A stretch of DNA of 64,000 nucleotides from positions 1 through 64,000 of the forward strand of contig CALUPV010000005.1 of assembly GCA_944322745.1 (NCBI GenBank), given 5' to 3'. This stretch comes from Candidatus Gastranaerophilales bacterium. Its GTDB lineage: Bacteria; Cyanobacteriota; Vampirovibrionia; Gastranaerophilales; Gastranaerophilaceae. The notes under the pieces are model-generated. The model was not told the DNA's origin. It saw only the letters and a list, made by a program, of their open reading frames with translations, and did not search any database. Shown one piece after another: positions 1 through 64,000 of this stretch. Position numbers and translations under genes: made by a program. How positions within the stretch are numbered: the first letter of the stretch is position 1; the number at the start of each line of letters is the position of its first letter.

Positions 1-387
1 AAGAATATAAGAGGTATAATTGAAGCTTCAGGTGCGGAAATAGATATTCAAGATGATGGCAGAGTTACAATAACTTCTAATGACAAAGAAGGTGCAGATA
101 TTGCAAGACATATGATTAGCCAAATGACATTTAAACCCGTTGAAGGTTTGGTATGTAAAGGTAAAGTTGTCAAAATAGTACAGTTTGGAGCATTTATAGA
201 GCTTGCTCCCGGAAAGGATGGCATGGTTCATATATCTCAAGTGTGTAAAGAGAGAATAGACACTATTGAAGGTAAGTTGAATGTGGGAGATATTGTAACT
301 GTTAAAATTATTAAAATTGATGACAGAGGCAAAGTAAGTTTGACAATTAAAGGTGTAACAGAAGAAGAAGCTGCTAACTGCCAATAA
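1..387 (+). CDS. pnp: polyribonucleotide nucleotidyltransferase, C-terminal part
   Basis: This is the 3' end of the gene; the reading frame is open from base 1, so the catalytic RNase PH domains lie upstream. The visible 128 residues begin inside the KH domain (KNIRGIIEASGAEIDI, ending the GxxG loop and following strand) and continue into an S1 RNA-binding domain (VCKGKVVKIVQFGAFIEL, then DGMVHISQV and VGDIVTVKIIKID). KH followed by S1 at the C-terminus is the standard PNPase arrangement. The enzyme degrades RNA 3' to 5' by phosphorolysis in the cytoplasm. A hairpin follows the stop codon. Confidence 0.95.
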   Translation, partial: KNIRGIIEASGAEIDIQDDGRVTITSNDKEGADIARHMISQMTFKPVEGLVCKGKVVKIVQFGAFIELAPGKDGMVHISQVCKERIDTIEGKLNVGDIVTVKIIKIDDRGKVSLTIKGVTEEEAANCQ

Positions 388-406
388 TTTTTGAAGAAGT
401 ATAATA

Positions 407-445
407 AATAGCCTAAATTTTCAATTATTGAATTTTTAGGCTATT
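407..445 (+). terminator. hairpin after pnp
   Basis: An 11-bp stem (AATAGCCTAAA with TTTAGGCTATT) starts about 20 bases after the pnp stop. The run after the stem is only moderately T-rich. It lies just ahead of the start of the next gene, so it may also act as a 3' end processing signal. Confidence 0.6.
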
Positions 446-470
446 ATTGTATAAAAGAAGAGGTAATGTT

Positions 471-1673
471 GTGGAAAGTTCAATAAAATATAATTGTATA
501 TTTGGTGGCGGCGGAGTACGTGGAATGTGCTATGTCGGAGTACTCAAAGCATTAAAAGAACTTAATATAGAAATAGATGATATTGCGGGTTCGTCTGTTG
601 GAGCTGTTTTTGCCGGATTATTAGCAGCCGGATATGATGAAAAAGAAATACAAGAATTATTTTTCGATTTTAATTTTAATATGTTTAGAGATATAAATAT
701 AAATATATTTAATACTGATATATCACTAAGTAAAGGTGAAATTTTTCTTGATTGGTTGAGAGAAAAAATTGGAAAAAAATTACTAGGCAGTAAATATAAA
801 GAAAGTTCAAAAGTTAAATTTAAAGATTTAAAAAAGAATTTGCATATTTTAACTTTGGATATTAATACAAATACTCCATATATTTTTTCAAAAGAAAATA
901 CTCCTGATGAAGAAGTAGCTTTTGCAATAAGAACATCCGCATGTATGCCTGGATTAATGAGACCAATAAGTATTGGTGAGTCGTTACTTGTTGACGGTGA
1001 TTTAATAAAAAGTTGGGCAGGTTGTAAAATATACAATGAGCTTGATACTTCAAATAACAGGATATTAGAATTTAGACTTGAAGGTACAAAAGAAGGAACT
1101 GATATCAAAAATCCAATAGACTATCTTAATTCTGTAATTAGTACTATTTGGTATCTATGTACAGAGAATGTATATAACTTGAATCATGAAAATGACAGAT
1201 ATGATTATGTTATTCTGGATGCAAAAGAAGTAATATTTTTTGATTTCAATATAAATCAAAATGTAAAAGAAAAATTAATATTGCAAGGTTATCAAACAAC
1301 AATTAATTACTTTACAAACACTTTAGTGGATAAAAAGAAAAAAATCCTTAGTGTATATAGAAAAATTCAAAGTAATTTAAGTTATTTAAAAAATGCTGTT
1401 TATAAGAATAAACCTCTTGATGCACTTTTTACAATTAATGAAATATTATCAACAATGTATGAAGATATAAGATATATAGATATATCAATATGTTATAAAA
1501 TAAAAGAATTAAAAGATAGTCTTATAGCAAATACAAAAAGACAATTTATATTTTCAAGCAAAATAGATAATGAAAAACAAATTCAAGCAAGGTTTGATTT
1601 CGTAAAAATGCTTGTTGAAGAAAGAATATATGAATTAGAAAATTATGTTAAATATTATTGTAATAAATGTTAA
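471..1673 (+). CDS. patatin-like phospholipase
   Basis: A 400-residue patatin-family acyl hydrolase. The oxyanion-hole loop GGGGVRGM lies at the N-terminus, followed by the nucleophile elbow G-S-S-V-G (GxSxG) about 30 residues later and a DGD variant of the catalytic Asp motif (VDGDLIKSW). I chose the GTG at 471 because AGAGG lies 7 bases upstream; an upstream in-frame TTG at 447 falls inside the terminator hairpin. The second half (from about residue 210) is unique, Lys-rich and helical, with no motif I recognise. No signal peptide or membrane segment is visible, so it is probably cytoplasmic. Natural substrate unknown. Confidence 0.85.
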   Translation: MESSIKYNCIFGGGGVRGMCYVGVLKALKELNIEIDDIAGSSVGAVFAGLLAAGYDEKEIQELFFDFNFNMFRDININIFNTDISLSKGEIFLDWLREKIGKKLLGSKYKESSKVKFKDLKKNLHILTLDINTNTPYIFSKENTPDEEVAFAIRTSACMPGLMRPISIGESLLVDGDLIKSWAGCKIYNELDTSNNRILEFRLEGTKEGTDIKNPIDYLNSVISTIWYLCTENVYNLNHENDRYDYVILDAKEVIFFDFNINQNVKEKLILQGYQTTINYFTNTLVDKKKKILSVYRKIQSNLSYLKNAVYKNKPLDALFTINEILSTMYEDIRYIDISICYKIKELKDSLIANTKRQFIFSSKIDNEKQIQARFDFVKMLVEERIYELENYVKYYCNKC

Positions 1674-1750
1674 GATTGAGGACATGACCTAACAAATTAT
1701 TTTATAATTACTTTTTATATTAGTGAGAAGATTTAAGAGCGGAGTATTAA

Positions 1751-2602
1751 ATGTCAAGAGAGAGTATATTGGAAACAGAGCAATATCGAGATTCTCAGAA
1801 CAGAGATATTAGTATAGCTGTATTCAAAATAGTTGATGGAATAAAAGATATACTTGAGGAGGACAGACAGCAAAAACAGCCTTTAATTCTTTCTATAAAT
1901 GAAAAATTAATTATTAAATCCGTAAAAGAATTTTTAATTAATAAACGAAAACAGTGTTTGATTGGTATAACAGGTGAATCGGCATCCGGTAAAACAACAT
2001 TGGTAAATTATGTTTCAAAGGCTTTAAGAAAGAAATTATTCAATGAAACATATACAACATTATGTTGTGATGATTATTATAAGGATACATCTGAAGAATT
2101 AAAAGCTGCAGGTAGTTATGAAGAATTATACAAAACAGGTTTTAGTTTTGATAAGCCTGATGCTATAAATTTAGATTTAATGCGTGCTCATTTAATAAGT
2201 TTAAAAAACGGATGTGGCGTAAATGCTCCTGAATATGACTTTGTAACTTGTGAAAGTATTCCAAATCGTGCATATAAGAATCCAACACGTGCTATTTTGG
2301 CAGAAGGATTATATGTTTTAGGTGATGAATTAGTTGATTTATTTGATATAAAGGTTTATGTATTTACCCCTTTTGAAAAAATCAAGGAAAGATGGTTTTC
2401 AAGAGCAATTTTAAGAGGAAAAACAGGTAGTGCGGCTGAACATCAATTTAACGATGTTAATACTACAGCGCAAATATATATAAGACCTACAATGAAAAAT
2501 GCAGATATTGTTGTTAATGGTCTTACGAGTGCCGAATATATAGAAGAACTAACAACAAAAGTTATAAATTTAATAAATGATGTAATTAATTTTTATAAAT
2601 AA
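1751..2602 (+). CDS. uridine kinase-like P-loop kinase
   Basis: A 283-residue protein with a Walker A motif (GITGESASGKTTL, about residues 74-86) preceded by a roughly 70-residue N-terminal extension. The DDYY motif after the P-loop (CCDDYYKD) and FDKPDAINLD match the uridine kinase/phosphoribulokinase superfamily, in which this region holds the substrate-binding Asp. The extension and the degenerate C-terminal half make exact substrate assignment unsafe; uridine/cytidine phosphorylation is the leading option. GGAG lies 7 bases before ATG. A strong terminator follows. Confidence 0.75.
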   Translation: MSRESILETEQYRDSQNRDISIAVFKIVDGIKDILEEDRQQKQPLILSINEKLIIKSVKEFLINKRKQCLIGITGESASGKTTLVNYVSKALRKKLFNETYTTLCCDDYYKDTSEELKAAGSYEELYKTGFSFDKPDAINLDLMRAHLISLKNGCGVNAPEYDFVTCESIPNRAYKNPTRAILAEGLYVLGDELVDLFDIKVYVFTPFEKIKERWFSRAILRGKTGSAAEHQFNDVNTTAQIYIRPTMKNADIVVNGLTSAEYIEELTTKVINLINDVINFYK

Positions 2603-2620
2603 CGTAAGAAAAAATAAATT

Positions 2621-2656
2621 AAAAGTTTACATTTGTAAAAAAATGTAAACTTTTTT
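2621..2656 (+). terminator. Rho-independent terminator after the kinase gene
   Basis: The arms AAAAGTTTACATTT and AAATGTAAACTTTT form a stem that ends in a run of T. The following 180 bases (2661-2840) are A-rich and show no convincing ORF or further structure. Confidence 0.85.
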
Positions 2657-2840
2657 ATTTTTTATAAAAAAAAAAATTAAAGAAAAAAATAGTGAAACCG
2701 ATAAATTAAACAGTAATATCAACAATTTTAGAATAAAAAAGGTAAAAACGGGGCTATTAATAATATTAAAGTAGTAGGCAATAAATATTATTTAAATGTT
2801 TTAGTATTATTGTAGTCTTGTCAAAGCAAGGAGTATTTTA

Positions 2841-3125
2841 GTGGCAAAACCTAAAGCAAAGGCAACACTACAAATTCATATAAATAGGGTAAGGAATTTT
2901 TTGAATTTCACCAGAGCATACTTGAAAAAGAACAACCCAATAAAAATCTTTATAGCAAGCACATTGGCTTATATAAAAGAAATTGCAACAGTGAAACAAA
3001 AATTAAAAAAAATTGAATACCGTATTAATTATGAAAAATACAAGCTTAAAAAGACGGAACTAATTCTAGCACAGAATTCAGAGCACGTATTTTTAAAAGG
3101 AAGGTCACTAAATCAGACAAGGTAA
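2841..3125 (+). CDS. small basic protein of unknown function
   Basis: A 94-residue Lys-rich protein starting at GTG, with AAGGAG 7 bases upstream. The first 20 residues are basic, the middle (IKIFIASTLAYIKEIATV) is moderately hydrophobic, and the rest (KQKLKKIEYRINYEKYKLKK) is predicted helical and probably coiled. I recognise no family. It is 5 bases upstream of a second small coiled-coil gene and likely cotranscribed with it. Confidence 0.6.
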   Translation: MAKPKAKATLQIHINRVRNFLNFTRAYLKKNNPIKIFIASTLAYIKEIATVKQKLKKIEYRINYEKYKLKKTELILAQNSEHVFLKGRSLNQTR

Positions 3126-3130
3126 AATCT

Positions 3131-3472
3131 ATGGGATTTCTAATAGCATTCAGTAGAAAAATGTATCTGACAGCGTATGTAAATAAGCTTGAAAGTAAGT
3201 TAAATGATATTACTACGCAAAAGCTTAATCTTACAGATACAATATCTCAACTAACAAGTCAAATAAGTGATATAGGAAATACAGATTCTCCTGCAGTAAA
3301 ACAACTTGAAGCAAGAAAGGCTGAGTTAGAAAGTTTAGATAAACAATTAGAAGTTAGAATGCAGAAAGTACAAACACAACTTCAAGCTGCAAATACAGAG
3401 TTGCAATCTGCAGATCAAATGTTGCAACAAAATCTGCAGCGATCGTTCTCGTATAACGCAGGAGGCGGTTAG
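3131..3472 (+). CDS. small coiled-coil protein of unknown function
   Basis: A 113-residue protein with a short hydrophobic N-terminus (GFLIAFSRKMYLTAYV) followed by long heptad-like stretches rich in Leu, Gln and Glu (KLESKLNDITTQKLNL to QLQAANTELQSADQMLQQ) and a Gly-rich tail AGGG. The pattern indicates a parallel coiled coil or helical filament protein. It follows the 94-residue gene by 5 bases and is followed by a strong terminator, so the two form a small two-gene unit. Function unknown. Confidence 0.65.
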   Translation: MGFLIAFSRKMYLTAYVNKLESKLNDITTQKLNLTDTISQLTSQISDIGNTDSPAVKQLEARKAELESLDKQLEVRMQKVQTQLQAANTELQSADQMLQQNLQRSFSYNAGGG

Positions 3473-3481
3473 AAATAAAAA

Positions 3482-3513
3482 TAAAAAGGAACATTTTAAA
3501 TGTTCCTTTTTAT
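3482..3513 (+). terminator. Rho-independent terminator
   Basis: A hairpin with arms AAAAAGGAACATT and AATGTTCCTTTTT ends the two small genes. The promoter for the fatty acid cluster starts directly after it. Confidence 0.9.
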
Positions 3514-3541
3514 TTGACAAAAAATATCTTCTATTTAAAAT
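3514..3541 (+). promoter_or_regulatory. sigma-70 promoter of the yceD-fab cluster
   Basis: A perfect -35 box TTGACA (3514-3519) is separated by 16 bases from a TAAAAT -10 box (3536-3541). The start codon of yceD is only 8 bases after the -10 box, so transcription would begin at or within a few bases of the ATG. Confidence 0.7.
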
Positions 3542-3549
3542 AAAAAAAT

Positions 3550-4041
3550 ATGTATATTAGGATATCAGAGATAGATAATACAGAGAACAAGGTGAAACAA
3601 ATAAATTTTTCAGAGATATTTGAAGAATTTAATAAAGAAGTGCCTGTGTCTGCTAATTTAAAATTAGAAATAATCGGTTCACTTATAAAAATAAGTGGTC
3701 AAATAAATGCAAAATTAAATTTAATTTGTGATTTATGTTTAAAAGAATTTACAAAAGAATTTAATATAGAGGTAGAAGAGTTTTTTTCGCAAGATAGTTC
3801 ATTTTGCAGTAATACAGGCGAGTTTGAGATTAAACAAGATTGCTTTATAGAAGATTTAAATGGTAAAGATGAAATAAATATTTCAGATTTTGTTTACCAA
3901 AGTGTAATATTACATATACCAAATAAGCTTGTTTGTGATATAAATTGTAATGGAAGTGAAATTGTTAATAAATATATAAAAACAGATTTCACAGATCCAA
4001 GATTAGAAGTATTTAAGAATATAAAACTAGAAAAGGAATAA
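3550..4041 (+). CDS. yceD: YceD/DUF177 family protein
   Basis: A 163-residue YceD-family protein. It has the family's Cys pair (CDLCLKEF, about residues 61-64) followed by acidic strands (FNIEVEEFFSQ) and the conserved C-terminal CDINCNG segment. YceD genes commonly sit directly before rpmF, as here (4-base gap), and the family has been tied to 23S rRNA accumulation. The ATG lies 8 bases after the -10 box, so the first gene of this unit may be read from a leaderless mRNA. If translation instead started at an internal codon, the first conserved strand would be lost. Confidence 0.85.
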   Translation: MYIRISEIDNTENKVKQINFSEIFEEFNKEVPVSANLKLEIIGSLIKISGQINAKLNLICDLCLKEFTKEFNIEVEEFFSQDSSFCSNTGEFEIKQDCFIEDLNGKDEINISDFVYQSVILHIPNKLVCDINCNGSEIVNKYIKTDFTDPRLEVFKNIKLEKE

Positions 4042-4045
4042 AATC

Positions 4046-4249
4046 ATGGCAGTACCAAAGAAAAGAACAGGTAAATCAGCACAAGCACAAAGAAGAGCAA
4101 ATTGGAAAGGATCAGTTCCTGAAACAACAATTTGTACAAATTGCGGTGCAACAGTATTAACACATACAGTATGTACAGAATGTGGAACATATAAAGGTGT
4201 AAAAGTAAGTAAAAAAGCTGAAAAGACAGAAGTAAAAGACGCTGAATAA
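4046..4249 (+). CDS. rpmF: 50S ribosomal protein L32
   Basis: A 67-residue L32 starting with MAVPKKRTGKSAQAQRRANW, the family signature, followed by a zinc ribbon with CTNCG and CTECG. All four Cys are present, so it is the zinc-binding form. It is encoded between yceD and plsX, a linkage seen in many bacteria that ties ribosome synthesis to lipid synthesis. Confidence 0.97.
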   Translation: MAVPKKRTGKSAQAQRRANWKGSVPETTICTNCGATVLTHTVCTECGTYKGVKVSKKAEKTEVKDAE

Positions 4250-4280
4250 TAATAAGTAGAAAATGGGGATATAGGAAAGT

Positions 4281-5339
4281 ATGACTAGGATAGCTATAGA
4301 TGCAATGGGAGGAGATTACGCTCCTAAGGCTGTGGTAGAAGGGGCTGTATGGGCTGCAATGGAATATAATATTCCCATTGAGTTAGTCGGAAAATTATAT
4401 GATATCGAACGTGAACTTGATCGAATTGATCAAGAAGGAATACTTGTAGGCGGAGGGATGTTTGCAGCGAAAAAGATAAAGGTCAATACGAAAAAGCTTG
4501 ATATAAAAAAGACTCATGCTTCAGAAGTAATAGAAATGGGTGAAGCTCCAGGACAAGCAATAAGAAAAAAGAAAAATTCTTCTATTGTACTATCCGTCAA
4601 TGCAGTAGTTACAGGTAGTTCAGATGCAGTAGTGGCAGCGGGCTCAACAGGTGCTGCCATGGGTGCGAGCTTATTTGGCTTAGGACGACTTCATGGTATT
4701 GAAAGACCTGCGATTGCAACAGTATTGCCCACAATGAAAGGACCTTTGGTTTTAATGGACTCAGGTGCAAATACAGATTGTACTCCTGAGATGTTATATC
4801 AATTTGGTATAATGGGGTCAACATATGCAAAATCTGTTTTAGGAATTGAAAATCCAAGAGTAGCCTTATTAAATATAGGTGAAGAAGCAGGTAAAGGTGA
4901 TGAACTTGCTAAAGACACGTATAAAATATTTGAAGAAAATAAAGATAAGTTGAATTTTATAGGTAATGCTGAAGGTAAAGAAATATTCTTAGGTAATTGT
5001 GATGTAATTATTTGTGATGGCTTTGTCGGAAATGTAACATTGAAAACTATAGAAGGTGTAGCAAGAATGTTTTTCTATATGGTAAAGCAAGAGTTTTATC
5101 ATGACCCTGTCACAAAGCTAATTGGTTTTTTAGTAAGACCTATATTAAAGAAAATGTATGCGAAAGTTAATTATGAAGAATTTGGCGGTGCTCTTTTACT
5201 TGGAGTAAAAGGAATAACAGTTATATGTCATGGACGTTCATCTGCTTATGCAATAAAAAATGCAGTAAAAGTTGCATATAATGCAGTTGAGGCTGGTGTA
5301 AATAAGAGTATTGCATCTTATTATGGGGAGATAGAGTAG
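4281..5339 (+). CDS. plsX: phosphate acyltransferase PlsX
   Basis: A 352-residue PlsX, which makes acyl-phosphate from acyl-ACP for phospholipid synthesis. The N-terminal IAIDAMGGDYAPKAVVEGA motif is diagnostic, and STGAAMGASLFGLGRL and PLVLMDSGAN are conserved in the family. AGGAAAGT precedes the ATG. Length is normal. It is the first lipid gene of the cluster and abuts fabH (1-base gap). Confidence 0.97.
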   Translation: MTRIAIDAMGGDYAPKAVVEGAVWAAMEYNIPIELVGKLYDIERELDRIDQEGILVGGGMFAAKKIKVNTKKLDIKKTHASEVIEMGEAPGQAIRKKKNSSIVLSVNAVVTGSSDAVVAAGSTGAAMGASLFGLGRLHGIERPAIATVLPTMKGPLVLMDSGANTDCTPEMLYQFGIMGSTYAKSVLGIENPRVALLNIGEEAGKGDELAKDTYKIFEENKDKLNFIGNAEGKEIFLGNCDVIICDGFVGNVTLKTIEGVARMFFYMVKQEFYHDPVTKLIGFLVRPILKKMYAKVNYEEFGGALLLGVKGITVICHGRSSAYAIKNAVKVAYNAVEAGVNKSIASYYGEIE

Positions 5340-5340
5340 A

Positions 5341-6339
5341 ATGAATATTCCGATAAAAATTGCAGGATTAGGCTTTCAAGTTCCCAAAACTGTAATTACA
5401 AATGATGATTTAACCAAAATAATTGATACATCTGATGAATGGATAAGGACTAGAACCGGGATAGAAAGAAGACGAGTATTATCCGGAAACGAATCTGCTG
5501 TTGAGATGGGCATTGGTGCTGCAAAAAAAGCATTGGAAAAATCAAAAATTAATGTTGAAGAAATCGATTATATTATAGCAGCAGCAAGTTTGGGTACGCA
5601 TATTTATCCGTCTACTGCTTGTGAAATACAGGCTGCTATTGGTGCTGTAAATGCTGCTTGTTTTGATATAACTGCAGCATGTTCCGGACTAATATATGGA
5701 ATGGGTATTTCCAGAGGATTTATAAAATCCGGAATGGCAAAAAATATATTAGTTGTTGCAACTGATGCTGTTTCAAGATGTTTAGATTGGACAGACAGAG
5801 CTTCTTGTGTATTATTTGGTGATGGTGCAGGCGCTATGGTTTTAACAGTTTCAGATGATGAACAAGATGATATACTTGCTGTTGATTTAAAGGCGGAAGG
5901 ACATCTTGGTGATTTTATAAAAATGGCAACTCCAGGTAAAAATTGTCCGCTTGTGGAACCAAACGATGAGCCTAAAATGTATGTTCAGATGGATGGTAAA
6001 GAAGTATATAAATATGTTGTAACAAAACTTCCTGGATATATAGAAGAATGTGTTTCAAAGTCAGGTTTAAAAATGAATGAAATTGATTACCTTGTTCCGC
6101 ATCAGGCAAATATGAGGATAATTGAAGCATTGGAAAAACGTTTAGAATTTAATCCTGAAAATGTAATTTCAAATATAAAAGATTATGCTAATACTTCTGC
6201 TGCATCTATACCTATTGCATTAGTTGAAGCTATTGAAAGCGGGAAAATGAAACTTCCTTGTAGTGCAATTTTAACAGGGTTTGGTGCTGGCATGACAGTT
6301 GGAACAACGGTTGTTAGGTTAAGAGAAGGGATTGCATAA
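5341..6339 (+). CDS. fabH: 3-oxoacyl-ACP synthase III (KAS III)
   Basis: A 332-residue FabH that condenses acetyl-CoA with malonyl-ACP to start fatty acid synthesis. The Cys-His-Asn triad is present: Cys in DITAACSGL, His in LVPHQANMRI and Asn in YANTSAAS. The usual WIRTRTGIERR motif lies near the N-terminus. Its stop codon overlaps the fabD start (TAATG), implying translational coupling. Confidence 0.97.
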   Translation: MNIPIKIAGLGFQVPKTVITNDDLTKIIDTSDEWIRTRTGIERRRVLSGNESAVEMGIGAAKKALEKSKINVEEIDYIIAAASLGTHIYPSTACEIQAAIGAVNAACFDITAACSGLIYGMGISRGFIKSGMAKNILVVATDAVSRCLDWTDRASCVLFGDGAGAMVLTVSDDEQDDILAVDLKAEGHLGDFIKMATPGKNCPLVEPNDEPKMYVQMDGKEVYKYVVTKLPGYIEECVSKSGLKMNEIDYLVPHQANMRIIEALEKRLEFNPENVISNIKDYANTSAASIPIALVEAIESGKMKLPCSAILTGFGAGMTVGTTVVRLREGIA

Positions 6340-7280
6340 TGAAAAAATATGCTTTTATTTTTCCAGGGCAAGGTGCTCAAAAAGTTGGGATGGGCAAAGA
6401 TTTATATGAAAATTCTCCTGCTGCAAAAAAAGTTTTCAATATTGCGAATGAGGTTTTAGGATATGATATTTCGGAGTTGTGCTTTAATGGCTCAGAAGAA
6501 GAATTAATGAAAACTATAAATTCTCAGCCTTGTATACTTACAGTTTCTCTTGCTGCACTTGAAGCACTTAGAGAACAGATTGATATAAAGCCTGTTTGTT
6601 GTGCCGGTCATAGTTTAGGTGAATATGCTGCATTATATGTTTCTGGTGCTTTGGATTTAAAATCAGTCCTTAAGTTAATACAAAAAAGAGCTTATTTAAT
6701 GAATAAAGCAGCTGAAACAACTCATGGCAGTATGGCTGCAGTACTTGGATTAGATGATGAAGCTGTTATTAATATTACAAGAAAATTAAATAATGTATAT
6801 GTTGCTAATTTTAATTCTCCGGGACAAGTTGTAATTACTGGAGACAAAGAAGAAATTAGTAAGAGTCTTGATATATTTAAAGAAGCTGGTGCAAAAAGAG
6901 TTATTCCTTTAGCCGTATCAGGGGCATTTCATTCTCCTATTATGGCAGATGCCGGTTGTGAATTTAGCACTTTCGTCTCTCAATATGAATTTAAAAATGC
7001 TGAAATTCCCGTATTTACAAATGTTGATGCAAAACCGACAATTTTCGGTGAAGAATTACAAAATAAGCTTCCGCAACAAATAAGTTCTTCAGTACTTTGG
7101 GCAAAAACTATTAATAAAATTGCAGAAGAGTATACTATTAATTTTATTGAAATCGGACCGGGAAAAGTTCTTGCCGGATTAAATAAGAAGATTAACACAG
7201 AACTTAATACTATGAATATTTATGATTATGAATCATTGAATTATGTAGTATCTGAAATAAAAGAAAAGGAGCTTGTATAA
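6339..7280 (+). CDS. fabD: malonyl-CoA:ACP transacylase
   Basis: A 313-residue FabD that loads malonyl groups on ACP. FPGQGAQKVGMG is at the N-terminus, the nucleophile Ser is in CAGHSLGEY, and the catalytic His is in SGAFHSPIM. EIGPGKVL is the usual C-terminal motif. The start overlaps fabH and the stop overlaps fabG, each by one base. Confidence 0.97.
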   Translation: MKKYAFIFPGQGAQKVGMGKDLYENSPAAKKVFNIANEVLGYDISELCFNGSEEELMKTINSQPCILTVSLAALEALREQIDIKPVCCAGHSLGEYAALYVSGALDLKSVLKLIQKRAYLMNKAAETTHGSMAAVLGLDDEAVINITRKLNNVYVANFNSPGQVVITGDKEEISKSLDIFKEAGAKRVIPLAVSGAFHSPIMADAGCEFSTFVSQYEFKNAEIPVFTNVDAKPTIFGEELQNKLPQQISSSVLWAKTINKIAEEYTINFIEIGPGKVLAGLNKKINTELNTMNIYDYESLNYVVSEIKEKELV

Positions 7281-8008
7281 TGTCTGAGAAGAAGGTTGCA
7301 TTAGTAACAGGTGCATCAAGAGGTATAGGAAAAGCATGTGCTTTAGAACTTGCAAAAGCAGGTTATGATGTAGCTATAAGTTATGCAGGAAATGATGAAG
7401 CGGCAAATAAGACTGTAGAAGAATTAAAGTTATTAAATATAAAAGCAAAAGCATATAAATATAATGTTGCAGATAAAGATGCTTGTGCAAAAGCAGTAGA
7501 AGATGTTCTCGCTGATTTTGGGAAAGTTGATGTTCTGGTGAATAATGCAGGCATTACACGTGATGGTTTATTTATGAGAATGAGTGCAGAAAATTGGGAT
7601 GCCGTAATCAATACAAATTTAAGCAGTGCTTTTTATATGACAAGTCCAATAATCAGAACGATGATTAAGCAACGTTCAGGATGTATTATTAACATGTCAA
7701 GCATAGTCGGACAGTATGGAAATGCAGGTCAGGCAAATTATTCAGCTGCAAAAGCAGGATTAATCGGGTTTACTAAATCATTAGCAAAAGAATTAGGTTC
7801 AAGAAATATAAGAGTTAATGCAATTGCTCCAGGCTTTATTCAAACTGATATGACAAAAGACTTAGATACGGAAAAAATGGTAGAACATATACCATTAAAG
7901 AGACTTGGTCAACCTGAAGATATTGCAAAAACTGTTAAATTTTTAGCAGAAGATGCAACATATATAACCGGTCAAGTAATTGGTGTAGATGGCGGTCTTG
8001 TTATTTAG
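7280..8008 (+). CDS. fabG: 3-oxoacyl-ACP reductase
   Basis: A 242-residue short-chain dehydrogenase that performs the first reduction of each elongation cycle. The NADP-binding loop TGASRGIGKA is at residues 10-19, NNAG follows about residue 87, and the Ser-Tyr-Lys triad is visible in IINMSSIVGQYGNAGQ and YSAAKAG. The length and the C-terminal VDGG motif are typical. It is the last gene before an internal promoter. Confidence 0.96.
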   Translation: MSEKKVALVTGASRGIGKACALELAKAGYDVAISYAGNDEAANKTVEELKLLNIKAKAYKYNVADKDACAKAVEDVLADFGKVDVLVNNAGITRDGLFMRMSAENWDAVINTNLSSAFYMTSPIIRTMIKQRSGCIINMSSIVGQYGNAGQANYSAAKAGLIGFTKSLAKELGSRNIRVNAIAPGFIQTDMTKDLDTEKMVEHIPLKRLGQPEDIAKTVKFLAEDATYITGQVIGVDGGLVI

Positions 8009-8017
8009 TTTACAAAT

Positions 8018-8045
8018 TTGCAAAATTAAATGTAAATAGTATAAT
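8018..8045 (+). promoter_or_regulatory. internal promoter of acpP
   Basis: TTGCAA (8018-8023), a 16-base spacer and TATAAT (8040-8045) lie in the 92-base gap before acpP, leaving a leader of about 50 bases. ACP is needed in much higher amounts than the Fab enzymes, so a separate promoter makes sense. Confidence 0.7.
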
Positions 8046-8100
8046 ATATTAAGAATAATAAAATAAATTAAGTATTAGTTAAAAATGAGGTAGAAAAAAA

Positions 8101-8334
8101 ATGAGTGACGTTCTAGAAAGAGTAAAAAAAGTTGTAGTTGAACAATTAAGTGTTGATGAAAGCTCTGTTACTCCTGAAGCTAGTTTTACAGCCGATTTAG
8201 GTGCTGATTCTTTAGATACAGTTGAATTAGTTATGGCTTTTGAAGAAGAATTTGGTTGTGAAATTCCTGATGAAGATGCTGAAAAAATAGCAACAGTACA
8301 AGATGCAGTTAATTACATTGAAGCAAATTCTTAA
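8101..8334 (+). CDS. acpP: acyl carrier protein
   Basis: A 77-residue acidic ACP. The phosphopantetheine attachment Ser is in [20 protein letters not shown], the canonical DSL motif. AATGAGGT lies upstream of the ATG. Regular length with a normal four-helix pattern. It is flanked by two near-identical promoters. Confidence 0.97.
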
Positions 8335-8360
8335 TCGCTCAAATAATTAATTAGAATTTT

Positions 8361-8395
8361 AATGAGGGGTTCTTGGTTTGCAAGTTCTCCTCATT
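8361..8395 (+). other. imperfect hairpin between acpP and fabF
   Basis: The arms AATGAGG and CCTCATT, with a further CTTG/CAAG pairing nearer the loop, fold into an imperfect stem directly after acpP. It has no T-run; it may protect the acpP mRNA 3' end or partly terminate. The fabF -35 box lies in its loop side. Confidence 0.45.
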
Positions 8396-8405
8396 CAATT
8401 ATAAT
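8378..8405 (+). promoter_or_regulatory. internal promoter of fabF
   Basis: TTGCAA (8378-8383), 16 bases and TATAAT (8400-8405): the same -35, spacer length and -10 as the acpP promoter. The leader before fabF would be about 15 bases. Confidence 0.6.
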
Positions 8406-8427
8406 AAGATATTTATAGGTGTATAAA

Positions 8428-9684
8428 ATGACAAAAAAACGAGTAGTAGTTACAGGTATGGGCGTTGTGTCTCCATTTGGCGTTGGGGCTGAAAAATTAT
8501 GGGATGGAGTTGTTAACGGTAAAAGTGCTATATCTAAAATTGAAAACATGGGTGATATGACCGGTCATTCTGTATTAATAGGCGGAGAAATAAAAGAGTC
8601 TGTTTTTAATCCTGTTGATTATTTTGAACCAAAAGAAGCTAAAAGACTGGATAAATTTTTACAATATTCTATAGTCGCAGCAAGAGAGGCTGTTTCTGAT
8701 TCTGGAATAAAAGAATCGGATATTGACCCATATAGATTTGGCGTTATTGTTGGTAGTGCTGCTGGTGGTTTTCATACAATTGAGAAAAGTTATGAGGCAA
8801 TGTTATCAAAAGGTCCTACAAAATGCTCACCATTTACTATTCCCATGTTGATTTGTGACATGTGTGCAGGTAAAATTTCTATAGAATTTGGTGCGAAAGG
8901 TGTAAATAAAGCAATAGTTACTGCTTGCGCAACTGCTGCACATTGTATTGGTGATGCGTTTAGAACAATTCAATATGGAGAAGCAGATGCTGTAATAGCA
9001 GGAGGAAGTGAAGCGGCTATATGTACAATTGGTTTAGGTGCTTTTACTGCAGCTAAAACGCTTTCAAAAAGGAATGATGAACCTACAAAAGCATCAAGAC
9101 CATATGATAAAGACAGAGATGGCTTTGTTATGGCAGAAGGTGCAGGTATTCTGGTTCTTGAAGAATTAGAACATGCAAAAAAACGTGGTGCGAAAATTTA
9201 TGCTGAGATTATCGGTTATGGTCAGACTGGCGATGCTTATGATGTGGTTGCACCTCATCCTGAGGGTTTAAGTGCTGCAAAAGCAATGGAATTTGCGCTT
9301 AATGATGCAGAAATTAATGCTGAAGATGTGCAATATATTAATACACATGGAACTAGTACACATCTTGGTGATATTGCAGAAACAAAAGCAATTGCAAATG
9401 TTTTTGGTGATAGAACCGTAAACCCAAATTTAAGAGTAAGTTCTACAAAATCGGAAACCGGTCACATGCTTGGTGCTTCAGGTGCTGCTGAATCAGTTAT
9501 TTGTATTAAAGCGATTAACAATGATATTGTTCCTCCGACAATTAATCTTGATAATTTGGATGAAGAAGTTGCTAATTTGAACTATGTTCCAAACAAAGCT
9601 GAAAAAATGAATGTTAATATTGCTTTAACAAATTCTTTTGGATTTGGAGGACATAATGCAGTGTTAATATTTAAAAAATATTGA
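8428..9684 (+). CDS. fabF: 3-oxoacyl-ACP synthase II (KAS II)
   Basis: A 418-residue FabF that elongates acyl chains. The Cys-His-His triad is present: Cys in IVTACATAAHC, His in NTHGTSTHLGD and His in SETGHMLGASG, with the Gly-rich NSFGFGGHNA near the end. I chose ATG 8428, where AGGTG lies 6 bases upstream, over the in-frame GTG at 8419. It closes the cluster and is followed by a shared terminator. Confidence 0.97.
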   Translation: MTKKRVVVTGMGVVSPFGVGAEKLWDGVVNGKSAISKIENMGDMTGHSVLIGGEIKESVFNPVDYFEPKEAKRLDKFLQYSIVAAREAVSDSGIKESDIDPYRFGVIVGSAAGGFHTIEKSYEAMLSKGPTKCSPFTIPMLICDMCAGKISIEFGAKGVNKAIVTACATAAHCIGDAFRTIQYGEADAVIAGGSEAAICTIGLGAFTAAKTLSKRNDEPTKASRPYDKDRDGFVMAEGAGILVLEELEHAKKRGAKIYAEIIGYGQTGDAYDVVAPHPEGLSAAKAMEFALNDAEINAEDVQYINTHGTSTHLGDIAETKAIANVFGDRTVNPNLRVSSTKSETGHMLGASGAAESVICIKAINNDIVPPTINLDNLDEEVANLNYVPNKAEKMNVNIALTNSFGFGGHNAVLIFKKY

Positions 9685-9686
9685 TA

Positions 9687-9715
9687 GAAAAGAGGAAGCA
9701 TTGCTTCCTCTTTTT
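9687..9715. terminator. bidirectional terminator between fabF and the HCP-like gene
   Basis: The stem AAAAGAGGAAGC/GCTTCCTCTTTT has A and T runs on both sides, and the convergent gene's stop codon (9714-9716) overlaps its edge. It can serve both strands. Confidence 0.88.
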
Positions 9716-11318
9716 ATTTTATAGAATTAATATTTTCAACAGCATTTGTTATTTTTTTGACATTAAATAGTTCGGATAATCCATCAATTAATACTGGATT
9801 TATTATATTAGGACAACATGGTCCTAAGAAAATATTATTTATTTCTAAATGAATTAAATTAAATATATGTGCAATGGTAGTAGCGTTACAATCAGTTATG
9901 AAAACACTAATTTTTTTGTTGATTGATGGATTTTTTTCTATTAAGGTTTCAATTATTTTATATACGACAGAAAAATCAAAATATGAGTTTACATGCCATA
10001 AATTTTCTCTTTTTCTATTGTATGAAAGTGAAATGATGTAATTATTATCAGGGCAATGTTCTAAAAAATCATTTATATATTTATTTGAATGATTGAATTG
10101 ATCTATTATGCCAATTATAAATATATTTTTAATTTCTTTTTGTTTTATTTTATCTAAGATTATATCAATTTTTTTATTTAGTTCTTCTACATCATATCCT
10201 ATTTTAATTTTGTTAATTTCTTTTTCATTTTCAAATCCTTTTGAATCAAGAGCATATTTAATTAAGGGATCAAAGTTGTTATTTTCAATTTTTGCAATTC
10301 CAAAGGCCGGATATTTTTCTGCGGTATATATCTGCCCTCGTATTACATCTATTTTGGGTACTGAATTCCCGGATATATATATTGGACCTGGAAATGAGGC
10401 AAAATCTAGTTGGAAATTATTATCTGATTTTTGATAATGACCAACTAAATTTGTAAATTTTGAAAATTGTTTATATTGAAATGCGCTAATCATTTCGTGG
10501 TGTGTATATACATTTATATTTAAGCCTTTTACTGCAATAAGTATTTTTTCTAAATCAAGAAAACTGTTTCCTGAAACAAGTATAGCCTTACCTCTTTTCT
10601 TGCATAATGGTACAGTTATTTCGCATACAGGACCAAATTTTTGGATTATGGTATTATATAGTAATTTCATAATTTTGTAATTACATTTTGAAAAATTTTT
10701 TATAACAGATATCAAATCTTTATCTGTTAAATCTGGGAAATTAGTTGTATTTAGTAGCTTTAAAACTTCGTTTTTTGCTTCAGGAAAATCTATTTTATAA
10801 TTTTTTAATTCAATTAAACAATTGCACGAATTTAGTACAAGGTTAATCATTATTTCATATAGATTTTTTTTATTTTTATCTAGCTTTATTTTTGAAAATT
10901 TTTCTTGAATATTTTTTTCTTTTTCATTTAAAGCTTTTAGTATAACATCTCTGGAAGAATAATTTTCTTTATTTTCAGGAATTAATTCTGCTTTTTGGTT
11001 CACCTTTTCACAAGCAGAAATATACATTTTTTCAAGCATTTTTTTATTATTATATAAATCTTCTATTATTACAAAGAAACTTTCCTTCCTAAAATCAAGA
11101 TTTACTATCAAAATTGAAATGAACTCAATTACTTTGTCTGTGTATAAACTCATATCAATTTCTAATTCTTTTAATTTTTCTATATAAAAAACGATTTGTT
11201 GAAGTTCAGAAACAAATAGTTCTTTTATTGCAGTAACATATGGATCAAATGCAAAAATGGTAGGTGTATTTGCCCCTACGCATAAAGAATCATAGTAATT
11301 AAAAAATTTATTCATCAT
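9714..11318 (-). CDS. hybrid-cluster-protein homologue lacking the metal ligands
   Basis: A 534-residue protein aligned by eye to the hybrid cluster protein/hydroxylamine reductase family. Matches are strongest at KAILVSGNSFLDLEKIL, VYTHHEMISAF (residues 270-280), NLVGHYQ, FPGPIYISGN and NNIFLGPCCPNIINPVL (494-510). Yet the residues that hold the hybrid Fe-S-O cluster are mostly gone: the family His is Asn251, only Glu275 remains, TTNC is now SGNS (Ser319), GC at about 404 is GI, and the later Cys, Cys, Glu and Lys ligands are missing. The N-terminal CxxC-type 4Fe-4S motif is also absent. It is therefore probably not a hydroxylamine reductase. It starts one base after the glutaredoxin gene stops. 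Confidence 0.72.
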   Translation of the reverse strand: MMNKFFNYYDSLCVGANTPTIFAFDPYVTAIKELFVSELQQIVFYIEKLKELEIDMSLYTDKVIEFISILIVNLDFRKESFFVIIEDLYNNKKMLEKMYISACEKVNQKAELIPENKENYSSRDVILKALNEKEKNIQEKFSKIKLDKNKKNLYEIMINLVLNSCNCLIELKNYKIDFPEAKNEVLKLLNTTNFPDLTDKDLISVIKNFSKCNYKIMKLLYNTIIQKFGPVCEITVPLCKKRGKAILVSGNSFLDLEKILIAVKGLNINVYTHHEMISAFQYKQFSKFTNLVGHYQKSDNNFQLDFASFPGPIYISGNSVPKIDVIRGQIYTAEKYPAFGIAKIENNNFDPLIKYALDSKGFENEKEINKIKIGYDVEELNKKIDIILDKIKQKEIKNIFIIGIIDQFNHSNKYINDFLEHCPDNNYIISLSYNRKRENLWHVNSYFDFSVVYKIIETLIEKNPSINKKISVFITDCNATTIAHIFNLIHLEINNIFLGPCCPNIINPVLIDGLSELFNVKKITNAVENINSIK

Positions 11319-11319
11319 A

Positions 11320-11592
11320 TTAAACCTGATTTTCTAATAATTTATCTAGTTCACCTGATATATTCATTTTATTTAAATCATCATAGCCGCCAATGCGTTT
11401 ATTACCGATTATAATTTGTGGTACAGTTACGCGTCCTTTAATACCATAGTATTCGCCTAAATTATTACGGTATTCTTCTTCATTTTCTGAAATATCAATT
11501 TTTCGATAATCGAGACCTTTCTCTTGAAAAAGCATTTCGGCCTTTTTACAGTACGGACAGTAGTCTACAGTATAAATAATAATGTTTTTCAT
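11320..11592 (-). CDS. grxC: glutaredoxin
   Basis: A 90-residue dithiol glutaredoxin with the CPYC active site (VDYCPYCKKAEML), the TVPQIIIG cis-Pro strand and GGYDDLNKM near the end, typical of GrxC/Grx3-type proteins. It reduces protein disulfides or glutathione mixed disulfides. It is the first gene of a two-gene unit with the HCP homologue (1-base gap), which links the latter to redox chemistry. A perfect inverted repeat sits upstream. Confidence 0.92.
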   Translation of the reverse strand: MKNIIIYTVDYCPYCKKAEMLFQEKGLDYRKIDISENEEEYRNNLGEYYGIKGRVTVPQIIIGNKRIGGYDDLNKMNISGELDKLLENQV

Positions 11593-11607
11593 ATAAAATA
11601 TCCCAAA

Positions 11608-11636
11608 GTCATAACACTAATAAATTATGTTATGAC
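11608..11636 (-). promoter_or_regulatory. inverted repeat upstream of grx
   Basis: GTCATAACA and TGTTATGAC are 9-bp perfect arms separated by 11 bases. The repeat is 15 bases upstream of the glutaredoxin start and 33 bases after the stop of the TPR gene on the same strand. It could be an operator or, less likely because no T-run follows, a terminator for the TPR gene. Confidence 0.5.
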
Positions 11637-11669
11637 TATATAAATATTTTATTAGCCGTAAGAATATAA

Positions 11670-12443
11670 TTATTTGCTAATTCTGGAAATGATTTCTTCA
11701 ATATTTTTCTTTTCATCAGAAGGTAAGTCAAAATTTAAATAATCTTGAAAATATTCAATAGCACTTTCTTTGTCATTTCGTGCTAAAAATAAAATACCTA
11801 ATTTTTTATAAGAGGGGTGAAAATTTTCGTTGCATGATATTGCTTTTAAATGATTCGAAATAGCCTTATCTGTATTATCGTTTGCTTCATAAGTTATTGC
11901 TGTTTGATAATATAAAACAGCATTATCAGTAACTTTTTCTAATACATTTTCATAATTTTCAGCAGCACTATCGTAGTCACCAAGTTCAAATTGAATATTT
12001 CCTAAATCCCAATATGCATCAACATTATTTTCATCTATATCTAAAATTTCAAATAATTGATCCATTGCTAAATCATATCTGCAGTCTTCGACATAAAAGC
12101 GGGATAAATAATGTTTTAATGCAATTTCTTGAGGCATAAGTGTTACACCATTTTCTAATAAATTTATAGCCTCAATAATGTTTTTATTCCTATAATATAC
12201 ATCTGCAAGATTTATATATGTTTGTACAGACTTTGGATTAAAAGACAGCGCTTTTATAAAATACTCAATTGCTAAATCGTCTTTTGCCAACTTAGCATAA
12301 CATAGTCCAATATTATTAAGAATATTGGGGTTATTTTTGTCTTCTTCCAATACTTTAAGAAATGATTCAACAGCCTTTTCGTAATCTGTTGCCTTAAATG
12401 CATCTAGTGCTTGTTGTAAATTGATATTTATTTCATTTTCCAT
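11670..12443 (-). CDS. TPR-repeat protein
   Basis: A 257-residue protein made almost wholly of tetratricopeptide repeats, about six to seven, with the usual spacing of small and aromatic residues (e.g. ILNNIGLCYAKLAKDDLAIE, VDAYWDLGNIQFELGDYDSA). No signal peptide follows the chosen ATG (12443). A longer frame up to 12527 would run into the divergent yebC gene and is hydrophobic and low-complexity. TPR domains mediate protein-protein contacts; the partner is unknown. Confidence 0.85.
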   Translation of the reverse strand: MENEININLQQALDAFKATDYEKAVESFLKVLEEDKNNPNILNNIGLCYAKLAKDDLAIEYFIKALSFNPKSVQTYINLADVYYRNKNIIEAINLLENGVTLMPQEIALKHYLSRFYVEDCRYDLAMDQLFEILDIDENNVDAYWDLGNIQFELGDYDSAAENYENVLEKVTDNAVLYYQTAITYEANDNTDKAISNHLKAISCNENFHPSYKKLGILFLARNDKESAIEYFQDYLNFDLPSDEKKNIEEIISRISK

Positions 12444-12489
12444 AATTTTATTGTAATATAAAGTAAAAAAATATGAAAGGATATAATAT

Positions 12490-13242
12490 ATGTCAGGACA
12501 CTCAAAGTGGTCAACCATTAAACACAAAAAAGCTGCTGTAGATGCTGCCAGAGGAGTTACTTTTCAAAAATTTTCAAGAGAAATAATTGTTGCAGCGAAG
12601 ATGGGCGGAGCGGATCCAAATGGTAATTTTAGATTAAGAACAGCTATCGATAGGGCTAAAGCTGCAGGACTTCCAAATGATAATATAAAAAGAGCGATTG
12701 AAAAAGGTGCAGGCGGCGGTGGTGCTGATAATGTTGAAGAATTAACATATGAAGGTTATGGTGCAGGCGGCAGCGCTATATTTATTGAAGCAATGACTGA
12801 TAACAGAAATAGAACAGCAGGAGATATAAGAAGCTTTTTCTCCAAATTTGGTGGAAATTTAGGTGAAACCGGTTGTGTTGGCTGGATGTTTAAACAAGTT
12901 GGTGCTATTGAATTTCCAAAAGAAACTACAGATTTTGATAAATTATTTGAAGCTGCAATAGACGCTAATGCACAAGATGTTATAGATGAAGATGATATTT
13001 ATAAAGTTATAACATCTCCTGAAGATTTTCAATCTTGTGTTGAAACTCTTGAAAAAAAAGGTTTTAAAGGAGCTTCTGCGGAATTAACCAGAATTGCCGA
13101 AAATACAGTAGAAGTTACTGATGAAAAAATAGCAACAAATATTTTAAGATTAATGTCTAAATTAGAAGAACATGATGATGTTCAAAATGTTTATTCTAAT
13201 TTTGATATATCTGATGAGTTAATGGAAAAAATTGATATATAA
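12490..13242 (+). CDS. yebC: YebC/PmpR family translation or transcription factor
   Basis: A 250-residue YebC protein beginning [19 protein letters not shown], the family signature, with GGADP and the Gly-rich EKGAGGGGA loop. Family members have been described as DNA-binding regulators and, more recently, as factors that relieve ribosome stalling. GAAAGGA lies upstream. It is divergent from the TPR gene with a 46-base shared promoter region. Confidence 0.95.
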
Positions 13243-13251
13243 AATAATTTA

Positions 13252-13275
13252 AAAAGTCCCTATTTAGGGACTTTT
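13252..13275. terminator. bidirectional terminator between yebC and the zinc-ribbon gene
   Basis: AAAAGTCCC and GGGACTTTT form a 9-bp stem; the stop codon of the convergent gene begins at its edge. Confidence 0.85.
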
Positions 13276-13788
13276 CTAATATTTAATTTTAATTAATTTG
13301 GTTAGAACGCTTGAATTCATTTTGCTTTTTGCACATTTTTGTTTAAAACCTTCAAGTTCAATGCCAACTTTTGAATACAATTCATAAATAACATCAGATG
13401 CTCGTTCTTCTTCAGTTTCATATTGTGCTCTTATTTTTTCAAGTTCACCATAATCTAGGAATTTACCGCCACAAGAGTAACATTCATCAATTTGAATTTC
13501 TTTTTTTGCACTGGCATAATTTTTAACCATTTTTTGACCACAAAGTGGACAAATTCTAAAATCCGTTTCGTCAACTTTTTTAAATTTTTTATTTTCGAAT
13601 AAAGATATTAATGGGGAAATATCTTCTTTATTTTCATCAAATTTCTCAAGTTCCCTATTATCGAAAAATATGCCGCCACATCCATTTACACAAACATCCA
13701 AATTTATACCTTGTTCAGGCATATAGATTTTTTTCATTTTCTTTCCGCACGCAGGACAGTCAATTTCAAATTCAGTATTATCTTTCAT
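13276..13788 (-). CDS. double zinc-ribbon protein (TFIIB-like)
   Basis: A 170-residue protein with two zf-TFIIB-type ribbons. The first has CPACG and, about 20 residues on, CVNGCGGIFFDNRELEKF; the second has CPLCG and CYSCGGKFLDYGELEKI. This repeated C..C..C..CGG-F-D-ELE pattern is characteristic. The C-terminal 45 residues are charged and helical. AGAGG precedes the ATG. Function unknown; probably a cytoplasmic metal-binding protein. Confidence 0.85.
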   Translation of the reverse strand: MKDNTEFEIDCPACGKKMKKIYMPEQGINLDVCVNGCGGIFFDNRELEKFDENKEDISPLISLFENKKFKKVDETDFRICPLCGQKMVKNYASAKKEIQIDECYSCGGKFLDYGELEKIRAQYETEEERASDVIYELYSKVGIELEGFKQKCAKSKMNSSVLTKLIKIKY

Positions 13789-13850
13789 ATAAACCTCTTT
13801 TCTATTAATGTTAATTTTAACATATTTTTTTAATTTTTTTTTATTTTAAT

Positions 13851-13889
13851 AAAAAAGAGGTCTTAGAAAAACTAAGACCTCTTTTTTTT
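13851..13889 (-). terminator. terminator of the SLH protein gene
   Basis: A 16-bp stem, AAAAAAGAGGTCTTAG with CTAAGACCTCTTTTTT, is one of the strongest hairpins in the window. It is placed 13 bases after the SLH gene stop on the minus strand. Confidence 0.92.
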
Positions 13890-13901
13890 GTAGATTTTTA
13901 C

Positions 13902-15932
13902 TTATTGTTCGTTACATCCGAAAGCAATTGTTACCTTTTCTCTTGGATTAATAGAAGATACTTTCATTCCGTTAGGATCAACTAAGTATGTAATTTCATC
14001 ACCGGTATATTGGAATAATCCCATAGTACCTGATAAAGCAGTTCTTGTTGCATCAACAGGAGCTTTCACAATAGCTTTACCTACATCAAGGTAGCTTCTA
14101 CCGGCAGCTTTAAATTCACCTTGGAATATTTCACCGGTACCAACACCAATTCCGCTTACAGTTTGTTCAACAGCATTACTTGCACTTACTATAGCGCCAC
14201 CAACAGTTCTACCTACAGTACCAAGTAAACCACCCGTCCAAGTGAATGGGAATTCAACTATACGTGCAAGTGCATTTGGTTTTTTAACCTTATTTACTTG
14301 TGCTGTTAAGATTTGGTTTGGTAATTCTGCTTTGCATTTCCCAAATTTTATTGTGTTAAATGATAATTTTAATGCACCTTGGCAGTGTTTTGTTGGTCTT
14401 ACTACTTCAAGAACTTTACCGTCGACTCTTGAACCTGCCGGGAATTCTACACCATCTATTGTTACAGAATCAATTGTTGTAGCAGCAAACCTGTCACCAA
14501 TATTAGCTGATTTTGCACTAATTTCGTCATTAAATGTAAGTTGAAGTGTTGGGATAGTTACTACTTCTTCACTTTCATAATATGCTTTTTTGGGTTCACA
14601 TCCACAGTCTGAAGCTATATCATCTGTCTTACTATAGCCCATTGCGACTCTAACATTCTCTAACATTGATGCAATTTCAGCACGGCTTGCGTCTTTATTC
14701 GGTGCAATTTCTTTCGAATTTGGAAATTCAGATATTCCGCCAGATTCTAATACTTTTGCGACTGGTACTTTAGCCCAATTTGGAACATCATTTCCATCAC
14801 AATATTGGCTTAAAACTGTCTCAGCCTTACATTCATCCATTGGACAATTTATACCTTTTGCCATTATAGAAAATGCTTCAGCTCTTGAAATTGGCTGATT
14901 TGGTTTAAACATATTATTTGGATATCCTGTCATTAAACCATTTGCAACTGCTTTTGCAATTGTTTTATTTGCCCAATGTGATTCAGGTACGTCTTTAAAC
15001 ATGCTTGATGGGCAAGATACATCATCATTTAAATTAAAGCCTTTTACAACTAATGTTGCCATTTCTGCTCTGGATACAGGTAAGCTTGGTTTATATGTTC
15101 TATCAGGATATCCTGCTATGATATTATTTTCTGTTAATGTATTTATATCACAGCTTGCCCAATAACCATCCGGAACATCTTCAAATACACTTGCAATTGG
15201 AGCTGCTCCTCCTGTCATTGCTGAATATTCAAATGGTTCCATAGATTTTTTTATTGCTTCCATACTTGTATTTGTGTGAATTTGCATTGGACATGCTGCT
15301 CCATCTATATTTTGCGGATTCCTGTCTACGGGTATACCAGTAGCGCATGGTGGATTATCCAAACATGGAAGTGGAGCTGCAGCTCCTGTCATGCTTCCAT
15401 CATCACAACCACATCCAACTGTAGTTGTTTGAGCTTCTGCTACAGGAACGCCTGAAAATGATGTTATAGAATCATCTCCCAGAAACAAACCATTATTTCT
15501 TTCTCCAACAACTTGGTTGTTTCCATAAATGGCATTAGGGTAAGCATAAACTTGTTGTTGGAATTTTTTGCCATCTGCCGGCTGTGGGCATACTGCACAA
15601 GTTGGTGTTGATGGTTGTGGGCATTGTGCTACGGATGGACATGGGTTACAGTCTTGTGCTACAGGTTGACAGCTATCGCAATCTGTTTTCTTTGCACAAG
15701 GGTCACATTGTTCTTCTTGTTTAGGTTGACAAGTACAACTATCTATATCATTAAGACATTTTGGACATTTTGCTGTTTGTGGTGTCACAGGAGAAGGGCA
15801 TCCAGACAATGGGCAAGCTGCCAAACGCTCATTTGACATTTCAGTTGCTGTTTCTTGTGTAAAACCTGCATTTGTACCTGCTAAAACACCGATTGTTACT
15901 ACGGCGGCAAGTGTCATTTTGTTTAATTTCAT
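13902..15932 (-). CDS. cysteine-rich S-layer-homology surface protein
   Basis: A 676-residue exported protein. A signal peptide spans about residues 1-24 (hydrophobic core LAAVVTIGVLAG). Residues 40-115 hold 15 cysteines, including five CxxC pairs, in Pro-rich repeats such as CDPC, CDSC and CNPC. Three SLH domains follow at about 248-300, 311-362 and 376-430 (FEDVPDGYWA, FKDVPESHWA, NDVPNWAK). SLH domains bind peptidoglycan-linked polymers. Residues 455-545 form a beta-rich domain, and a Gly-rich segment (GGLLGTVGRTVGGA) follows. No porin barrel is recognisable. A perfect Shine-Dalgarno AAGGAGG and a 5' hairpin suggest high expression. Confidence 0.88.
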   Translation of the reverse strand: MKLNKMTLAAVVTIGVLAGTNAGFTQETATEMSNERLAACPLSGCPSPVTPQTAKCPKCLNDIDSCTCQPKQEEQCDPCAKKTDCDSCQPVAQDCNPCPSVAQCPQPSTPTCAVCPQPADGKKFQQQVYAYPNAIYGNNQVVGERNNGLFLGDDSITSFSGVPVAEAQTTTVGCGCDDGSMTGAAAPLPCLDNPPCATGIPVDRNPQNIDGAACPMQIHTNTSMEAIKKSMEPFEYSAMTGGAAPIASVFEDVPDGYWASCDINTLTENNIIAGYPDRTYKPSLPVSRAEMATLVVKGFNLNDDVSCPSSMFKDVPESHWANKTIAKAVANGLMTGYPNNMFKPNQPISRAEAFSIMAKGINCPMDECKAETVLSQYCDGNDVPNWAKVPVAKVLESGGISEFPNSKEIAPNKDASRAEIASMLENVRVAMGYSKTDDIASDCGCEPKKAYYESEEVVTIPTLQLTFNDEISAKSANIGDRFAATTIDSVTIDGVEFPAGSRVDGKVLEVVRPTKHCQGALKLSFNTIKFGKCKAELPNQILTAQVNKVKKPNALARIVEFPFTWTGGLLGTVGRTVGGAIVSASNAVEQTVSGIGVGTGEIFQGEFKAAGRSYLDVGKAIVKAPVDATRTALSGTMGLFQYTGDEITYLVDPNGMKVSSINPREKVTIAFGCNEQ

Positions 15933-15950
15933 TTTTCCTCCTTGTTCATA

Positions 15951-15979
15951 AAAGAAATGTTACAGGCAAACATTTCTTT
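15951..15979 (-). other. 5' leader hairpin of the SLH gene
   Basis: The arms AAAGAAATGTT and AACATTTCTTT make an 11-bp stem with a 7-base loop, just before the Shine-Dalgarno sequence in the minus-strand transcript. Such hairpins near the 5' end can stabilise abundant mRNAs. On the plus strand it would be followed by TTTTTT, but no plus-strand gene ends there. Confidence 0.55.
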
Positions 15980-16241
15980 TTTATCTATTTTTATTTTTTG
16001 TATTTTTATAATCTTTTATATTATTTCTATCTTTGAATTATGATATGTATGCTACTCTCTATTCATTACCTTTTCCTACAATAATTATGGCTAATTACTT
16101 TTATTTAAAAATTTGAATTATAAAATAATTAAAATTCATATAAATAATTGATAAATTTAATGTAATTACTCATACTATGAGTTGATGTTAAGTTTTATGA
16201 GAAGTTTAAAATTATAAATATAGTTTGATAGGTTTTTATAA
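15980..16241. other. intergenic region between SLH gene and 41-aa ORF
   Basis: About 260 very AT-rich bases separate the divergent genes and must hold promoters for both. I could find no well-spaced -35/-10 pair, no repeat and no RNA gene in it. Confidence 0.5.
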
Positions 16242-16367
16242 ATGAATTTAAATGAACATTGTTTACTTGGTTTCTTAGTTAATCCTGATGAATTAAATTA
16301 TTTATATAAGATATTTTTAAAGAATATTGAAGAAATTGAAAAAACTTCAAAAATAGATAATAATTAA
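16242..16367 (+). CDS. possible 41-residue small protein
   Basis: An ORF from ATG to TAA encoding an acidic, helical 41-residue peptide (begins MNLNEHCLLGFLVNPDELNY, ends in a Glu/Lys-rich helix). It ends 22 bases before the diguanylate cyclase and has only a weak AGG upstream. Its composition looks protein-like, and its position suggests coexpression with the sensor. Confidence 0.4.
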   Translation: MNLNEHCLLGFLVNPDELNYLYKIFLKNIEEIEKTSKIDNN

Positions 16368-16389
16368 ATTATTACCTATTGGAGAGTCT

Positions 16390-18261
16390 ATGAATAAATT
16401 TATTAATTTGATACACAGGCATCGTTATGATATTTTTTTCTCATTTATTTTATTTGTAATTTTTATTTTTGGTTTTATTTTTCTTCAGAATGTAGAAACA
16501 AAGAATTTAATTAAAACATTAGAAAATAAATCATTTGATATAAGACAAAATATAATATCTAAAAATAAAAAAGTTAATAAAGATATAATAATTGTAACTG
16601 TTGATGATCCTTCTTATGAATACTTGATTGAAACATACGGAGATTGGCCTATTCCGAGAAACGCTTATGCTGAAATTCTTGATTATATACAAAGCCAGAA
16701 ACCTAAATATGTTGCTTTTGATTTATTATTTATAAAATCGCTAAACAGGATTCCAAATAGTGATAATAAACTTATTGAAGGATTTAAAAAATATAAAAAT
16801 ACTTATACTGCATTTAACTTTGATGACTATTCTTTTGATTTAAGAAAACCGCCAAGTATAGATGAAAAAATAAAATCTAAAATTAAAGTTTTTTCTGATA
16901 ATTTTTATCCGTATGAGTATACAAATTGTCGTATAATAATGCCTGAAATTATCAATGCTACTAAAAATATTGGACATATTAATACTCCAAAATCTGATGA
17001 TGGTTATACAAGAACTGTTCCTATAATTGTAAAATATCCCAAATATAATCAAACAAATTATACTGTAATACAAGATGAATATTATCTTTATATGACTGTT
17101 AAAATGATGATTGATTATCTTAATGAGTATGAAAATGAAAATATAGAAGATTTGGTTATAGATTCCAACAATAATTTACTTTTAGGAAAAAGGAAGATTC
17201 CTTTAACTAAAAATGGTGAAGCAATTTTAAATTGGTATGGAAAAAGTGGTACAGAGGTTGATACTACATTTAAATATGTATCTTTTTGGCAAATTTTTAA
17301 ATCTATTCAGGCCAAAAAAGAAGGTAAGAGAGCTATTTTACCTGATAATTTGTTTGAAAATAAAATCGTATATATTGGAACGAATGTTTTTGCTCTCTCT
17401 GATATTAAGACTGTTCCGACAAGTAAATATTTGCCTGGTGTGGAAATCCATACAACTTTATTCAATAATATACTTGATAATTCATTAATACATAATGCAT
17501 CTTTGCCATATAATATTTTAATATCGATAATCCTGTCTGCAGCAGTTATTTTTACGGTATTCAGGATAAAATCGGTTTATGTTTCATTGATTTTATTTGT
17601 ATTTCTGACAGTTACATATTCATATTTTACTACATATGTCATGGAAAAATATAATGTATGGGTTTGGCTTGTCATTCCGGTTGCTTGTTCTATTTTTGTT
17701 TTTATTTGTTCTTTTATTATTAAATATTTACTTAAATCAAGGGATTTTGAATATACATATAAATTAGCAACAACTGATGGTTTAACAGAATTATATAACC
17801 ATCGTTTCTTTCAAGAACAAATTAGACAGAAAATTGTTCAAGCAGATAGAAATAAAAACAGTTTCTCATTAATATTAATTGATATAGATTTTTTCAAAAA
17901 ATTTAACGATAAATATGGACATCAAGCTGGGGATGCTGTATTAAAACATGTGGCTAGTACTCTTAAAAAGAGTGTAAGAGCTGAAGATTTAGTTTGCAGA
18001 TACGGTGGTGAAGAAATGACTATTATCCTTAACAATACTAATAGAAGTGATGCTATAAAAACTGCTCAAAAAATTTGTGAAATAATAGCAGAAAAAAAAT
18101 ACGAATTAACTCCTGAATTAGAAGTTAATATAACAATAAGTCTTGGAGTTTCTACATATCCTGAAAACGGAAAAACACCGACAGAACTTATTGAATATGC
18201 AGATAAATGTCTGTACAAAGCAAAAGAAAACGGTCGAAACCAAGTTGGTTTCATATCATAA
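16390..18261 (+). CDS. CHASE2-domain diguanylate cyclase
   Basis: A 623-residue membrane sensor. TM1 is at about residues 14-33, an extracytoplasmic CHASE2 domain follows to about 370 (DIIIVTVDDPSYE, YVAFDLLF, PGVEIHTTLF), then three closely spaced TM segments to about 445 and a GGDEF domain (DGLTELYNHRFF, DIDFFKKFNDKYGH, RYGGEEM). The A-site reads GGEEM rather than GGDEF, still compatible with activity. The inhibitory I-site RxxD (RAED) lies five residues upstream. It is expected to make cyclic di-GMP in response to an external signal. GGAGAG precedes the ATG. Confidence 0.93.
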   Translation: MNKFINLIHRHRYDIFFSFILFVIFIFGFIFLQNVETKNLIKTLENKSFDIRQNIISKNKKVNKDIIIVTVDDPSYEYLIETYGDWPIPRNAYAEILDYIQSQKPKYVAFDLLFIKSLNRIPNSDNKLIEGFKKYKNTYTAFNFDDYSFDLRKPPSIDEKIKSKIKVFSDNFYPYEYTNCRIIMPEIINATKNIGHINTPKSDDGYTRTVPIIVKYPKYNQTNYTVIQDEYYLYMTVKMMIDYLNEYENENIEDLVIDSNNNLLLGKRKIPLTKNGEAILNWYGKSGTEVDTTFKYVSFWQIFKSIQAKKEGKRAILPDNLFENKIVYIGTNVFALSDIKTVPTSKYLPGVEIHTTLFNNILDNSLIHNASLPYNILISIILSAAVIFTVFRIKSVYVSLILFVFLTVTYSYFTTYVMEKYNVWVWLVIPVACSIFVFICSFIIKYLLKSRDFEYTYKLATTDGLTELYNHRFFQEQIRQKIVQADRNKNSFSLILIDIDFFKKFNDKYGHQAGDAVLKHVASTLKKSVRAEDLVCRYGGEEMTIILNNTNRSDAIKTAQKICEIIAEKKYELTPELEVNITISLGVSTYPENGKTPTELIEYADKCLYKAKENGRNQVGFIS

Positions 18262-18369
18262 TTTGTTTATATTTCTTTACAATAGAGTTTTTACAAGCAA
18301 TAAGGTACATAATTTTGACTTTATAGGATATAAATTAAATTTGTATTATTTATAAAGTAAGGAGAAGTT

Positions 18370-18621
18370 ATGAGTACAACAGCTTTAAACAGTGTAAAAA
18401 TGCCACAAACACCAATACAGGTTATACAAAGACAACAAGAAATTAGAAAAATTGTTAGAGAAGAAATAAAACGTGCAGAAAAATTGAAAGAACTTGAACA
18501 AAAACACAAAGCGGGTGAAATTTCTGATTTCGAATATAAAGCGCAGAAATTTTTACTTGAAGCCCCAGTTGTATTAGATAACGCTCAAGAAACTGGTGTT
18601 GTATACTCAACAACTGCATAA
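18370..18621 (+). CDS. small charged protein of unknown function
   Basis: An 83-residue protein with AAGGAGA ahead of ATG. The centre is a long, highly charged helix (QEIRKIVREEIKRAEKLKEL) that could form a coiled coil. The ends are Thr/Ser-rich and disordered-looking. I recognise no family. It has its own terminator. Confidence 0.7.
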   Translation: MSTTALNSVKMPQTPIQVIQRQQEIRKIVREEIKRAEKLKELEQKHKAGEISDFEYKAQKFLLEAPVVLDNAQETGVVYSTTA

Positions 18622-18632
18622 TAAAAATTTAG

Positions 18633-18655
18633 GAGACCGCATTAAGCGGTCTCTT
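18633..18655. terminator. bidirectional terminator before rubrerythrin
   Basis: GAGACCGC and GCGGTCTC form an 8-bp stem with loop ATTAA and a T-run. The convergent rubrerythrin gene ends immediately after it. Confidence 0.9.
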
Positions 18656-18656
18656 T

Positions 18657-19199
18657 TTAGTAATTTATAACAGTTTCAAAGAAATATGCTTTTGGATGTT
18701 TACATACTGGACATATTTCAGGGGCTTTTTCACTTTCAACATGATGACCACAATTTGCACATTCCCAAACAATTTTTTTATCTCTTGCAAATACTTTGTC
18801 GTTTTTAACGCTTTCAAGTAATTTTCTATATCTTTCTTCGTGGGTTTTCTCTATTTTTGCAACCATGTCAAAAAGAACAGCTAATTCTTCAAAACCTTCT
18901 TCTTTTGCTTCTTTTGCAAATGTTGCATACATGTCTGTCCATTCATAGTTTTCTCCGTCTGCGGCATCTTCTAAATTTTTGAGAGTTTCTGGAATAGAAC
19001 CGTTGTGTAAATATTTAAACCATATTTTTGCGTGTTCTTTTTCGTTATTTGCAGTTTCTTCAAAAATTTTGCTAATTTGAACAAATCCTTCTTTTTTAGC
19101 CTGAGAAGCATAATATGTATATTTATTTCTTGCTTGAGACTCACCAGCGAAGGCTGTCATTAAATTTTGTTCTGTTTTACTTCCTTTTAAATCCGGCAT
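18657..19199 (-). CDS. rbr: rubrerythrin
   Basis: A 180-residue rubrerythrin that reduces hydrogen peroxide in anaerobes. The N-terminal ferritin-like diiron domain shows [31 protein letters not shown] and [14 protein letters not shown] with the paired ExxH-type ligands. The C-terminal rubredoxin-like domain has CANCG and CPVC. AAGGAGAAT lies upstream of the ATG. Together with the HCP homologue and glutaredoxin it points to an anaerobic life with oxidative-stress defence. Confidence 0.96.
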
Positions 19200-19259
19200 A
19201 ATATTCTCCTTTTCTTTTCTAAAAATATTAATAAATTTTCAAGAAAAAATCAAATTTTA

Positions 19260-19279
19260 TTGTAAATTTTTTATTACAA
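19260..19279. promoter_or_regulatory. inverted repeat in the rubrerythrin/GH13 divergent region
   Basis: TTGTAA and TTACAA are 6-bp arms 8 bases apart, 60 bases upstream of the rubrerythrin start. A peroxide-sensing (PerR/Fur-type) operator is possible but the match to a consensus is weak. Confidence 0.3.
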
Positions 19280-19350
19280 ATTTTGTATAAATGGCACAAA
19301 ATATGTTTCAATAAACTTATATTTTGTGTGTTTAGTGTTGGGGTTTTATT

Positions 19351-21759
19351 GTGAAAGTTAATGGTATTAATTCTGTAAATGTATTGCAAAAAAATGGTTT
19401 ACCAGTTAGTAGTGTTCATAAGAAGAATATAAATTTGTGTCCTTCAATTAATTCTATATCTGGTATTTGCTATAAACCGGTTTCATTTGGTCGTACTTGG
19501 GCTGAACATAAGAGCTGGGGTGCTGTTGTTGATCCGGATTCGAAAGAGGTTTCTTTTAAATTATTAACATATCCTGATACAAAAAAAGTAGAAGTAACTG
19601 TTCAAAAGCGAAATAATGAAAATTCTGTAAAAACATATCAATTAATGAATTCTGGAAATGGTGTTTTTGTAACTGATAAAAAAATTCCAGCTGGCGAAGT
19701 CTCTCATGGAGATAAATATTTTTATACCCTATATAAAGGTAATGGAGAAGTTGCTCGGGTAAAAGATCCATATTCTTTCAGACAAGAAAGTTTACTTGGT
19801 GCTTCTACAGTTTATGATCATTCCTTATATGAGTGGAAAGATGAAAATTGGTATAAAAATGATAAAAGAAGAATTTCGAGATTAGCTAATAATCAAAATG
19901 GATTATCAAGGGTAGATTCTGCAAGAATCTATGAATTTAATACTGCAAGTTTAACTAAAAAAGGAACTTTTGAAAGCGCAAAAGCTGTAATAAAATCACT
20001 TCCGCAGCTTGGTTTTAATGCTATAGAAATTATGCCTGTAGAAAATACATATTCTTTTAACTGGGGTTATGATGGTGTTGACAAAATGTCTCCTTCTGAA
20101 CACTTAGGCGGTCCGGATGCTTTAAAATCTTTTATTGATTTTGCGCATGAACAAGGATTAAATGTTATTATGGATATGGTGCCTAATCATTTAGGTCCAG
20201 ATGGAGCAACTCTTTTAAAAACCGGTCCGTTCATAAAAGGCAAAAATGCATTTGGTGAAGCATTTAATTTCGAAGGACAAAACTCGAGATATGTTAGAGA
20301 TTATATTGTAAATGCTGCGATTAATTGGGTTGATAATTATCATTGTGACGGTCTTAGATTAGATATGACTAAGTTTATGGAATCAGATTACACAATGAAA
20401 CAAATTGCGGCTGAAATTAACTACCATAAACCTGAAGCATTTTTAATAGCAGAAGATGGAAGAAGTTCTATAAGTGTAGATGATAATGGAAATTTCTGGA
20501 ATAATTCTGATGAACCACATGATAAAAGAGTTGTGAACCCTTTAAAACCTTTTGAAAGTGGAATAGGTGAGAATGAAGAAATTCATTGTGGAGCAATAGA
20601 GAATATTTCTAATGGAAATACTGCATTAGGTCGACTTGGTTATGACAGTGAATGGGATTTTAATTATTATCATACATTAAAAGATGGGTTATACGGTGTT
20701 ATAAATTTAGATAGATTTGAAAAAGCGTGTTATTGTTCTCAAGATAGAGTAAAGTATGTAATGAGTCATGATGAAATAGGAAATTATGAAGGTTCCAGAC
20801 TTTTGGCCAAGTTAATTGCTCCAATGTTGCATCTTAATGATTGTGTTGTTGTTGATAATAAAGATAAAGAAAGGGCACTTGCTTTAAAAGAGCTTAAAGG
20901 CTGTAGTATAGATGAAGCAATGAATACTGTTGCAATTCAGAAAGCTCAATTTATTGCAGAAAAACTTGCCATTTTACTTCAGACCGGTCAACTTGACAGG
21001 TATAATACAGATGGTATTTTATACAAAAAATGGATTAATATTATTGATAAAGCATTTAAAGATGAAGTCTTAGCAACTAACGGAATTAAGAAAAATTCCG
21101 GGATAACATATGATAGTCTAAGACGAATGTATACCAGAAGTTTTGACAAAAATAAAATGGCTTTAGCTCGTACATTTTCGATTCCAGGACCAAAGATGAT
21201 ATTCCAAGGTGATGAAAGAGCAGATTTGACACCTTTTAGGTTCTTTAGAGAATTTTCTTCTATAAAAAATGAAGATTATTTATATGTCGAAAAGGGTTAT
21301 AAGCCAGGAAAACCTGCATTATTAGATTCTAAATTTGGTCATATTAAATATTCTTCAGCTGCAAAATCAATGATGAATAAATTTAGAAATCTTACAAGAG
21401 ATTTGAATTTATTAAATGAACAAAATTCTGCGCTGACAAAAGGAGTTCTTATAGCTGAAAATACTGTTAAACATCAATTTTCACAAGTTATTGCTACACA
21501 TGCGAAAGATGTTGATAATAATAATGAAATTTTCTCTATAACTAATTTTAATGATTCTGATTATCCTCGTTATAATGCTGCTGATTATTATATAAAGTTT
21601 CCAGCGGGAGAATGGGTTGAAGTTTTAAATACTGATGATAGAAAATATGGTGGAACCGGTAATTTTATTAACTCAAATACGATTAGTTCAGATGGTGTTA
21701 ATAATATTCCTATAAAGCTTGCAGGCGAATCTACTGTCATATTTAAAAGAGTTAAATAA
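19351..21759 (+). CDS. GH13 alpha-glucan-active enzyme with SFG-type N-terminal motif
   Basis: An 802-residue alpha-amylase-family enzyme. Residues 1-50 are a disordered leader ending VSFGRTW (Phe46), a CBM48-like beta domain follows (55-150), then the GH13 barrel. The four conserved regions are visible: DMVPNHLG, CDGLRLDMT (nucleophile Asp), LIAEDG (acid/base Glu) and VMSHDEIGN. NWGYDGVDKMSPSEHLGGP resembles branching enzyme and maltooligosyl trehalose trehalohydrolase. An insertion between the last catalytic region and the C-terminal domain is longer than usual. It has a GTG start and no Sec signal. The stop is 2 bases from the convergent gene, with no terminator. Confidence 0.88.
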   Translation: MKVNGINSVNVLQKNGLPVSSVHKKNINLCPSINSISGICYKPVSFGRTWAEHKSWGAVVDPDSKEVSFKLLTYPDTKKVEVTVQKRNNENSVKTYQLMNSGNGVFVTDKKIPAGEVSHGDKYFYTLYKGNGEVARVKDPYSFRQESLLGASTVYDHSLYEWKDENWYKNDKRRISRLANNQNGLSRVDSARIYEFNTASLTKKGTFESAKAVIKSLPQLGFNAIEIMPVENTYSFNWGYDGVDKMSPSEHLGGPDALKSFIDFAHEQGLNVIMDMVPNHLGPDGATLLKTGPFIKGKNAFGEAFNFEGQNSRYVRDYIVNAAINWVDNYHCDGLRLDMTKFMESDYTMKQIAAEINYHKPEAFLIAEDGRSSISVDDNGNFWNNSDEPHDKRVVNPLKPFESGIGENEEIHCGAIENISNGNTALGRLGYDSEWDFNYYHTLKDGLYGVINLDRFEKACYCSQDRVKYVMSHDEIGNYEGSRLLAKLIAPMLHLNDCVVVDNKDKERALALKELKGCSIDEAMNTVAIQKAQFIAEKLAILLQTGQLDRYNTDGILYKKWINIIDKAFKDEVLATNGIKKNSGITYDSLRRMYTRSFDKNKMALARTFSIPGPKMIFQGDERADLTPFRFFREFSSIKNEDYLYVEKGYKPGKPALLDSKFGHIKYSSAAKSMMNKFRNLTRDLNLLNEQNSALTKGVLIAENTVKHQFSQVIATHAKDVDNNNEIFSITNFNDSDYPRYNAADYYIKFPAGEWVEVLNTDDRKYGGTGNFINSNTISSDGVNNIPIKLAGESTVIFKRVK

Positions 21760-21761
21760 AG

Positions 21762-22322
21762 TTATTTTTCGTCTTTTATAAATTCTGCTTTGACAAATGT
21801 AAATCCAACAAGTTTATCCTTTGTATTGTAATTGGGGTCAAAATATACTCTTAGGGATAAGTTTTTGTTGTCTTGTGATTTTAGTCTGCGACAGCTATTT
21901 TTTAAAAATTGTTTAACATTTTTAAAAAAATCATTAGACGCAATTTGTGCTTCAAAGGACTTTGAATGTCCGAGCCTGTCTATTGCTTCTCCTTTTGCTC
22001 GTCCTACTGGTTTTGCAAGCTCTTTTATTGTATCGACATCTTTTCCTGAAACTAAATATACAGTTGGACTATCCTTGTCATATACTGAGTGTACTTGAGG
22101 TATTTTTCTGTAGTCCGGATCATAGTTTCTATAAAAATTTACAAAATCAGTATTTTTCATGTTTTTTGCAGTACCGTTTAAGTTTCTTACTACAAAACTA
22201 TGACATTTCTTTATATTTTCATTTCTTATAACTGGTACATATTTATCTGTTTTGGGATTTTTTGCATAATAATTTACGGGAATATAGCCTTTAAATGAAA
22301 CTTGATGAACACTTTTTATCAT
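21762..22322 (-). CDS. unknown protein with N-terminal SFKG motif
   Basis: A 186-residue, basic protein beginning MIKSVHQVSFKGYIPVNYYA, with the VSFKG motif at residues 8-12. The rest shows no family I recognise; it has alternating strand and helix patterns (HSFVVRNLNG, PTVYLVSGKDVDTIKELA) and a C-terminal FTFVKAEFI strand. No signal peptide or membrane segment. Its 3' end abuts the GH13 gene's 3' end; both carry the motif. Confidence 0.75.
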   Translation of the reverse strand: MIKSVHQVSFKGYIPVNYYAKNPKTDKYVPVIRNENIKKCHSFVVRNLNGTAKNMKNTDFVNFYRNYDPDYRKIPQVHSVYDKDSPTVYLVSGKDVDTIKELAKPVGRAKGEAIDRLGHSKSFEAQIASNDFFKNVKQFLKNSCRRLKSQDNKNLSLRVYFDPNYNTKDKLVGFTFVKAEFIKDEK

Positions 22323-22406
22323 ATTTACCTTCTTTTTTATTTTCTCAAAAAATGAATATGTTTTTTTTTGTCGGTTTTATTTTAAAAATTTACATATTTT
22401 ATTTTC

Positions 22407-22790
22407 TTATTTTAGAAGGAAGTATTCATCTATGTTAAATGTAGTAATATTATAGTCTATGTAAAAAGTAATAGGAATTTGCTTTATTTCGTTACAAGCA
22501 TTGAGAGTCCATAGCTCTTTCCAATATCCCTTTATTATTTTATTTTTTTTCTTTTTTATATCATATGGATAATGTAGTATTTGTGTGTTTTCTATTGAAA
22601 AATTTGAGCAAGTTGATATTTGCGGAGATATTTCTTTATATATTTTCTCAATGACTTTCTTTTGCAATGCATCATTTGCAATAGATTCTCCTTCTACAGG
22701 CGTACTTATGTCAAAGTATGAATTAGAAGGGATGTTTACCAGTAAAAATATAGTTATAGTTAATATTATTTTTTTTTGAATTTTGTTCAT
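22407..22790 (-). CDS. small secreted protein of unknown function
   Basis: A 127-residue protein with a clear signal peptide (KKIILTITIFLLVNIPSNS, about residues 6-24). The mature part is small, with two Cys (TCSNF and LNACNEI) and beta-rich C-terminus (IPITFYIDYNITTFNI). It starts 14 bases after purD ends and may be cotranscribed. Function unknown. Confidence 0.7.
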   Translation of the reverse strand: MNKIQKKIILTITIFLLVNIPSNSYFDISTPVEGESIANDALQKKVIEKIYKEISPQISTCSNFSIENTQILHYPYDIKKKKNKIIKGYWKELWTLNACNEIKQIPITFYIDYNITTFNIDEYFLLK

Positions 22791-22804
22791 AGTTCTATAT
22801 AAAA

Positions 22805-24118
22805 TTATTTGCCGATATCAGTTCTATAATATATATTTTCATATTTTATTTTGTCAAGTTGATTGTATATTATTTTAAATGGGTCTTTTGATGTATTGCA
22901 GAAATTTATTAAACGAGTCGGAGTCTCTGAAATAAAACAGTTATTACTTTTATCGAATAATGTACTTCCATAAAATAAGTTTATTTCTTTCGAAATATTA
23001 TCTGTATGTATAATTGATTTTGAATATTGTTTTATTTCACCTGGAATTTTATATATGTCATTATAATAATCTTTGTTTGATAAAACAACACAGCCGGTTA
23101 CACCTTCTTTATATTTTATATTAATTTTATCAAGTTGTTCAATTGATGTGGCATATAGTAGTGTAAGTAAATCTATATCGAGATGTGATGAAAGAATTTG
23201 TCCTTCAGGATCGCCCGGTCGCATATTATATTCTAAAACATATAATCTGTTATTTGAAAATATAATTCCTGAATAGATAAATCCTGTAAAATTTGGTTTA
23301 AAATCAATAAATATTTTTCTTAATTTTCTTATGTATTCATCCAGCATTTCGCTTTTTTCATAAGATAAGTTATATGGCATATATCCGCCAATTCCGCCTG
23401 TATTTGGTCCTTTATCACCGTTCAATGCTTTTTTATAGTCCTTTATAGGAAGAAAAGATTTTAGAGTCTTTCCATCCCATAAAGCTAGTAACGAAATTTC
23501 TTCACCATCTATATATTCTTCGGCAATAACATGTATGTCATTATCAAATTCAAAATTACATTTGAAGCTGATATGTTCTTTTTGTGACCGAGATGCTAAG
23601 TTTGTAATTACAGTTTTTGCTTCTTCAACATTATTTACTTTATAACTTCCAAATCCGGCTGATAATCCGTTGAATTTTAACATAAAAGGGAATCCGAATT
23701 TATTAATAGCTATATTTAATTCATCAACAGAATGGAGTTCAATGAAATTAGGAGTTAATATTCCGTTCATTAACATAAAATTTTTTGCAAATCTTTTCGA
23801 GGCTTCCAAATAGAACCAATATCTGGTAGCTCCAATACTAGGAGTTTTTAAATTATACTTGTAATAGTTTATTAACCCCATTAGAGTGTTTGCTTCATTG
23901 AAAGAAATAAATAAATTTATATTCTTTTCTTTTGCAAAGTTTAAAAAATTATGAGAGTTCATATTTACCGAAGTACCATAAGCCTTTGCAAGTGTATTAT
24001 TTCCAAATATAAATAGATTTTCTAATATTGGTGATTTGGAAAATGCTTGTGCAAAAGCATAATCTCTGCAAGAATTACATTCAAATAAAACATTTATTTT
24101 TTTTTCAAACAAGCTCAT
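22805..24118 (-). CDS. purD: divergent phosphoribosylamine-glycine ligase
   Basis: A 437-residue ATP-grasp enzyme of the PurD type, which makes glycinamide ribonucleotide in purine synthesis. Matches include GDKGPNTGGIGGYMP, FTGFIYSGIIF and EYNMRPGDPEGQ (normally EFN-R-GDPE-Q). The N-terminal GSGGREHAL motif that starts ordinary PurD is replaced by ECNSCRDYAF, a clear divergence in the substrate-binding loop. It could be the only PurD or a repurposed paralogue. No other pur gene is in the window. Confidence 0.78.
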   Translation of the reverse strand: MSLFEKKINVLFECNSCRDYAFAQAFSKSPILENLFIFGNNTLAKAYGTSVNMNSHNFLNFAKEKNINLFISFNEANTLMGLINYYKYNLKTPSIGATRYWFYLEASKRFAKNFMLMNGILTPNFIELHSVDELNIAINKFGFPFMLKFNGLSAGFGSYKVNNVEEAKTVITNLASRSQKEHISFKCNFEFDNDIHVIAEEYIDGEEISLLALWDGKTLKSFLPIKDYKKALNGDKGPNTGGIGGYMPYNLSYEKSEMLDEYIRKLRKIFIDFKPNFTGFIYSGIIFSNNRLYVLEYNMRPGDPEGQILSSHLDIDLLTLLYATSIEQLDKINIKYKEGVTGCVVLSNKDYYNDIYKIPGEIKQYSKSIIHTDNISKEINLFYGSTLFDKSNNCFISETPTRLINFCNTSKDPFKIIYNQLDKIKYENIYYRTDIGK

Positions 24119-24183
24119 TTATTTATTTTCTAGCATTTGTATGTAATTATAAAATTCCGGTAAATATGAACATTAATATATTT

Positions 24184-25224
24184 TTATTTCTCCTTAACTA
24201 AGTAGTCAATATTTTCAATTTTCATAGCATAGTACGGTTTCTCTTTGCCTTGTTCTTTTAAGAACAGAATAAAAGGTTTATCAAATAAAAGAAATTTAGG
24301 AAAATTATTTTCTGGTAATAGAGCAGTCTTCATAATAGAAAGAGCAGCTTCACTCTTTAGAGAACCACCTTTATTATCCATTTTAAACTTGATTGTTTGC
24401 AATGCTTGAGAAATTACATATTCACTTCCGATAATTTTCTTACCGCATAAAGAATCATATGAGAATGTTTTATCTACGGCTATTTCTGGTATTATTAATA
24501 TATCTTTCTCTGTAAAATTAGTAGGATTTGCATTTTCGACAATATACGAATAATATTCTTCAAATGATTTGTCTAAAATCGTTCTATATAGAATTACTTC
24601 TTCATTTTCTTTTGTCAATAATTTTACAGCATAGTCTTCAGCAGAGTTGTAAAATAAAACTTCTAAATTTTTATAAAGAGCTTTATCTGATTTATTTTTT
24701 ATACCGAAATATATGACTTTTTCTTCAGAATTATTAAAAGGGGCAGGTTTTAATTTATCAAATGCAGTATAAAAATTAAAATCTTTTTTTAGTATGGAGT
24801 AGAATAAATAAGAATCTTTTGCGCTCCAATCAATTAAATCCAATATATCGCTTTTTTCTTTAAACTTTTTATATATTTCTTTTTGAATTTGTTTTTTCAA
24901 ACTTTTGGAAATTTTTCCGCTTTCAATATAATATGAATCTTCTGAAATATCATCCTTTGTATATAGTCTTTTATTTAATTCATCAGCAATCTTAGGATTT
25001 CCATCTGCAAAGTTTACGGGTTGACCATTAAACATTTTATCCATAAATTCATTCCATACCAGTTGGAATGTAACACACCAAACATCATTTTTATCTTGAT
25101 TATATTTTTGAATTAATACATTTTCAGATTTTTTCTTATCAAAGAAGGTGAAACCTGATAGCATAAAACAACCCGAAAGAAAACAAAATAAAAGAAATAA
25201 TGATAAAATTCTAATTACTTTCAT
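24184..25224 (-). CDS. serpin-like lipoprotein
   Basis: A 346-residue lipoprotein: the signal peptide ends in the lipobox LSGC (Cys19). The C-terminal 100 residues follow the serpin pattern: ILIIPEIAVDKTFSYDSL, then ISQALQTIKFKMDNKGGS, SEAAL (hinge-like) and FDKPFILFLKEQ with a final MKIENIDYL strand. These align with the serpin strand 5A, reactive-loop hinge and strand 4B/5B region. The N-terminal half is less clear. A reactive loop between about residues 290 and 315 (MKTALLPENNFPKF) would be the protease bait. If it is a serpin it would be an anchored protease inhibitor facing the outside. Confidence 0.5.
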   Translation of the reverse strand: MKVIRILSLFLLFCFLSGCFMLSGFTFFDKKKSENVLIQKYNQDKNDVWCVTFQLVWNEFMDKMFNGQPVNFADGNPKIADELNKRLYTKDDISEDSYYIESGKISKSLKKQIQKEIYKKFKEKSDILDLIDWSAKDSYLFYSILKKDFNFYTAFDKLKPAPFNNSEEKVIYFGIKNKSDKALYKNLEVLFYNSAEDYAVKLLTKENEEVILYRTILDKSFEEYYSYIVENANPTNFTEKDILIIPEIAVDKTFSYDSLCGKKIIGSEYVISQALQTIKFKMDNKGGSLKSEAALSIMKTALLPENNFPKFLLFDKPFILFLKEQGKEKPYYAMKIENIDYLVKEK

Positions 25225-25268
25225 AGAAAACCTCCTTTTGTCGTTTAATTATTATAAAACAAAAATAA

Positions 25269-26186
25269 TTAAATGTTTGGTAAATCAATCATATCCCCCA
25301 ATTCTTTATCGTATTTAGGCCAATTAAATTGAATCATTGCTGAAGAAGGAGAAAAAGTCATTTCTGCAAAATTTACCTTGTCTCCATCCAACCCAAAATC
25401 AACTCTTACGTATGAAAAATCTTTAGACAGCTCTTTTGCGCATTCACACATTTCATCAATAAATTTTGGTTTTTTTATTATATTTTCATCATATTCCCAA
25501 TGGTATGTAAACGGCATCAAATTCCATTTCATATCATAAAATTGAATAGCTCGTACCCCTCTAAAAGGAACAGATAATGGCGGGGGCATTATTTCAATAA
25601 GTTTAGGTTCTCCATTAAAACAATGAACTTGATAATCATAATCGAAGTTTCCATTATTCATTTCTCTAAGTTTTTCGGCAAATAATCTTTTTTCTATATT
25701 TTTATATTGTGGTTCTAAACTAAAATCAAAATAATTAGTCTGTATCCATTTTTCTGTGGTAGATTCTGCATAATCACTTTTTGTTTTTGAAAAATTTTCT
25801 TTATTTAATACAAATAAATTCATTTTCCATCCGTGATTTGCTTTTATCGCAAATTTATCAGGAAGTGTAGAAAAATCTATCTCTTTATATTCTTTCCATA
25901 TTCCATATAATTCAGCACAATATCCTTTGCCAAGCTTATCATTAACCCAATTTTTTACATGTATTTTATCTGTTAGTTTTGTTTTTAAATCTGTTTTTTC
26001 ATTTAGTATCAACCATCTGACTTTTTCATTAAAAGTTTTTGGATTTTTGAGATTGGGACAATAGCCTACTGTATCAAAATACCTTTTGTTAAGAAAGTAA
26101 TATTTGTATATTGTAGGGCAATATTTAAAAAAAGGATAGAATCCTCCAGTTTTTATATAGTATTTTTCTAAAAAGTATTTAAGCAT
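25269..26186 (-). CDS. TupA-like ATP-grasp protein
   Basis: A 305-residue protein of the TupA-like ATP-grasp family. Typical features are KTFNEKVRWLI, LTDKIHVKNWV, FAIKANHGW and the acidic metal-binding end VRVDFGLDGDKVNFAEMTFSPSSA. Members occur in cell-surface polysaccharide and teichuronopeptide clusters and are thought to add amino acids to glycans. It has no neighbouring glycan genes, so its substrate is open. Confidence 0.8.
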   Translation of the reverse strand: MLKYFLEKYYIKTGGFYPFFKYCPTIYKYYFLNKRYFDTVGYCPNLKNPKTFNEKVRWLILNEKTDLKTKLTDKIHVKNWVNDKLGKGYCAELYGIWKEYKEIDFSTLPDKFAIKANHGWKMNLFVLNKENFSKTKSDYAESTTEKWIQTNYFDFSLEPQYKNIEKRLFAEKLREMNNGNFDYDYQVHCFNGEPKLIEIMPPPLSVPFRGVRAIQFYDMKWNLMPFTYHWEYDENIIKKPKFIDEMCECAKELSKDFSYVRVDFGLDGDKVNFAEMTFSPSSAMIQFNWPKYDKELGDMIDLPNI

Positions 26187-26278
26187 AATAACATTATATT
26201 TGTTTTAAATTTAATAGCAAAGAAAATTATCTTGGGTTTTATATATTGTGTAAATTTAATATATATAAGGGTATAAAT

Positions 26279-26854
26279 ATGAAAATTTCAAGAGCTGGAA
26301 ATAGTGCATCCTTCGGTAAAACAGCTGTATTATCGTGTATGTTAAAACAACAACCTGGGAAAGATAAGGTGAGTGCGACATTATATAAAATGGATCCGCA
26401 TAAATTGTCTGATATAGATGATGTTAGATATAGCAAAAATACAAGATGTATTCGCAATGATTTCTTTAAAGCAGTTGAAGAACGACATCCTAATAGAGAA
26501 TTTTATCTTTTGCAAAATGATAAAACAAAAGAAGTGATTTGTTGTGCACAAACATCTCATCATTTTAGGTCATCGGATGCTCAAAATCCTGGGTTATCTA
26601 CTTTAATTGATGAAATTGGTGTTAATTATAATTATGTAAACGGTGCTGAACCCATGTTGGCATATATTGTAAAACGTGCTGGTGAAAGATTTGATTCAAC
26701 AGTCTATACTGCTTTTACACAAGATGAACTACCTTCCTTAAAAAGAGCCAAATTTTCAAAAACAAATCTTGGTGAGTTTTATATTCCGGAAAAACGATAT
26801 AATACTCTGATTGATCAGGCAGAAAGGCGTTCACAGATTGAGTATCTTGTGTAG
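26279..26854 (+). CDS. GNAT-like protein with N-terminal SFGK motif
   Basis: A 191-residue protein. I chose ATG 26279, with AAGGG 8 bases upstream, because an earlier in-frame start has no ribosome site. The N-terminus is MKISRAGNSASFGKTAVLS, so the SFGK motif is at residues 11-14. The body has an acetyltransferase-like order: EFYLLQNDKTKEVICCAQ strands, GAEPMLAYIVKRAGE helix after a conserved Gly, and SLKRAKFSKTNLGEFYI near the end. The acetyl-CoA loop is not canonical, so the GNAT assignment is tentative. Confidence 0.65.
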   Translation: MKISRAGNSASFGKTAVLSCMLKQQPGKDKVSATLYKMDPHKLSDIDDVRYSKNTRCIRNDFFKAVEERHPNREFYLLQNDKTKEVICCAQTSHHFRSSDAQNPGLSTLIDEIGVNYNYVNGAEPMLAYIVKRAGERFDSTVYTAFTQDELPSLKRAKFSKTNLGEFYIPEKRYNTLIDQAERRSQIEYLV

Positions 26855-27099
26855 ATTTTATAATTTTCTATAAAATGTTGTATCATTTTTCTTATAATGA
26901 TATTATTCTTTTAGATATTATGATGCATCCAACTAGAGTCTTTATTAAAAATTTATGTAACTTTTTGTAAATTAAATGAATATTTTTATTCTAAATATAA
27001 TAAGTTTTTTTTTTAGAGGGTTTAAAGCGAATGCGTCCTTAAAATATAAATGTTATATGTGTTATTAGATAGAGAGGGCATAGTGAAAGGAAATCTCAA

Positions 27100-28944
27100 A
27101 TGATTAACAAAATTGATTCAGTAAACTCTAACATTAAATTTCAAAGTATACCTAGAGTTAAATCAAATGTAAAACAAGAAAGTAATCCTATTGTAAAACC
27201 AAGTGAGTTACCTGGTGCTGGTTTTGTAAATGCACTTCAAGCTTTAAATGGAGTAAAAACTGCTCATACTGTAAGTTTTGGTACTGGCGCTAATGGCTTT
27301 ACAGATTTAGAAGCTTCAATAATTAATGATAAAGAAATTAGAATTCCTAATCTTCTGGATATAAATGAAACAATTGATTTACCATTAAAAGAAATGCCAA
27401 AAGGAAAAGAAAATCTTAATGCTGCAGGATTAAATGTTGTGAAATCTGTAGAAGATGGATTAGATGTATATAGAATATCAAATGATAAGGGGCATACTAT
27501 TTTTGTTGGTAGAGTAGACCGTTCTAAGACTGATTTGCCAATCGTTACATATAAACAAGGTAAGTTCATGCCTGAAATTACAGTAAAAGACCCTTCTTTA
27601 GATGGTAAGTCTATTAAAATGTTAGCCGGAAGTCGTATTAAAGGTGATGGTTTTGATTTAAAGATGGTTGGTGATTATCAACCTACTCCAAATGGTGATA
27701 AGAAGAATGTTTCATTCAAGGGAAGAACAGTTATTACTACATTAAATAAAGAGCCAAGAACTCTTAATGCTGTTGATTCTTATATGAAATCAGGCTTGCA
27801 ATCTGAAGCTGTTAAAGGGGATTATGCAGATGTTGTTCAAGCTGATGATCCAACTATAATTATTCCGGCTGGCGGTTTTGGAGAAAGGTTCTTTAATATA
27901 ACGAGAGAATTTGAAAATAAACCATCTGGTAAATTACCTACTGATAATAATTATAGAATTATTGCTACAGCTTTAAACTTAGCTGCTTCAGCAGGTGTAT
28001 TAACTGGTGGAGAAGGCGACTCTGTCAGGTATTTGAGTCAAGCACATGATATTCCTAATGGCGGCAATACTCGTTTTGTTGATAAATATAAGACAGACGG
28101 CGGTGCTATTGCTGAAGGTTTGAAAAGAGATATTATCCGTAATGACAAACCGGCTATCATATTAAATGCAGATATATTTACAAATGCAGATATAAGCCGT
28201 ACATATAATGCTTTAAAAAATCTCCCCCATGCTGCTTTAGTAATTCCTTATTATCCTGTAAATCCTGAAAGAGCAAAATCCTTTGGTCTATTAGGGGTAG
28301 AAAAAGACGATAATGGAAATCTTCAAATAAAGGAATTTTTAGAAAAACCAAAATATACTTCAGATGCTCCTATTCCTACTGATTTCGTAGAGCCAGGTTC
28401 ATATGATAAAGCTATGGATGAATTTAGAAAAGTTCAAACTGCATTAAATCCTAATGATGAAAATTCATATTTGGCAAATCCAGGTTTCTATTTCTTAAGT
28501 CCTCAAGCTTTAAAAGTACTTACAGCCAAAGGTATATTGGATCCTGCGAAAACAGGTCTTGGGGCTCATGTTATGCCTGAAATTGTTAGACTCGCAAATG
28601 AGGAGAAACTTCTTGATGAAGAAGGAAATGTGATGAAGGTTTATACAGTACCACTTGAAACAAAAGGTGGCAAACCTGCTGTGTGGGATGATATTGGTAC
28701 AGCTGAAGCCTATTTAAAATTGATAAAAGATGTTGCAAATGAATTTAGAGTTCATGGTAATACTACTGAAAACAAATATTATGGTATACCTGAGTTCTTA
28801 ATGAACGATTTTGCAAATAATACTGATTTGCAAACCGGTATTGTTTATGATTCCGAAAAAGCAAAAAATTCATTCTCTGAATTCTGCAAGAAATATAATG
28901 TGGACTTTGCAGAAGGGAATATATTTGTTGCAAGCCCAAACTAA
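27100..28944 (+). CDS. sugar-phosphate nucleotidyltransferase with long tagged N-terminus
   Basis: A 614-residue protein. Residues 1-245 are unique and contain the motif class three times (IKFQS at 12-16, VSFGTG at 58-63, VSFKG near 205). Residues about 248-560 are a nucleotidyltransferase domain: IPAGGFGERFFNITREFENK followed by a GlgC-like KLP and YRII, an Asp in LNADIFT, FLEKPKY, NPGFYFLS and VWDDIGTAEAYLKL. This matches ADP-glucose or UDP-sugar pyrophosphorylases, which make activated sugars. Its neighbourhood contains the GH13 enzyme, also tagged. AAAGGA precedes the ATG. Confidence 0.82.
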   Translation: MINKIDSVNSNIKFQSIPRVKSNVKQESNPIVKPSELPGAGFVNALQALNGVKTAHTVSFGTGANGFTDLEASIINDKEIRIPNLLDINETIDLPLKEMPKGKENLNAAGLNVVKSVEDGLDVYRISNDKGHTIFVGRVDRSKTDLPIVTYKQGKFMPEITVKDPSLDGKSIKMLAGSRIKGDGFDLKMVGDYQPTPNGDKKNVSFKGRTVITTLNKEPRTLNAVDSYMKSGLQSEAVKGDYADVVQADDPTIIIPAGGFGERFFNITREFENKPSGKLPTDNNYRIIATALNLAASAGVLTGGEGDSVRYLSQAHDIPNGGNTRFVDKYKTDGGAIAEGLKRDIIRNDKPAIILNADIFTNADISRTYNALKNLPHAALVIPYYPVNPERAKSFGLLGVEKDDNGNLQIKEFLEKPKYTSDAPIPTDFVEPGSYDKAMDEFRKVQTALNPNDENSYLANPGFYFLSPQALKVLTAKGILDPAKTGLGAHVMPEIVRLANEEKLLDEEGNVMKVYTVPLETKGGKPAVWDDIGTAEAYLKLIKDVANEFRVHGNTTENKYYGIPEFLMNDFANNTDLQTGIVYDSEKAKNSFSEFCKKYNVDFAEGNIFVASPN

Positions 28945-28962
28945 TTCGGTAAAAGAAAGAGT

Positions 28963-28988
28963 AAAGACCGCTAATATTAGCGGTCTTT
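28963..28988. terminator. bidirectional terminator
   Basis: A near-perfect palindrome with AAAGACCGCTAA and its complement, flanked by A and T runs. It serves the nucleotidyltransferase and the convergent antiporter gene. Confidence 0.9.
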
Positions 28989-28997
28989 TTCTTCTAT

Positions 28998-30587
28998 TTA
29001 TTTAGTGTAAAAAACTATTGTGTCACCTTCTTTTATTTCCGTGTCTCCATTTGGAACAAAAGAAGCAGTGTCTCGTTTAATAATTGCTATAAGAAAGTTT
29101 GATGGAAATTCTATTTCTTTTATTTTTTTGTTTACCCATTCACTATTTTTATCTATTAAAGTTTCTGAAAGACTTATGTCATAATTTGATTTGACAACTG
29201 TTGTACCTATTAATATTTCATCTCCTTCTTGTAAAATAGTTTCGCCTTTTGGAAAAATCTTTTCATTATCTCTATTTATCACCAAAATAAGAGAATTGTC
29301 ACTTAAATTTATTTCTTTTAGAGAATTTCCAATCCAAGGATGAGAGTTTTGTATTAATATTTTATTTAATGTAATAGCTGCTTCTTGCTGATAATCATTA
29401 AATGTTTTTCTTACATCCGATAAATTGTCAATCATGGATGTTCTTTTTGCAATTATTGGTAATAATGAACCCTGTAATGTAACAGATATAAGTGCTACAA
29501 CAAATACAATGTGAAAAATGTCATATTTCATTGATGTGCATTCCGAAACGACTAAGATTGCAAAAACTATTGAAGCCGCACCTCTTAGACCGGCCCAAGA
29601 TATAAAATTTATTTGATTTAACGTTGCTTTAAATGGCAACATAATAAGAGTAACGGCTAAAGGTCTTGCTATAAATGTTAGAAAAACAGTAATAAGTACT
29701 GCAGGCATGAGTATTTCAGGAATTTTATGCGGAAAAGAAAGAAAACCTATTAAGAAGAAAATAACAACTTGTGATAATGATGTAATTCCATCAAAGAAAT
29801 ATATTAAGTTTATTTTATTTTTAATATCACTGTTTCCAAGTATAATTCCCGTTAAATAAACGCTTAAGTAACCGTTACCACCAATTAAATCTGTTAATGA
29901 GAAAGATAAAAGCGCCACGGCGACGACAAATATTGTATCAGTACCTTCTGTTATTAATTTTGTTTTTTTGAAAATAAGAATTGCTGCAAATGCTATGATT
30001 ATACCAAAAAAGACTCCAAAAATTATTTGTTTAAAAAGTAATGGTGTAAGAGAATAAAAACTGCCGCCTTTTATTAGAATAATACCTAACATTGTAAGAA
30101 GGTATGCAAAAGGGTCGTTACTTCCACTTTCCATTTCAAGAAGAGGTGCTGTATTATATTTTAAATTTAATCGTCTTGAACGTAATATTGAAAAAACAGA
30201 TGCTGCATCTGTGGAACTAATTATAGCTCCTATAATAAAACTTTCTGCAAATGGTATTTTTAATATATAGTAACAAAATAATGTTGTAAAACCTGCGGTT
30301 AAGGCAGTTCCGACAGAAGATAATAATATAGCTTTTATTGTGATTTTGTTGTCAGGTTTTTTAGTACAAAAACCGCCATAGAATATTATGAATAATAATC
30401 CAACAGAACATAGTTTTGATGTTAATTCATAATCATCAAAAGAAAGTTTCAAAAGTCCGTCTGAACCAAATATAATACCTAAAAACATAAAAAATACAAG
30501 GGCCGGTATTCCAAGTTTATTTGAGAATTTATTGGTAATAATACAAGAAAAAATTACAATTGCGCTAAATAATATTATTAACGACAT
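28998..30587 (-). CDS. CPA1-type cation/proton antiporter with TrkA-C domains
   Basis: A 529-residue inner-membrane antiporter. About 12 transmembrane segments occupy residues 1-385, with the conserved GSNDPFAYLLTM motif of NhaP/CvrA-type transporters. The C-terminal 145 residues hold two TrkA-C-like beta domains (LILVINRDNEKIFPKGETIL and FLIAIIKRDTASFVPNGDTE) that bind regulatory ligands. It probably exchanges K+ or Na+ for protons. The single TTAGG-type start site has AGGTCC upstream. Confidence 0.88.
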   Translation of the reverse strand: MSLIILFSAIVIFSCIITNKFSNKLGIPALVFFMFLGIIFGSDGLLKLSFDDYELTSKLCSVGLLFIIFYGGFCTKKPDNKITIKAILLSSVGTALTAGFTTLFCYYILKIPFAESFIIGAIISSTDAASVFSILRSRRLNLKYNTAPLLEMESGSNDPFAYLLTMLGIILIKGGSFYSLTPLLFKQIIFGVFFGIIIAFAAILIFKKTKLITEGTDTIFVVAVALLSFSLTDLIGGNGYLSVYLTGIILGNSDIKNKINLIYFFDGITSLSQVVIFFLIGFLSFPHKIPEILMPAVLITVFLTFIARPLAVTLIMLPFKATLNQINFISWAGLRGAASIVFAILVVSECTSMKYDIFHIVFVVALISVTLQGSLLPIIAKRTSMIDNLSDVRKTFNDYQQEAAITLNKILIQNSHPWIGNSLKEINLSDNSLILVINRDNEKIFPKGETILQEGDEILIGTTVVKSNYDISLSETLIDKNSEWVNKKIKEIEFPSNFLIAIIKRDTASFVPNGDTEIKEGDTIVFYTK

Positions 30588-30664
30588 AGGACCTCCAAAC
30601 TTGTTTTATATTATCAAATTCGGAATAAAATAACAATTTAAATATTTTTTATTAAATTATGTCG

Positions 30665-33079
30665 TTAATCTGCATTAGGTATATCATTTATAATGCTCAA
30701 AGTAGATTTAATATATTCTTGAAGAGCAATCGGATAGTTCTCTTTACTGCAAGAAATCATATATTCTTTAGCATCATTTCTTGCCATTTCCAATATATAT
30801 AAATCTTTTGTTAAATCAGCCAGATGAAGTTCAACCAAACCACTTTGTCTTATGCCTAAAAATTCTCCTGGACCTCTAATTTCTAAATCTTTTTCGGCTA
30901 TTACAAAACCGTCATTTGTTTGAACTAAAACATTAAGGCGTTTAATTGTATCTTCATTCTTTGTTGAAGAAATTAAAATACAATATGACTGAAGACTATT
31001 TCTGCCAACTCTGCCCCTTAATTGATGTAATTGAGATAGTCCAAATCTTTCTGCATTTTCTATCATTATTACTGTTGCATTAGGGACGTCAACACCTACT
31101 TCAACAACTGTAGTACAAACTAAAATATCATAAATCTTATTTTTGAAGTCTGACATAACTTTATCTTTTTCTTCTGTTTTCATTTTACCGTGCAAAAGTC
31201 CTATACTAAAGTCTGAAAAAATGCTTTTTTTGAGATTTTCAGCTTCTTTTGTTGCAGCTTTTGCAGATAATGTTTCAGATTCATCGATTAACGGAAAAAC
31301 AATGTATGCTTGATGTCCGTTCATTATTTCTGTTCTTATTAGATCATATGCTTTTTTTCTTTGTGATGATGTTAATAAAGCGGTTTTTATAGGTTTTCTT
31401 CCTTTAGGTAGTTCATCAATAATTGTTAAATCCAAATCACCATGTACAGTAAGCGCTAATGTTCTGGGAATTGGGGTTGCTGTCATTGTAAGCATTTGTG
31501 GTACTTCCGCTTTGTTCTTCAGTAAATTCCTTTGCTTTACTCCAAAACGATGTTGTTCATCTATAACTATTGCCCCAAGGTTATTAAATTCAACGTTTTC
31601 TTGAATTAATGAATGTGTTCCAACTGCAATATTAATTTGTCCGTTTCTTAAATCTTTTTCAAGTTTTTCTTTTTGCTTCTTTGAGTTTGACGATGTAAAT
31701 AATGCAACATTTATACCTAAAGGTGTCAGCCATTTTATAAAGTTATTAAAATGTTGTTGAGCTAAAATTTCCGTGGGGGCCATTATTGCTGTTTGAAAAC
31801 CATTCTCTATTGCTGCTAAAAGCATTATGCAAGCAACAACAGTTTTCCCGCTGCCAACATCTCCTTGTAATAATCTTTGCATTGGTTTATCAGAATTAAT
31901 GTCATTTAAAATTTCATTTACCGCTCTTTTTTGTGCATCAGTTAATTCAAAAGGAAGCTCTTTTATGAAAGTCTGCACTAAACCGTTATCTCGTATATTT
32001 AGTGCAACAGTTTTATATGATTTTGCAGTAAGTTCTCTTAATGAAAGCATTTTTATTTGTAATAAAAATAGTTCTTCATATACAAGGGCAAATCTTGCTT
32101 TTTCTAACTGAGAAGTATCTGGTGGAAAATGAATTACTTCAATTGCTTTTTTTCTATCTGGCATTGAGTATTTTTCTATTAATTCTTCCGGAATGAGATT
32201 ATCTATATATGGTTTGTATTCTTCAATTGCATTATGAATTGCTTTTCTTAGCGCTTTTATATTTAAGTTTTCAACCAAAGGATATACTGGTACTATTCTT
32301 GCTATATTTAAATTTTCTTGTTCTATAATATTTTCACCTAAAACTTGAAATTGTGGTTTATCTATTGTCATTTTTTTTGAATATTTGTCAAATTTGGCAC
32401 AGCCAGATACAATAATTGAAACTCCTTTTGGAAATTGAGCTTTATATCTTTCTAGGGAATATTTGTTAATTTTAGAATAAAAGAAATTTAAATCTAATGT
32501 TCCTGATTCATCACTTACTGTGACTTTTATTATTGTTAAATTCTTCTTTGTTGTATAAGCGTTTAGAGCAGATATTCTGCCATATATTGTGACATTTTCA
32601 TTTTCTTTCAATGATTTTATTAAACATCGAGAAGAATAATCTATATATTTTTTAGGAAAATAGCTTATTAAATCATATATTGAAAAAATTCCAAGTTTAT
32701 TTAGTAAATATCCGAACTTTGGTCCGACACCTTTTAACATAACCACATCAGAATCAAAAATAGATTTTATATTCTTTTTAGAGTCTGTTTCATTATCTTT
32801 ATCAGAAGATAGTTCTTTTTTTAGCATAGTTATAAATCGGTTAATTGTTTTTTTTCTTTGAAAAATATTTTCTTGAGGATAGAATCCAAAAGCTTCAATA
32901 ATAGGTAGCCATTTGGGATTTTTTCCTGATAATTTATATATTAATTTTATTTGTTTTATCATAAAGCCGGAAAAAGCTGATTCTTTTCCCATTATATTTA
33001 TAAACTTATATTTTTCTTCTACTTGAATTGCACGCTTGATTTGTTCTATATCAATTCTGTTAAGATGATTATCAAACAT
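30665..33079 (-). CDS. recG: ATP-dependent DNA helicase RecG
   Basis: An 804-residue RecG that remodels stalled replication forks. Helicase motifs are visible: Walker A GDVGSGKTVVA, Walker B DEQH (VIDEQHRFGVKQR), TATPIPRTLAL and QLRGRVGRN. The wedge/OB domain is in the first half. It is about 100 residues longer than E. coli RecG because of an N-terminal helical extension. Its ATG overlaps the stop of the upstream cyclase gene (TAATG), so it may be translated by coupling. Confidence 0.96.
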   Translation of the reverse strand: MFDNHLNRIDIEQIKRAIQVEEKYKFINIMGKESAFSGFMIKQIKLIYKLSGKNPKWLPIIEAFGFYPQENIFQRKKTINRFITMLKKELSSDKDNETDSKKNIKSIFDSDVVMLKGVGPKFGYLLNKLGIFSIYDLISYFPKKYIDYSSRCLIKSLKENENVTIYGRISALNAYTTKKNLTIIKVTVSDESGTLDLNFFYSKINKYSLERYKAQFPKGVSIIVSGCAKFDKYSKKMTIDKPQFQVLGENIIEQENLNIARIVPVYPLVENLNIKALRKAIHNAIEEYKPYIDNLIPEELIEKYSMPDRKKAIEVIHFPPDTSQLEKARFALVYEELFLLQIKMLSLRELTAKSYKTVALNIRDNGLVQTFIKELPFELTDAQKRAVNEILNDINSDKPMQRLLQGDVGSGKTVVACIMLLAAIENGFQTAIMAPTEILAQQHFNNFIKWLTPLGINVALFTSSNSKKQKEKLEKDLRNGQINIAVGTHSLIQENVEFNNLGAIVIDEQHRFGVKQRNLLKNKAEVPQMLTMTATPIPRTLALTVHGDLDLTIIDELPKGRKPIKTALLTSSQRKKAYDLIRTEIMNGHQAYIVFPLIDESETLSAKAATKEAENLKKSIFSDFSIGLLHGKMKTEEKDKVMSDFKNKIYDILVCTTVVEVGVDVPNATVIMIENAERFGLSQLHQLRGRVGRNSLQSYCILISSTKNEDTIKRLNVLVQTNDGFVIAEKDLEIRGPGEFLGIRQSGLVELHLADLTKDLYILEMARNDAKEYMISCSKENYPIALQEYIKSTLSIINDIPNAD

Positions 33080-35043
33080 TATTTTATACTCAAAACTTCA
33101 TATATATCTATTGGTTTGGATTTTCCTTTAATGCTTACTTTGCTTAATTTTACAACTTCTACGTGATCTTTAACAAATTCATATGTTGACTCACTTATTA
33201 AAAATTGTGTTTTTAAAATTTGATTATATGATTCAATACGGTAAGCTAAATTTACATTATCGCCAATAACTGTGTATTCTAATCTTTCTTCAGTTCCTAT
33301 GTTACCGGCAAAAACTTCTCCGGTATTTACCCCAATTCCTATATTTATTATTGGTTTTCCTTCTTGTACAAGTTTTTCTCTTAGTATTTTTATCTGGTCA
33401 ATAATTTCAATACCACAATTAATAGAATTCATAGCGTGTTGAGAATTTTTTATTGGTTCCCCAAATACTGCTAATAAACCGTCTCCCATGTATTTATTTA
33501 CTATTCCGTGGTATTTACCGATAATTGGTTCAATAGTTGAAAAATACTCATTTAAAATTGATGAAACTTCTTGCGGAGATAGTTCTTCTGAAATTTGTGT
33601 AAAATTCCTTATGTCAACGAATAAAATTGTTACAACTGCTCTTACTCCACCTAATTTGAGTTTATCTATATCAGATACAACTTTTTTCATTACATCTTTG
33701 GAAACATATTTCCCCATAGCGTGTTTTAACATTTCGGTTGTTTTATCTGTTGTAATAATTGAATATATATTTTTTAAAAAAGCGACTGTGTACATTGTTA
33801 TAACAGGTGTAATTGGTGGAATATAAATGTAAATAAAATATTCATATAAATAGTAAGAGAAATAAATCAATGACAGTAGGGTTGTAAATAGTAGATTATT
33901 CTTAAAGTTTCTGAATCCTCTTACTATGAATAAACAAAAAATAAGTGTTATAAAAATGGTATAGTCATTGTTATTCTTTGTTTTGAATTTATTATTAAGC
34001 ATATTGTCAATCATTGTAGCGTGTACATCAATATCAGCCTGCTTCTTGAGAATTTGAGTTTCACTTAATTGATCCCATACATTTTTATCAGCATTTAAAC
34101 CAACTATTACTATTTTGTTTTTGAATGCAGAAGGGTCGATTTTTGGTTTTTTGCCACTTTTTATTGCATAATAAGAGACTAAAACATCTCCGGCAGAATA
34201 TGTTTTATGTGAGTAGTAGTCGCTTGTTGGTTTATACCAATTTAAATATGATATGAAACTAAAAACATTATTACCGATGTAATCTTTTCCTTTTGTATAA
34301 AAAATAGGCATTTTCAGTGATAAACAATTATCTGCAGAACACAAATAATTATCATAAAGAATAAATGTATTATTCCCTGTGTACATGGAATATGCACTGA
34401 GTGCAATAGAAGGGAAGAATTTGCCGTTAAAGTATACAACTGGCATATAATTTCTGACAATTTCGTCATTATCTTCCGGAATTATTGATGAAGCAAGAAA
34501 TTTTGTATTTAATAGCAAATCTTTAGGTAACTTTATTATTGCTTTATATGATGGTATCAATTTCTTTTTTGTTTTATTGATAATTTTTATATTAGATTTT
34601 TTTTCAAATATAGGAACATATTCTTGAGGTAAAACATCTCCTGCAACATTTGAGTTTAAAAGTATATAGCTATTAATAAGTTTATTGTGTTTCTTTAAGT
34701 TTTTATAAAATATGTCATCAGATTCTGGATTATATGTGTCTGGAAAAACTATTAAATTTTGGAAAACAATAGATCTTGCGCCTGCTTCTTTCTCTAAGAA
34801 ATAAAATATATCAGTAAATAAATCTTTCCTCCAAGGCCAAGGTATTTTATTTAAAGACTTATTGTCTATAACAACTAATACTACTGTATCAGATGTTTTT
34901 TTGTTTTGAATATTTGATAATATTTTTACAAATGTATCATTTACTTTGTTGTCAAGATGATTAGATGACAATATATAGATAGTAAATGAAACTATGAAAA
35001 AAATGAATACTATTAATAATTTTGACGTAAAATTTCGATTCAT
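33079..35043 (-). CDS. CHASE2-domain class III adenylate/guanylate cyclase
   Basis: A 654-residue membrane cyclase. TM1 is at about residues 9-27, a CHASE2 domain follows to about 345 (TVVLVVIDNKSLNKIPWPW), three TM segments span about 352-425, and the cyclase domain is at the end. Its metal Asp residues lie in ILFVDIRNFTQIS and KYMGDGLLAVFG, and VIGDNVNLAYRIES is the standard substrate loop. It is likely to make cAMP from an external signal. It sits directly upstream of recG with a one-base overlap, an unusual pairing. Confidence 0.92.
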   Translation of the reverse strand: MNRNFTSKLLIVFIFFIVSFTIYILSSNHLDNKVNDTFVKILSNIQNKKTSDTVVLVVIDNKSLNKIPWPWRKDLFTDIFYFLEKEAGARSIVFQNLIVFPDTYNPESDDIFYKNLKKHNKLINSYILLNSNVAGDVLPQEYVPIFEKKSNIKIINKTKKKLIPSYKAIIKLPKDLLLNTKFLASSIIPEDNDEIVRNYMPVVYFNGKFFPSIALSAYSMYTGNNTFILYDNYLCSADNCLSLKMPIFYTKGKDYIGNNVFSFISYLNWYKPTSDYYSHKTYSAGDVLVSYYAIKSGKKPKIDPSAFKNKIVIVGLNADKNVWDQLSETQILKKQADIDVHATMIDNMLNNKFKTKNNNDYTIFITLIFCLFIVRGFRNFKNNLLFTTLLSLIYFSYYLYEYFIYIYIPPITPVITMYTVAFLKNIYSIITTDKTTEMLKHAMGKYVSKDVMKKVVSDIDKLKLGGVRAVVTILFVDIRNFTQISEELSPQEVSSILNEYFSTIEPIIGKYHGIVNKYMGDGLLAVFGEPIKNSQHAMNSINCGIEIIDQIKILREKLVQEGKPIINIGIGVNTGEVFAGNIGTEERLEYTVIGDNVNLAYRIESYNQILKTQFLISESTYEFVKDHVEVVKLSKVSIKGKSKPIDIYEVLSIK

Positions 35044-35137
35044 ACACTAATTTTAAACAATTATAATAATTTTGTAAAAATTTTAACTATTAGTAATGAA
35101 AGATGAAATATGCTAACATTACGATTAGGATATCTGT

Positions 35138-37531
35138 ATGAAAAATATAATTAATAATTTGAAATTTATAGATATATTATTGGCAGGACTTTTGTCGTTT
35201 TTTCTTGCTGTTAGAATTTATGATTTTTTATATTTAAAATGTACATATTCTAAATTAAATGATTTCTATGTAGGTACATCAATATATCTGGACCATAATA
35301 AAAATTTAGATATTTATATTTATTTTATATATTTATTTATATTTTTTTGTATTTATTCATTTGCATTTTTTTTAAGACAAAAGTTTTTTGTGTGTAGAAA
35401 TGATATACAGCAAATAAAAATAAAAGAAATAAAATATTCAGAATTTTTATATAATATAAAAAATTTTTTATTAAAATACCAGATATTAGGAGTGTTTGGC
35501 TTTGTATTTTTATATCCTCTAAATGGTAAGTTTTACCCAATTGTATTAACGATTTTATTTTTGTTTGTTTTATTATCTGTATTTGATGTTTTAAGAATAA
35601 AATATAGCGATAAGAATAATAGATTTTCATCGTTAATAATAACCGGAATAATTTTCGCTTTTATTTTTTGTTCATACAATATTGTATATGGGCCGACAGA
35701 TGATCATCATTTTGGTGAAAAATTTGCTACTTTTTTAATGCATAATAATTTTAATCTTGATTATTATAAAGATATAATGCTCGTTCATGGGTATTTAGAT
35801 GTAATACCAAGTTGGATTGGTTGTTATATCTTCAATGAAAATAATATTTACGGATATTGTTTGGGCGAAACTTTATTCAAAAATTTATTAATTATTTTAA
35901 CAATATATTTGGGTTTAATTATTTTTGAAAACAATAAGTTATTTATCGCACCTTTATTATTATATAAAGCAACAAATCCGGCCTTGTTTTTTATAACAAC
36001 ATATTTACTAATTATAAAAGAGCATTTGGTAGAAAAGCGATATATTTGGTTGTGTATTTATAGTTTGATTTCATTTGCTTTTTGTATGATTTGGACGACA
36101 ATAGGAACATTTTTGTTTATTGCAAGTATTCCAATGTTGTTATATCAGATATATGAAATATTTAAATTAAAAGATAGTCAGAAACTAATTAAAATAATAG
36201 TATCACTTTTACCTGTAATGATATTACTTGTAATTATGCATCCGACAATTATCGAGTATTTAAAAGAAGCCCCTGAATATATAAAAGGTAATCTTTATGC
36301 ATTTGGAAATACATACGGTAAATTAAATTTATGTTTGCCTAGGTTGTTTGTATGTATATATAAATTTTTTGCTTTGTTGTTTGTACCTGTTTTAATATTA
36401 GAATTAATAAAGCAAGTAAAAATAAAAAAAAGTGCAAGTTCCGTTTACTTTTTACTTTTTGCAATTATATTTCCTATAATATCATTAAGTTATACACTTG
36501 GAAGAATGGATTACGGGCTATTCTTTCGATTGGAATATATTTCTCAAGCTTATATATTGCTGATTTTACCTTATTTTCTTTATAAGTATTCGAAGAAAAA
36601 CATTAATATTCTTTTAACACTTATCCTAATAAGTATTTTAATTCTATCGTCTATTATTTTTCCTTTAAAATTAAAATATTTGCCTTTAGAAAAAGATAAT
36701 AATTCTCTTTGTAACACAGGCTCAGTAAATTTTAAAACTGATTATAAGAAGAGAATAGAGAGTGTAAAGTATTTTGTTGAAAATAATTCTAACAAAGATT
36801 CAATATTTCTTGATTTAACAAATAGAGGCATGCACTATTTGTATTTAAATAAAAAAATACCTATAAAATTTATTTCTTTTTATAATGCTATATCTTCAAA
36901 GCAGTCAAGTGAAATAGTTCAGAAATTAACTAATAATCTGCCTGATATTATTTTGATAGATTCTGATTCAATATTCCATGATAATATAAGGCTGTCTTTA
37001 AGACTTAATTCTCTTTACAGATGTATTCTTTTAAGTTTAAAATATAAGGTTGTTTTTTCTGATAATAATAATACGTTTCTTATTAAAACTGATGGCATAG
37101 CTAATTATTCAAAAGAGGAAATAAATAAATTAGATAATATATTTGGCACTCGAGAATTGAATTTTCTACCTGAAGCTTGGGGTAACTCTGTTAAAAATCT
37201 TCCTTTGGAAGAGGTTATGGTCGATAGTTATAATTATATTGACTATAACTCATTAAATATTAGATTTCCGGATAAAATATCAGGAGAAACATTTGATTTT
37301 ATATATATTGAACCTGTTAATAAGTTAAAACAAAATCAGAATTTTTATATTCAAATAAATAATTCGGATTCTGAATTATCTTGTAAAGTTAAAAAGACAG
37401 GAAAAATGTTAATTCCTTTTGATAGTTTCCCATCTTGGCTTCTCAACAAAGATGTAAATGAAATTAATGTATATTCAAATAAAGAATTTAATGGTGAATA
37501 CATAATAAAATTTTATAAAAGAAAATCGTAA
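35138..37531 (+). CDS. large polytopic membrane protein, possible GT-C-type glycosyltransferase
   Basis: A 797-residue protein with about 10-12 transmembrane helices in residues 10-515 and a soluble C-terminal domain of about 270 residues. A conserved-looking loop after the fourth helix (YGPTDDHHFGEKFAT) has an acidic motif resembling those of GT-C glycosyltransferases, but no diagnostic match is certain. The C-terminal domain is beta-rich near the end (FYIQINNSDSELSCKV). Its 3' end lies 70 bases before pheT. Function unknown. Confidence 0.6.
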   Translation: MKNIINNLKFIDILLAGLLSFFLAVRIYDFLYLKCTYSKLNDFYVGTSIYLDHNKNLDIYIYFIYLFIFFCIYSFAFFLRQKFFVCRNDIQQIKIKEIKYSEFLYNIKNFLLKYQILGVFGFVFLYPLNGKFYPIVLTILFLFVLLSVFDVLRIKYSDKNNRFSSLIITGIIFAFIFCSYNIVYGPTDDHHFGEKFATFLMHNNFNLDYYKDIMLVHGYLDVIPSWIGCYIFNENNIYGYCLGETLFKNLLIILTIYLGLIIFENNKLFIAPLLLYKATNPALFFITTYLLIIKEHLVEKRYIWLCIYSLISFAFCMIWTTIGTFLFIASIPMLLYQIYEIFKLKDSQKLIKIIVSLLPVMILLVIMHPTIIEYLKEAPEYIKGNLYAFGNTYGKLNLCLPRLFVCIYKFFALLFVPVLILELIKQVKIKKSASSVYFLLFAIIFPIISLSYTLGRMDYGLFFRLEYISQAYILLILPYFLYKYSKKNINILLTLILISILILSSIIFPLKLKYLPLEKDNNSLCNTGSVNFKTDYKKRIESVKYFVENNSNKDSIFLDLTNRGMHYLYLNKKIPIKFISFYNAISSKQSSEIVQKLTNNLPDIILIDSDSIFHDNIRLSLRLNSLYRCILLSLKYKVVFSDNNNTFLIKTDGIANYSKEEINKLDNIFGTRELNFLPEAWGNSVKNLPLEEVMVDSYNYIDYNSLNIRFPDKISGETFDFIYIEPVNKLKQNQNFYIQINNSDSELSCKVKKTGKMLIPFDSFPSWLLNKDVNEINVYSNKEFNGEYIIKFYKRKS

Positions 37532-37540
37532 AATGTATAT

Positions 37541-37567
37541 TTGATGACATAAAAATGTCTTTATACT
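37541..37567 (+). promoter_or_regulatory. promoter of pheT with internal inverted repeat
   Basis: TTGATG (37541-37546) and TATACT (37562-37567) are 15 bases apart. GACAT and ATGTC (37546-37559) form an inverted repeat within the spacer. The leader is about 30 bases with AGAGGG before the ATG. Confidence 0.4.
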
Positions 37568-37601
37568 ACAATAAAACATATATTTTAAAGAGGGCTTAGA
37601 G

Positions 37602-40055
37602 ATGAAAATTTCACTAGAATGGTTGAATGAATTTGTTGATATAAGTGATTTAACAGTAGAACAAATTGTTCATGAATTAACAATGAGCGGGTTAGAAGTA
37701 GAAGACATTGAAAAAACAGGTGCTAAATTTACAAATATAATAACAGCAAAAATAAAAAAAATATCCCAGCATCCAAATGCTGATAAACTACACTTAGTTG
37801 AAGTAGATTTAGGAAATTGTACAAAAACAGTGGTCTGTGGTGCTCAAAATATTGAAGAAGGACAAATTATACCTTATGCATCTGTCGGTTCTAAAGTATT
37901 AAATCGTAAAACAGGCGAAGAATTTGAATTAACTCCTGCTGTAATTAGAGGAATTGAATCTCAAGGTATGTTGTGTTCTCAGGACGAACTTGGTCTTGAT
38001 GGCATGCAGGAAGAAGACGGAATACTGATATTAAGCAGATTATATGAAAATATAGAACTTGGAACAAAACTTGAAGAGTTATTGAATATAAAAGAAGATA
38101 CAATATTAGATGTTGCACCTACTGCAAATAGAGGTGACGAAATGTCTGTAATCGGTGTAGCTAGAGAAATTTGTTCACTATTTAATAAAAAGTTGAATTT
38201 TTCCAAGATAGAATCAACAAAAGATTTATATACAAATAAATTCAAAGTAGAAATATTAGCAGAAGATGCCTGTAAATATTATGCAGCAGGTATATTAAAA
38301 GATGTTGTGATAAAACCCTCACCAACATGGATGAAAAGAAGATTAGAAGTATCTGGAATTAGATCAATAAATAATGTTGTTGATATAACAAACTATGTTT
38401 TATTGGAATATGGACAGCCTTTGCATGCATTTGATATGGATAAACTAGACGGATATATATGTGTAAGAAGAGCAAAAGAAGGAGAAACAATAGTAACACT
38501 TGATGGGGTTGAAAGAAAGCTAAATACTGACAGCATATTATGTGCAACAAAAGAAAAAGGTGTTTGTGTTGCAGGCGTTTTTGGTGCAGAAAATTCCGAA
38601 GTAGATGAAAATACCAAAAATATTGTATTAGAATCTGCATATTTTACAGCCCCGACAAATAGAAAAAGTTCAAGAAGTATAGGCTATAGAAGTGAAGCTT
38701 GTGCTAGATTTGAGAGAGGTGTAGATATTGAATCAACAAGACCTGCGCTTTTAAGGGCAATGCAATTATTAACAGAATATGCAGATGCAAAAGTAGAAGG
38801 AGTAGCAGAAACAGGCAAAAATAAACTTGATGATGTTCAAATAACATTAAGATTTAACCAAATAAAAAGAATTTTAGGAATAGAAATCCCATCTCAAACC
38901 TGTATTGAAATATTAGAAAATTTAGGATTTGAATTGTTAGGCAAAAATGAAGCAGCTGCAAAATTTAAAGTACCGAGTTTTAGAATTAACGATGTAAAAC
39001 AAGAAGTTGATTTAATAGAAGAAATAGCCCGAATATATGGCTACGATAAAATAGCTCCTACATTGCCAAATAAAACTCAATCTCCAGAAATATTAGAAGA
39101 AGCAAAATTATTAAAATTAATTAATAATATGTTTTTAGGATATGGTTTTAATGAAGCAATGACATCTTCATTAATAGGAGAGCCATTATTAAAACAATTT
39201 GGTTTATCTTATAACAAAGAAGAAGCTGTATATGTTCAAAATCCACAATCAGATGAACATACAATGCTAAGACAAACAACAATAGCAAATATGCTTAGTA
39301 CATTAAAGTACAATTTTGATAATGGACAAAAGAATATTTGGCTATATGAAACAGGGAAAACATATTTTATAAAGAAACCTGCTGAAAAAATAGATAGTGG
39401 AGTAGAAGAAAACCGGATGATTTCTGGTATTATGACTGGAGATACTAATTCAAATCTATGGAAGAAATCATCAAAAATAGATTTTTATACACTTAAAGGT
39501 ATAATGGAAAGTTTATTTAACCTTTTAAATATTTCAGGAAGAATAAAATACTCACCGGCTGAAGAATGTGAATATTTACATCCGGGAAGAAGCGCAAAAG
39601 TCATTCTTTTAGGAAAAACCCCTGAAACAATCGGTTACTTTGGTGAAATTTATCCAATAATTAAAGATAAAATGAAAATTAATCAAGATGTATATTTATT
39701 TGAATTAAATCTGGGTAAATTAATTAAAGCAACATCAAGTCATATAACAAAGTATAAATCTCTTCCGCAATTCCCAGAGGTACAAAGAGATATATCTTTT
39801 GCAATAGAAAAAGATGTAAATAATGATCAAATAGTATTAGCAATAAAGAAAAGCGCAGACAGTAAGTTATTCAAAAATGCAAATTTGTTTGATATTTATG
39901 AAGGAGAACATATACAAGAAGGATATAAGAGTTTGGCATACAGAATAACTCTTCAGGATGAAGAAAAAACTTTAACTGATGAAGTTATTGAAAGTCAAAT
40001 AAATACTATAAAATCAGGATTAATGAAAAAATTCCCGACAATAAGTTTTAGATAA
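37602..40055 (+). CDS. pheT: phenylalanine-tRNA ligase beta subunit
   Basis: An 817-residue PheT. The N-terminal tRNA-binding EMAP domain (ITAKIKKISQHPNADKLHLV), the B3/B4 region (VDITNYVLLEYGQPLHAFD), B5 domain (FKVPSFRINDVKQEVDLIEEI) and C-terminal FDX-ACB domain (KYKSLPQFPEVQRDISFAI) are all present. It pairs with PheS, which is not in the window. A strong terminator follows. Confidence 0.97.
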   Translation: MKISLEWLNEFVDISDLTVEQIVHELTMSGLEVEDIEKTGAKFTNIITAKIKKISQHPNADKLHLVEVDLGNCTKTVVCGAQNIEEGQIIPYASVGSKVLNRKTGEEFELTPAVIRGIESQGMLCSQDELGLDGMQEEDGILILSRLYENIELGTKLEELLNIKEDTILDVAPTANRGDEMSVIGVAREICSLFNKKLNFSKIESTKDLYTNKFKVEILAEDACKYYAAGILKDVVIKPSPTWMKRRLEVSGIRSINNVVDITNYVLLEYGQPLHAFDMDKLDGYICVRRAKEGETIVTLDGVERKLNTDSILCATKEKGVCVAGVFGAENSEVDENTKNIVLESAYFTAPTNRKSSRSIGYRSEACARFERGVDIESTRPALLRAMQLLTEYADAKVEGVAETGKNKLDDVQITLRFNQIKRILGIEIPSQTCIEILENLGFELLGKNEAAAKFKVPSFRINDVKQEVDLIEEIARIYGYDKIAPTLPNKTQSPEILEEAKLLKLINNMFLGYGFNEAMTSSLIGEPLLKQFGLSYNKEEAVYVQNPQSDEHTMLRQTTIANMLSTLKYNFDNGQKNIWLYETGKTYFIKKPAEKIDSGVEENRMISGIMTGDTNSNLWKKSSKIDFYTLKGIMESLFNLLNISGRIKYSPAEECEYLHPGRSAKVILLGKTPETIGYFGEIYPIIKDKMKINQDVYLFELNLGKLIKATSSHITKYKSLPQFPEVQRDISFAIEKDVNNDQIVLAIKKSADSKLFKNANLFDIYEGEHIQEGYKSLAYRITLQDEEKTLTDEVIESQINTIKSGLMKKFPTISFR

Positions 40056-40072
40056 ATAGATAGATATAGAAA

Positions 40073-40104
40073 GAAGCAAGCACATTTTAAAGGTGCTTGC
40101 TTTT
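40073..40104. terminator. bidirectional terminator
   Basis: AAGCAAGCAC and GTGCTTGCTT form a 10-bp stem with flanking A and T runs. It serves pheT and the convergent metallophosphatase gene. Confidence 0.9.
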
Positions 40105-40111
40105 AACATAA

Positions 40112-41653
40112 TTAGTTTATATTTTCTATTAATTTAAATTTCGGATAAGTTGTTCCTTTTTTGTATTTACCTTCAGCAGATTGAAGTTGTTTTTTTAGAA
40201 CTTCATCAATTCTTAATTTTTTATCATCAACAAATACATCTGTTTTAGATGCATTTTGTAATGCTAAACTTCTGCCATCGGTAGGAATATAATTATCAAA
40301 GGCGCAGGAAATTTTTCTGTCAGGATTAATTGGTTCTCCATTTGAATCTAAAAGCGGTTGCCCATCTATAAATATTTGTTTAATAAAATATGTTTTATCT
40401 GAAGAATTTCCTTCTCCTACAATTTTAATATTGCTGGAGCATTGTAAAAACCTTGAATTTTGTTCACCCAGCTTTAGTCTATTTTCGAGTGCGGACGTTA
40501 GAACTTCTTTTAATTCCCCTGAAGAAAGTTCTGTCTTTTGAACTGTAGAATCAAATGTTATAATTTTTCTTGTATCATAGTTTAAAACATCTTTTCCCTC
40601 TTGATAGTATAGAGGTACTTTAACTATATTTGAAGCAAAAAATGCAATATCTGTACCTGCGAAATTTTTAATTCCATCTGCAATAAAAGTTCCTAAAGAA
40701 CCGGGATGTGAATAAGATTTGGGCAGATTAAGAACATGTGGTGCAACACTGTCTAAAATTCCAGATTGTTTTTCATAAGGCTGAAGTATTTGTTCAAATT
40801 CATCGGAAACTTTTGATTTTCCACTTTCAACTTCATTTATGTTCATAAGTCTGTTAACATTATCTTTAATTGCTAAGTCTATTTCAAACATACTTTTACT
40901 GAATGTTTTGGGAGAATATAATCTCACTTCTGGTTCTGTTTTAGGGTTGTCGTGATCATGCCCGCCAACAATTAAATCAATATTAATGCCAAGCGATTTT
41001 GCAAAATTAAACAAATCGCGACTGGTATCAGAATAATCATGATTTAAAACAACTATAGCATCAGGTTTTTCCATTTTAATGGTTTTTTTTAAAGAATCAA
41101 AAGCTTCATTTTGACTTATGACGTCAATATTCAATTGTTTATTAGGTAACCTGTCAATACAAAATCCGGTAACAAAAATTCTATCACCATCACGCTCAAT
41201 TATTGTATAAGGTTCTATCCAAGAAGGCGTTTTACCTGTATCTTTATCTTTTATATTTGCACAAACAACAGATATTCCTTTTTTTCTGAATTCATTAATC
41301 GTATCTTTATAAAAATCAACAGAACTTCTATTATCATCAGGATTTTTGGGTGCATATTTATCTTTTGAAGAAATAGGATCATTATTTCCAAGTGCAATAA
41401 CAATTTCAACATTAGGATTTAGTTGTTTAAACTTTAAATATAAATCGGCCATTAAGTCCCTGGAATATACACCACAAAACAGATCACCGCAATTTAGGAC
41501 TAAAATATTATTTTGTTTTTTTGCATCATTTGCAATCTTAGACAAAAGTTCACTTTCTGCACGTGCTTCTTGATGAGAGTCTGTTAAAGCTCTAATAGAT
41601 GTTATTCCTTTGAAAACTGGATTAGAGGGATATTGATTTAAAGTAATTTTCAT
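40112..41653 (-). CDS. metallophosphatase/5'-nucleotidase with N-terminal FKG motif
   Basis: A 513-residue protein of the 5'-nucleotidase family: metallophosphatase domain (about 17-240) then nucleotidase C-terminal domain (from about 300). Metal-ligand motifs are TDSH, NCGDLF, GNND, LNHDY and VGGHDHD. The usual GNHD/E reads GNND, so the catalytic His is replaced by Asn. The N-terminus, MKITLNQYPSNPVFKGITSI, has the FKG motif (14-16) where related secreted enzymes carry a signal peptide. The start overlaps the stop of the upstream radical SAM gene. Confidence 0.82.
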   Translation of the reverse strand: MKITLNQYPSNPVFKGITSIRALTDSHQEARAESELLSKIANDAKKQNNILVLNCGDLFCGVYSRDLMADLYLKFKQLNPNVEIVIALGNNDPISSKDKYAPKNPDDNRSSVDFYKDTINEFRKKGISVVCANIKDKDTGKTPSWIEPYTIIERDGDRIFVTGFCIDRLPNKQLNIDVISQNEAFDSLKKTIKMEKPDAIVVLNHDYSDTSRDLFNFAKSLGINIDLIVGGHDHDNPKTEPEVRLYSPKTFSKSMFEIDLAIKDNVNRLMNINEVESGKSKVSDEFEQILQPYEKQSGILDSVAPHVLNLPKSYSHPGSLGTFIADGIKNFAGTDIAFFASNIVKVPLYYQEGKDVLNYDTRKIITFDSTVQKTELSSGELKEVLTSALENRLKLGEQNSRFLQCSSNIKIVGEGNSSDKTYFIKQIFIDGQPLLDSNGEPINPDRKISCAFDNYIPTDGRSLALQNASKTDVFVDDKKLRIDEVLKKQLQSAEGKYKKGTTYPKFKLIENIN

Positions 41654-43065
41654 TATTTATCTTCCTCTGATTGTGCAGTATAAATATATTCAGTAATTTG
41701 GTTAGCAAAAGGTTTTACAGCTTTACCTTTATTCTCAAAGTTCAGCTCAAGATCTGTTGTAACGGAAATATCATCATTTAACAATAAAATTTTACCATTA
41801 GGATTAATTAGACGTGCATAATATTTTATATTACCATTATCCAAACCCTTTATCATTGCTTGTTTTCTTTCTTCTAAAGGATTTTCTATTTCACTATCCG
41901 TAAAAAGGGATTCTGCTCTTCCAATTGGATCAAATGAAGGATATTCTTCAGTACCCATTATTATCCTCTTATAAAAATCAAGATATTTGTTTATGTCACT
42001 GCTATTTTTAACAAATTTTCTTTCTCCAATTAAATCTTGTTTATAGCGTTTAGCTAATGCATCAATGATTTTTATTTGAATTCTATATAGAGCATTGTAG
42101 TTATATTTTGATTTATTCCCAGGAATTGCTCTCGCAAGTACACCCCACTGAACATCAGTATCTTGAAGCGGTGTAAAAGTGAAAAGCATATTCGCCATTC
42201 TATCAACATAATTTTCTTCCATTTTTTTTGCTTTAATAAATCTGAATTTTGATTTTAATTCCATTGCTTTTGCAAAAATTATATGAAATGGATTAATTGA
42301 TATATTGAATTGACTAATTTTTCTCGAATTTTGTGGTTTTTGCAAGTATTCAACAAACTTTTCTGCCCTTTTTTGGTGTTTTTCAGATTTTGGATTCCAA
42401 CCTGATGTGTCAAAAATTGGAGGTGAAAACTTTTTAGAATTTAATAGTTCAATACAGTCAATGTAATCATAAACATTTCCGTTTCTATCTTTTAATTCAA
42501 TTTCCATGCAATCTGAATCGTAAAAAGTACCAATAGAATCTGCAATTATAATATTTTCTCCAACTCTATTTTGTAATTCAGAAATACCATCAATTAGACT
42601 TACAAAATCTTCATAGGACATTTTATCTAATGTTTTATTTGAACTTGGAGTTGCCATATATGCGCAGTGGATACAGTTATTTGAACAACACCTGTTAAGT
42701 AAAACCTTAGGTGATTTTAATATAAATGCTATTTCGTTAATAGTTAAACCGTCAAAAACTTTAATTCCTTTTTGAATACCATTGATTCTTTCTAAATTAT
42801 CTAAATCATATAAATTAAAGTAGCTATGGTTAGGTTTTTTCTTCTTTGCTTCTTGAATTAACAATTGAATATTTTTTTTTGCATTCTTATAATCTTCATC
42901 TGTAAACGGAACCTTTTGAGAGCCTTTAAAACTTAAATAACTTGTATTAGTAGAGCTATAATTTTTGAAGTTTAGGAAATTATTTTTAGAATTTTGATTT
43001 GTTATTTTATCTTTTCTTATATAAGAATTAAAAACATAATATTTATTGTTGTTGATTATTTCCAT
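41653..43065 (-). CDS. radical SAM protein with N-terminal SFKG motif
   Basis: A 470-residue protein. I chose ATG 43065, preceded by AGGAG, over an upstream in-frame start with a Phe-rich leader. SFKG is at residues 45-48 after a disordered, Asn/Ser-rich tail. The radical SAM cluster motif is CSNNCIHC (Cys127, 131, 134; CX3CX2C). No C-terminal Cys-rich SPASM domain is visible. The C-terminal ARLINPNGKILLLNDDI is beta-rich. Substrate unknown. It is coupled to the tagged nucleotidase by a 1-base overlap. Confidence 0.78.
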   Translation of the reverse strand: MEIINNNKYYVFNSYIRKDKITNQNSKNNFLNFKNYSSTNTSYLSFKGSQKVPFTDEDYKNAKKNIQLLIQEAKKKKPNHSYFNLYDLDNLERINGIQKGIKVFDGLTINEIAFILKSPKVLLNRCCSNNCIHCAYMATPSSNKTLDKMSYEDFVSLIDGISELQNRVGENIIIADSIGTFYDSDCMEIELKDRNGNVYDYIDCIELLNSKKFSPPIFDTSGWNPKSEKHQKRAEKFVEYLQKPQNSRKISQFNISINPFHIIFAKAMELKSKFRFIKAKKMEENYVDRMANMLFTFTPLQDTDVQWGVLARAIPGNKSKYNYNALYRIQIKIIDALAKRYKQDLIGERKFVKNSSDINKYLDFYKRIIMGTEEYPSFDPIGRAESLFTDSEIENPLEERKQAMIKGLDNGNIKYYARLINPNGKILLLNDDISVTTDLELNFENKGKAVKPFANQITEYIYTAQSEEDK

Positions 43066-43189
43066 AATTTCTCCTAATATTATGTAATTAAAAAAAAAGA
43101 AAAATTTGTTATTCAACAAATAAATATAATACACAATCTCTTATATTATTAATTTTTGTATCATAACGTAATAATTGAGTATAGTTTCC

Positions 43190-43217
43190 TTGAAATACAT
43201 ATCTAAATATATATAAT
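43190..43217 (+). promoter_or_regulatory. promoter of the Cys-rich small-protein gene
   Basis: TTGAAA (43190-43195), 16 bases and TATAAT (43212-43217). The expected start is near 43224, leaving a leader long enough for the 19-codon ORF described next. Confidence 0.75.
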
Positions 43218-43244
43218 AATATTATTAGATATTAGGGAATGTAC

Positions 43245-43304
43245 ATGCTAACAGAATACTACATTACTAAATCATTGGGGATTATTTCAAGGAGGAAAAT
43301 CTAG
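43245..43304 (+). CDS. 19-residue upstream leader peptide ORF
   Basis: ATG (43245) to TAG (43302) encodes MLTEYYITKSLGIISRRKI. Its stop codon overlaps the GTG start of the next gene (TAGTG), and the next gene's Shine-Dalgarno AAGGAGG lies inside it. AGGGA lies 8 bases before its ATG. This is the arrangement of a translationally coupled leader peptide. Confidence 0.5.
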   Translation: MLTEYYITKSLGIISRRKI

Positions 43305-43522
43305 TGCTAAGAAGCAGAGATATGGGTAGATCCATCGCTGTCAGAAGATGGACAAATACAGCTTTAGAATGTTACAAAAGGGGTTGTGTTTGTGAAGGTT
43401 GTTTTTACACAGACTTTTTTAACGGGACATCACAGCGTTGTCAAATGAAGGCATCTGTGTTAGAGCTTGTGAGAGTATTGGGAAAGCCAAATGTTGAAAT
43501 TCAACAAGTTTTGGTAGATTAA
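43304..43522 (+). CDS. small cysteine-rich protein
   Basis: A 72-residue protein with a perfect Shine-Dalgarno (AAGGAGG, 8 bases before GTG). Cysteines lie in ECYKRGCVCEGCFYTDFF and QRCQMKASV, five in all within 25 residues, suggesting a Zn or Fe-S site. The C-terminal 25 residues form a helix (VLELVRVLGKPNVEIQQV). It is basic in its first half. I have no named function for it; a regulatory or DNA/RNA-binding role is possible. A terminator follows. Confidence 0.75.
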   Translation: MLRSRDMGRSIAVRRWTNTALECYKRGCVCEGCFYTDFFNGTSQRCQMKASVLELVRVLGKPNVEIQQVLVD

Positions 43523-43541
43523 TTTAAACAGATAAAAAAAT

Positions 43542-43567
43542 AAGCTCCCATTTGGGAGCTTTTCTTT
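43542..43567. terminator. bidirectional terminator
   Basis: AAGCTCCCA and TGGGAGCTT form a stem with T-run. It ends the small Cys-rich gene and the convergent symporter gene. Confidence 0.9.
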
Positions 43568-43586
43568 TTAAATATGAAGAAATCAA

Positions 43587-44918
43587 TTAAATGATTTCTT
43601 TATATTGTTCTGTATTATTTAACAGATCATAATCAATTTCATTTTCATTATCTGCAATAACAGCAGCAACAACCGCATCACTTGCCACATTTACAGCTGT
43701 TCTAATCATATCAACAACACGGTCGATTGCAAATAAGAAAGCGAAACCTTCTACTAGTTGTTGAGGTGTTAAACCTAAACCGTTTAATACAAGTGCAATA
43801 GTAATTAAACCTGCACCCGGAATACCTGCGCAAGTACTGGAGGCTATTATTGCCAAAATCATAATTTGAATTATTTGTATTGGCTCCAATGTAACCCCAT
43901 AAGCTTGTGTTAAGAATATAACCGCAACAGTTTGAAATAAGGCAGTTCCATCCATGTTTAAAGTAGCGCCTAAAGGAAGAACAAAGCTGCAAACTTTATG
44001 AGAAATTCCTCTTTTTTCACAACAAGCAATTGTTAAGGGTAATGTAGCACTACTGCTTGCTGTACCAAAAGCAACAAGCAAAGCTTCAATAATTGCTGTG
44101 TAGAAGGTACTAAATGGAACTTTGCTGAACAGCCTTAATATTAAAGGGTATACGATAAAGAACTGAATACAAAAGCCCAGAAAAACTACAGCAAAGAATT
44201 TTGATATAGTAGAGAAAATGCTTAATCCGAAAGAAGAAACAGCAACAGTTGTTAATGCAAATATACCGGGAGCTGCAAATATCATAATCCAATCTGTAAT
44301 TTTCATAGTGGCGGCAAATACAGACTCAAAGAAAGAAACTATGGGTCTATTTATTTCGCCGACTTTAGATAAAGCTAATGAGAAAATTAATGCAAAGAAA
44401 ATAATAGGAATCATTTCACCTTTTGCAAGTGACTCTAAAGGATTTTGCGGAATCATGTTAAGAAATAAATTACCGATTTGTCCTTTTTGTTGTGCAATTA
44501 CACTATTAACCTGATTTTGAATTTCAGCAGCAGATGTCTGACTAATATATTCTTGAACACCAATACCTGGTTTAAATACCATTACTAAAACAGCACCAAT
44601 AATAACAGCAAGAACGGTAATTAATCCATAATATAGAATCATTTTCTTTCCGAATTTACCAATTTGTTTGCTGTCACCGATACTTGATATGCCAACAACA
44701 ATAGCACTGCAAACAAGCGGAATAACAACCATTTGAATAATTCTTATAAATGCTTGACCGACTATATTAAGTATTTTAACAAGTGGTGTAAATATTGTCG
44801 GATTTTCGTGGATAAAATTGCCAAATAAAATACCGGCTATAATAGCAATGAATATATGCCAATTACGTTTTATGCCTAATCCTATAGCAACAAATAAAGT
44901 TTGTACATGTAATTTCAT
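43587..44918 (-). CDS. gltP: dicarboxylate/amino acid:cation symporter
   Basis: A 443-residue membrane transporter of the DAACS family (GltP/GltT/DctA). About eight TM helices and two re-entrant loops are indicated; motifs include TASSSATLPLTIACCEKRG, LPLGATLNMDGTALFQ and the C-terminal VDMIRTAVNVASDAVVA. It brings in glutamate, aspartate or C4-dicarboxylates with Na+ or H+. Substrate cannot be fixed by eye. It is divergent from the PDZ protein gene, with two palindromes between. Confidence 0.93.
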   Translation of the reverse strand: MKLHVQTLFVAIGLGIKRNWHIFIAIIAGILFGNFIHENPTIFTPLVKILNIVGQAFIRIIQMVVIPLVCSAIVVGISSIGDSKQIGKFGKKMILYYGLITVLAVIIGAVLVMVFKPGIGVQEYISQTSAAEIQNQVNSVIAQQKGQIGNLFLNMIPQNPLESLAKGEMIPIIFFALIFSLALSKVGEINRPIVSFFESVFAATMKITDWIMIFAAPGIFALTTVAVSSFGLSIFSTISKFFAVVFLGFCIQFFIVYPLILRLFSKVPFSTFYTAIIEALLVAFGTASSSATLPLTIACCEKRGISHKVCSFVLPLGATLNMDGTALFQTVAVIFLTQAYGVTLEPIQIIQIMILAIIASSTCAGIPGAGLITIALVLNGLGLTPQQLVEGFAFLFAIDRVVDMIRTAVNVASDAVVAAVIADNENEIDYDLLNNTEQYKEII

Positions 44919-44946
44919 AAATACCTCTTATCATACTAAAGTGCCC

Positions 44947-44960
44947 TAATTGTACAATTA
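44947..44960. promoter_or_regulatory. palindrome TAATTGTACAATTA
   Basis: A perfect 14-bp palindrome, 29 bases upstream of the symporter start, made from the same half-site (TAATTGTA) as the one at 45041. Confidence 0.45.
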
Positions 44961-45014
44961 TTTAAAGAATAATTCAACCATTTAACAAATTGAAAAATAT
45001 TAATTAAAACAAAA

Positions 45015-45023
45015 TGTTATAAT
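45015..45023 (+). promoter_or_regulatory. extended -10 promoter of the PDZ gene
   Basis: TGTTATAAT: an extended -10 (TGN then TATAAT at 45018-45023). No good -35 box is spaced 17 bases upstream. Confidence 0.45.
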
Positions 45024-45040
45024 TTGTATAAAGTGATAAA

Positions 45041-45056
45041 TACAATTATAATTGTA
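45041..45056 (+). promoter_or_regulatory. palindrome TACAATTATAATTGTA
   Basis: A perfect 16-bp palindrome at the expected leader of the PDZ gene, 15 bases before its ATG. Its half-site TACAATTA is the complement of that in the palindrome at 44947, so one regulator may bind both. Confidence 0.5.
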
Positions 45057-45071
45057 ACTGAGGAGAAATTT

Positions 45072-45737
45072 ATGATAAAAAAATTAGTTATATTAATTGC
45101 ATTTATAATATATATTACTGGAATATCTTCTGGTGCTTATAATACTTGCGGAATAGGTGTCAAATTATTTAAAGATCATACAAATAATAAAAGCTTTATA
45201 CAAGAGTTTTTACCTGATTCACCTGCCCAAGAAAGAAAAATTCCGCTTGGTAGTGAAATAGTTTCTATAGATAAAAAGAAAACAAAATACCTATATGAAG
45301 ATCAAATATATAATTTGCTTAATGGAAGAGAAGGTACAATAGTTACATTAGTCACAAAGTATAATGGAAAAAAATATACTTATGATGTAAGACGAAAATG
45401 TTGTTATGAAAAAGAAATTGAGGATAAAGTTTTTGATATATATTGGAAGCAAATAGTACCAATAAATATGGCATATACTTCTCCACTTCCAGAAAATATA
45501 ACTTCGAGTGTGAGCTCGAGATATAAGAATGAAATAGTACCTTTATATGAATATTGGTATTTAAGAAGATATAATTTTCAAAGCGGATATAATATGTGCA
45601 AAACATATTATCCAAAAGATTTTGATATTTGTGTTAAAGATGTAGTTAAGAGAGAAATTAACAGAACTATTCAGGATGAGCAGGTTAGAATAAACAGGCT
45701 TGAATATGAAAGACAGATGGAAAAAGAAAAAAAATAG
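45072..45737 (+). CDS. secreted PDZ-domain protein
   Basis: A 221-residue protein starting at ATG 45072 with GAGGAG 6 bases upstream; an earlier in-frame start is less supported. A signal peptide (KKLVILIAFIIYITGISSG) leads to a PDZ-like domain at about 25-110 (GIGVKLF, DSPAQERKIPLGSEIVSID, GREGTIVTLVTKYNGK). The remainder is aromatic-rich, then Arg/Glu-rich helical. No protease motif is present. It may be a periplasmic or membrane-surface scaffold. Confidence 0.75.
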   Translation: MIKKLVILIAFIIYITGISSGAYNTCGIGVKLFKDHTNNKSFIQEFLPDSPAQERKIPLGSEIVSIDKKKTKYLYEDQIYNLLNGREGTIVTLVTKYNGKKYTYDVRRKCCYEKEIEDKVFDIYWKQIVPINMAYTSPLPENITSSVSSRYKNEIVPLYEYWYLRRYNFQSGYNMCKTYYPKDFDICVKDVVKREINRTIQDEQVRINRLEYERQMEKEKK

Positions 45738-45811
45738 CATATAAATATAATCTTTGCGATTTATTTTTATAATAGAATATAAAATATGTAGATTAGTTGA
45801 AAGAAATATTC

Positions 45812-47206
45812 ATGGATATTGAAAATAAATATTTTCATTTTGTAGCAATAGGTGGAGTCGGAATGAGTGCTTTGGCGAAATATCTGGTTGAAAGAGGAGC
45901 CGAAGTTACAGGATCTGATGTTCAAGAAAGTAAATATACGCATTTACTTCAAGAAAAAGGTGTAAAAGTTACTATTGGACATAATCCGAATTTAATAAAA
46001 AAAAATATGATTGTAGTTGCAAGTAGTGCAATTAAACCATCAAATGTTGAAATTGTAAAATCAAAAGAACTTGGATTAAATATTTATCACCGCTCCGATA
46101 TTTTGAAAATGATATCTGATGAGTTTTCAGCAAGAGAAGATTCTTATTTTATAGGCTACTCAGGTACTCATGGTAAAACAACAACAAGCGGTTTGGCTTC
46201 ATATGTATTATCAAAAGCAGGTTTAAATCCGTCATATGTTGTTGGTGGGATAATTCCTGATATTAAAACAAATGGAACATATGCCGGAAATAAATACTTT
46301 ATTGCAGAGTTAGACGAGTCTGATGGTACAATACAAAAATATTCAACCGATATTGCTGTAATCAATAATATGGAAGAAGATCATCTTGACTACTATAAAA
46401 ATGGATTTGAAGATATTGCAAAAACATTTAATAAATACCTTTCAAATAATCCAAATCAAATAGTAATAATTAATAATGATAATGATGGCAATAAAAAGTT
46501 TATGAAACTATATCCAAAATATAATTATATAACTTTTGGATTAGAATCTGCTGATTACATTGCAAAAAATATAAAATATAACGGATTTGGCTCAGAGTTT
46601 GATATTTATAATGCAGGAAATAAAATAGATACTATCAAGTTATCAATTCCAGGAGTACATAATGTATATAATGCATTAGCAGTATATGTATCCTTAATAA
46701 CAGCACAAGTTAATGTTAAAGAAATAAGCCGGTATTTTTATAGCTTTACAGGGATGGGTAGGCGTTTTCAAAAAGTTGCGGAATTTAATAATATTGTAGT
46801 CTATGATGATTATGCCCACCATCCCAGTGAGATAAAAACTACTCTTAAAAGTGCCAATAATGCAAAAAGTACGAATCAGAGAGTTGTTGCTATATTTCAA
46901 CCTCACAGATTCACAAGACTTCAAAGTCTTTGGAGCGAATTTAAAAAAGCTTTTGTTGATGCTGATAAATTGATTGTTACAGATGTATATTCTGCCGGGG
47001 AAGAAAAAATTGAAGGGGTTACATCAGAACTCTTTGTAAAAGAACTAGGGCATAAGGATTGTACATATATTTCAGGTTCTGTTGAAGATATATCAAATAA
47101 AGTAATTCAAGAGTTAAAAGAAAATGATATAGTAATTACTCTCGGAGCAGGAACAATAACAAAACTCGGAAGTCTTTTAGACGAATGTTATAAAAAGGCA
47201 AAATAA
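45812..47206 (+). CDS. murC: UDP-N-acetylmuramate-L-alanine ligase
   Basis: A 464-residue MurC that adds L-Ala to UDP-MurNAc. FVAIGGVGMSALAKYL is the N-terminal nucleotide loop, YSGTHGKTTTSG is the ATP-binding loop, and ELDESDGTIQKY and DDYAHHPSEIKTTL are diagnostic. An alternative TTG start at 45797 adds five residues; the ATG at 45812 fits the family better. It opens a murC-murB-ddl-ftsQ unit (0-1 base gaps or overlaps). Confidence 0.96.
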   Translation: MDIENKYFHFVAIGGVGMSALAKYLVERGAEVTGSDVQESKYTHLLQEKGVKVTIGHNPNLIKKNMIVVASSAIKPSNVEIVKSKELGLNIYHRSDILKMISDEFSAREDSYFIGYSGTHGKTTTSGLASYVLSKAGLNPSYVVGGIIPDIKTNGTYAGNKYFIAELDESDGTIQKYSTDIAVINNMEEDHLDYYKNGFEDIAKTFNKYLSNNPNQIVIINNDNDGNKKFMKLYPKYNYITFGLESADYIAKNIKYNGFGSEFDIYNAGNKIDTIKLSIPGVHNVYNALAVYVSLITAQVNVKEISRYFYSFTGMGRRFQKVAEFNNIVVYDDYAHHPSEIKTTLKSANNAKSTNQRVVAIFQPHRFTRLQSLWSEFKKAFVDADKLIVTDVYSAGEEKIEGVTSELFVKELGHKDCTYISGSVEDISNKVIQELKENDIVITLGAGTITKLGSLLDECYKKAK

Positions 47207-48127
47207 GTGGTTGAAATATTTGAAAATTATGAAATAAAAAATGAGTCAACATTTCGAATTGGAGGTAAAGTTAAAAAGGTTGCTTTCCCGAAGTCTGTTG
47301 ATGAGCTTGTAGAATTACTCAATAAAGATGAATATGAATATATTTTGGGTAATTGTTCTAATGTATTATTCAGTTCAAAAGATATAAATAAAAAAATAAT
47401 TATAACTAAAGATATAAATAAATTTAATTTTGAAAGAAAAAAGTTATATGTAGAATGCGGAGCCAGAGGTCCGGTTGTCTCAAAAGAGTGTAAGAACAGA
47501 TGTTTGAGTGGTTTTGAATTTTTAATTGGTTTCCCCGGCAGTTTTGGCGGAATGATATGTATGAATGCCTCCGCACATAACCAATTTATATCAGATACAT
47601 TTATTTCAGCAAGAGTATTTGATTTGGCAAAAAAAGAAATATTAACATTCAATAAAGAGTTTATGGAATTTTCATATAGAAAGTCTAAGATATTAAATTC
47701 AAATTACATAGTGCTAGATGCAGAATTTGAATTGAAAGATGGTACATCTGAACAAATAGAAGAACTAATGAACAGAAATATGGAATTCAGAAAAAAACAT
47801 CAACCATCGCTAATGTATGGTAATGCAGGGAGTATATTTAAGAATCCCGAGAATGATTCAGCAGGAAGACTTTTAGATTTATGTAAAATGAAAGGTGAAA
47901 AATCAGGCGGTGCAAAGATTTTTGAAAATCATGCTAATTTTATCTTAAATTATGACAATGCAACATCAAAAGATGTATTATCTTTAATGTACAAAATGTA
48001 TTCAAATGTCAAAGAAAAATATACAATAGAATTAAGACCTGAAATAAAATATATAGGTGATAAGGGAACGGAAGAGTATAAATTATGGGAAATAATTACA
48101 GGAAATATTCAAACGACACAAAAATAG
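47207..48127 (+). CDS. murB: UDP-N-acetylenolpyruvoylglucosamine reductase
   Basis: A 306-residue MurB flavoprotein. FAD-binding motifs are LGNCSNVLF and GFPGSFGGMICMNASAHN; the catalytic residues are in FSYRKSK, GNAGSIFKNP and the C-terminal ELRPEIKYIG. It starts with GTG immediately after murC and ends 43 bases inside ddl. Confidence 0.95.
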   Translation: MVEIFENYEIKNESTFRIGGKVKKVAFPKSVDELVELLNKDEYEYILGNCSNVLFSSKDINKKIIITKDINKFNFERKKLYVECGARGPVVSKECKNRCLSGFEFLIGFPGSFGGMICMNASAHNQFISDTFISARVFDLAKKEILTFNKEFMEFSYRKSKILNSNYIVLDAEFELKDGTSEQIEELMNRNMEFRKKHQPSLMYGNAGSIFKNPENDSAGRLLDLCKMKGEKSGGAKIFENHANFILNYDNATSKDVLSLMYKMYSNVKEKYTIELRPEIKYIGDKGTEEYKLWEIITGNIQTTQK

Positions 48128-49038
48128 CAGTACTGTGCGGTGGACTTTCAAGTGAGAGAGAAGTCTCATTAAGATCAGGAAACAATGTCCTAAACTCATT
48201 AAAACGACTAGGATATAAAAATGCACAATTAATTGATGTAGATAAAAATATTGCAAATACACTAATAAACAATAATATAGAAGTAGCATATAATGCATTA
48301 CATGGGAAATATGGTGAAGATGGCTGTATACAAGGAATACTTGAAATTTTGAAAATTCCATATACAGGAAGTGGAGTAATGGCCAGTTCCATATGTATGA
48401 ACAAAGAATATACAAAAAGAGTACTATCTACAAACAAAAATATTCCATTAATTAAATCTGTTTTCATAAAAAAGGGAGAAGATGTACTAGAAAAATGTAA
48501 AAATCTAAATTACCCGCTAATAACAAAGCCGGTATGTGAAGGTTCAAGTTTTGGAATGACAAAAGTAAATACAGAAAAAGAACTTTTACCTGCCTATAAA
48601 GAAGCAATAAAATATAATGATGATGTACTTGTAGAAGAATTTATTAATGGATTTTTTATAACAGTAGGTGTATTAGAAAAAGATAATGAAACATTTGCTA
48701 CAGAAATACTAGAGATAAGACCGAAAAATGAATGGTATGATTATGAAGCGAAATATACAAAAGGAATGTCTGATTTTATCGTTCCATCAACATCTCTAAC
48801 AGAAAAAGCATCAAAAGAAATAAAAGAGATATCAATAGAAGCACACAAGACAGCAGGTTGTTCCGGAGTTTCAAGAATAGATTTTATGGTAATAAATGAC
48901 AGACCATATTTCCTTGAAATAAATACAAGCCCAGGCATGACAGATACAAGCGATTTACCTGCCCAAGCGGCTGTAATGGGTATAACTTATGATGATTTAG
49001 TATTAATGATATTAAATAATGCAGGACTAAACAGATAA
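48085..49038 (+). CDS. ddl: D-alanine-D-alanine ligase
   Basis: A 317-residue Ddl. IAVLCGGLSSEREVSLRSG is the N-terminal motif, YPLITKPVCEGSSFGMTKV the ATP-grasp loop and FLEINTSPGMTDTS the metal-binding end. It joins two D-Ala for the peptidoglycan peptide. Its start overlaps murB by 43 bases in another frame, so no closer ATG with a good ribosome site exists. Confidence 0.95.
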   Translation: MGNNYRKYSNDTKIAVLCGGLSSEREVSLRSGNNVLNSLKRLGYKNAQLIDVDKNIANTLINNNIEVAYNALHGKYGEDGCIQGILEILKIPYTGSGVMASSICMNKEYTKRVLSTNKNIPLIKSVFIKKGEDVLEKCKNLNYPLITKPVCEGSSFGMTKVNTEKELLPAYKEAIKYNDDVLVEEFINGFFITVGVLEKDNETFATEILEIRPKNEWYDYEAKYTKGMSDFIVPSTSLTEKASKEIKEISIEAHKTAGCSGVSRIDFMVINDRPYFLEINTSPGMTDTSDLPAQAAVMGITYDDLVLMILNNAGLNR

Positions 49039-49874
49039 TGTCAGATGAATATGTTGTACAGAGAAGAATAAAACAACAGAAACTGCGAAGAAAAGCGCGT
49101 CGTGGTGAAATTGCTATAAGAAGAATATATAAGTTAGTGAGATTTTCATTTATTCTTTTTATTTTTTATGCAACATACAGATTAGCTATTTGCCATTATT
49201 GGTTTTTACCAAATGATTTATATGAAAAAGGAATTGGGAAACAGCTTGAAATTATAGGAAATGACATAGTATCCGAAAAAAAAGTAATAGAGGAAATGAA
49301 AAAATTTCCAATAGAAAAGAAGCCAATATATCAAGTAAATCCGGCAGAAATAGCTAACCAAATAGAGCAATTATCTCCTGTAAAAAGAGCATACGTAAGA
49401 AGATTTTGGTTTCCTGCAAGATTTGTTGTTATGTTAGAAGAAGTTACTCCCGTAATAGTAATATCACCGTCTGAAGAAGCCCCGGCAGTAGCTGCTCTTT
49501 CAATATCCGGGGAATTAATTGGGAGAGAATATTTACCTTTATCCGATAAATATGATGTTGTGAGAATATTGACATATGGTACAAATGATGATTATGAAAA
49601 ATGGGATGTAGAAAAAATAAGTGATTTGTATAAATTGGGAAGCCTTATAGAAGAATATTCGGGAGAGAAATTGGAATATATAGATTTACGGATAAAACAT
49701 AATGCTTTTGCACAACTAGAGTCTGTAAAATTGAAACTTGGCGAAATAGATGTTTCAGTATTTGACAGAATAAAAGTTATTCACGATATTTTACCAGAAA
49801 TAAAACAGATGTCTGATAAAATAAAATATATAGATTTATCTTGGAAAGATTCAAAATACTTAAAAATGAAATAA
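49038..49874 (+). CDS. ftsQ: cell division protein FtsQ
   Basis: A 278-residue FtsQ. A basic cytoplasmic tail (RRIKQQKLRRKARRGE), one TM helix (FSFILFIFYATYRLAI), a POTRA domain (LEIIGNDIVSEKKVIEEM) and a beta domain (SPVKRAYVRRFWFPARFVVMLEEVTP) are in the usual order. It organises FtsL/FtsB at the septum. It overlaps ddl by one base. The spc operon follows after 165 bases. Confidence 0.9.
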   Translation: MSDEYVVQRRIKQQKLRRKARRGEIAIRRIYKLVRFSFILFIFYATYRLAICHYWFLPNDLYEKGIGKQLEIIGNDIVSEKKVIEEMKKFPIEKKPIYQVNPAEIANQIEQLSPVKRAYVRRFWFPARFVVMLEEVTPVIVISPSEEAPAVAALSISGELIGREYLPLSDKYDVVRILTYGTNDDYEKWDVEKISDLYKLGSLIEEYSGEKLEYIDLRIKHNAFAQLESVKLKLGEIDVSVFDRIKVIHDILPEIKQMSDKIKYIDLSWKDSKYLKMK

Positions 49875-49897
49875 AAAGTATTGAAAAAAAAAATTTT

Positions 49898-49903
49898 TAT
49901 AAT
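49898..49903 (+). promoter_or_regulatory. -10 box of the rpsE unit
   Basis: A perfect TATAAT with A/T-rich upstream sequence and no clear -35 box at 17 bases. Transcription from about 49910 would give a leader of about 130 bases ahead of rpsE. Confidence 0.5.
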
Positions 49904-49939
49904 ATGATGAGATAGTCAGAAAAAGAAAATCCAACTAAT

Positions 49940-50003
49940 AACATGTTAAGAAGGTGCTTATGCTAAGATAAGTCAAGTCCTTTTAGTCATGTTTTTTTAT
50001 TTT
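49940..50003 (+). promoter_or_regulatory. candidate leader attenuator of rpsE
   Basis: AACATG (49940-49945) pairs with CATGTT (49988-49993), and AGAAGG (49949-49954) with CCTTTT (49979-49984), across a 3x3 internal loop. The stem ends in a seven-T run. Located in the rpsE leader, it could terminate transcription when unbound; an r-protein would be the natural regulator. Confidence 0.5.
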
Positions 50004-50039
50004 TAGGATAAATTTAAAACTTAAAGAAAGGTTATTAAC

Positions 50040-50579
50040 GTGGAAGAAACAAAAGTAAAATCTAAAAAAAGAAAAATTGAAACAACTTCTGAACCACAAC
50101 AGACAGAATGGAAAGAACAAGTAATTCAAGTAAGAAGAGTTACCAAAGTTGTTAAGGGTGGTAAGAAATTAAGTTTTAGAGCAATAGTTGTTGTCGGAAA
50201 CAAAAACGGACAAGTAGGCGTAGGCTGTGCAAAAGCAGCAGAAGTAATTATCGCAATCCAAAAAGCAGTAGCTGACGGAAGAAAGAATTTAATCAATGTA
50301 CCAATATATAGAACAACAATTCCTCATCCTATAACAGGCCGTTCAGGAGCAGGAAGTGTAATGTTGAAACCAGCTTCACAAGGTACCGGAGTTATCGCAG
50401 GCGGTGCAGTTCGTGCAGTATTAGAATTAGCAGGTGTAGAAAACATATTAAGTAAATCACTTGGTTCTAAATCACCATTAAACGCAGCAAATGCAACATT
50501 AAATGCACTACAAGCATTAAAACCATTTGATGTAGTAGCAAAAAGACGTGGTTTATCATTAAAAGATATGCTTAACTAA
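50040..50579 (+). CDS. rpsE: 30S ribosomal protein S5
   Basis: A 179-residue S5 with GTG start and AAAGG upstream. The double-stranded RNA-binding fold is seen in [25 protein letters not shown] and the C-terminal [18 protein letters not shown]. The first 25 residues are a charged extension. It is the first gene here of a truncated spc operon; rpsH, rplF and rplR, usually upstream, are absent. Confidence 0.96.
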
Positions 50580-50592
50580 GAGGAATTGAATA

Positions 50593-50775
50593 ATGGCAAA
50601 TAAAAAAGTAAAAATAACATTAGTAAAGAGCCTGATTGGTTCAACAGAAAAGCAAAGAAGAGTAGCAAAAGCTCTAGGCTTAACAAAAAAAGATCAAACA
50701 GTAGAACATGAAAATTCAGCAGTAATTATGGGTATGGTTAATGCTATCCCTCATTTACTAAAAGTAGCTGAGTAG
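50593..50775 (+). CDS. rpmD: 50S ribosomal protein L30
   Basis: A 60-residue L30: KKVKITLVKSLIGSTEKQRR, the ALGLTKKDQTVEHENSAVIMGM segment and a normal length. It lies 13 bases after rpsE with GAGGA upstream. Confidence 0.95.
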   Translation: MANKKVKITLVKSLIGSTEKQRRVAKALGLTKKDQTVEHENSAVIMGMVNAIPHLLKVAE

Positions 50776-50793
50776 TATGAAAGGTGATTTAAA

Positions 50794-51246
50794 ATGACAG
50801 ATAGAATAAAAATAGAAGACTTAAGACCGGCTGAAGGTTCTACCGGAAAAATAAAAAGAGTAGGTCGCGGAAGATCATCAGGCTGGGGAAAAACATCTTG
50901 TCGCGGAAACAATGGTGAAGGTCAAAGAGCCGGAAGATCATCTAAAAGAGGATTTGAAGGCGGTCAAATGCCTGGTTACAGACAAATGCCGAAATTAAAA
51001 GGCTTTAAGAACTTTAATGCAATATGTTATGCTGCAATCAATGTAAGTGAGTTGGCTAATGTACAAGCTGACGAAATTACATTAGAATCATTAAAAGCAG
51101 AAGGAAAAGTTAGTTCAAAGGCTGAGGCATTAAGAGTATTAGGTAACGGAGAATTAACTAAAGCTGTTAAAGTTAGCGCTAGATATTTTACAGAATCAGC
51201 AAAAGAAAAAATTGAAAAAGCAGGTGGAAAGGCTCAGTTAGTATAA
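50794..51246 (+). CDS. rplO: 50S ribosomal protein L15
   Basis: A 150-residue L15 with the Gly/Arg-rich RVGRGRSSGWGKTSCRGNNG and the conserved GGQMPGYRQMPKLKGF stretch. The stop overlaps the secY start by one base. Confidence 0.96.
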   Translation: MTDRIKIEDLRPAEGSTGKIKRVGRGRSSGWGKTSCRGNNGEGQRAGRSSKRGFEGGQMPGYRQMPKLKGFKNFNAICYAAINVSELANVQADEITLESLKAEGKVSSKAEALRVLGNGELTKAVKVSARYFTESAKEKIEKAGGKAQLV

Positions 51247-52589
51247 TGCAACAATATACGCCAAATCAGCAAAATTTGCAGGCAATGTTATCAAATTTAA
51301 ATATTGCAGGTTTGAGAACAAAAATCATCTTTACTTTAGTAATGATTATGGTATTCAGACTTTGTGCACAATTGCCGTTATTTGGAATTGATGGTCAAAA
51401 CTTTGCAAATCTTGCTGCTACAAATAATCTTATTGGCTTTTTGGATATGTTCTCAGGCGGCGCGCTTGGGAACGTATCTATAATAGCACTTGGTATTGGT
51501 CCATATATAACAGCATCAATTATTATGCAGTTATTAGCTGTAGTAATACCACACTTAGAACAGTTGCAGAAAGAAGAGGGTGAAGCTGGAAGAAGAAAAT
51601 TATCACAGTATACTCGTATTTTTACCATAATAATTGCAGCTATTCAGGCTTTAGTATTTGTAGCTTATCTTACAAAAACTGCTCGCGGTGCAATAATGCC
51701 TGATGTAAATATAATATCGTTTGCGATTGGTTCTATAGTGATATTAACAGCTGGTTCTGCTTTTACAATGTGGATGGCTGAATTGATGACAGAACGTGGT
51801 ATTGGAAATGGTGCATCAATGTTAATTTTCTGTGGTATTATTTCAAAAATACCTTTTTATGCCGGTCAAACAGCAACACTTGTAAGCGGCAATTCTTCAT
51901 TACAGCCGGGATTATTGTTATTATTGCTTATTTTCTTTGCAACAATGGTTTTCATTGTAATAATGCAAGAATCTGCAAGAAAAGTAATCATTGTTAATCC
52001 TAGAAGACAGGTAGGAAATAAAGTATATGGCGGAACCAATACTTATATTCCGTTTAAATTAAATCCGGGTGGTGTTATGCCAATAATCTTTGCTATTGCA
52101 ATTTTATTGTTTCCTACAACAATATTGGGTTTGTTTGGCCAAGCTAATATAAGCAATGAAGTTCTAAGAAATATTATTGTTTCATTGTCTAATTTTTTGA
52201 GTCCGTCAAAAATAACATACAATGTAATATACTTTTTGCTTATATTCGGACTAACTTTTTTCTATGCATCAATAATTCCAAATTTACAACCTAAAGAAAT
52301 TGCAACGAATTTGAAGAAATATGGTTCTTCAATACCTGGAATTAAACCTGGTAAACCGACTGCAGAAGCGTTGGATAAGATTTTAAGTAAAACTACATTT
52401 ATTGGAGCATTAGCTCTTGCAACAATTGCATTGATACCTTCTATCGCATGTAATATTACAGGAATAACCACACTGCAAGGTATCGGAGCTACTTCATTAA
52501 TAATTATGGTTGGTGTTGCTTTAGATTTTATAAATCAAGTCAGAACTAACTTACTACCCAAAAATTATGAAAGTTTTCTGAAACAATAA
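51246..52589 (+). CDS. secY: preprotein translocase subunit SecY
   Basis: A 447-residue SecY with ten TM helices. LGIGPYITASIIMQLL, GNGASMLIFCGIISKIP and VNPRRQVGNKVYGGTNTYIPFKLN-type motifs identify it. It forms the protein-conducting channel and takes exported proteins such as the SLH protein. It overlaps rplO and ends in a terminator; the usual infA-rpmJ-rpsM continuation is not present. Confidence 0.97.
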   Translation: MQQYTPNQQNLQAMLSNLNIAGLRTKIIFTLVMIMVFRLCAQLPLFGIDGQNFANLAATNNLIGFLDMFSGGALGNVSIIALGIGPYITASIIMQLLAVVIPHLEQLQKEEGEAGRRKLSQYTRIFTIIIAAIQALVFVAYLTKTARGAIMPDVNIISFAIGSIVILTAGSAFTMWMAELMTERGIGNGASMLIFCGIISKIPFYAGQTATLVSGNSSLQPGLLLLLLIFFATMVFIVIMQESARKVIIVNPRRQVGNKVYGGTNTYIPFKLNPGGVMPIIFAIAILLFPTTILGLFGQANISNEVLRNIIVSLSNFLSPSKITYNVIYFLLIFGLTFFYASIIPNLQPKEIATNLKKYGSSIPGIKPGKPTAEALDKILSKTTFIGALALATIALIPSIACNITGITTLQGIGATSLIIMVGVALDFINQVRTNLLPKNYESFLKQ

Positions 52590-52605
52590 AAAATAAAAAA
52601 CAAAA

Positions 52606-52632
52606 GATGAACCTGAAAAGGTTCATTTTTTT
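52606..52632 (+). terminator. terminator after secY
   Basis: ATGAACCT and AGGTTCAT form an 8-bp stem followed by T-run. Confidence 0.88.
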
Positions 52633-52651
52633 TATTCAAAAAAATTTGATG

Positions 52652-52660
52652 TGATATAAT
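52652..52660 (+). promoter_or_regulatory. extended -10 promoter of adk-map
   Basis: TGATATAAT: TG, one base, then TATAAT at 52655-52660. The -35 region is weak. The leader to adk is about 30 bases. Confidence 0.5.
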
Positions 52661-52696
52661 TAACTAGATAGACATATAAGACACGAGGACAAAAAT

Positions 52697-53353
52697 ATGA
52701 AAAAAGAATTTATATTTATTGGACCACCGGGAAGCGGTAAAGGCACACAAACAAAAATTTTATCAAAAGAATATAGTCTTCCACATATAGACACAGGTTC
52801 ATTATTGAGAGAGGCTGTAGCGTCTGGTAGTGAAGAAGGGAAATTAGCTAATAGTTATATGGAAAAAGGTCAGCTTGTTCCAATTGAGTTGGTTTCGAAG
52901 ATAATAAAGAATAGATTATTAAAAGAAGATTGTGTTAATGGTTTTATTTTAGATGGTTATCCAAGAAGTTTAGAACAAGCATATGCTTTAGATGATATTT
53001 TAGGAGAAATTGACAAAGATAATGATATAAAACCACAAGTATTTTATTTTGAAGTAGCACAAGAGAAATTAGTAGAAAGACTTGTCAATAGACGTTCTTG
53101 TAGCAAATGTGGTGCAATATATAATTTAAAAACGATGAAATTAAAAGATGAAACAAAGTGTGAGAAATGTGGTGGGGCTTTAATAAGAAGAGATGATGAT
53201 ACAGAAGAAGTTGCAACAAAAAGATTCGCAACATATTTTGAACAAACAGAACCATTAATCAAATTATATGCTGATAGAGGGCTATTAACCAAGTTAGATG
53301 CAAGTTTAGATATAGATACAATATACAAAAATCTTACAGGAGCAATAAAATAA
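52697..53353 (+). CDS. adk: adenylate kinase
   Basis: A 218-residue Adk, converting ATP and AMP to ADP. The P-loop is GPPGSGKGTQT; FILDGYPRS is the AMP-binding motif. The lid holds a zinc site, CSKCG and CEKCGG, typical of the long, zinc-bearing form found in Gram-positive and many other bacteria. map starts 2 bases after its stop. Confidence 0.97.
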   Translation: MKKEFIFIGPPGSGKGTQTKILSKEYSLPHIDTGSLLREAVASGSEEGKLANSYMEKGQLVPIELVSKIIKNRLLKEDCVNGFILDGYPRSLEQAYALDDILGEIDKDNDIKPQVFYFEVAQEKLVERLVNRRSCSKCGAIYNLKTMKLKDETKCEKCGGALIRRDDDTEEVATKRFATYFEQTEPLIKLYADRGLLTKLDASLDIDTIYKNLTGAIK

Positions 53354-53354
53354 A

Positions 53355-54107
53355 ATGTCCATACATAGGAAGTCAAAATTTGAAGTTAATCTAATGAAGC
53401 AAGCCGGAAATATTGTTGCTTTGGTACATGCAACAATGAAAGAGGTTATAAAAGAAGGTATTACAACAAAAGAACTTGATGAAATTGCGTATAAAATAAT
53501 AAAAAGCAATAAAGCAGATCCAACTTTTCTTGGCTATCATGGTTTTCCAGGTACTATTTGTGCATCTATAAATGAGCAAGTTGTTCATGGAATACCTTCG
53601 AATGAAGTTGTATTAAAGAATGGAGATATAATAAGTATCGATATTGGTGCAACATATAAAGGTTTTGTCGGAGATAGTGCTTGGACATATGCAGTAGGAG
53701 AAATTTCAGAAGAAAAAAAGATGTTGTTAAAAGCAACTGAAGAATCATTATTTTCCGGCTTAGAACATATGAAAAGCAATGACAGACTTGAAAATGTTGC
53801 AGGCGCAATAGAAGATGTTGCAAAAAAATATAATTTGGGAATTGTAAGACAATATGGCGGTCACGGTGTAGGTCGAGAAATGCATGAAGATCCGTTTGTT
53901 TTTAATTATCGAACAAATAATCAATTAGTATTACAGAAAGGAATGACTATAGCCATAGAACCGATGTTAAATCTTGGTTGTGATGATGTAATTGTTCTTG
54001 ATGATGAATGGACAGTAGTAACAAAAGATAAAAAAGCTTCAGCTCATTTTGAACATACAGTACATGTAACAGATGATGGACCGGAAATACTAACAAAATT
54101 ACTATAA
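53355..54107 (+). CDS. map: type I methionine aminopeptidase
   Basis: A 250-residue MetAP. The five metal ligands are visible: IDIGATYKGFVGDSAWT (two Asp), YGGHGVGREMHEDP (His), TIAIEPML (Glu) and HFEHTVHV (Glu). GYHGFPGTICASINEQVVHG is the substrate-side motif. No N-terminal zinc finger is present. It removes the initiator Met from new proteins. Confidence 0.97.
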   Translation: MSIHRKSKFEVNLMKQAGNIVALVHATMKEVIKEGITTKELDEIAYKIIKSNKADPTFLGYHGFPGTICASINEQVVHGIPSNEVVLKNGDIISIDIGATYKGFVGDSAWTYAVGEISEEKKMLLKATEESLFSGLEHMKSNDRLENVAGAIEDVAKKYNLGIVRQYGGHGVGREMHEDPFVFNYRTNNQLVLQKGMTIAIEPMLNLGCDDVIVLDDEWTVVTKDKKASAHFEHTVHVTDDGPEILTKLL

Positions 54108-54117
54108 GGAAAAAGAC

Positions 54118-54627
54118 ATGATAGAAATGAAAGTTATGGGTATAGCAATCGATACGGCAAGCGGTTCACCTATAATAGTTTTAAATGATAAAGATAACAG
54201 GAAAGCACTTCCGATATGGATAGGCAGTGCCGAAGCAAGTGCAATTATAAGAAAAATTGAAAATATAAAAGTACTAAGGCCGATGACACACGATTTAATA
54301 ATTGATGTTATAGAAAAAACCGGCTACAGCGTAGATAGAGTTGAAATTAATGATGTAGAAAAAGAAACTTATTTTTCAACAATATATTTAATAAATGATG
54401 AAGGAAAAGAAGTCACTATTGATTCCAGACCATCAGATGCTATTGCTGTAGCAATAAGAGTTGATGCTCCAATTTTTGTTTCAGCAAAAGTTTTAGCAGA
54501 TGGCAGTGTATCTTGTGATAGTGAAAAAGATGAAGCTGAGTCTCAAGAATTCAGAAATTTTATACAAAGTATAAAACCATCTGATTTTGAAAAACTTCTT
54601 AAAGATGATAAGCAGTCTGATCAATAA
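54118..54627 (+). CDS. DUF151 bifunctional nuclease family protein
   Basis: A 169-residue protein of the bifunctional nuclease (BFN/DUF151) family. MEMKVMGIAIDTASGSPIIVL, ALPIWIGSAEASAII and VTIDSRPSDAIAVAIRV are hallmark segments. The family is common in cyanobacteria, actinobacteria and plants; plant members cut single-stranded and damaged nucleic acid. It is the third gene of the adk-map unit (10-base gap). Confidence 0.9.
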   Translation: MIEMKVMGIAIDTASGSPIIVLNDKDNRKALPIWIGSAEASAIIRKIENIKVLRPMTHDLIIDVIEKTGYSVDRVEINDVEKETYFSTIYLINDEGKEVTIDSRPSDAIAVAIRVDAPIFVSAKVLADGSVSCDSEKDEAESQEFRNFIQSIKPSDFEKLLKDDKQSDQ

Positions 54628-54778
54628 ATAATGTGTTGAATCTTATTTTTTCTTTTTTTGCTTTTTTAAAAAGAGGAGAATATTTATTCTTATATAGTTT
54701 ATTTTTTCTAATATCTTCAAACTGTGATAAACCAATAATTGTATCTTTACAAAAAACATCAATAATAAACTTGACCAT
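54599..54778 (-). CDS. possible 59-residue small protein
   Basis: An antisense ORF from ATG (RBS GGAAAGG five bases upstream) to a stop inside the 3' end of the DUF151 gene (29-base overlap). It begins MVKFIIDVFCKDTIIGLS and ends in a Lys-rich helix. The ribosome site is good, but the composition is near-random for this AT content. Kept as a low-confidence candidate because the 224-base gap has no other gene. Confidence 0.25.
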   Translation of the reverse strand: MVKFIIDVFCKDTIIGLSQFEDIRKNKLYKNKYSPLFKKAKKEKIRFNTLFIDQTAYHL

Positions 54779-54851
54779 ATACACCTTTCCAATACTTTTG
54801 ATGTATAATTTTTAATGATAAGGGAAAAAAAAGCAAGGAAAGGATACTTAA

Positions 54852-55052
54852 ATGACAAAAATTACGAAAGATATGGGTATTATAGAAGTATTACAAGCGC
54901 ACCCAGAAACAATTGAAGTTTTTCAAAAATATGGGTTCGGTTGTATTGGTTGTGCTGCTGCAAGATTTGAAAATTTAGAAGCTGGTGCAAAAGTTCATGG
55001 AATTGATCCTGATAAAATGGTAGAAGACCTTAATGCTGCTGTTGTGGAGTAG
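54852..55052 (+). CDS. DUF1858 redox-disulfide protein
   Basis: A 66-residue protein with the DUF1858 fold, the hybrid-cluster-protein-associated redox domain: ITKDMGIIEVLQAHPETIEV, then the redox pair CIGC in YGFGCIGCAAARFENLE. It begins with ATG after AAGGAAAGGA. It may relay electrons or thiols, possibly to HCP-type proteins; the only HCP homologue in this window is at 9.7 kb and has lost its metal site. Confidence 0.9.
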   Translation: MTKITKDMGIIEVLQAHPETIEVFQKYGFGCIGCAAARFENLEAGAKVHGIDPDKMVEDLNAAVVE

Positions 55053-55101
55053 TATTGAATAGTATAAACATTAATTCACGGTTAAATTTATTAATATAAG
55101 C

Positions 55102-55130
55102 GTGACAAAATAATATGTTTTTATTATGAT
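55102..55130 (+). promoter_or_regulatory. promoter of rplI
   Basis: GTGACA (55102-55107), 17 bases and TATGAT (55125-55130), 40 bases upstream of the rplI start. Confidence 0.6.
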
Positions 55131-55171
55131 TTTAATACTTATTCGACAATATACTATTAAGGAGATATAAA

Positions 55172-55666
55172 ATGGAAGTAATTCTAAAAAAAGATGTACA
55201 AAATATTGGTGAAGCCGGTGATATTGTTAACGTAAAAGATGGTTATGCAAGAAACTTCTTATTACCACAAAATTTTGCTGAAGTAGCAACAAAAGGAGCT
55301 AAAGAAAATAGAGAGAAAAATTTAGCAAGAATAAAAGCAAAACAAGAAAAATTGCATGCTGAAGCTCTAGAAGTTGCAAAGAAAATTGAAGAACTTGGGT
55401 CTATTGAGTTTTCTGCTAAAGCAGGTGAATCAGGTAAATTATTCGGAGCAATAACTACAAAGAGATTGTCCGAAGAAATCAAAGCTAAAACAAATATTGA
55501 TATAGATAGAAAGACAATTTCTTTAGATGCTCCAATTAATAAGTTAGGAAGTTTTAATATGACAATAAAATTAACATCAAGAGTAAAAGTAACACTTGGT
55601 GTAAATGTTACAGCTTCTGAAGTATTAAAGGAAGAAATTGAAGAAACTGTTGAAGTTGCAGAATAA
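55172..55666 (+). CDS. rplI: 50S ribosomal protein L9
   Basis: A 164-residue L9. MEVILKKDVQNIGEAGDIVN and VKDGYARNFLLPQNFAEVAT are the N-terminal rRNA-binding signature. A long connecting helix and a C-terminal domain (SGKLFGAITTKRLSEEIK) follow. AAGGAGAT precedes the ATG. It ends with an acidic tail. Confidence 0.96.
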   Translation: MEVILKKDVQNIGEAGDIVNVKDGYARNFLLPQNFAEVATKGAKENREKNLARIKAKQEKLHAEALEVAKKIEELGSIEFSAKAGESGKLFGAITTKRLSEEIKAKTNIDIDRKTISLDAPINKLGSFNMTIKLTSRVKVTLGVNVTASEVLKEEIEETVEVAE

Positions 55667-55711
55667 AATTAGATTAAATAGCAAAAAAATTATTTTTAAT
55701 GTTTTATATGT

Positions 55712-55717
55712 TATAAT
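55712..55717 (+). promoter_or_regulatory. -10 box of the attenuator leader
   Basis: TATAAT in TTATAATATG. No good -35 box can be seen 17 bases upstream. Expected transcription start is near 55724. Confidence 0.5.
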
Positions 55718-55734
55718 ATGACTGAGGTAAAAAC

Positions 55735-55788
55735 ATGAAATTCATACAAAATCGACGCAGCTATAAATTAGGAGGCTTTACGAGATAA
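55735..55788 (+). CDS. 17-residue leader peptide ORF
   Basis: ATG to TAA encodes MKFIQNRRSYKLGGFTR with GAGG 8 bases upstream. The last codons (LGGF) are within the AGGAGGCTTT segment that can pair with the terminator, so ribosome position could decide the fold. Its Arg codons (cga cgc) are unusual for this AT-rich genome. Confidence 0.55.
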   Translation: MKFIQNRRSYKLGGFTR

Positions 55789-55848
55789 TCGTAACGATTT
55801 TGTTATGACAGTATTTAAAAGCCTTCTTTTTTTAAAGAAGGTTTTTTA
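55747..55848 (+). promoter_or_regulatory. candidate transcription attenuator
   Basis: CAAAATCG (55747-55754) pairs with CGATTTTG (55795-55802), enclosing TACGA/TCGTA (55779-55793). AGGAGGCTTT (55770-55779) can instead pair in full (one G-U) with AAAGCCTTCT (55818-55827). The same strand CCTTCTTT (55822-55829) pairs with AAAGAAGG (55834-55841) as a terminator with a six-T run. The two folds are mutually exclusive. Confidence 0.6.
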
Positions 55849-55868
55849 TTGATTAAAGGAGAAGAAAA

Positions 55869-55952
55869 TTGAAAAATTTACGACGAGCAGAAAAATATCA
55901 AAAGGCAAATACCCCGTTTGTCAAATTGAGAAATTTAATTTGGGGCTTGTAA
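55869..55952 (+). CDS. possible 27-residue basic peptide
   Basis: A TTG-start ORF with AAAGGAG 7 bases upstream. It encodes a 27-residue basic peptide beginning MKNLRRAEKYQKANTPF and ending LIWGL. It lies between the attenuator and the next gene, whose start is 24 bases after its stop. It could be a second leader peptide. Confidence 0.4.
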   Translation: MKNLRRAEKYQKANTPFVKLRNLIWGL

Positions 55953-55975
55953 TAAGGTAAATAAAAGGAAAAAAT

Positions 55976-57325
55976 ATGACAGTACAAGCTATTACTACAA
56001 AAGTTATATCAACACTAGGAAATAAAGATTCATTAATACCTATTATGGTAAAAGACGGTGTAGACAGCACAAGTCTTACATACAAGTCATTTAAAGAAGG
56101 CGGAAAAGTTGAAGGGATAGACAGAGCCATTGATGAATTTGGAACTCAAGCTATTTGGATTGGCGGAATTCCATTTTATAAAAAATTAATTGAATGGACT
56201 GTATATAAAGCCGCAAAAATAAATCCCGCAGTAGATCCAAGAATCATTGCAGATAAGGAGTATTCATCTTGGGCGTTAGAAAATGCTAAAGGGATAATGT
56301 CAAACTCTAAAACACAAACTGTAAAGCAAGCACTTGCAGATTGTTTAAAAGATGGTGGTACAAAAGCAAAAAATCTCTATAAAGGTAAAATAATTGCCGC
56401 TACAGCCTTAACTTTAGCTACTTTCTTTTTACTTACGAAAACTAAACAAAAGAATACTAAAAATACTGTAATAAATGACATGAAGAAAGAAATGCAAGAT
56501 ACCTTTATCAGTTCTCCTAAAGATGATTCAGGTGTATTTTCTTCATTTAAGGATTTTACCTCAAATAGCAAACAAAATGAAAAAACACCATCATTCAAAG
56601 GTGTTGTAAAAAATGTTTCTGATGCAATAATGTTTAATCCTGTTCATAATATGAAAATTATTGATGCAGGTATTACAACCGAAAGACTTGCTTGTTCAAG
56701 AAATAAAACTGAGTTCTGTGAACATGCAATAAAAGAAGGTAGTTTCTTATTCTTCTTATATAAATTCGGTGGAATGATTGAAGATGGAATAAATAAGTTT
56801 TCATCAAAAATATTAAAAACGCCAATTGATTTGCCTATTGATGTTTTAATGGATAGCCAATTTTCTGAGGCACTAAAAAACGGTAAAATTTCGTCAGATG
56901 TTGTACAAGCTCCATTATCAAAATCTCTTACCGAAAAACTTAACTTTATTGTTAATAATCCTGATAATACGCTTGTTCAAGCTGCGAAAAAATCAAAAAT
57001 TATTTCAACAGTTAAAGACAAAGCCGGAAAATCTGTAGTTGATACGTCAAAATATATTGATATGAAAGCTTTTGATTCATTAGCTCAAAATTTAACTGCT
57101 ATGGAAGAATCATTTAAGGCTGCGAATTCCCCGGTTAAAAGCTTTTTAAATAAGGCAAAAGGTCTTAAAGTTGCATCAGTAATGGCTAATATAGGTATTT
57201 CTTGTATTATATTAGGATATATTATTCCAAAAGCCGTGTATAAATATAGAGAAATTAAAACAGGAACTACAAAATTCCATGTTGCTGAAGACATAAAGAA
57301 AGATAATAAGAAAGGCGTTCAATAA
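55976..57325 (+). CDS. unknown membrane-associated protein with internal SFKG motif
   Basis: A 449-residue protein. Residues 135-155 form one TM helix (GKIIAATALTLATFFLL), and another hydrophobic stretch near 410-430 (VASVMANIGISCIILGYIIP) may be a second. SFKG is at residues 206-209 after a disordered region, directly before the next globular part (VVKNVSDAIMFNPVHNM). It starts after AAAGGAAAA. I recognise no family. Its terminator overlaps its stop codon. Confidence 0.7.
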   Translation: MTVQAITTKVISTLGNKDSLIPIMVKDGVDSTSLTYKSFKEGGKVEGIDRAIDEFGTQAIWIGGIPFYKKLIEWTVYKAAKINPAVDPRIIADKEYSSWALENAKGIMSNSKTQTVKQALADCLKDGGTKAKNLYKGKIIAATALTLATFFLLTKTKQKNTKNTVINDMKKEMQDTFISSPKDDSGVFSSFKDFTSNSKQNEKTPSFKGVVKNVSDAIMFNPVHNMKIIDAGITTERLACSRNKTEFCEHAIKEGSFLFFLYKFGGMIEDGINKFSSKILKTPIDLPIDVLMDSQFSEALKNGKISSDVVQAPLSKSLTEKLNFIVNNPDNTLVQAAKKSKIISTVKDKAGKSVVDTSKYIDMKAFDSLAQNLTAMEESFKAANSPVKSFLNKAKGLKVASVMANIGISCIILGYIIPKAVYKYREIKTGTTKFHVAEDIKKDNKKGVQ

Positions 57326-57340
57326 GAATGCCTTTCACTT
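57311..57340 (+). terminator. terminator overlapping the stop of the unknown membrane protein
   Basis: AAAGGCGTTC and GAATGCCTTT make a 10-bp stem (one G-U pair) over the stop codon; the downstream run is CACTTTTT. Confidence 0.65.
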
Positions 57341-57349
57341 TTTAAAATG

Positions 57350-57371
57350 CTTATGATAAAATTATCATAAG
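57350..57371 (+). promoter_or_regulatory. inverted repeat over the radical SAM cluster promoter
   Basis: CTTATGATAA and TTATCATAAG are perfect 10-bp arms separated by two A. A -10-like TATGAT (57352-57357) lies inside the left arm, so a bound repressor would block the promoter. It is 12 bases before the TTG start. Confidence 0.55.
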
Positions 57372-57382
57372 AGGGATTTATT

Positions 57383-58360
57383 TTGCGTTATAAAAGTTGT
57401 TATTGGATAGAATCCGGAATAAATTTTGATAGAGATGCATATAAAGTATGTTGCTTATATAGCGCAAAGGGTGGTGGAAATACAATTGTAAAAGATAATT
57501 ACAAAGGTGAGCCTGTAGATTGGGATAAATTTTTTTCTTTTAAAAAACAAATGAAAGATATTCATAAGAGCGGAAAAGTTTATCCTAAATGTGAAGGGTG
57601 CATATTCCTAGAAGAAAGAGATTGGCCGGATGATCATACAAAGATAAGTATGATAAATCTTGATTATTGGACAAAGTGTAATTCCAGATGCTCATATTGC
57701 CATACTATGGCAGATAAAGATGCCTATAATCGTTTTAAAAATTATAATTTTCTTCCGATACTGAAAGATATGATAAAAAGAGATATTTTAAGACCAAACG
57801 GACACGTTAGTTTTGGGGGTGGAGAAGTAACTTTATTAAAAGAATTTGATAAATTATTGCATATATTTATGGAAGCTGGATTCCCGCTTACACGTATACA
57901 TTCTTCTTGTATAAAATATTCGAGAGCAATAGAAAAAGGCTTAAAAAACGGTTGTGTTGATCTTATTGTTTCTGTTGATGCAGGTTCAAAACATATGCAT
58001 GAAAAAGTAAAACAAGTTAAGTCATATGATAAAGTATGGAAAAACCTAAAAAGGTATGCTTCTCATCAGAAAGATCCTTTTGCTGTTAAGGTTAAATATA
58101 TCTTAATTCCCGGCGTTAATGACAGTAAAGAAGAAATTGAGCTTTGGTTGAAAAAAGCAAAAGAAAACGGAATTAATTGTGTGTTGCATGAAATTGAATC
58201 AAAGTGGTTTTATGCAAGAAGAGAAAATGTTCCTGATAATATAATTGAATTTTTTGATTTTGCAAAAGAAAAAGCGGGAAGTTTAGGCTTAAAGTACGAA
58301 TTATATGAGCGAGCAGAACATATGATGAAATTCAAAAATGAAAAAAAAGGAGCAAATTAA
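57383..58360 (+). CDS. radical SAM protein 1 of 3
   Basis: A 325-residue radical SAM enzyme. TTG start with AGAGGG upstream. The SAM cluster is CNSRCSYC (Cys99, 103, 106). The usual GGEP is GGGEV here. N-terminal Cys6, Cys23/24, Cys70 and Cys73 are shared in position with the next two genes, so an auxiliary metal site is likely. The sequence EKVKQVKSYDKVW and its C-terminal half closely match gene 3, showing tandem duplication. No C-terminal SPASM motif. Substrate unknown. Confidence 0.85.
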   Translation: MRYKSCYWIESGINFDRDAYKVCCLYSAKGGGNTIVKDNYKGEPVDWDKFFSFKKQMKDIHKSGKVYPKCEGCIFLEERDWPDDHTKISMINLDYWTKCNSRCSYCHTMADKDAYNRFKNYNFLPILKDMIKRDILRPNGHVSFGGGEVTLLKEFDKLLHIFMEAGFPLTRIHSSCIKYSRAIEKGLKNGCVDLIVSVDAGSKHMHEKVKQVKSYDKVWKNLKRYASHQKDPFAVKVKYILIPGVNDSKEEIELWLKKAKENGINCVLHEIESKWFYARRENVPDNIIEFFDFAKEKAGSLGLKYELYERAEHMMKFKNEKKGAN

Positions 58361-59347
58361 ATGCAAGAATATACAAGTTGTCATTGGCTCCAACATGGTT
58401 TAAGTTTTGAAAATGATCATATAGAGATGTGTTGTTTGTGTTGTCATAAAGGCGGTGGCAGACTTTATATAAAGGAAAGCTATAATGGTAAGGGCGTTAG
58501 TTGGGATGACATATTAAATCTAAAAGAAAAATTTATTAGCGACAATAAAAATGGAATTATTGATCCAAGATGTGAAGGCTGTTTTAATTTAGTATATAGA
58601 GGATGGGAAGAATCAACACCATATATAAATTATATCCATTTTAATCATTGGACTCACTGTAATAGTGACTGTATTTATTGTTATACAAAATGGGACAAAA
58701 AAGCGTTTAATTCTCGACCTCACTATAAAGTATTGCCTATGGTAAAAGATTTATTTAAGAAAAAATTATTTAGACCAGATGGGGAGATAACTTTTGCGGG
58801 TGGTGAGCCGACCATTCTTAATGAATTTGAAGAATTAGTCACTTTCTTATTAAAAAATGGTGCAGAGCGTATAACGGTTCATTCTTCCGGAATAAAATAT
58901 TCGAAAGCAATTGAAAGAGGTATTAAAGAAAAGAAGTTGTCTGTGTGTTTGTCTGCGGATTCCGGTACAAAAGAAACATACAAAGCAGTAAAAAGAGTTG
59001 ATAAGTTTGATAAATTTTGGGAAAATGCAAAAAAGTATGCAAAAGCTCAAAAAGATATTGATAATAAATTTTTTGTCGAATCAAAATTTATACTAATTCC
59101 TAATGTAAATACAAATAAAAATGAAATTGATAAATGGATGGATTTAACTATAAAGTCAGGAATAAATTCAATTGTTATTGATATTGAAAATGATTACTGC
59201 AAAGAACTAAGAGCTAAAAACGAAGAAAAACCAAAGTATCTTATTGAGCTCTGCAATTATATAATACAAAGAGCAAAAGAGCTTGATTTAAACTTGGTAG
59301 AATATAATAATTTCAGATATTTAGTGACAGAATATAATTTGATGTAA
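58361..59347 (+). CDS. radical SAM protein 2 of 3
   Basis: A 328-residue paralogue directly abutting gene 1, with AAAGGAG within gene 1's end. SAM cluster CNSDCIYC (Cys100, 104, 107), ITFAGGEPTI present. N-terminal cysteines are Cys7, CCLCC (24, 25, 27, 28), Cys71 and Cys74; this copy has the richest Cys set. It is the most divergent of the three C-terminally. Confidence 0.87.
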   Translation: MQEYTSCHWLQHGLSFENDHIEMCCLCCHKGGGRLYIKESYNGKGVSWDDILNLKEKFISDNKNGIIDPRCEGCFNLVYRGWEESTPYINYIHFNHWTHCNSDCIYCYTKWDKKAFNSRPHYKVLPMVKDLFKKKLFRPDGEITFAGGEPTILNEFEELVTFLLKNGAERITVHSSGIKYSKAIERGIKEKKLSVCLSADSGTKETYKAVKRVDKFDKFWENAKKYAKAQKDIDNKFFVESKFILIPNVNTNKNEIDKWMDLTIKSGINSIVIDIENDYCKELRAKNEEKPKYLIELCNYIIQRAKELDLNLVEYNNFRYLVTEYNLM

Positions 59348-59358
59348 AGGAATAAAAA

Positions 59359-60354
59359 TTGGAAGGTTTTGAAAGTTGCAGTTATATTGAACATGGAATG
59401 GTTCTTGACCATTGTAATCGAATTCGTTCTTGTAATAACTTTAATCCAAGATATGGAGGGCGTCCGATCATTTATGAAAATTATCATGGAGAAAAAATAA
59501 ACTGGAAAGAATTTTTTGATATAAAAAGAGAGCTTAGAAAAAAATATAGAGAAAACTCTTGTCCTGAACTTTGTAAAAATTGTGTAAATACATCATTTAA
59601 GAATTGGGATGATGACGATTATATTGATTACTTGCTACTTACGCCATGGGTTCCTTGTAATTCTAATTGTATATATTGTCAAGCCCCCAGAGATAAAGAA
59701 GTGCTGGAAAATACTACAGTTTATAAAGTGCTTCCATTAATAAAAGACATGATAAAAAATAACATCTTAAAAAAAGATGGTACTATTGATTTTGCAGGAG
59801 GCGAACCAACAATTTATAAAGAATTTGAAGCATTATTAAATGAATTTATTAAGCATGATTTTACAAAAATAATAATACATACAAATGCAATTAAAAAAAG
59901 TAATGCTATAATTAAAGGTTTAAAAAAAGGTGTTGTTCGTGTTCTTGTGTCAATAGATGCTGGTTCAAAAGGAGTACATGAAAAAGTTAAACAAGTAAAA
60001 TCATATGATAAAGTATGGGAAAATTTAAATGAATATGCTAAGAATCAGCCATTAGGGGCAGATTTCGTAAAAGCTAAATATATAATAGTTCCCGGACTCA
60101 ATGATACGGAAGAAGAAATTAGGCTTTGGCTTGAGAAATGCAAAGAAATAAATATAAAAAGTGTTGTATTAAATCTTGATTTCAACTGGATTATGAAAAA
60201 TGTAGATAATGACTTAATTCCAATATATAATTTAATGAATTATACACAAGCCAAAGCAAAAGAAATGGATATGAATTGCGAGTTATATGGACAAATTTTT
60301 CAAGTAAAATGTGAAGTAGAAAAGTCTAGAGAAGAAAATATAGCAGGATTTTAA
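59359..60354 (+). CDS. radical SAM protein 3 of 3
   Basis: A 331-residue paralogue with TTG start and AAAGGAA upstream. SAM cluster CNSNCIYC (Cys100, 104, 107), IDFAGGEPTIYKEFE. N-terminal Cys7, Cys19, Cys25, Cys68, Cys72 and Cys75 keep the conserved pattern. It ends one base before the dehydrogenase start. Shares EKVKQVKSYDKVW with gene 1. Confidence 0.87.
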   Translation: MEGFESCSYIEHGMVLDHCNRIRSCNNFNPRYGGRPIIYENYHGEKINWKEFFDIKRELRKKYRENSCPELCKNCVNTSFKNWDDDDYIDYLLLTPWVPCNSNCIYCQAPRDKEVLENTTVYKVLPLIKDMIKNNILKKDGTIDFAGGEPTIYKEFEALLNEFIKHDFTKIIIHTNAIKKSNAIIKGLKKGVVRVLVSIDAGSKGVHEKVKQVKSYDKVWENLNEYAKNQPLGADFVKAKYIIVPGLNDTEEEIRLWLEKCKEINIKSVVLNLDFNWIMKNVDNDLIPIYNLMNYTQAKAKEMDMNCELYGQIFQVKCEVEKSREENIAGF

Positions 60355-60355
60355 A

Positions 60356-61336
60356 ATGAAAATAGCAGTTTTTGAAAAAAGGCCTTATGAAGAATCAATA
60401 ATAAGAGAATTTCAAATAGATAATGGAATAGAAGTTGTTAGTACAGATGAAATTTTAGATGATACAACAATAGCGTTATGTAAAAATGCAGATGCTATTA
60501 CAACACTTGGTTTTAGTAAATTAGATAAAAAACTGCTGGATAAAATAAAAAGCTATGGTGTAAAATATATCTCAACAAGAACTATCGGTTATAATCATTA
60601 TGATTTAGATTATGCAAAAAAAATTGGCCTTAAAGTTTGTAATGTAACATATGCACCAAATGGGGTAGCTGATTTTACTGTAATGTTAATGCTGCTTACA
60701 ATAAGGAAATACAAACCGGCAATGTGGAGGCAAAATGTAAATGACTACACTCTAAATGGTCTTATGGGAAAAGAGATGAGACATATGACAATTGGAGTTA
60801 TTGGTACAGGAAGAATTGGATTTACAGTAATTAAAAATCTATCAGGCTTTGGATGTAAAATTCTTGCATATGACAAATATCAAAATAATTCAGTAAAAGA
60901 ATTTGCTGAATATGTTGATTTTGATAAACTTTTAAAAGAATCTGATATTATTACAATACATGTACCTCTAACACCAGAAAATAAAGAAATAATAAATAAA
61001 AATAGTATATCAAAAATGAAAGATGGAGTTATTATAGTTAATACAGCAAGAAGTGAATTGACTAACATACAAGATTTAATTGAAGGTATTGAAACTCAAA
61101 AAATTGGGGCACTTGCTTTGGATGTATTTGATAATGAGGATGAAATATATCATCATTACTTCTCAACAGATATAATAAAAAACAGAGATATGGCATATCT
61201 AAGACAATTTCCCAATGTAATTCTTACACAGCATATGGCATTTTTCACAGATTCAGCTGTTAATGAAATGATTATAAATAGTTTAAATAACCTGCTGGAT
61301 TTTTATAATACTGGAACCTGTAGAAATGAATTATAA
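60356..61336 (+). CDS. D-2-hydroxyacid dehydrogenase (D-lactate dehydrogenase-like)
   Basis: A 326-residue NAD-dependent dehydrogenase. The NAD loop is IGVIGTGRIGFTVIKNL; substrate and catalytic residues are in NTARSELT (Arg), DVFDNEDE (Glu) and ILTQHMAFFT (His). MAYLRQFPNVILTQH strongly resembles D-lactate dehydrogenase and VanH. It is the last gene of the radical SAM cluster and could make D-lactate by fermentation or a D-hydroxyacid used by the cluster. Confidence 0.92.
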   Translation: MKIAVFEKRPYEESIIREFQIDNGIEVVSTDEILDDTTIALCKNADAITTLGFSKLDKKLLDKIKSYGVKYISTRTIGYNHYDLDYAKKIGLKVCNVTYAPNGVADFTVMLMLLTIRKYKPAMWRQNVNDYTLNGLMGKEMRHMTIGVIGTGRIGFTVIKNLSGFGCKILAYDKYQNNSVKEFAEYVDFDKLLKESDIITIHVPLTPENKEIINKNSISKMKDGVIIVNTARSELTNIQDLIEGIETQKIGALALDVFDNEDEIYHHYFSTDIIKNRDMAYLRQFPNVILTQHMAFFTDSAVNEMIINSLNNLLDFYNTGTCRNEL

Positions 61337-61366
61337 AAAAGACCGATTTTATATCGGTCTTTTTTA
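61335..61366. terminator. bidirectional terminator
   Basis: AAAAAAGACCGAT and ATCGGTCTTTTTT form a 13-bp stem ending the radical SAM cluster and, from the other side, the Bax inhibitor gene. Confidence 0.92.
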
Positions 61367-61388
61367 TTAAATAAACAGGTAGCAATAA

Positions 61389-62126
61389 TTAATTTCGACT
61401 TCTTGTTCTTGCCAATAATCTTAATATTTCAATATATAGCCATACAATTGTTACTAACAGACCAAAAGAACAATACCATTCAAAATAAGAAGGTAAATTA
61501 GCCTTAACACCATTATCAATATTATCGAAGTCAATAATTAAATTTAATGCAGCAATAAGTGCAATAACAACATTAACTCCAATTGCAAGATTAGAATTGT
61601 TGTAAAAATATGGAACATTTACCTTAAACAATAATAAAATAATTGCTATTAAATAGAATAAACCAACAGCTAGTGTCGCAGTTAGAATTATAGCTCTAAA
61701 TTTTTGAGTAGCCTTTATTATGCCTGTTCTATACAATATAGCCATTGAGAATACAACTAAAAAAGTAACCGAAATTGCTTGTGTAACAATACCTTCGTAC
61801 ATTTTTTCAAAGAAACAAGAAACACCTGAAATTAAAGCCCCTTCCGCAAAAGCATATATTGGCGCCAAATACGGTGATTTATCTTTCATAAAAGGAATTG
61901 CTATACCAAGAACCAGTCCTACTATAAGACCTATCCACATGAGAATATTAACAAAATCATAACGTCCCATTGAAAACTGATAATATACAGCCGCCGCAGA
62001 AACTATCATTATAAGTGATAAAATCAAAAGTTTATTCATTGTACCTGCAACGGTCATAGGCTTTTCCGTCAAAGCATATGCTTGTTCATAAACACTTTCA
62101 TTAAAAATAGGATTTGTACTTTTCAT
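61389..62126 (-). CDS. Bax inhibitor-1 (YccA/YetJ) family membrane protein
   Basis: A 245-residue membrane protein with seven TM helices after a 30-residue soluble N-terminus. The family pattern YALTEKPMTVAGTMNKLLIL and the C-terminal NLIIDFDNIDNGVKANLPSYFEWYCSFGLLVTIVWLY-type acidic dyad region are present; the aspartates in DFDNID would be the pH-sensing pair. Relatives conduct Ca2+ or modulate FtsH. Role here unknown. Confidence 0.85.
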   Translation of the reverse strand: MKSTNPIFNESVYEQAYALTEKPMTVAGTMNKLLILSLIMIVSAAAVYYQFSMGRYDFVNILMWIGLIVGLVLGIAIPFMKDKSPYLAPIYAFAEGALISGVSCFFEKMYEGIVTQAISVTFLVVFSMAILYRTGIIKATQKFRAIILTATLAVGLFYLIAIILLLFKVNVPYFYNNSNLAIGVNVVIALIAALNLIIDFDNIDNGVKANLPSYFEWYCSFGLLVTIVWLYIEILRLLARTRSRN

Positions 62127-62206
62127 TTTCCCTCCTAAGAAATATACATGTAGATTATACCATATTTCATAAGAATATGAGAATATTCATAAAAAGGAGA
62201 TAATTT

Positions 62207-63454
62207 GTGAAATCAAAAATCAAAGATATTAAGTCAAGACAAATATTAGATTCAAGGGGAAATCCTACAATAGAAACAGATGTAATTTTAGAAAGTGGTG
62301 TCTTCGGCAGAGCATCAGTTCCGTCAGGCGCTTCTACAGGAAAATTTGAAGCTGTAGAATTAAGAGATAGTGACAAAAACATGTTTGGTGGAAAAAGTGT
62401 ATATAAAGCAATCAGCAATATAGAACATTTAATTAGACCAATTTTATTAGGACAAAATGTATTTAATCAAAGAAAAATTGATTTATTAATGTGTGAATGC
62501 GATGGGACAGAGTATAAGTCAAATTATGGTGCAAATGCTATTTTAAGTGTGTCATTTGCTGTTGCAAGAGCTGCTGCAAAAGAACTTAAAATACCTTTAT
62601 ATAAGTATATGGGTGGAATTTATGGAAATATTCTTCCTATACCAATGATGAATATAATTAACGGTGGCAGGCACGCAAACAATAAACTCGATTTTCAGGA
62701 ATTTATGATATATCCTATATGTAGTAATAATATAAAAGAAAGCATCAAAATCTGTGCAGAAACATATTATGAATTAAAAAAAATAATAAATGAAGAAGGC
62801 TTTTCTACTTCAGTTGGAGATGAAGGTGGGTTTGCTCCAAATATAAAAACAAATAAAGAAGCTTTAGATTTGATAATTCAAGCAATAAATAATGCAGGAT
62901 ATACCACTAATGAGATAAAAATTTCTCTGGATATTGCTGCTTCAGAACTATATAAAGACGGGAAGTACTTTCTAAAAGGAGAAGGATTAGAATTATCAAG
63001 TAATGAAATGATTAATTATATAGATAAACTTTTAGAAGATTATCCTATTATTTCAATTGAAGATGGTTTGGATGAAGAGGATTATGCCGGCTGGAAAAAA
63101 TTAACAGAACAACTGGGTCAAAAATGTCAGCTTGTTGGTGATGATTTATTTGTTACAAACTATAAGAAATTAAAAGATGGAATTAATGACAAAATTGCAA
63201 ATGCAATATTAATTAAGCCAAACCAAACAGGAACATTAACTGAGGCAATAGATACAATTCAGCTCGCAAAGAAGAATAACTATAAAACAATTATCTCACA
63301 TAGGAGCGGAGAAACGGAAGATACATTTATTTCTGATTTTGCAGTAGGTGTAAATGCAGGACAAATAAAAGCGGGTGCAATTGCAAGAAGTGAAAGAACA
63401 GTCAAATATAATCAATTAATTAGAATTGAAGAAGAAATAGAATGTAATAATTAA
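62207..63454 (+). CDS. eno: enolase
   Basis: A 415-residue enolase of glycolysis. GTG start with AAGGAGAT upstream. Active-site segments are DFQEFMIYP, SVGDEGGFAPN, SLDIAASELY, ISIEDGLDEEDYAGW, LVGDDLFVTN, IKPNQTGTLTE and SHRSGETEDTFISD. Slightly shorter than the E. coli enzyme (432). The SRP RNA gene follows after 36 bases. Confidence 0.97.
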   Translation: MKSKIKDIKSRQILDSRGNPTIETDVILESGVFGRASVPSGASTGKFEAVELRDSDKNMFGGKSVYKAISNIEHLIRPILLGQNVFNQRKIDLLMCECDGTEYKSNYGANAILSVSFAVARAAAKELKIPLYKYMGGIYGNILPIPMMNIINGGRHANNKLDFQEFMIYPICSNNIKESIKICAETYYELKKIINEEGFSTSVGDEGGFAPNIKTNKEALDLIIQAINNAGYTTNEIKISLDIAASELYKDGKYFLKGEGLELSSNEMINYIDKLLEDYPIISIEDGLDEEDYAGWKKLTEQLGQKCQLVGDDLFVTNYKKLKDGINDKIANAILIKPNQTGTLTEAIDTIQLAKKNNYKTIISHRSGETEDTFISDFAVGVNAGQIKAGAIARSERTVKYNQLIRIEEEIECNN

Positions 63455-63490
63455 TTTGCGATGTAAATATTTTTATTTTATAATTATAAA

Positions 63491-63747
63491 GCCGTGCTCC
63501 ACGGGGACATTGCGGATCTCTCGACCCGAACGCATAGCGGGGTGCAGAGCCTATTGTGAGACTTGTATGAATACGGCAGACTTTATATATATTGTTGATA
63601 GCGCAAGTATTTACGGCATAGTCCATCGAACCGTGTCAGGACGGGAACGTAGCAGCACTAAGGTGTAAACTATGGGTGTATTTATTTTCGAAGTAGGTAT
63701 ATATAAAGAAAACTGTATTTGTATTTGCCGATAGATAGTGGCACGGC
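63491..63747 (+). ncRNA. ffs: large bacterial SRP RNA (scRNA with Alu domain)
   Basis: A 257-base RNA. The ends pair (GCCGTGC with GCACGGC). The SRP S domain is diagnostic: GTGTCAGG, then a hairpin ACG-GGAA-CGT and AGCAGCACTAAGGTG, matching GTCAGGtccGGAAggaAGCAGC with a compensatory stem. The 5' part resembles the Alu domain of Bacillus scRNA, so it is the long type, not the about 110-base 4.5S form. With Ffh it targets exported proteins to SecY. Confidence 0.93.
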
Positions 63748-63750
63748 AAA

Positions 63751-63780
63751 AATGAGAGTTCTATTCTGAACTCTCATTTT
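63751..63780 (+). terminator. terminator of SRP RNA
   Basis: AATGAGAGTTC and GAACTCTCATT form an 11-bp stem ending in T-run. Confidence 0.9.
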
Positions 63781-63782
63781 TG

Positions 63783-64000
63783 TTATCTCTTTTCAGCTTC
63801 TTTTATTTCCTCTTCTAAAGTATTTATATCTCCTGAAAAAGTAATCTGTTTTTTTAATGTCATTTTTAAATATTTTACATAATTAATTCGGCTTTTTAAT
63901 TCTTTGTATACTCTAGCCATAAAATAGTATATATCTGCTTCGTCAGGCATATTCTGCATTGCTTGTCTTAATATTTTTTCTGCTGCCGAGTATTTTTTAT
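63783..64000 (-). CDS. TPR-repeat protein, C-terminal part
   Basis: The minus strand is open from the window edge to a stop (TAA at 63783-63785), giving at least 72 residues. It contains KKYSAAEKILRQAMQNMPDE and ADIYYFMARVYKELKSRINY, spaced as tetratricopeptide repeats, and ends in a charged helix (LEEEIKEAEKR). The gene continues beyond the window; the full function is not visible. Confidence 0.75.
   Translation of the reverse strand, partial: KKYSAAEKILRQAMQNMPDEADIYYFMARVYKELKSRINYVKYLKMTLKKQITFSGDINTLEEEIKEAEKR

Follow-up and report, generated by a model that had tools for sequence, protein, structure and literature searches.

A hybrid cluster protein homologue that has lost its hybrid-cluster ligands is often encoded next to a glutaredoxin in Gastranaerophilales

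Introduction

Hybrid cluster proteins (HCPs) have been studied for long, and their physiological role is still under debate. The known reductase partner of HCP is the flavoprotein Hcr, as encoded by E. coli hcp-hcr, whereas the homologue described here is accompanied by a glutaredoxin (Grx). Structural work on MmHCP, a class III HCP, has shown that the loops carrying Glu434 and Trp461 pack on the cubane domain and that loss of the cubane cluster in the C67Y variant shifts these loops by 5.3-5.8 Å towards the cubane-domain space (PMC10502027). In the CODH cousins of HCP, the core cluster Cys residues are highly conserved, and relatives of Ni,Fe-CODH with incomplete C-cluster motifs are known as structural groups (PMC6344411). 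These relatives belong to the same fold superfamily and provide a precedent for losing individual active-site residues; however, their B-cluster Cys and the three C-terminal C-cluster Cys are, with few exceptions, still present (PMC6344411), while in the protein examined here the whole site is gone.

We analyzed a stretch of 64,000 nucleotides from a Candidatus Gastranaerophilales bacterium (contig CALUPV010000005.1, positions 1 to 64,000), referred to as the window herein. Its named close relatives are Candidatus Gastranaerophilales, Candidatus Avigastranaerophilus among them, which points to a gut-dwelling member of the order. A literature search, with preprints and most subscription journals outside its coverage, returned no paper in which HCP is linked to Gastranaerophilales or to the term "pseudoenzyme", and none that links Melainabacteria to "hydroxylamine reductase". 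The window protein and its relatives thus make up a subfamily of the HCP/CODH superfamily that has apparently not been described before, set apart by a missing hybrid cluster and an added set of Cys residues.

Results

An intact ORF on the minus strand of the window (9,714-11,318) encodes a 534-residue protein, which an earlier note made from the DNA letters had described as an HCP homologue. Our profile, PDB, alignment and model comparisons bear this out. The protein matches Pfam Prismane (PF03063) with an E-value of 2e-21 (76.6 bits, cut-off 27), which places it in the family, and the NCBIfam hydroxylamine reductase profile with an E-value of 8e-54; a phmmer search of the PDB returned E. coli HCP (7de4, E 3.5e-35). 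On the NCBIfam equivalogs TIGR01703 and PRK05290, it scores 175 and 183 bits, below the cut-offs of 361 and 367. Scores of 140-198 bits on these equivalogs are typical of the family protein, in contrast to the more than 700 bits of a canonical copy (708 and 753 bits for L044, from a relative).

Structure prediction and overlay, as the earlier note had proposed, gave a model with the HCP fold. The AlphaFold2 model (pLDDT 83, pTM 0.84) has 1e1d as its top Foldseek match (E 4e-26), and HCPs lead its PDB matches (Z 28-37, TM 0.77), with CODHs ranking next at Z ∼19. It superposes along its full length on class I/II HCPs (Z 28-29), sharing their three-domain fold at 20-27% identity, and on the class III core (Z 37). 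A model of the divergent orthologue L110 reached a pLDDT of 90, a pTM of 0.90 and Z-scores of 31-40 to HCPs. The N-terminal Cys segment was predicted with a pLDDT below 50.

To map the hybrid-cluster ligands, we aligned the window protein with E. coli HCP and with relatives carrying full ligand sets, using D. vulgaris numbering. In this alignment E. coli HCP and the canonical HCPs of the relatives retain every ligand, and of the seven only E268 (window E275) is left in the window protein. H244 is replaced by N251, C312 by S319, C406 by I405, C434 by Y433 and E494 by N478; C459 is replaced as well, by Y446 in the larger alignment. The earlier claim that only a Glu was left of eight ligands therefore holds for the Glu but not for the count. 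This Glu varies among the relatives, the position being Glu in 14 of 28 orthologues from the genus and in 14 of 100 from other genera. No hybrid-cluster ligand position is conserved across the 128 orthologues, and deeper alignment restored none. We rejected a misalignment that hides the true ligands, as the alignments, of 49 to 148 sequences, contained full-ligand HCPs and E. coli HCP. On the strength of these replacements, we infer that the window protein is probably a catalytically inactivated HCP, where a functional one would be expected to have NO/hydroxylamine reductase or S-nitrosylase activity.

The N-terminal cubane motif had been reported as missing. Of the four Cys residues that bind the [4Fe-4S] cluster in functional HCPs, three are indeed absent, but C13 (codon at 11,280-11,282, minus strand) aligns with the third and is Cys in 128 of 128 orthologues. 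In our first alignment C13 appeared to have been gained de novo with Cys 3 lost, a reading that we dropped when the larger alignment paired the two; the genus carries a 3-residue insertion near C13, which makes the C13/Cys 3 match alignment-dependent. Across the family the CxxC half of the motif is absent from all orthologues, which separates them from HCPs, and the C-x5-C half is retained in most genera (98 of 100 orthologues from outside the genus, where cubane Cys 4, at position 22, is likewise Cys in 98 of 100) with its spacing unchanged.

Six Cys residues that the earlier note had overlooked in its reading of the ligand loss are invariant in the genus: C13, C103, C165, C477, C501 and C502. 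C103 (11,010-11,012, minus strand), in a domain 1 helix, is Cys in 28 of 28 genus sequences and 88 of 100 others; C165 (10,824-10,826, minus strand) in 28 of 28 and 38 of 100; and C477 (9,888-9,890, minus strand), which precedes the E494-ligand position, in 28 of 28 and 94 of 100. C501 and C502 lie side by side in a GPCCPN motif (9,813-9,818, minus strand), C501 with the same counts as C477 and C502 restricted to lineages without cubane Cys 4. Five positions are thus predominantly Cys among the 128 orthologues, namely C13, position 22, C103, C477 and C501, of which C477, C501 and C103 are gains relative to HCP. Cys is tied with Leu and Phe as the second commonest residue type after Gly in those alignment columns whose conservation reaches at least 90%. 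The description of the protein as stripped of all metal ligands is consequently too strong, since half of the cubane motif is kept in the family and the new conserved Cys could provide thiols, form disulfides or bind another metal.

In the model, C477 and C501 both sit directly behind consecutive strands, C501 in the loop that follows the last Rossmann strand, where canonical HCP has GPTLPAF. By residue counting, with no gap assumed, the Glu434 and Trp461 loops of MmHCP appear to be the counterparts of the loops with C477 and C501, which should then pack near the N-terminal C-x5-C segment. By this analogy C13/C22 and C477/C501/C502 would lie close together in one patch.

On the tree, C477 and C501 disappeared jointly four times, each time on an independent branch, and in no case was one lost without the other (four events, sign test p 0.125), which would be the pattern expected of a pair. 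The lineages concerned (L100/L140, L127, L130 and L186/L187) all keep the C-x5-C segment, and L130 has other Cys residues near the lost pair, at 473 and 478. A second association concerns cubane Cys 4. A Cys vicinal to C501 was found in 30 of 30 sequences without Cys 4 and in 0 of 92 with both Cys 4 and C501, a table whose Fisher p value ignores relatedness and which comes down to independent events in two lineages. One of them, made up of g1 (the window's genus) and its sister g41, lost the position-22 Cys and gained C502; in the other, L099, that Cys was lost as well and Cys500 gained.

Upstream of the HCP-like ORF on the same strand, we found a 90-residue dithiol Grx with a CPYC active site (11,320-11,592, minus strand). 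The ORF coordinates confirm that a single base separates the two genes, as had been noted, and they are presumably in one operon. The active site and a match to Pfam PF00462 (E 3.4e-18) identify it as a dithiol glutaredoxin; its 86.2 bits on TIGR02181 fall just below the cut-off of 90. It shares the active site and the Pfam match with glutaredoxin 3/GrxB-like proteins and differs from them in the position of its gene, directly ahead of that for an HCP-fold protein. The coupling to Grx that the earlier note had proposed is seen as adjacency. Each of the 30 distinct complete loci of the genus has a co-directional Grx directly upstream, as do 57 of the 100 loci read from other genera, with gaps mostly of 0-20 nt; the remaining 43 of these 100 have no Grx neighbor. 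The neighboring Grx is of two subtypes, being Grx3-like in g1, g41 and g42 and, in all other cases, a short protein of the GrxB/GST_N-like type. Its presence or absence requires six changes on the tree. These do not track C477/C501 retention: two of the four lineages without the pair (L100/L140 and L127) still have the Grx. In the window's genome the operon Grx is the only one above the Pfam cut-off and may thus serve more than the HCP-like protein. A 160-bit match to GSH-S_ATP, the glutathione synthetase ATP-grasp family, in the same genome suggests that the host makes glutathione.

A perfect 10-bp inverted repeat, AGTCATAACA-N11-TGTTATGACT (11,607-11,637), lies 14 nt before the Grx start and is possibly an operator or leader element. 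A different repeat, C(C/T)GATAAT...ATTATC(G/A)G, occurs upstream of Grx in five relatives (L018, L020, L023, L029 and L030); in several relatives it abuts the ribosome site and is itself a possible operator or leader. A TPR gene lies 77 bp upstream of Grx on the same strand. At the other end, between the convergent fabF-like and HCP-like genes, is a terminator-like hairpin of 13 pairs (9,687-9,715, reported on the plus strand), whose near-symmetric sequence may act on both strands.

The earlier view that this is unlikely to be a dead gene is upheld by selection and breadth. Pairwise dN/dS was 0.05-0.13 (∼0.1) in 12 scorable orthologue pairs, a thirteenth (L119-L120) being saturated at synonymous sites. 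A homologue search recovered relatives sharing the ligand loss across the host family: orthologues are present in most genomes of the window's genus, where some of the 38 matches are fragments or belong to canonical HCP (G023 and G002, for example), and in 61 of 64 and 79 of 80 genomes sampled from other genera, with intact ORFs in ∼29 genera. The degenerate orthologues form one clade with full support, apart from canonical HCPs, and the window protein is 23-41% identical to those of other genera. Outside the host family, matches in the phylum sample all scored within the range of canonical HCPs, which is indicative only as the query alignment contained canonical rows. Of 170 family genomes sampled, ∼60 have a canonical HCP; none was found in the window's genome. 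One family genome (G111) has two degenerate HCP-like copies (C2 and C17).

Canonical HCP genes of relatives (L044, L045, L035, L038, L039; L033, L034, L036, L037, L047) sit behind an Rrf2-like regulator or a ferredoxin-like ORF, both named by eye from translations, an arrangement that the degenerate copy does not have. Sister-family HCPs of the same order likewise belong to the HCP fold family and have lost several ligands, but retain others: L032 (f7) has the complete set of four cubane Cys together with E268, C312 and C406; L040 (f7) keeps C-x5-C, E268 and C312; and L042 and L043 (f6) keep C406 and C434. Ligand loss in f7 and f6 is partial and has apparently advanced to different degrees, and in L032 the C501 position is already occupied by Cys.

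Discussion

We propose, with a probability of about 0.42, that a catalytically dead HCP scaffold has been kept and turned into a Cys-based redox protein served by Grx. The C-x5-C segment (C13, with the position-22 Cys in most genera) would face the Cys residues of the domain-3 loops (C477 and C501, plus C502 in the window's genus) along the border of the former cluster sites. Reversible disulfides could then form between C477 and C501 and between C13 and C22, or C13 and C502 in the window's genus, and would report or transfer thiol oxidation in the form of disulfide, S-nitroso or glutathione adducts. The co-encoded Grx would reset them, using glutathione or thioredoxin reductase. We favor disulfides because C477 and C501 are lost as a pair and because the partner is a Grx, although the adjacency may mirror general Grx use, given that two of the four lineages without the pair keep the gene and that it is the sole Grx above the cut-off. 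For the family as a whole the claim can be broader, and we think it slightly favored by the odds that the entire family turned an enzyme of the HCP/CODH superfamily into a Cys-based redox protein, be it a Grx-coupled disulfide switch or a protein whose re-plumbed four-Cys cluster sits at a new position, and gave up the catalytic hybrid cluster on the way.

That second form, a re-plumbed Fe-S or Zn site in the old cubane region acting as a redox or NO sensor, with Grx delivering or reducing the cluster, is the main alternative, if a tentative one. Its ligands would be the C-x5-C pair with C477 and C501 in the family, and C13, C477, C501 and C502 in the genus. What keeps it in play is that the number of Cys stays at four in both arrangements and that two of the family's four come from the cubane motif. 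It also fits the unchanged C-x5-C spacing, the packing of the Glu434 and Trp461 loops on the cubane domain of MmHCP (PMC10502027), and the gain of a Cys beside C501 where cubane Cys 4 was lost, in two lineages, as if ligand number were held. However, four losses of C477 and C501 with both cubane Cys staying are odd for a single four-ligand site. The type of Grx also speaks against it: CPYC glutaredoxins are thiol reductases, and it is the CGFS type that serves cluster transfer.

The protein could instead be a non-redox scaffold whose emptied cavity binds a small molecule or a partner protein, with the Cys residues structural. Strong conservation does extend to Gly, Phe and Pro of the central domain, evolution between genera is fast and the Grx neighbor is dispensable. 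We nonetheless regard this as unlikely, as Cys would be unusually frequent for a cytosolic structural role in being joint second commonest at positions conserved at 90% or more, and the pairing with Grx is frequent. That the protein regulates canonical HCP as a subunit, or acts as its decoy, in nitric oxide defense seems very improbable; homology and the genomes that carry both copies speak for it, but the degenerate copy is nearly universal where canonical HCP is confined to about a third of family genomes, and the two are not co-located in the loci we read. A pseudogene or annotation artefact, which would suit the lost ligands and the frameshift-like pieces in a few metagenome assemblies, we dismiss in view of the dN/dS values and the intact ORFs of ∼29 genera.

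A selected, near-universal homologue without its catalytic site in uncultured gut bacteria shows that selection can maintain the HCP scaffold in the absence of the hybrid cluster. The family is a natural experiment on which parts of HCP matter, and a similarity-based label of "hydroxylamine reductase" would be wrong for these genes.
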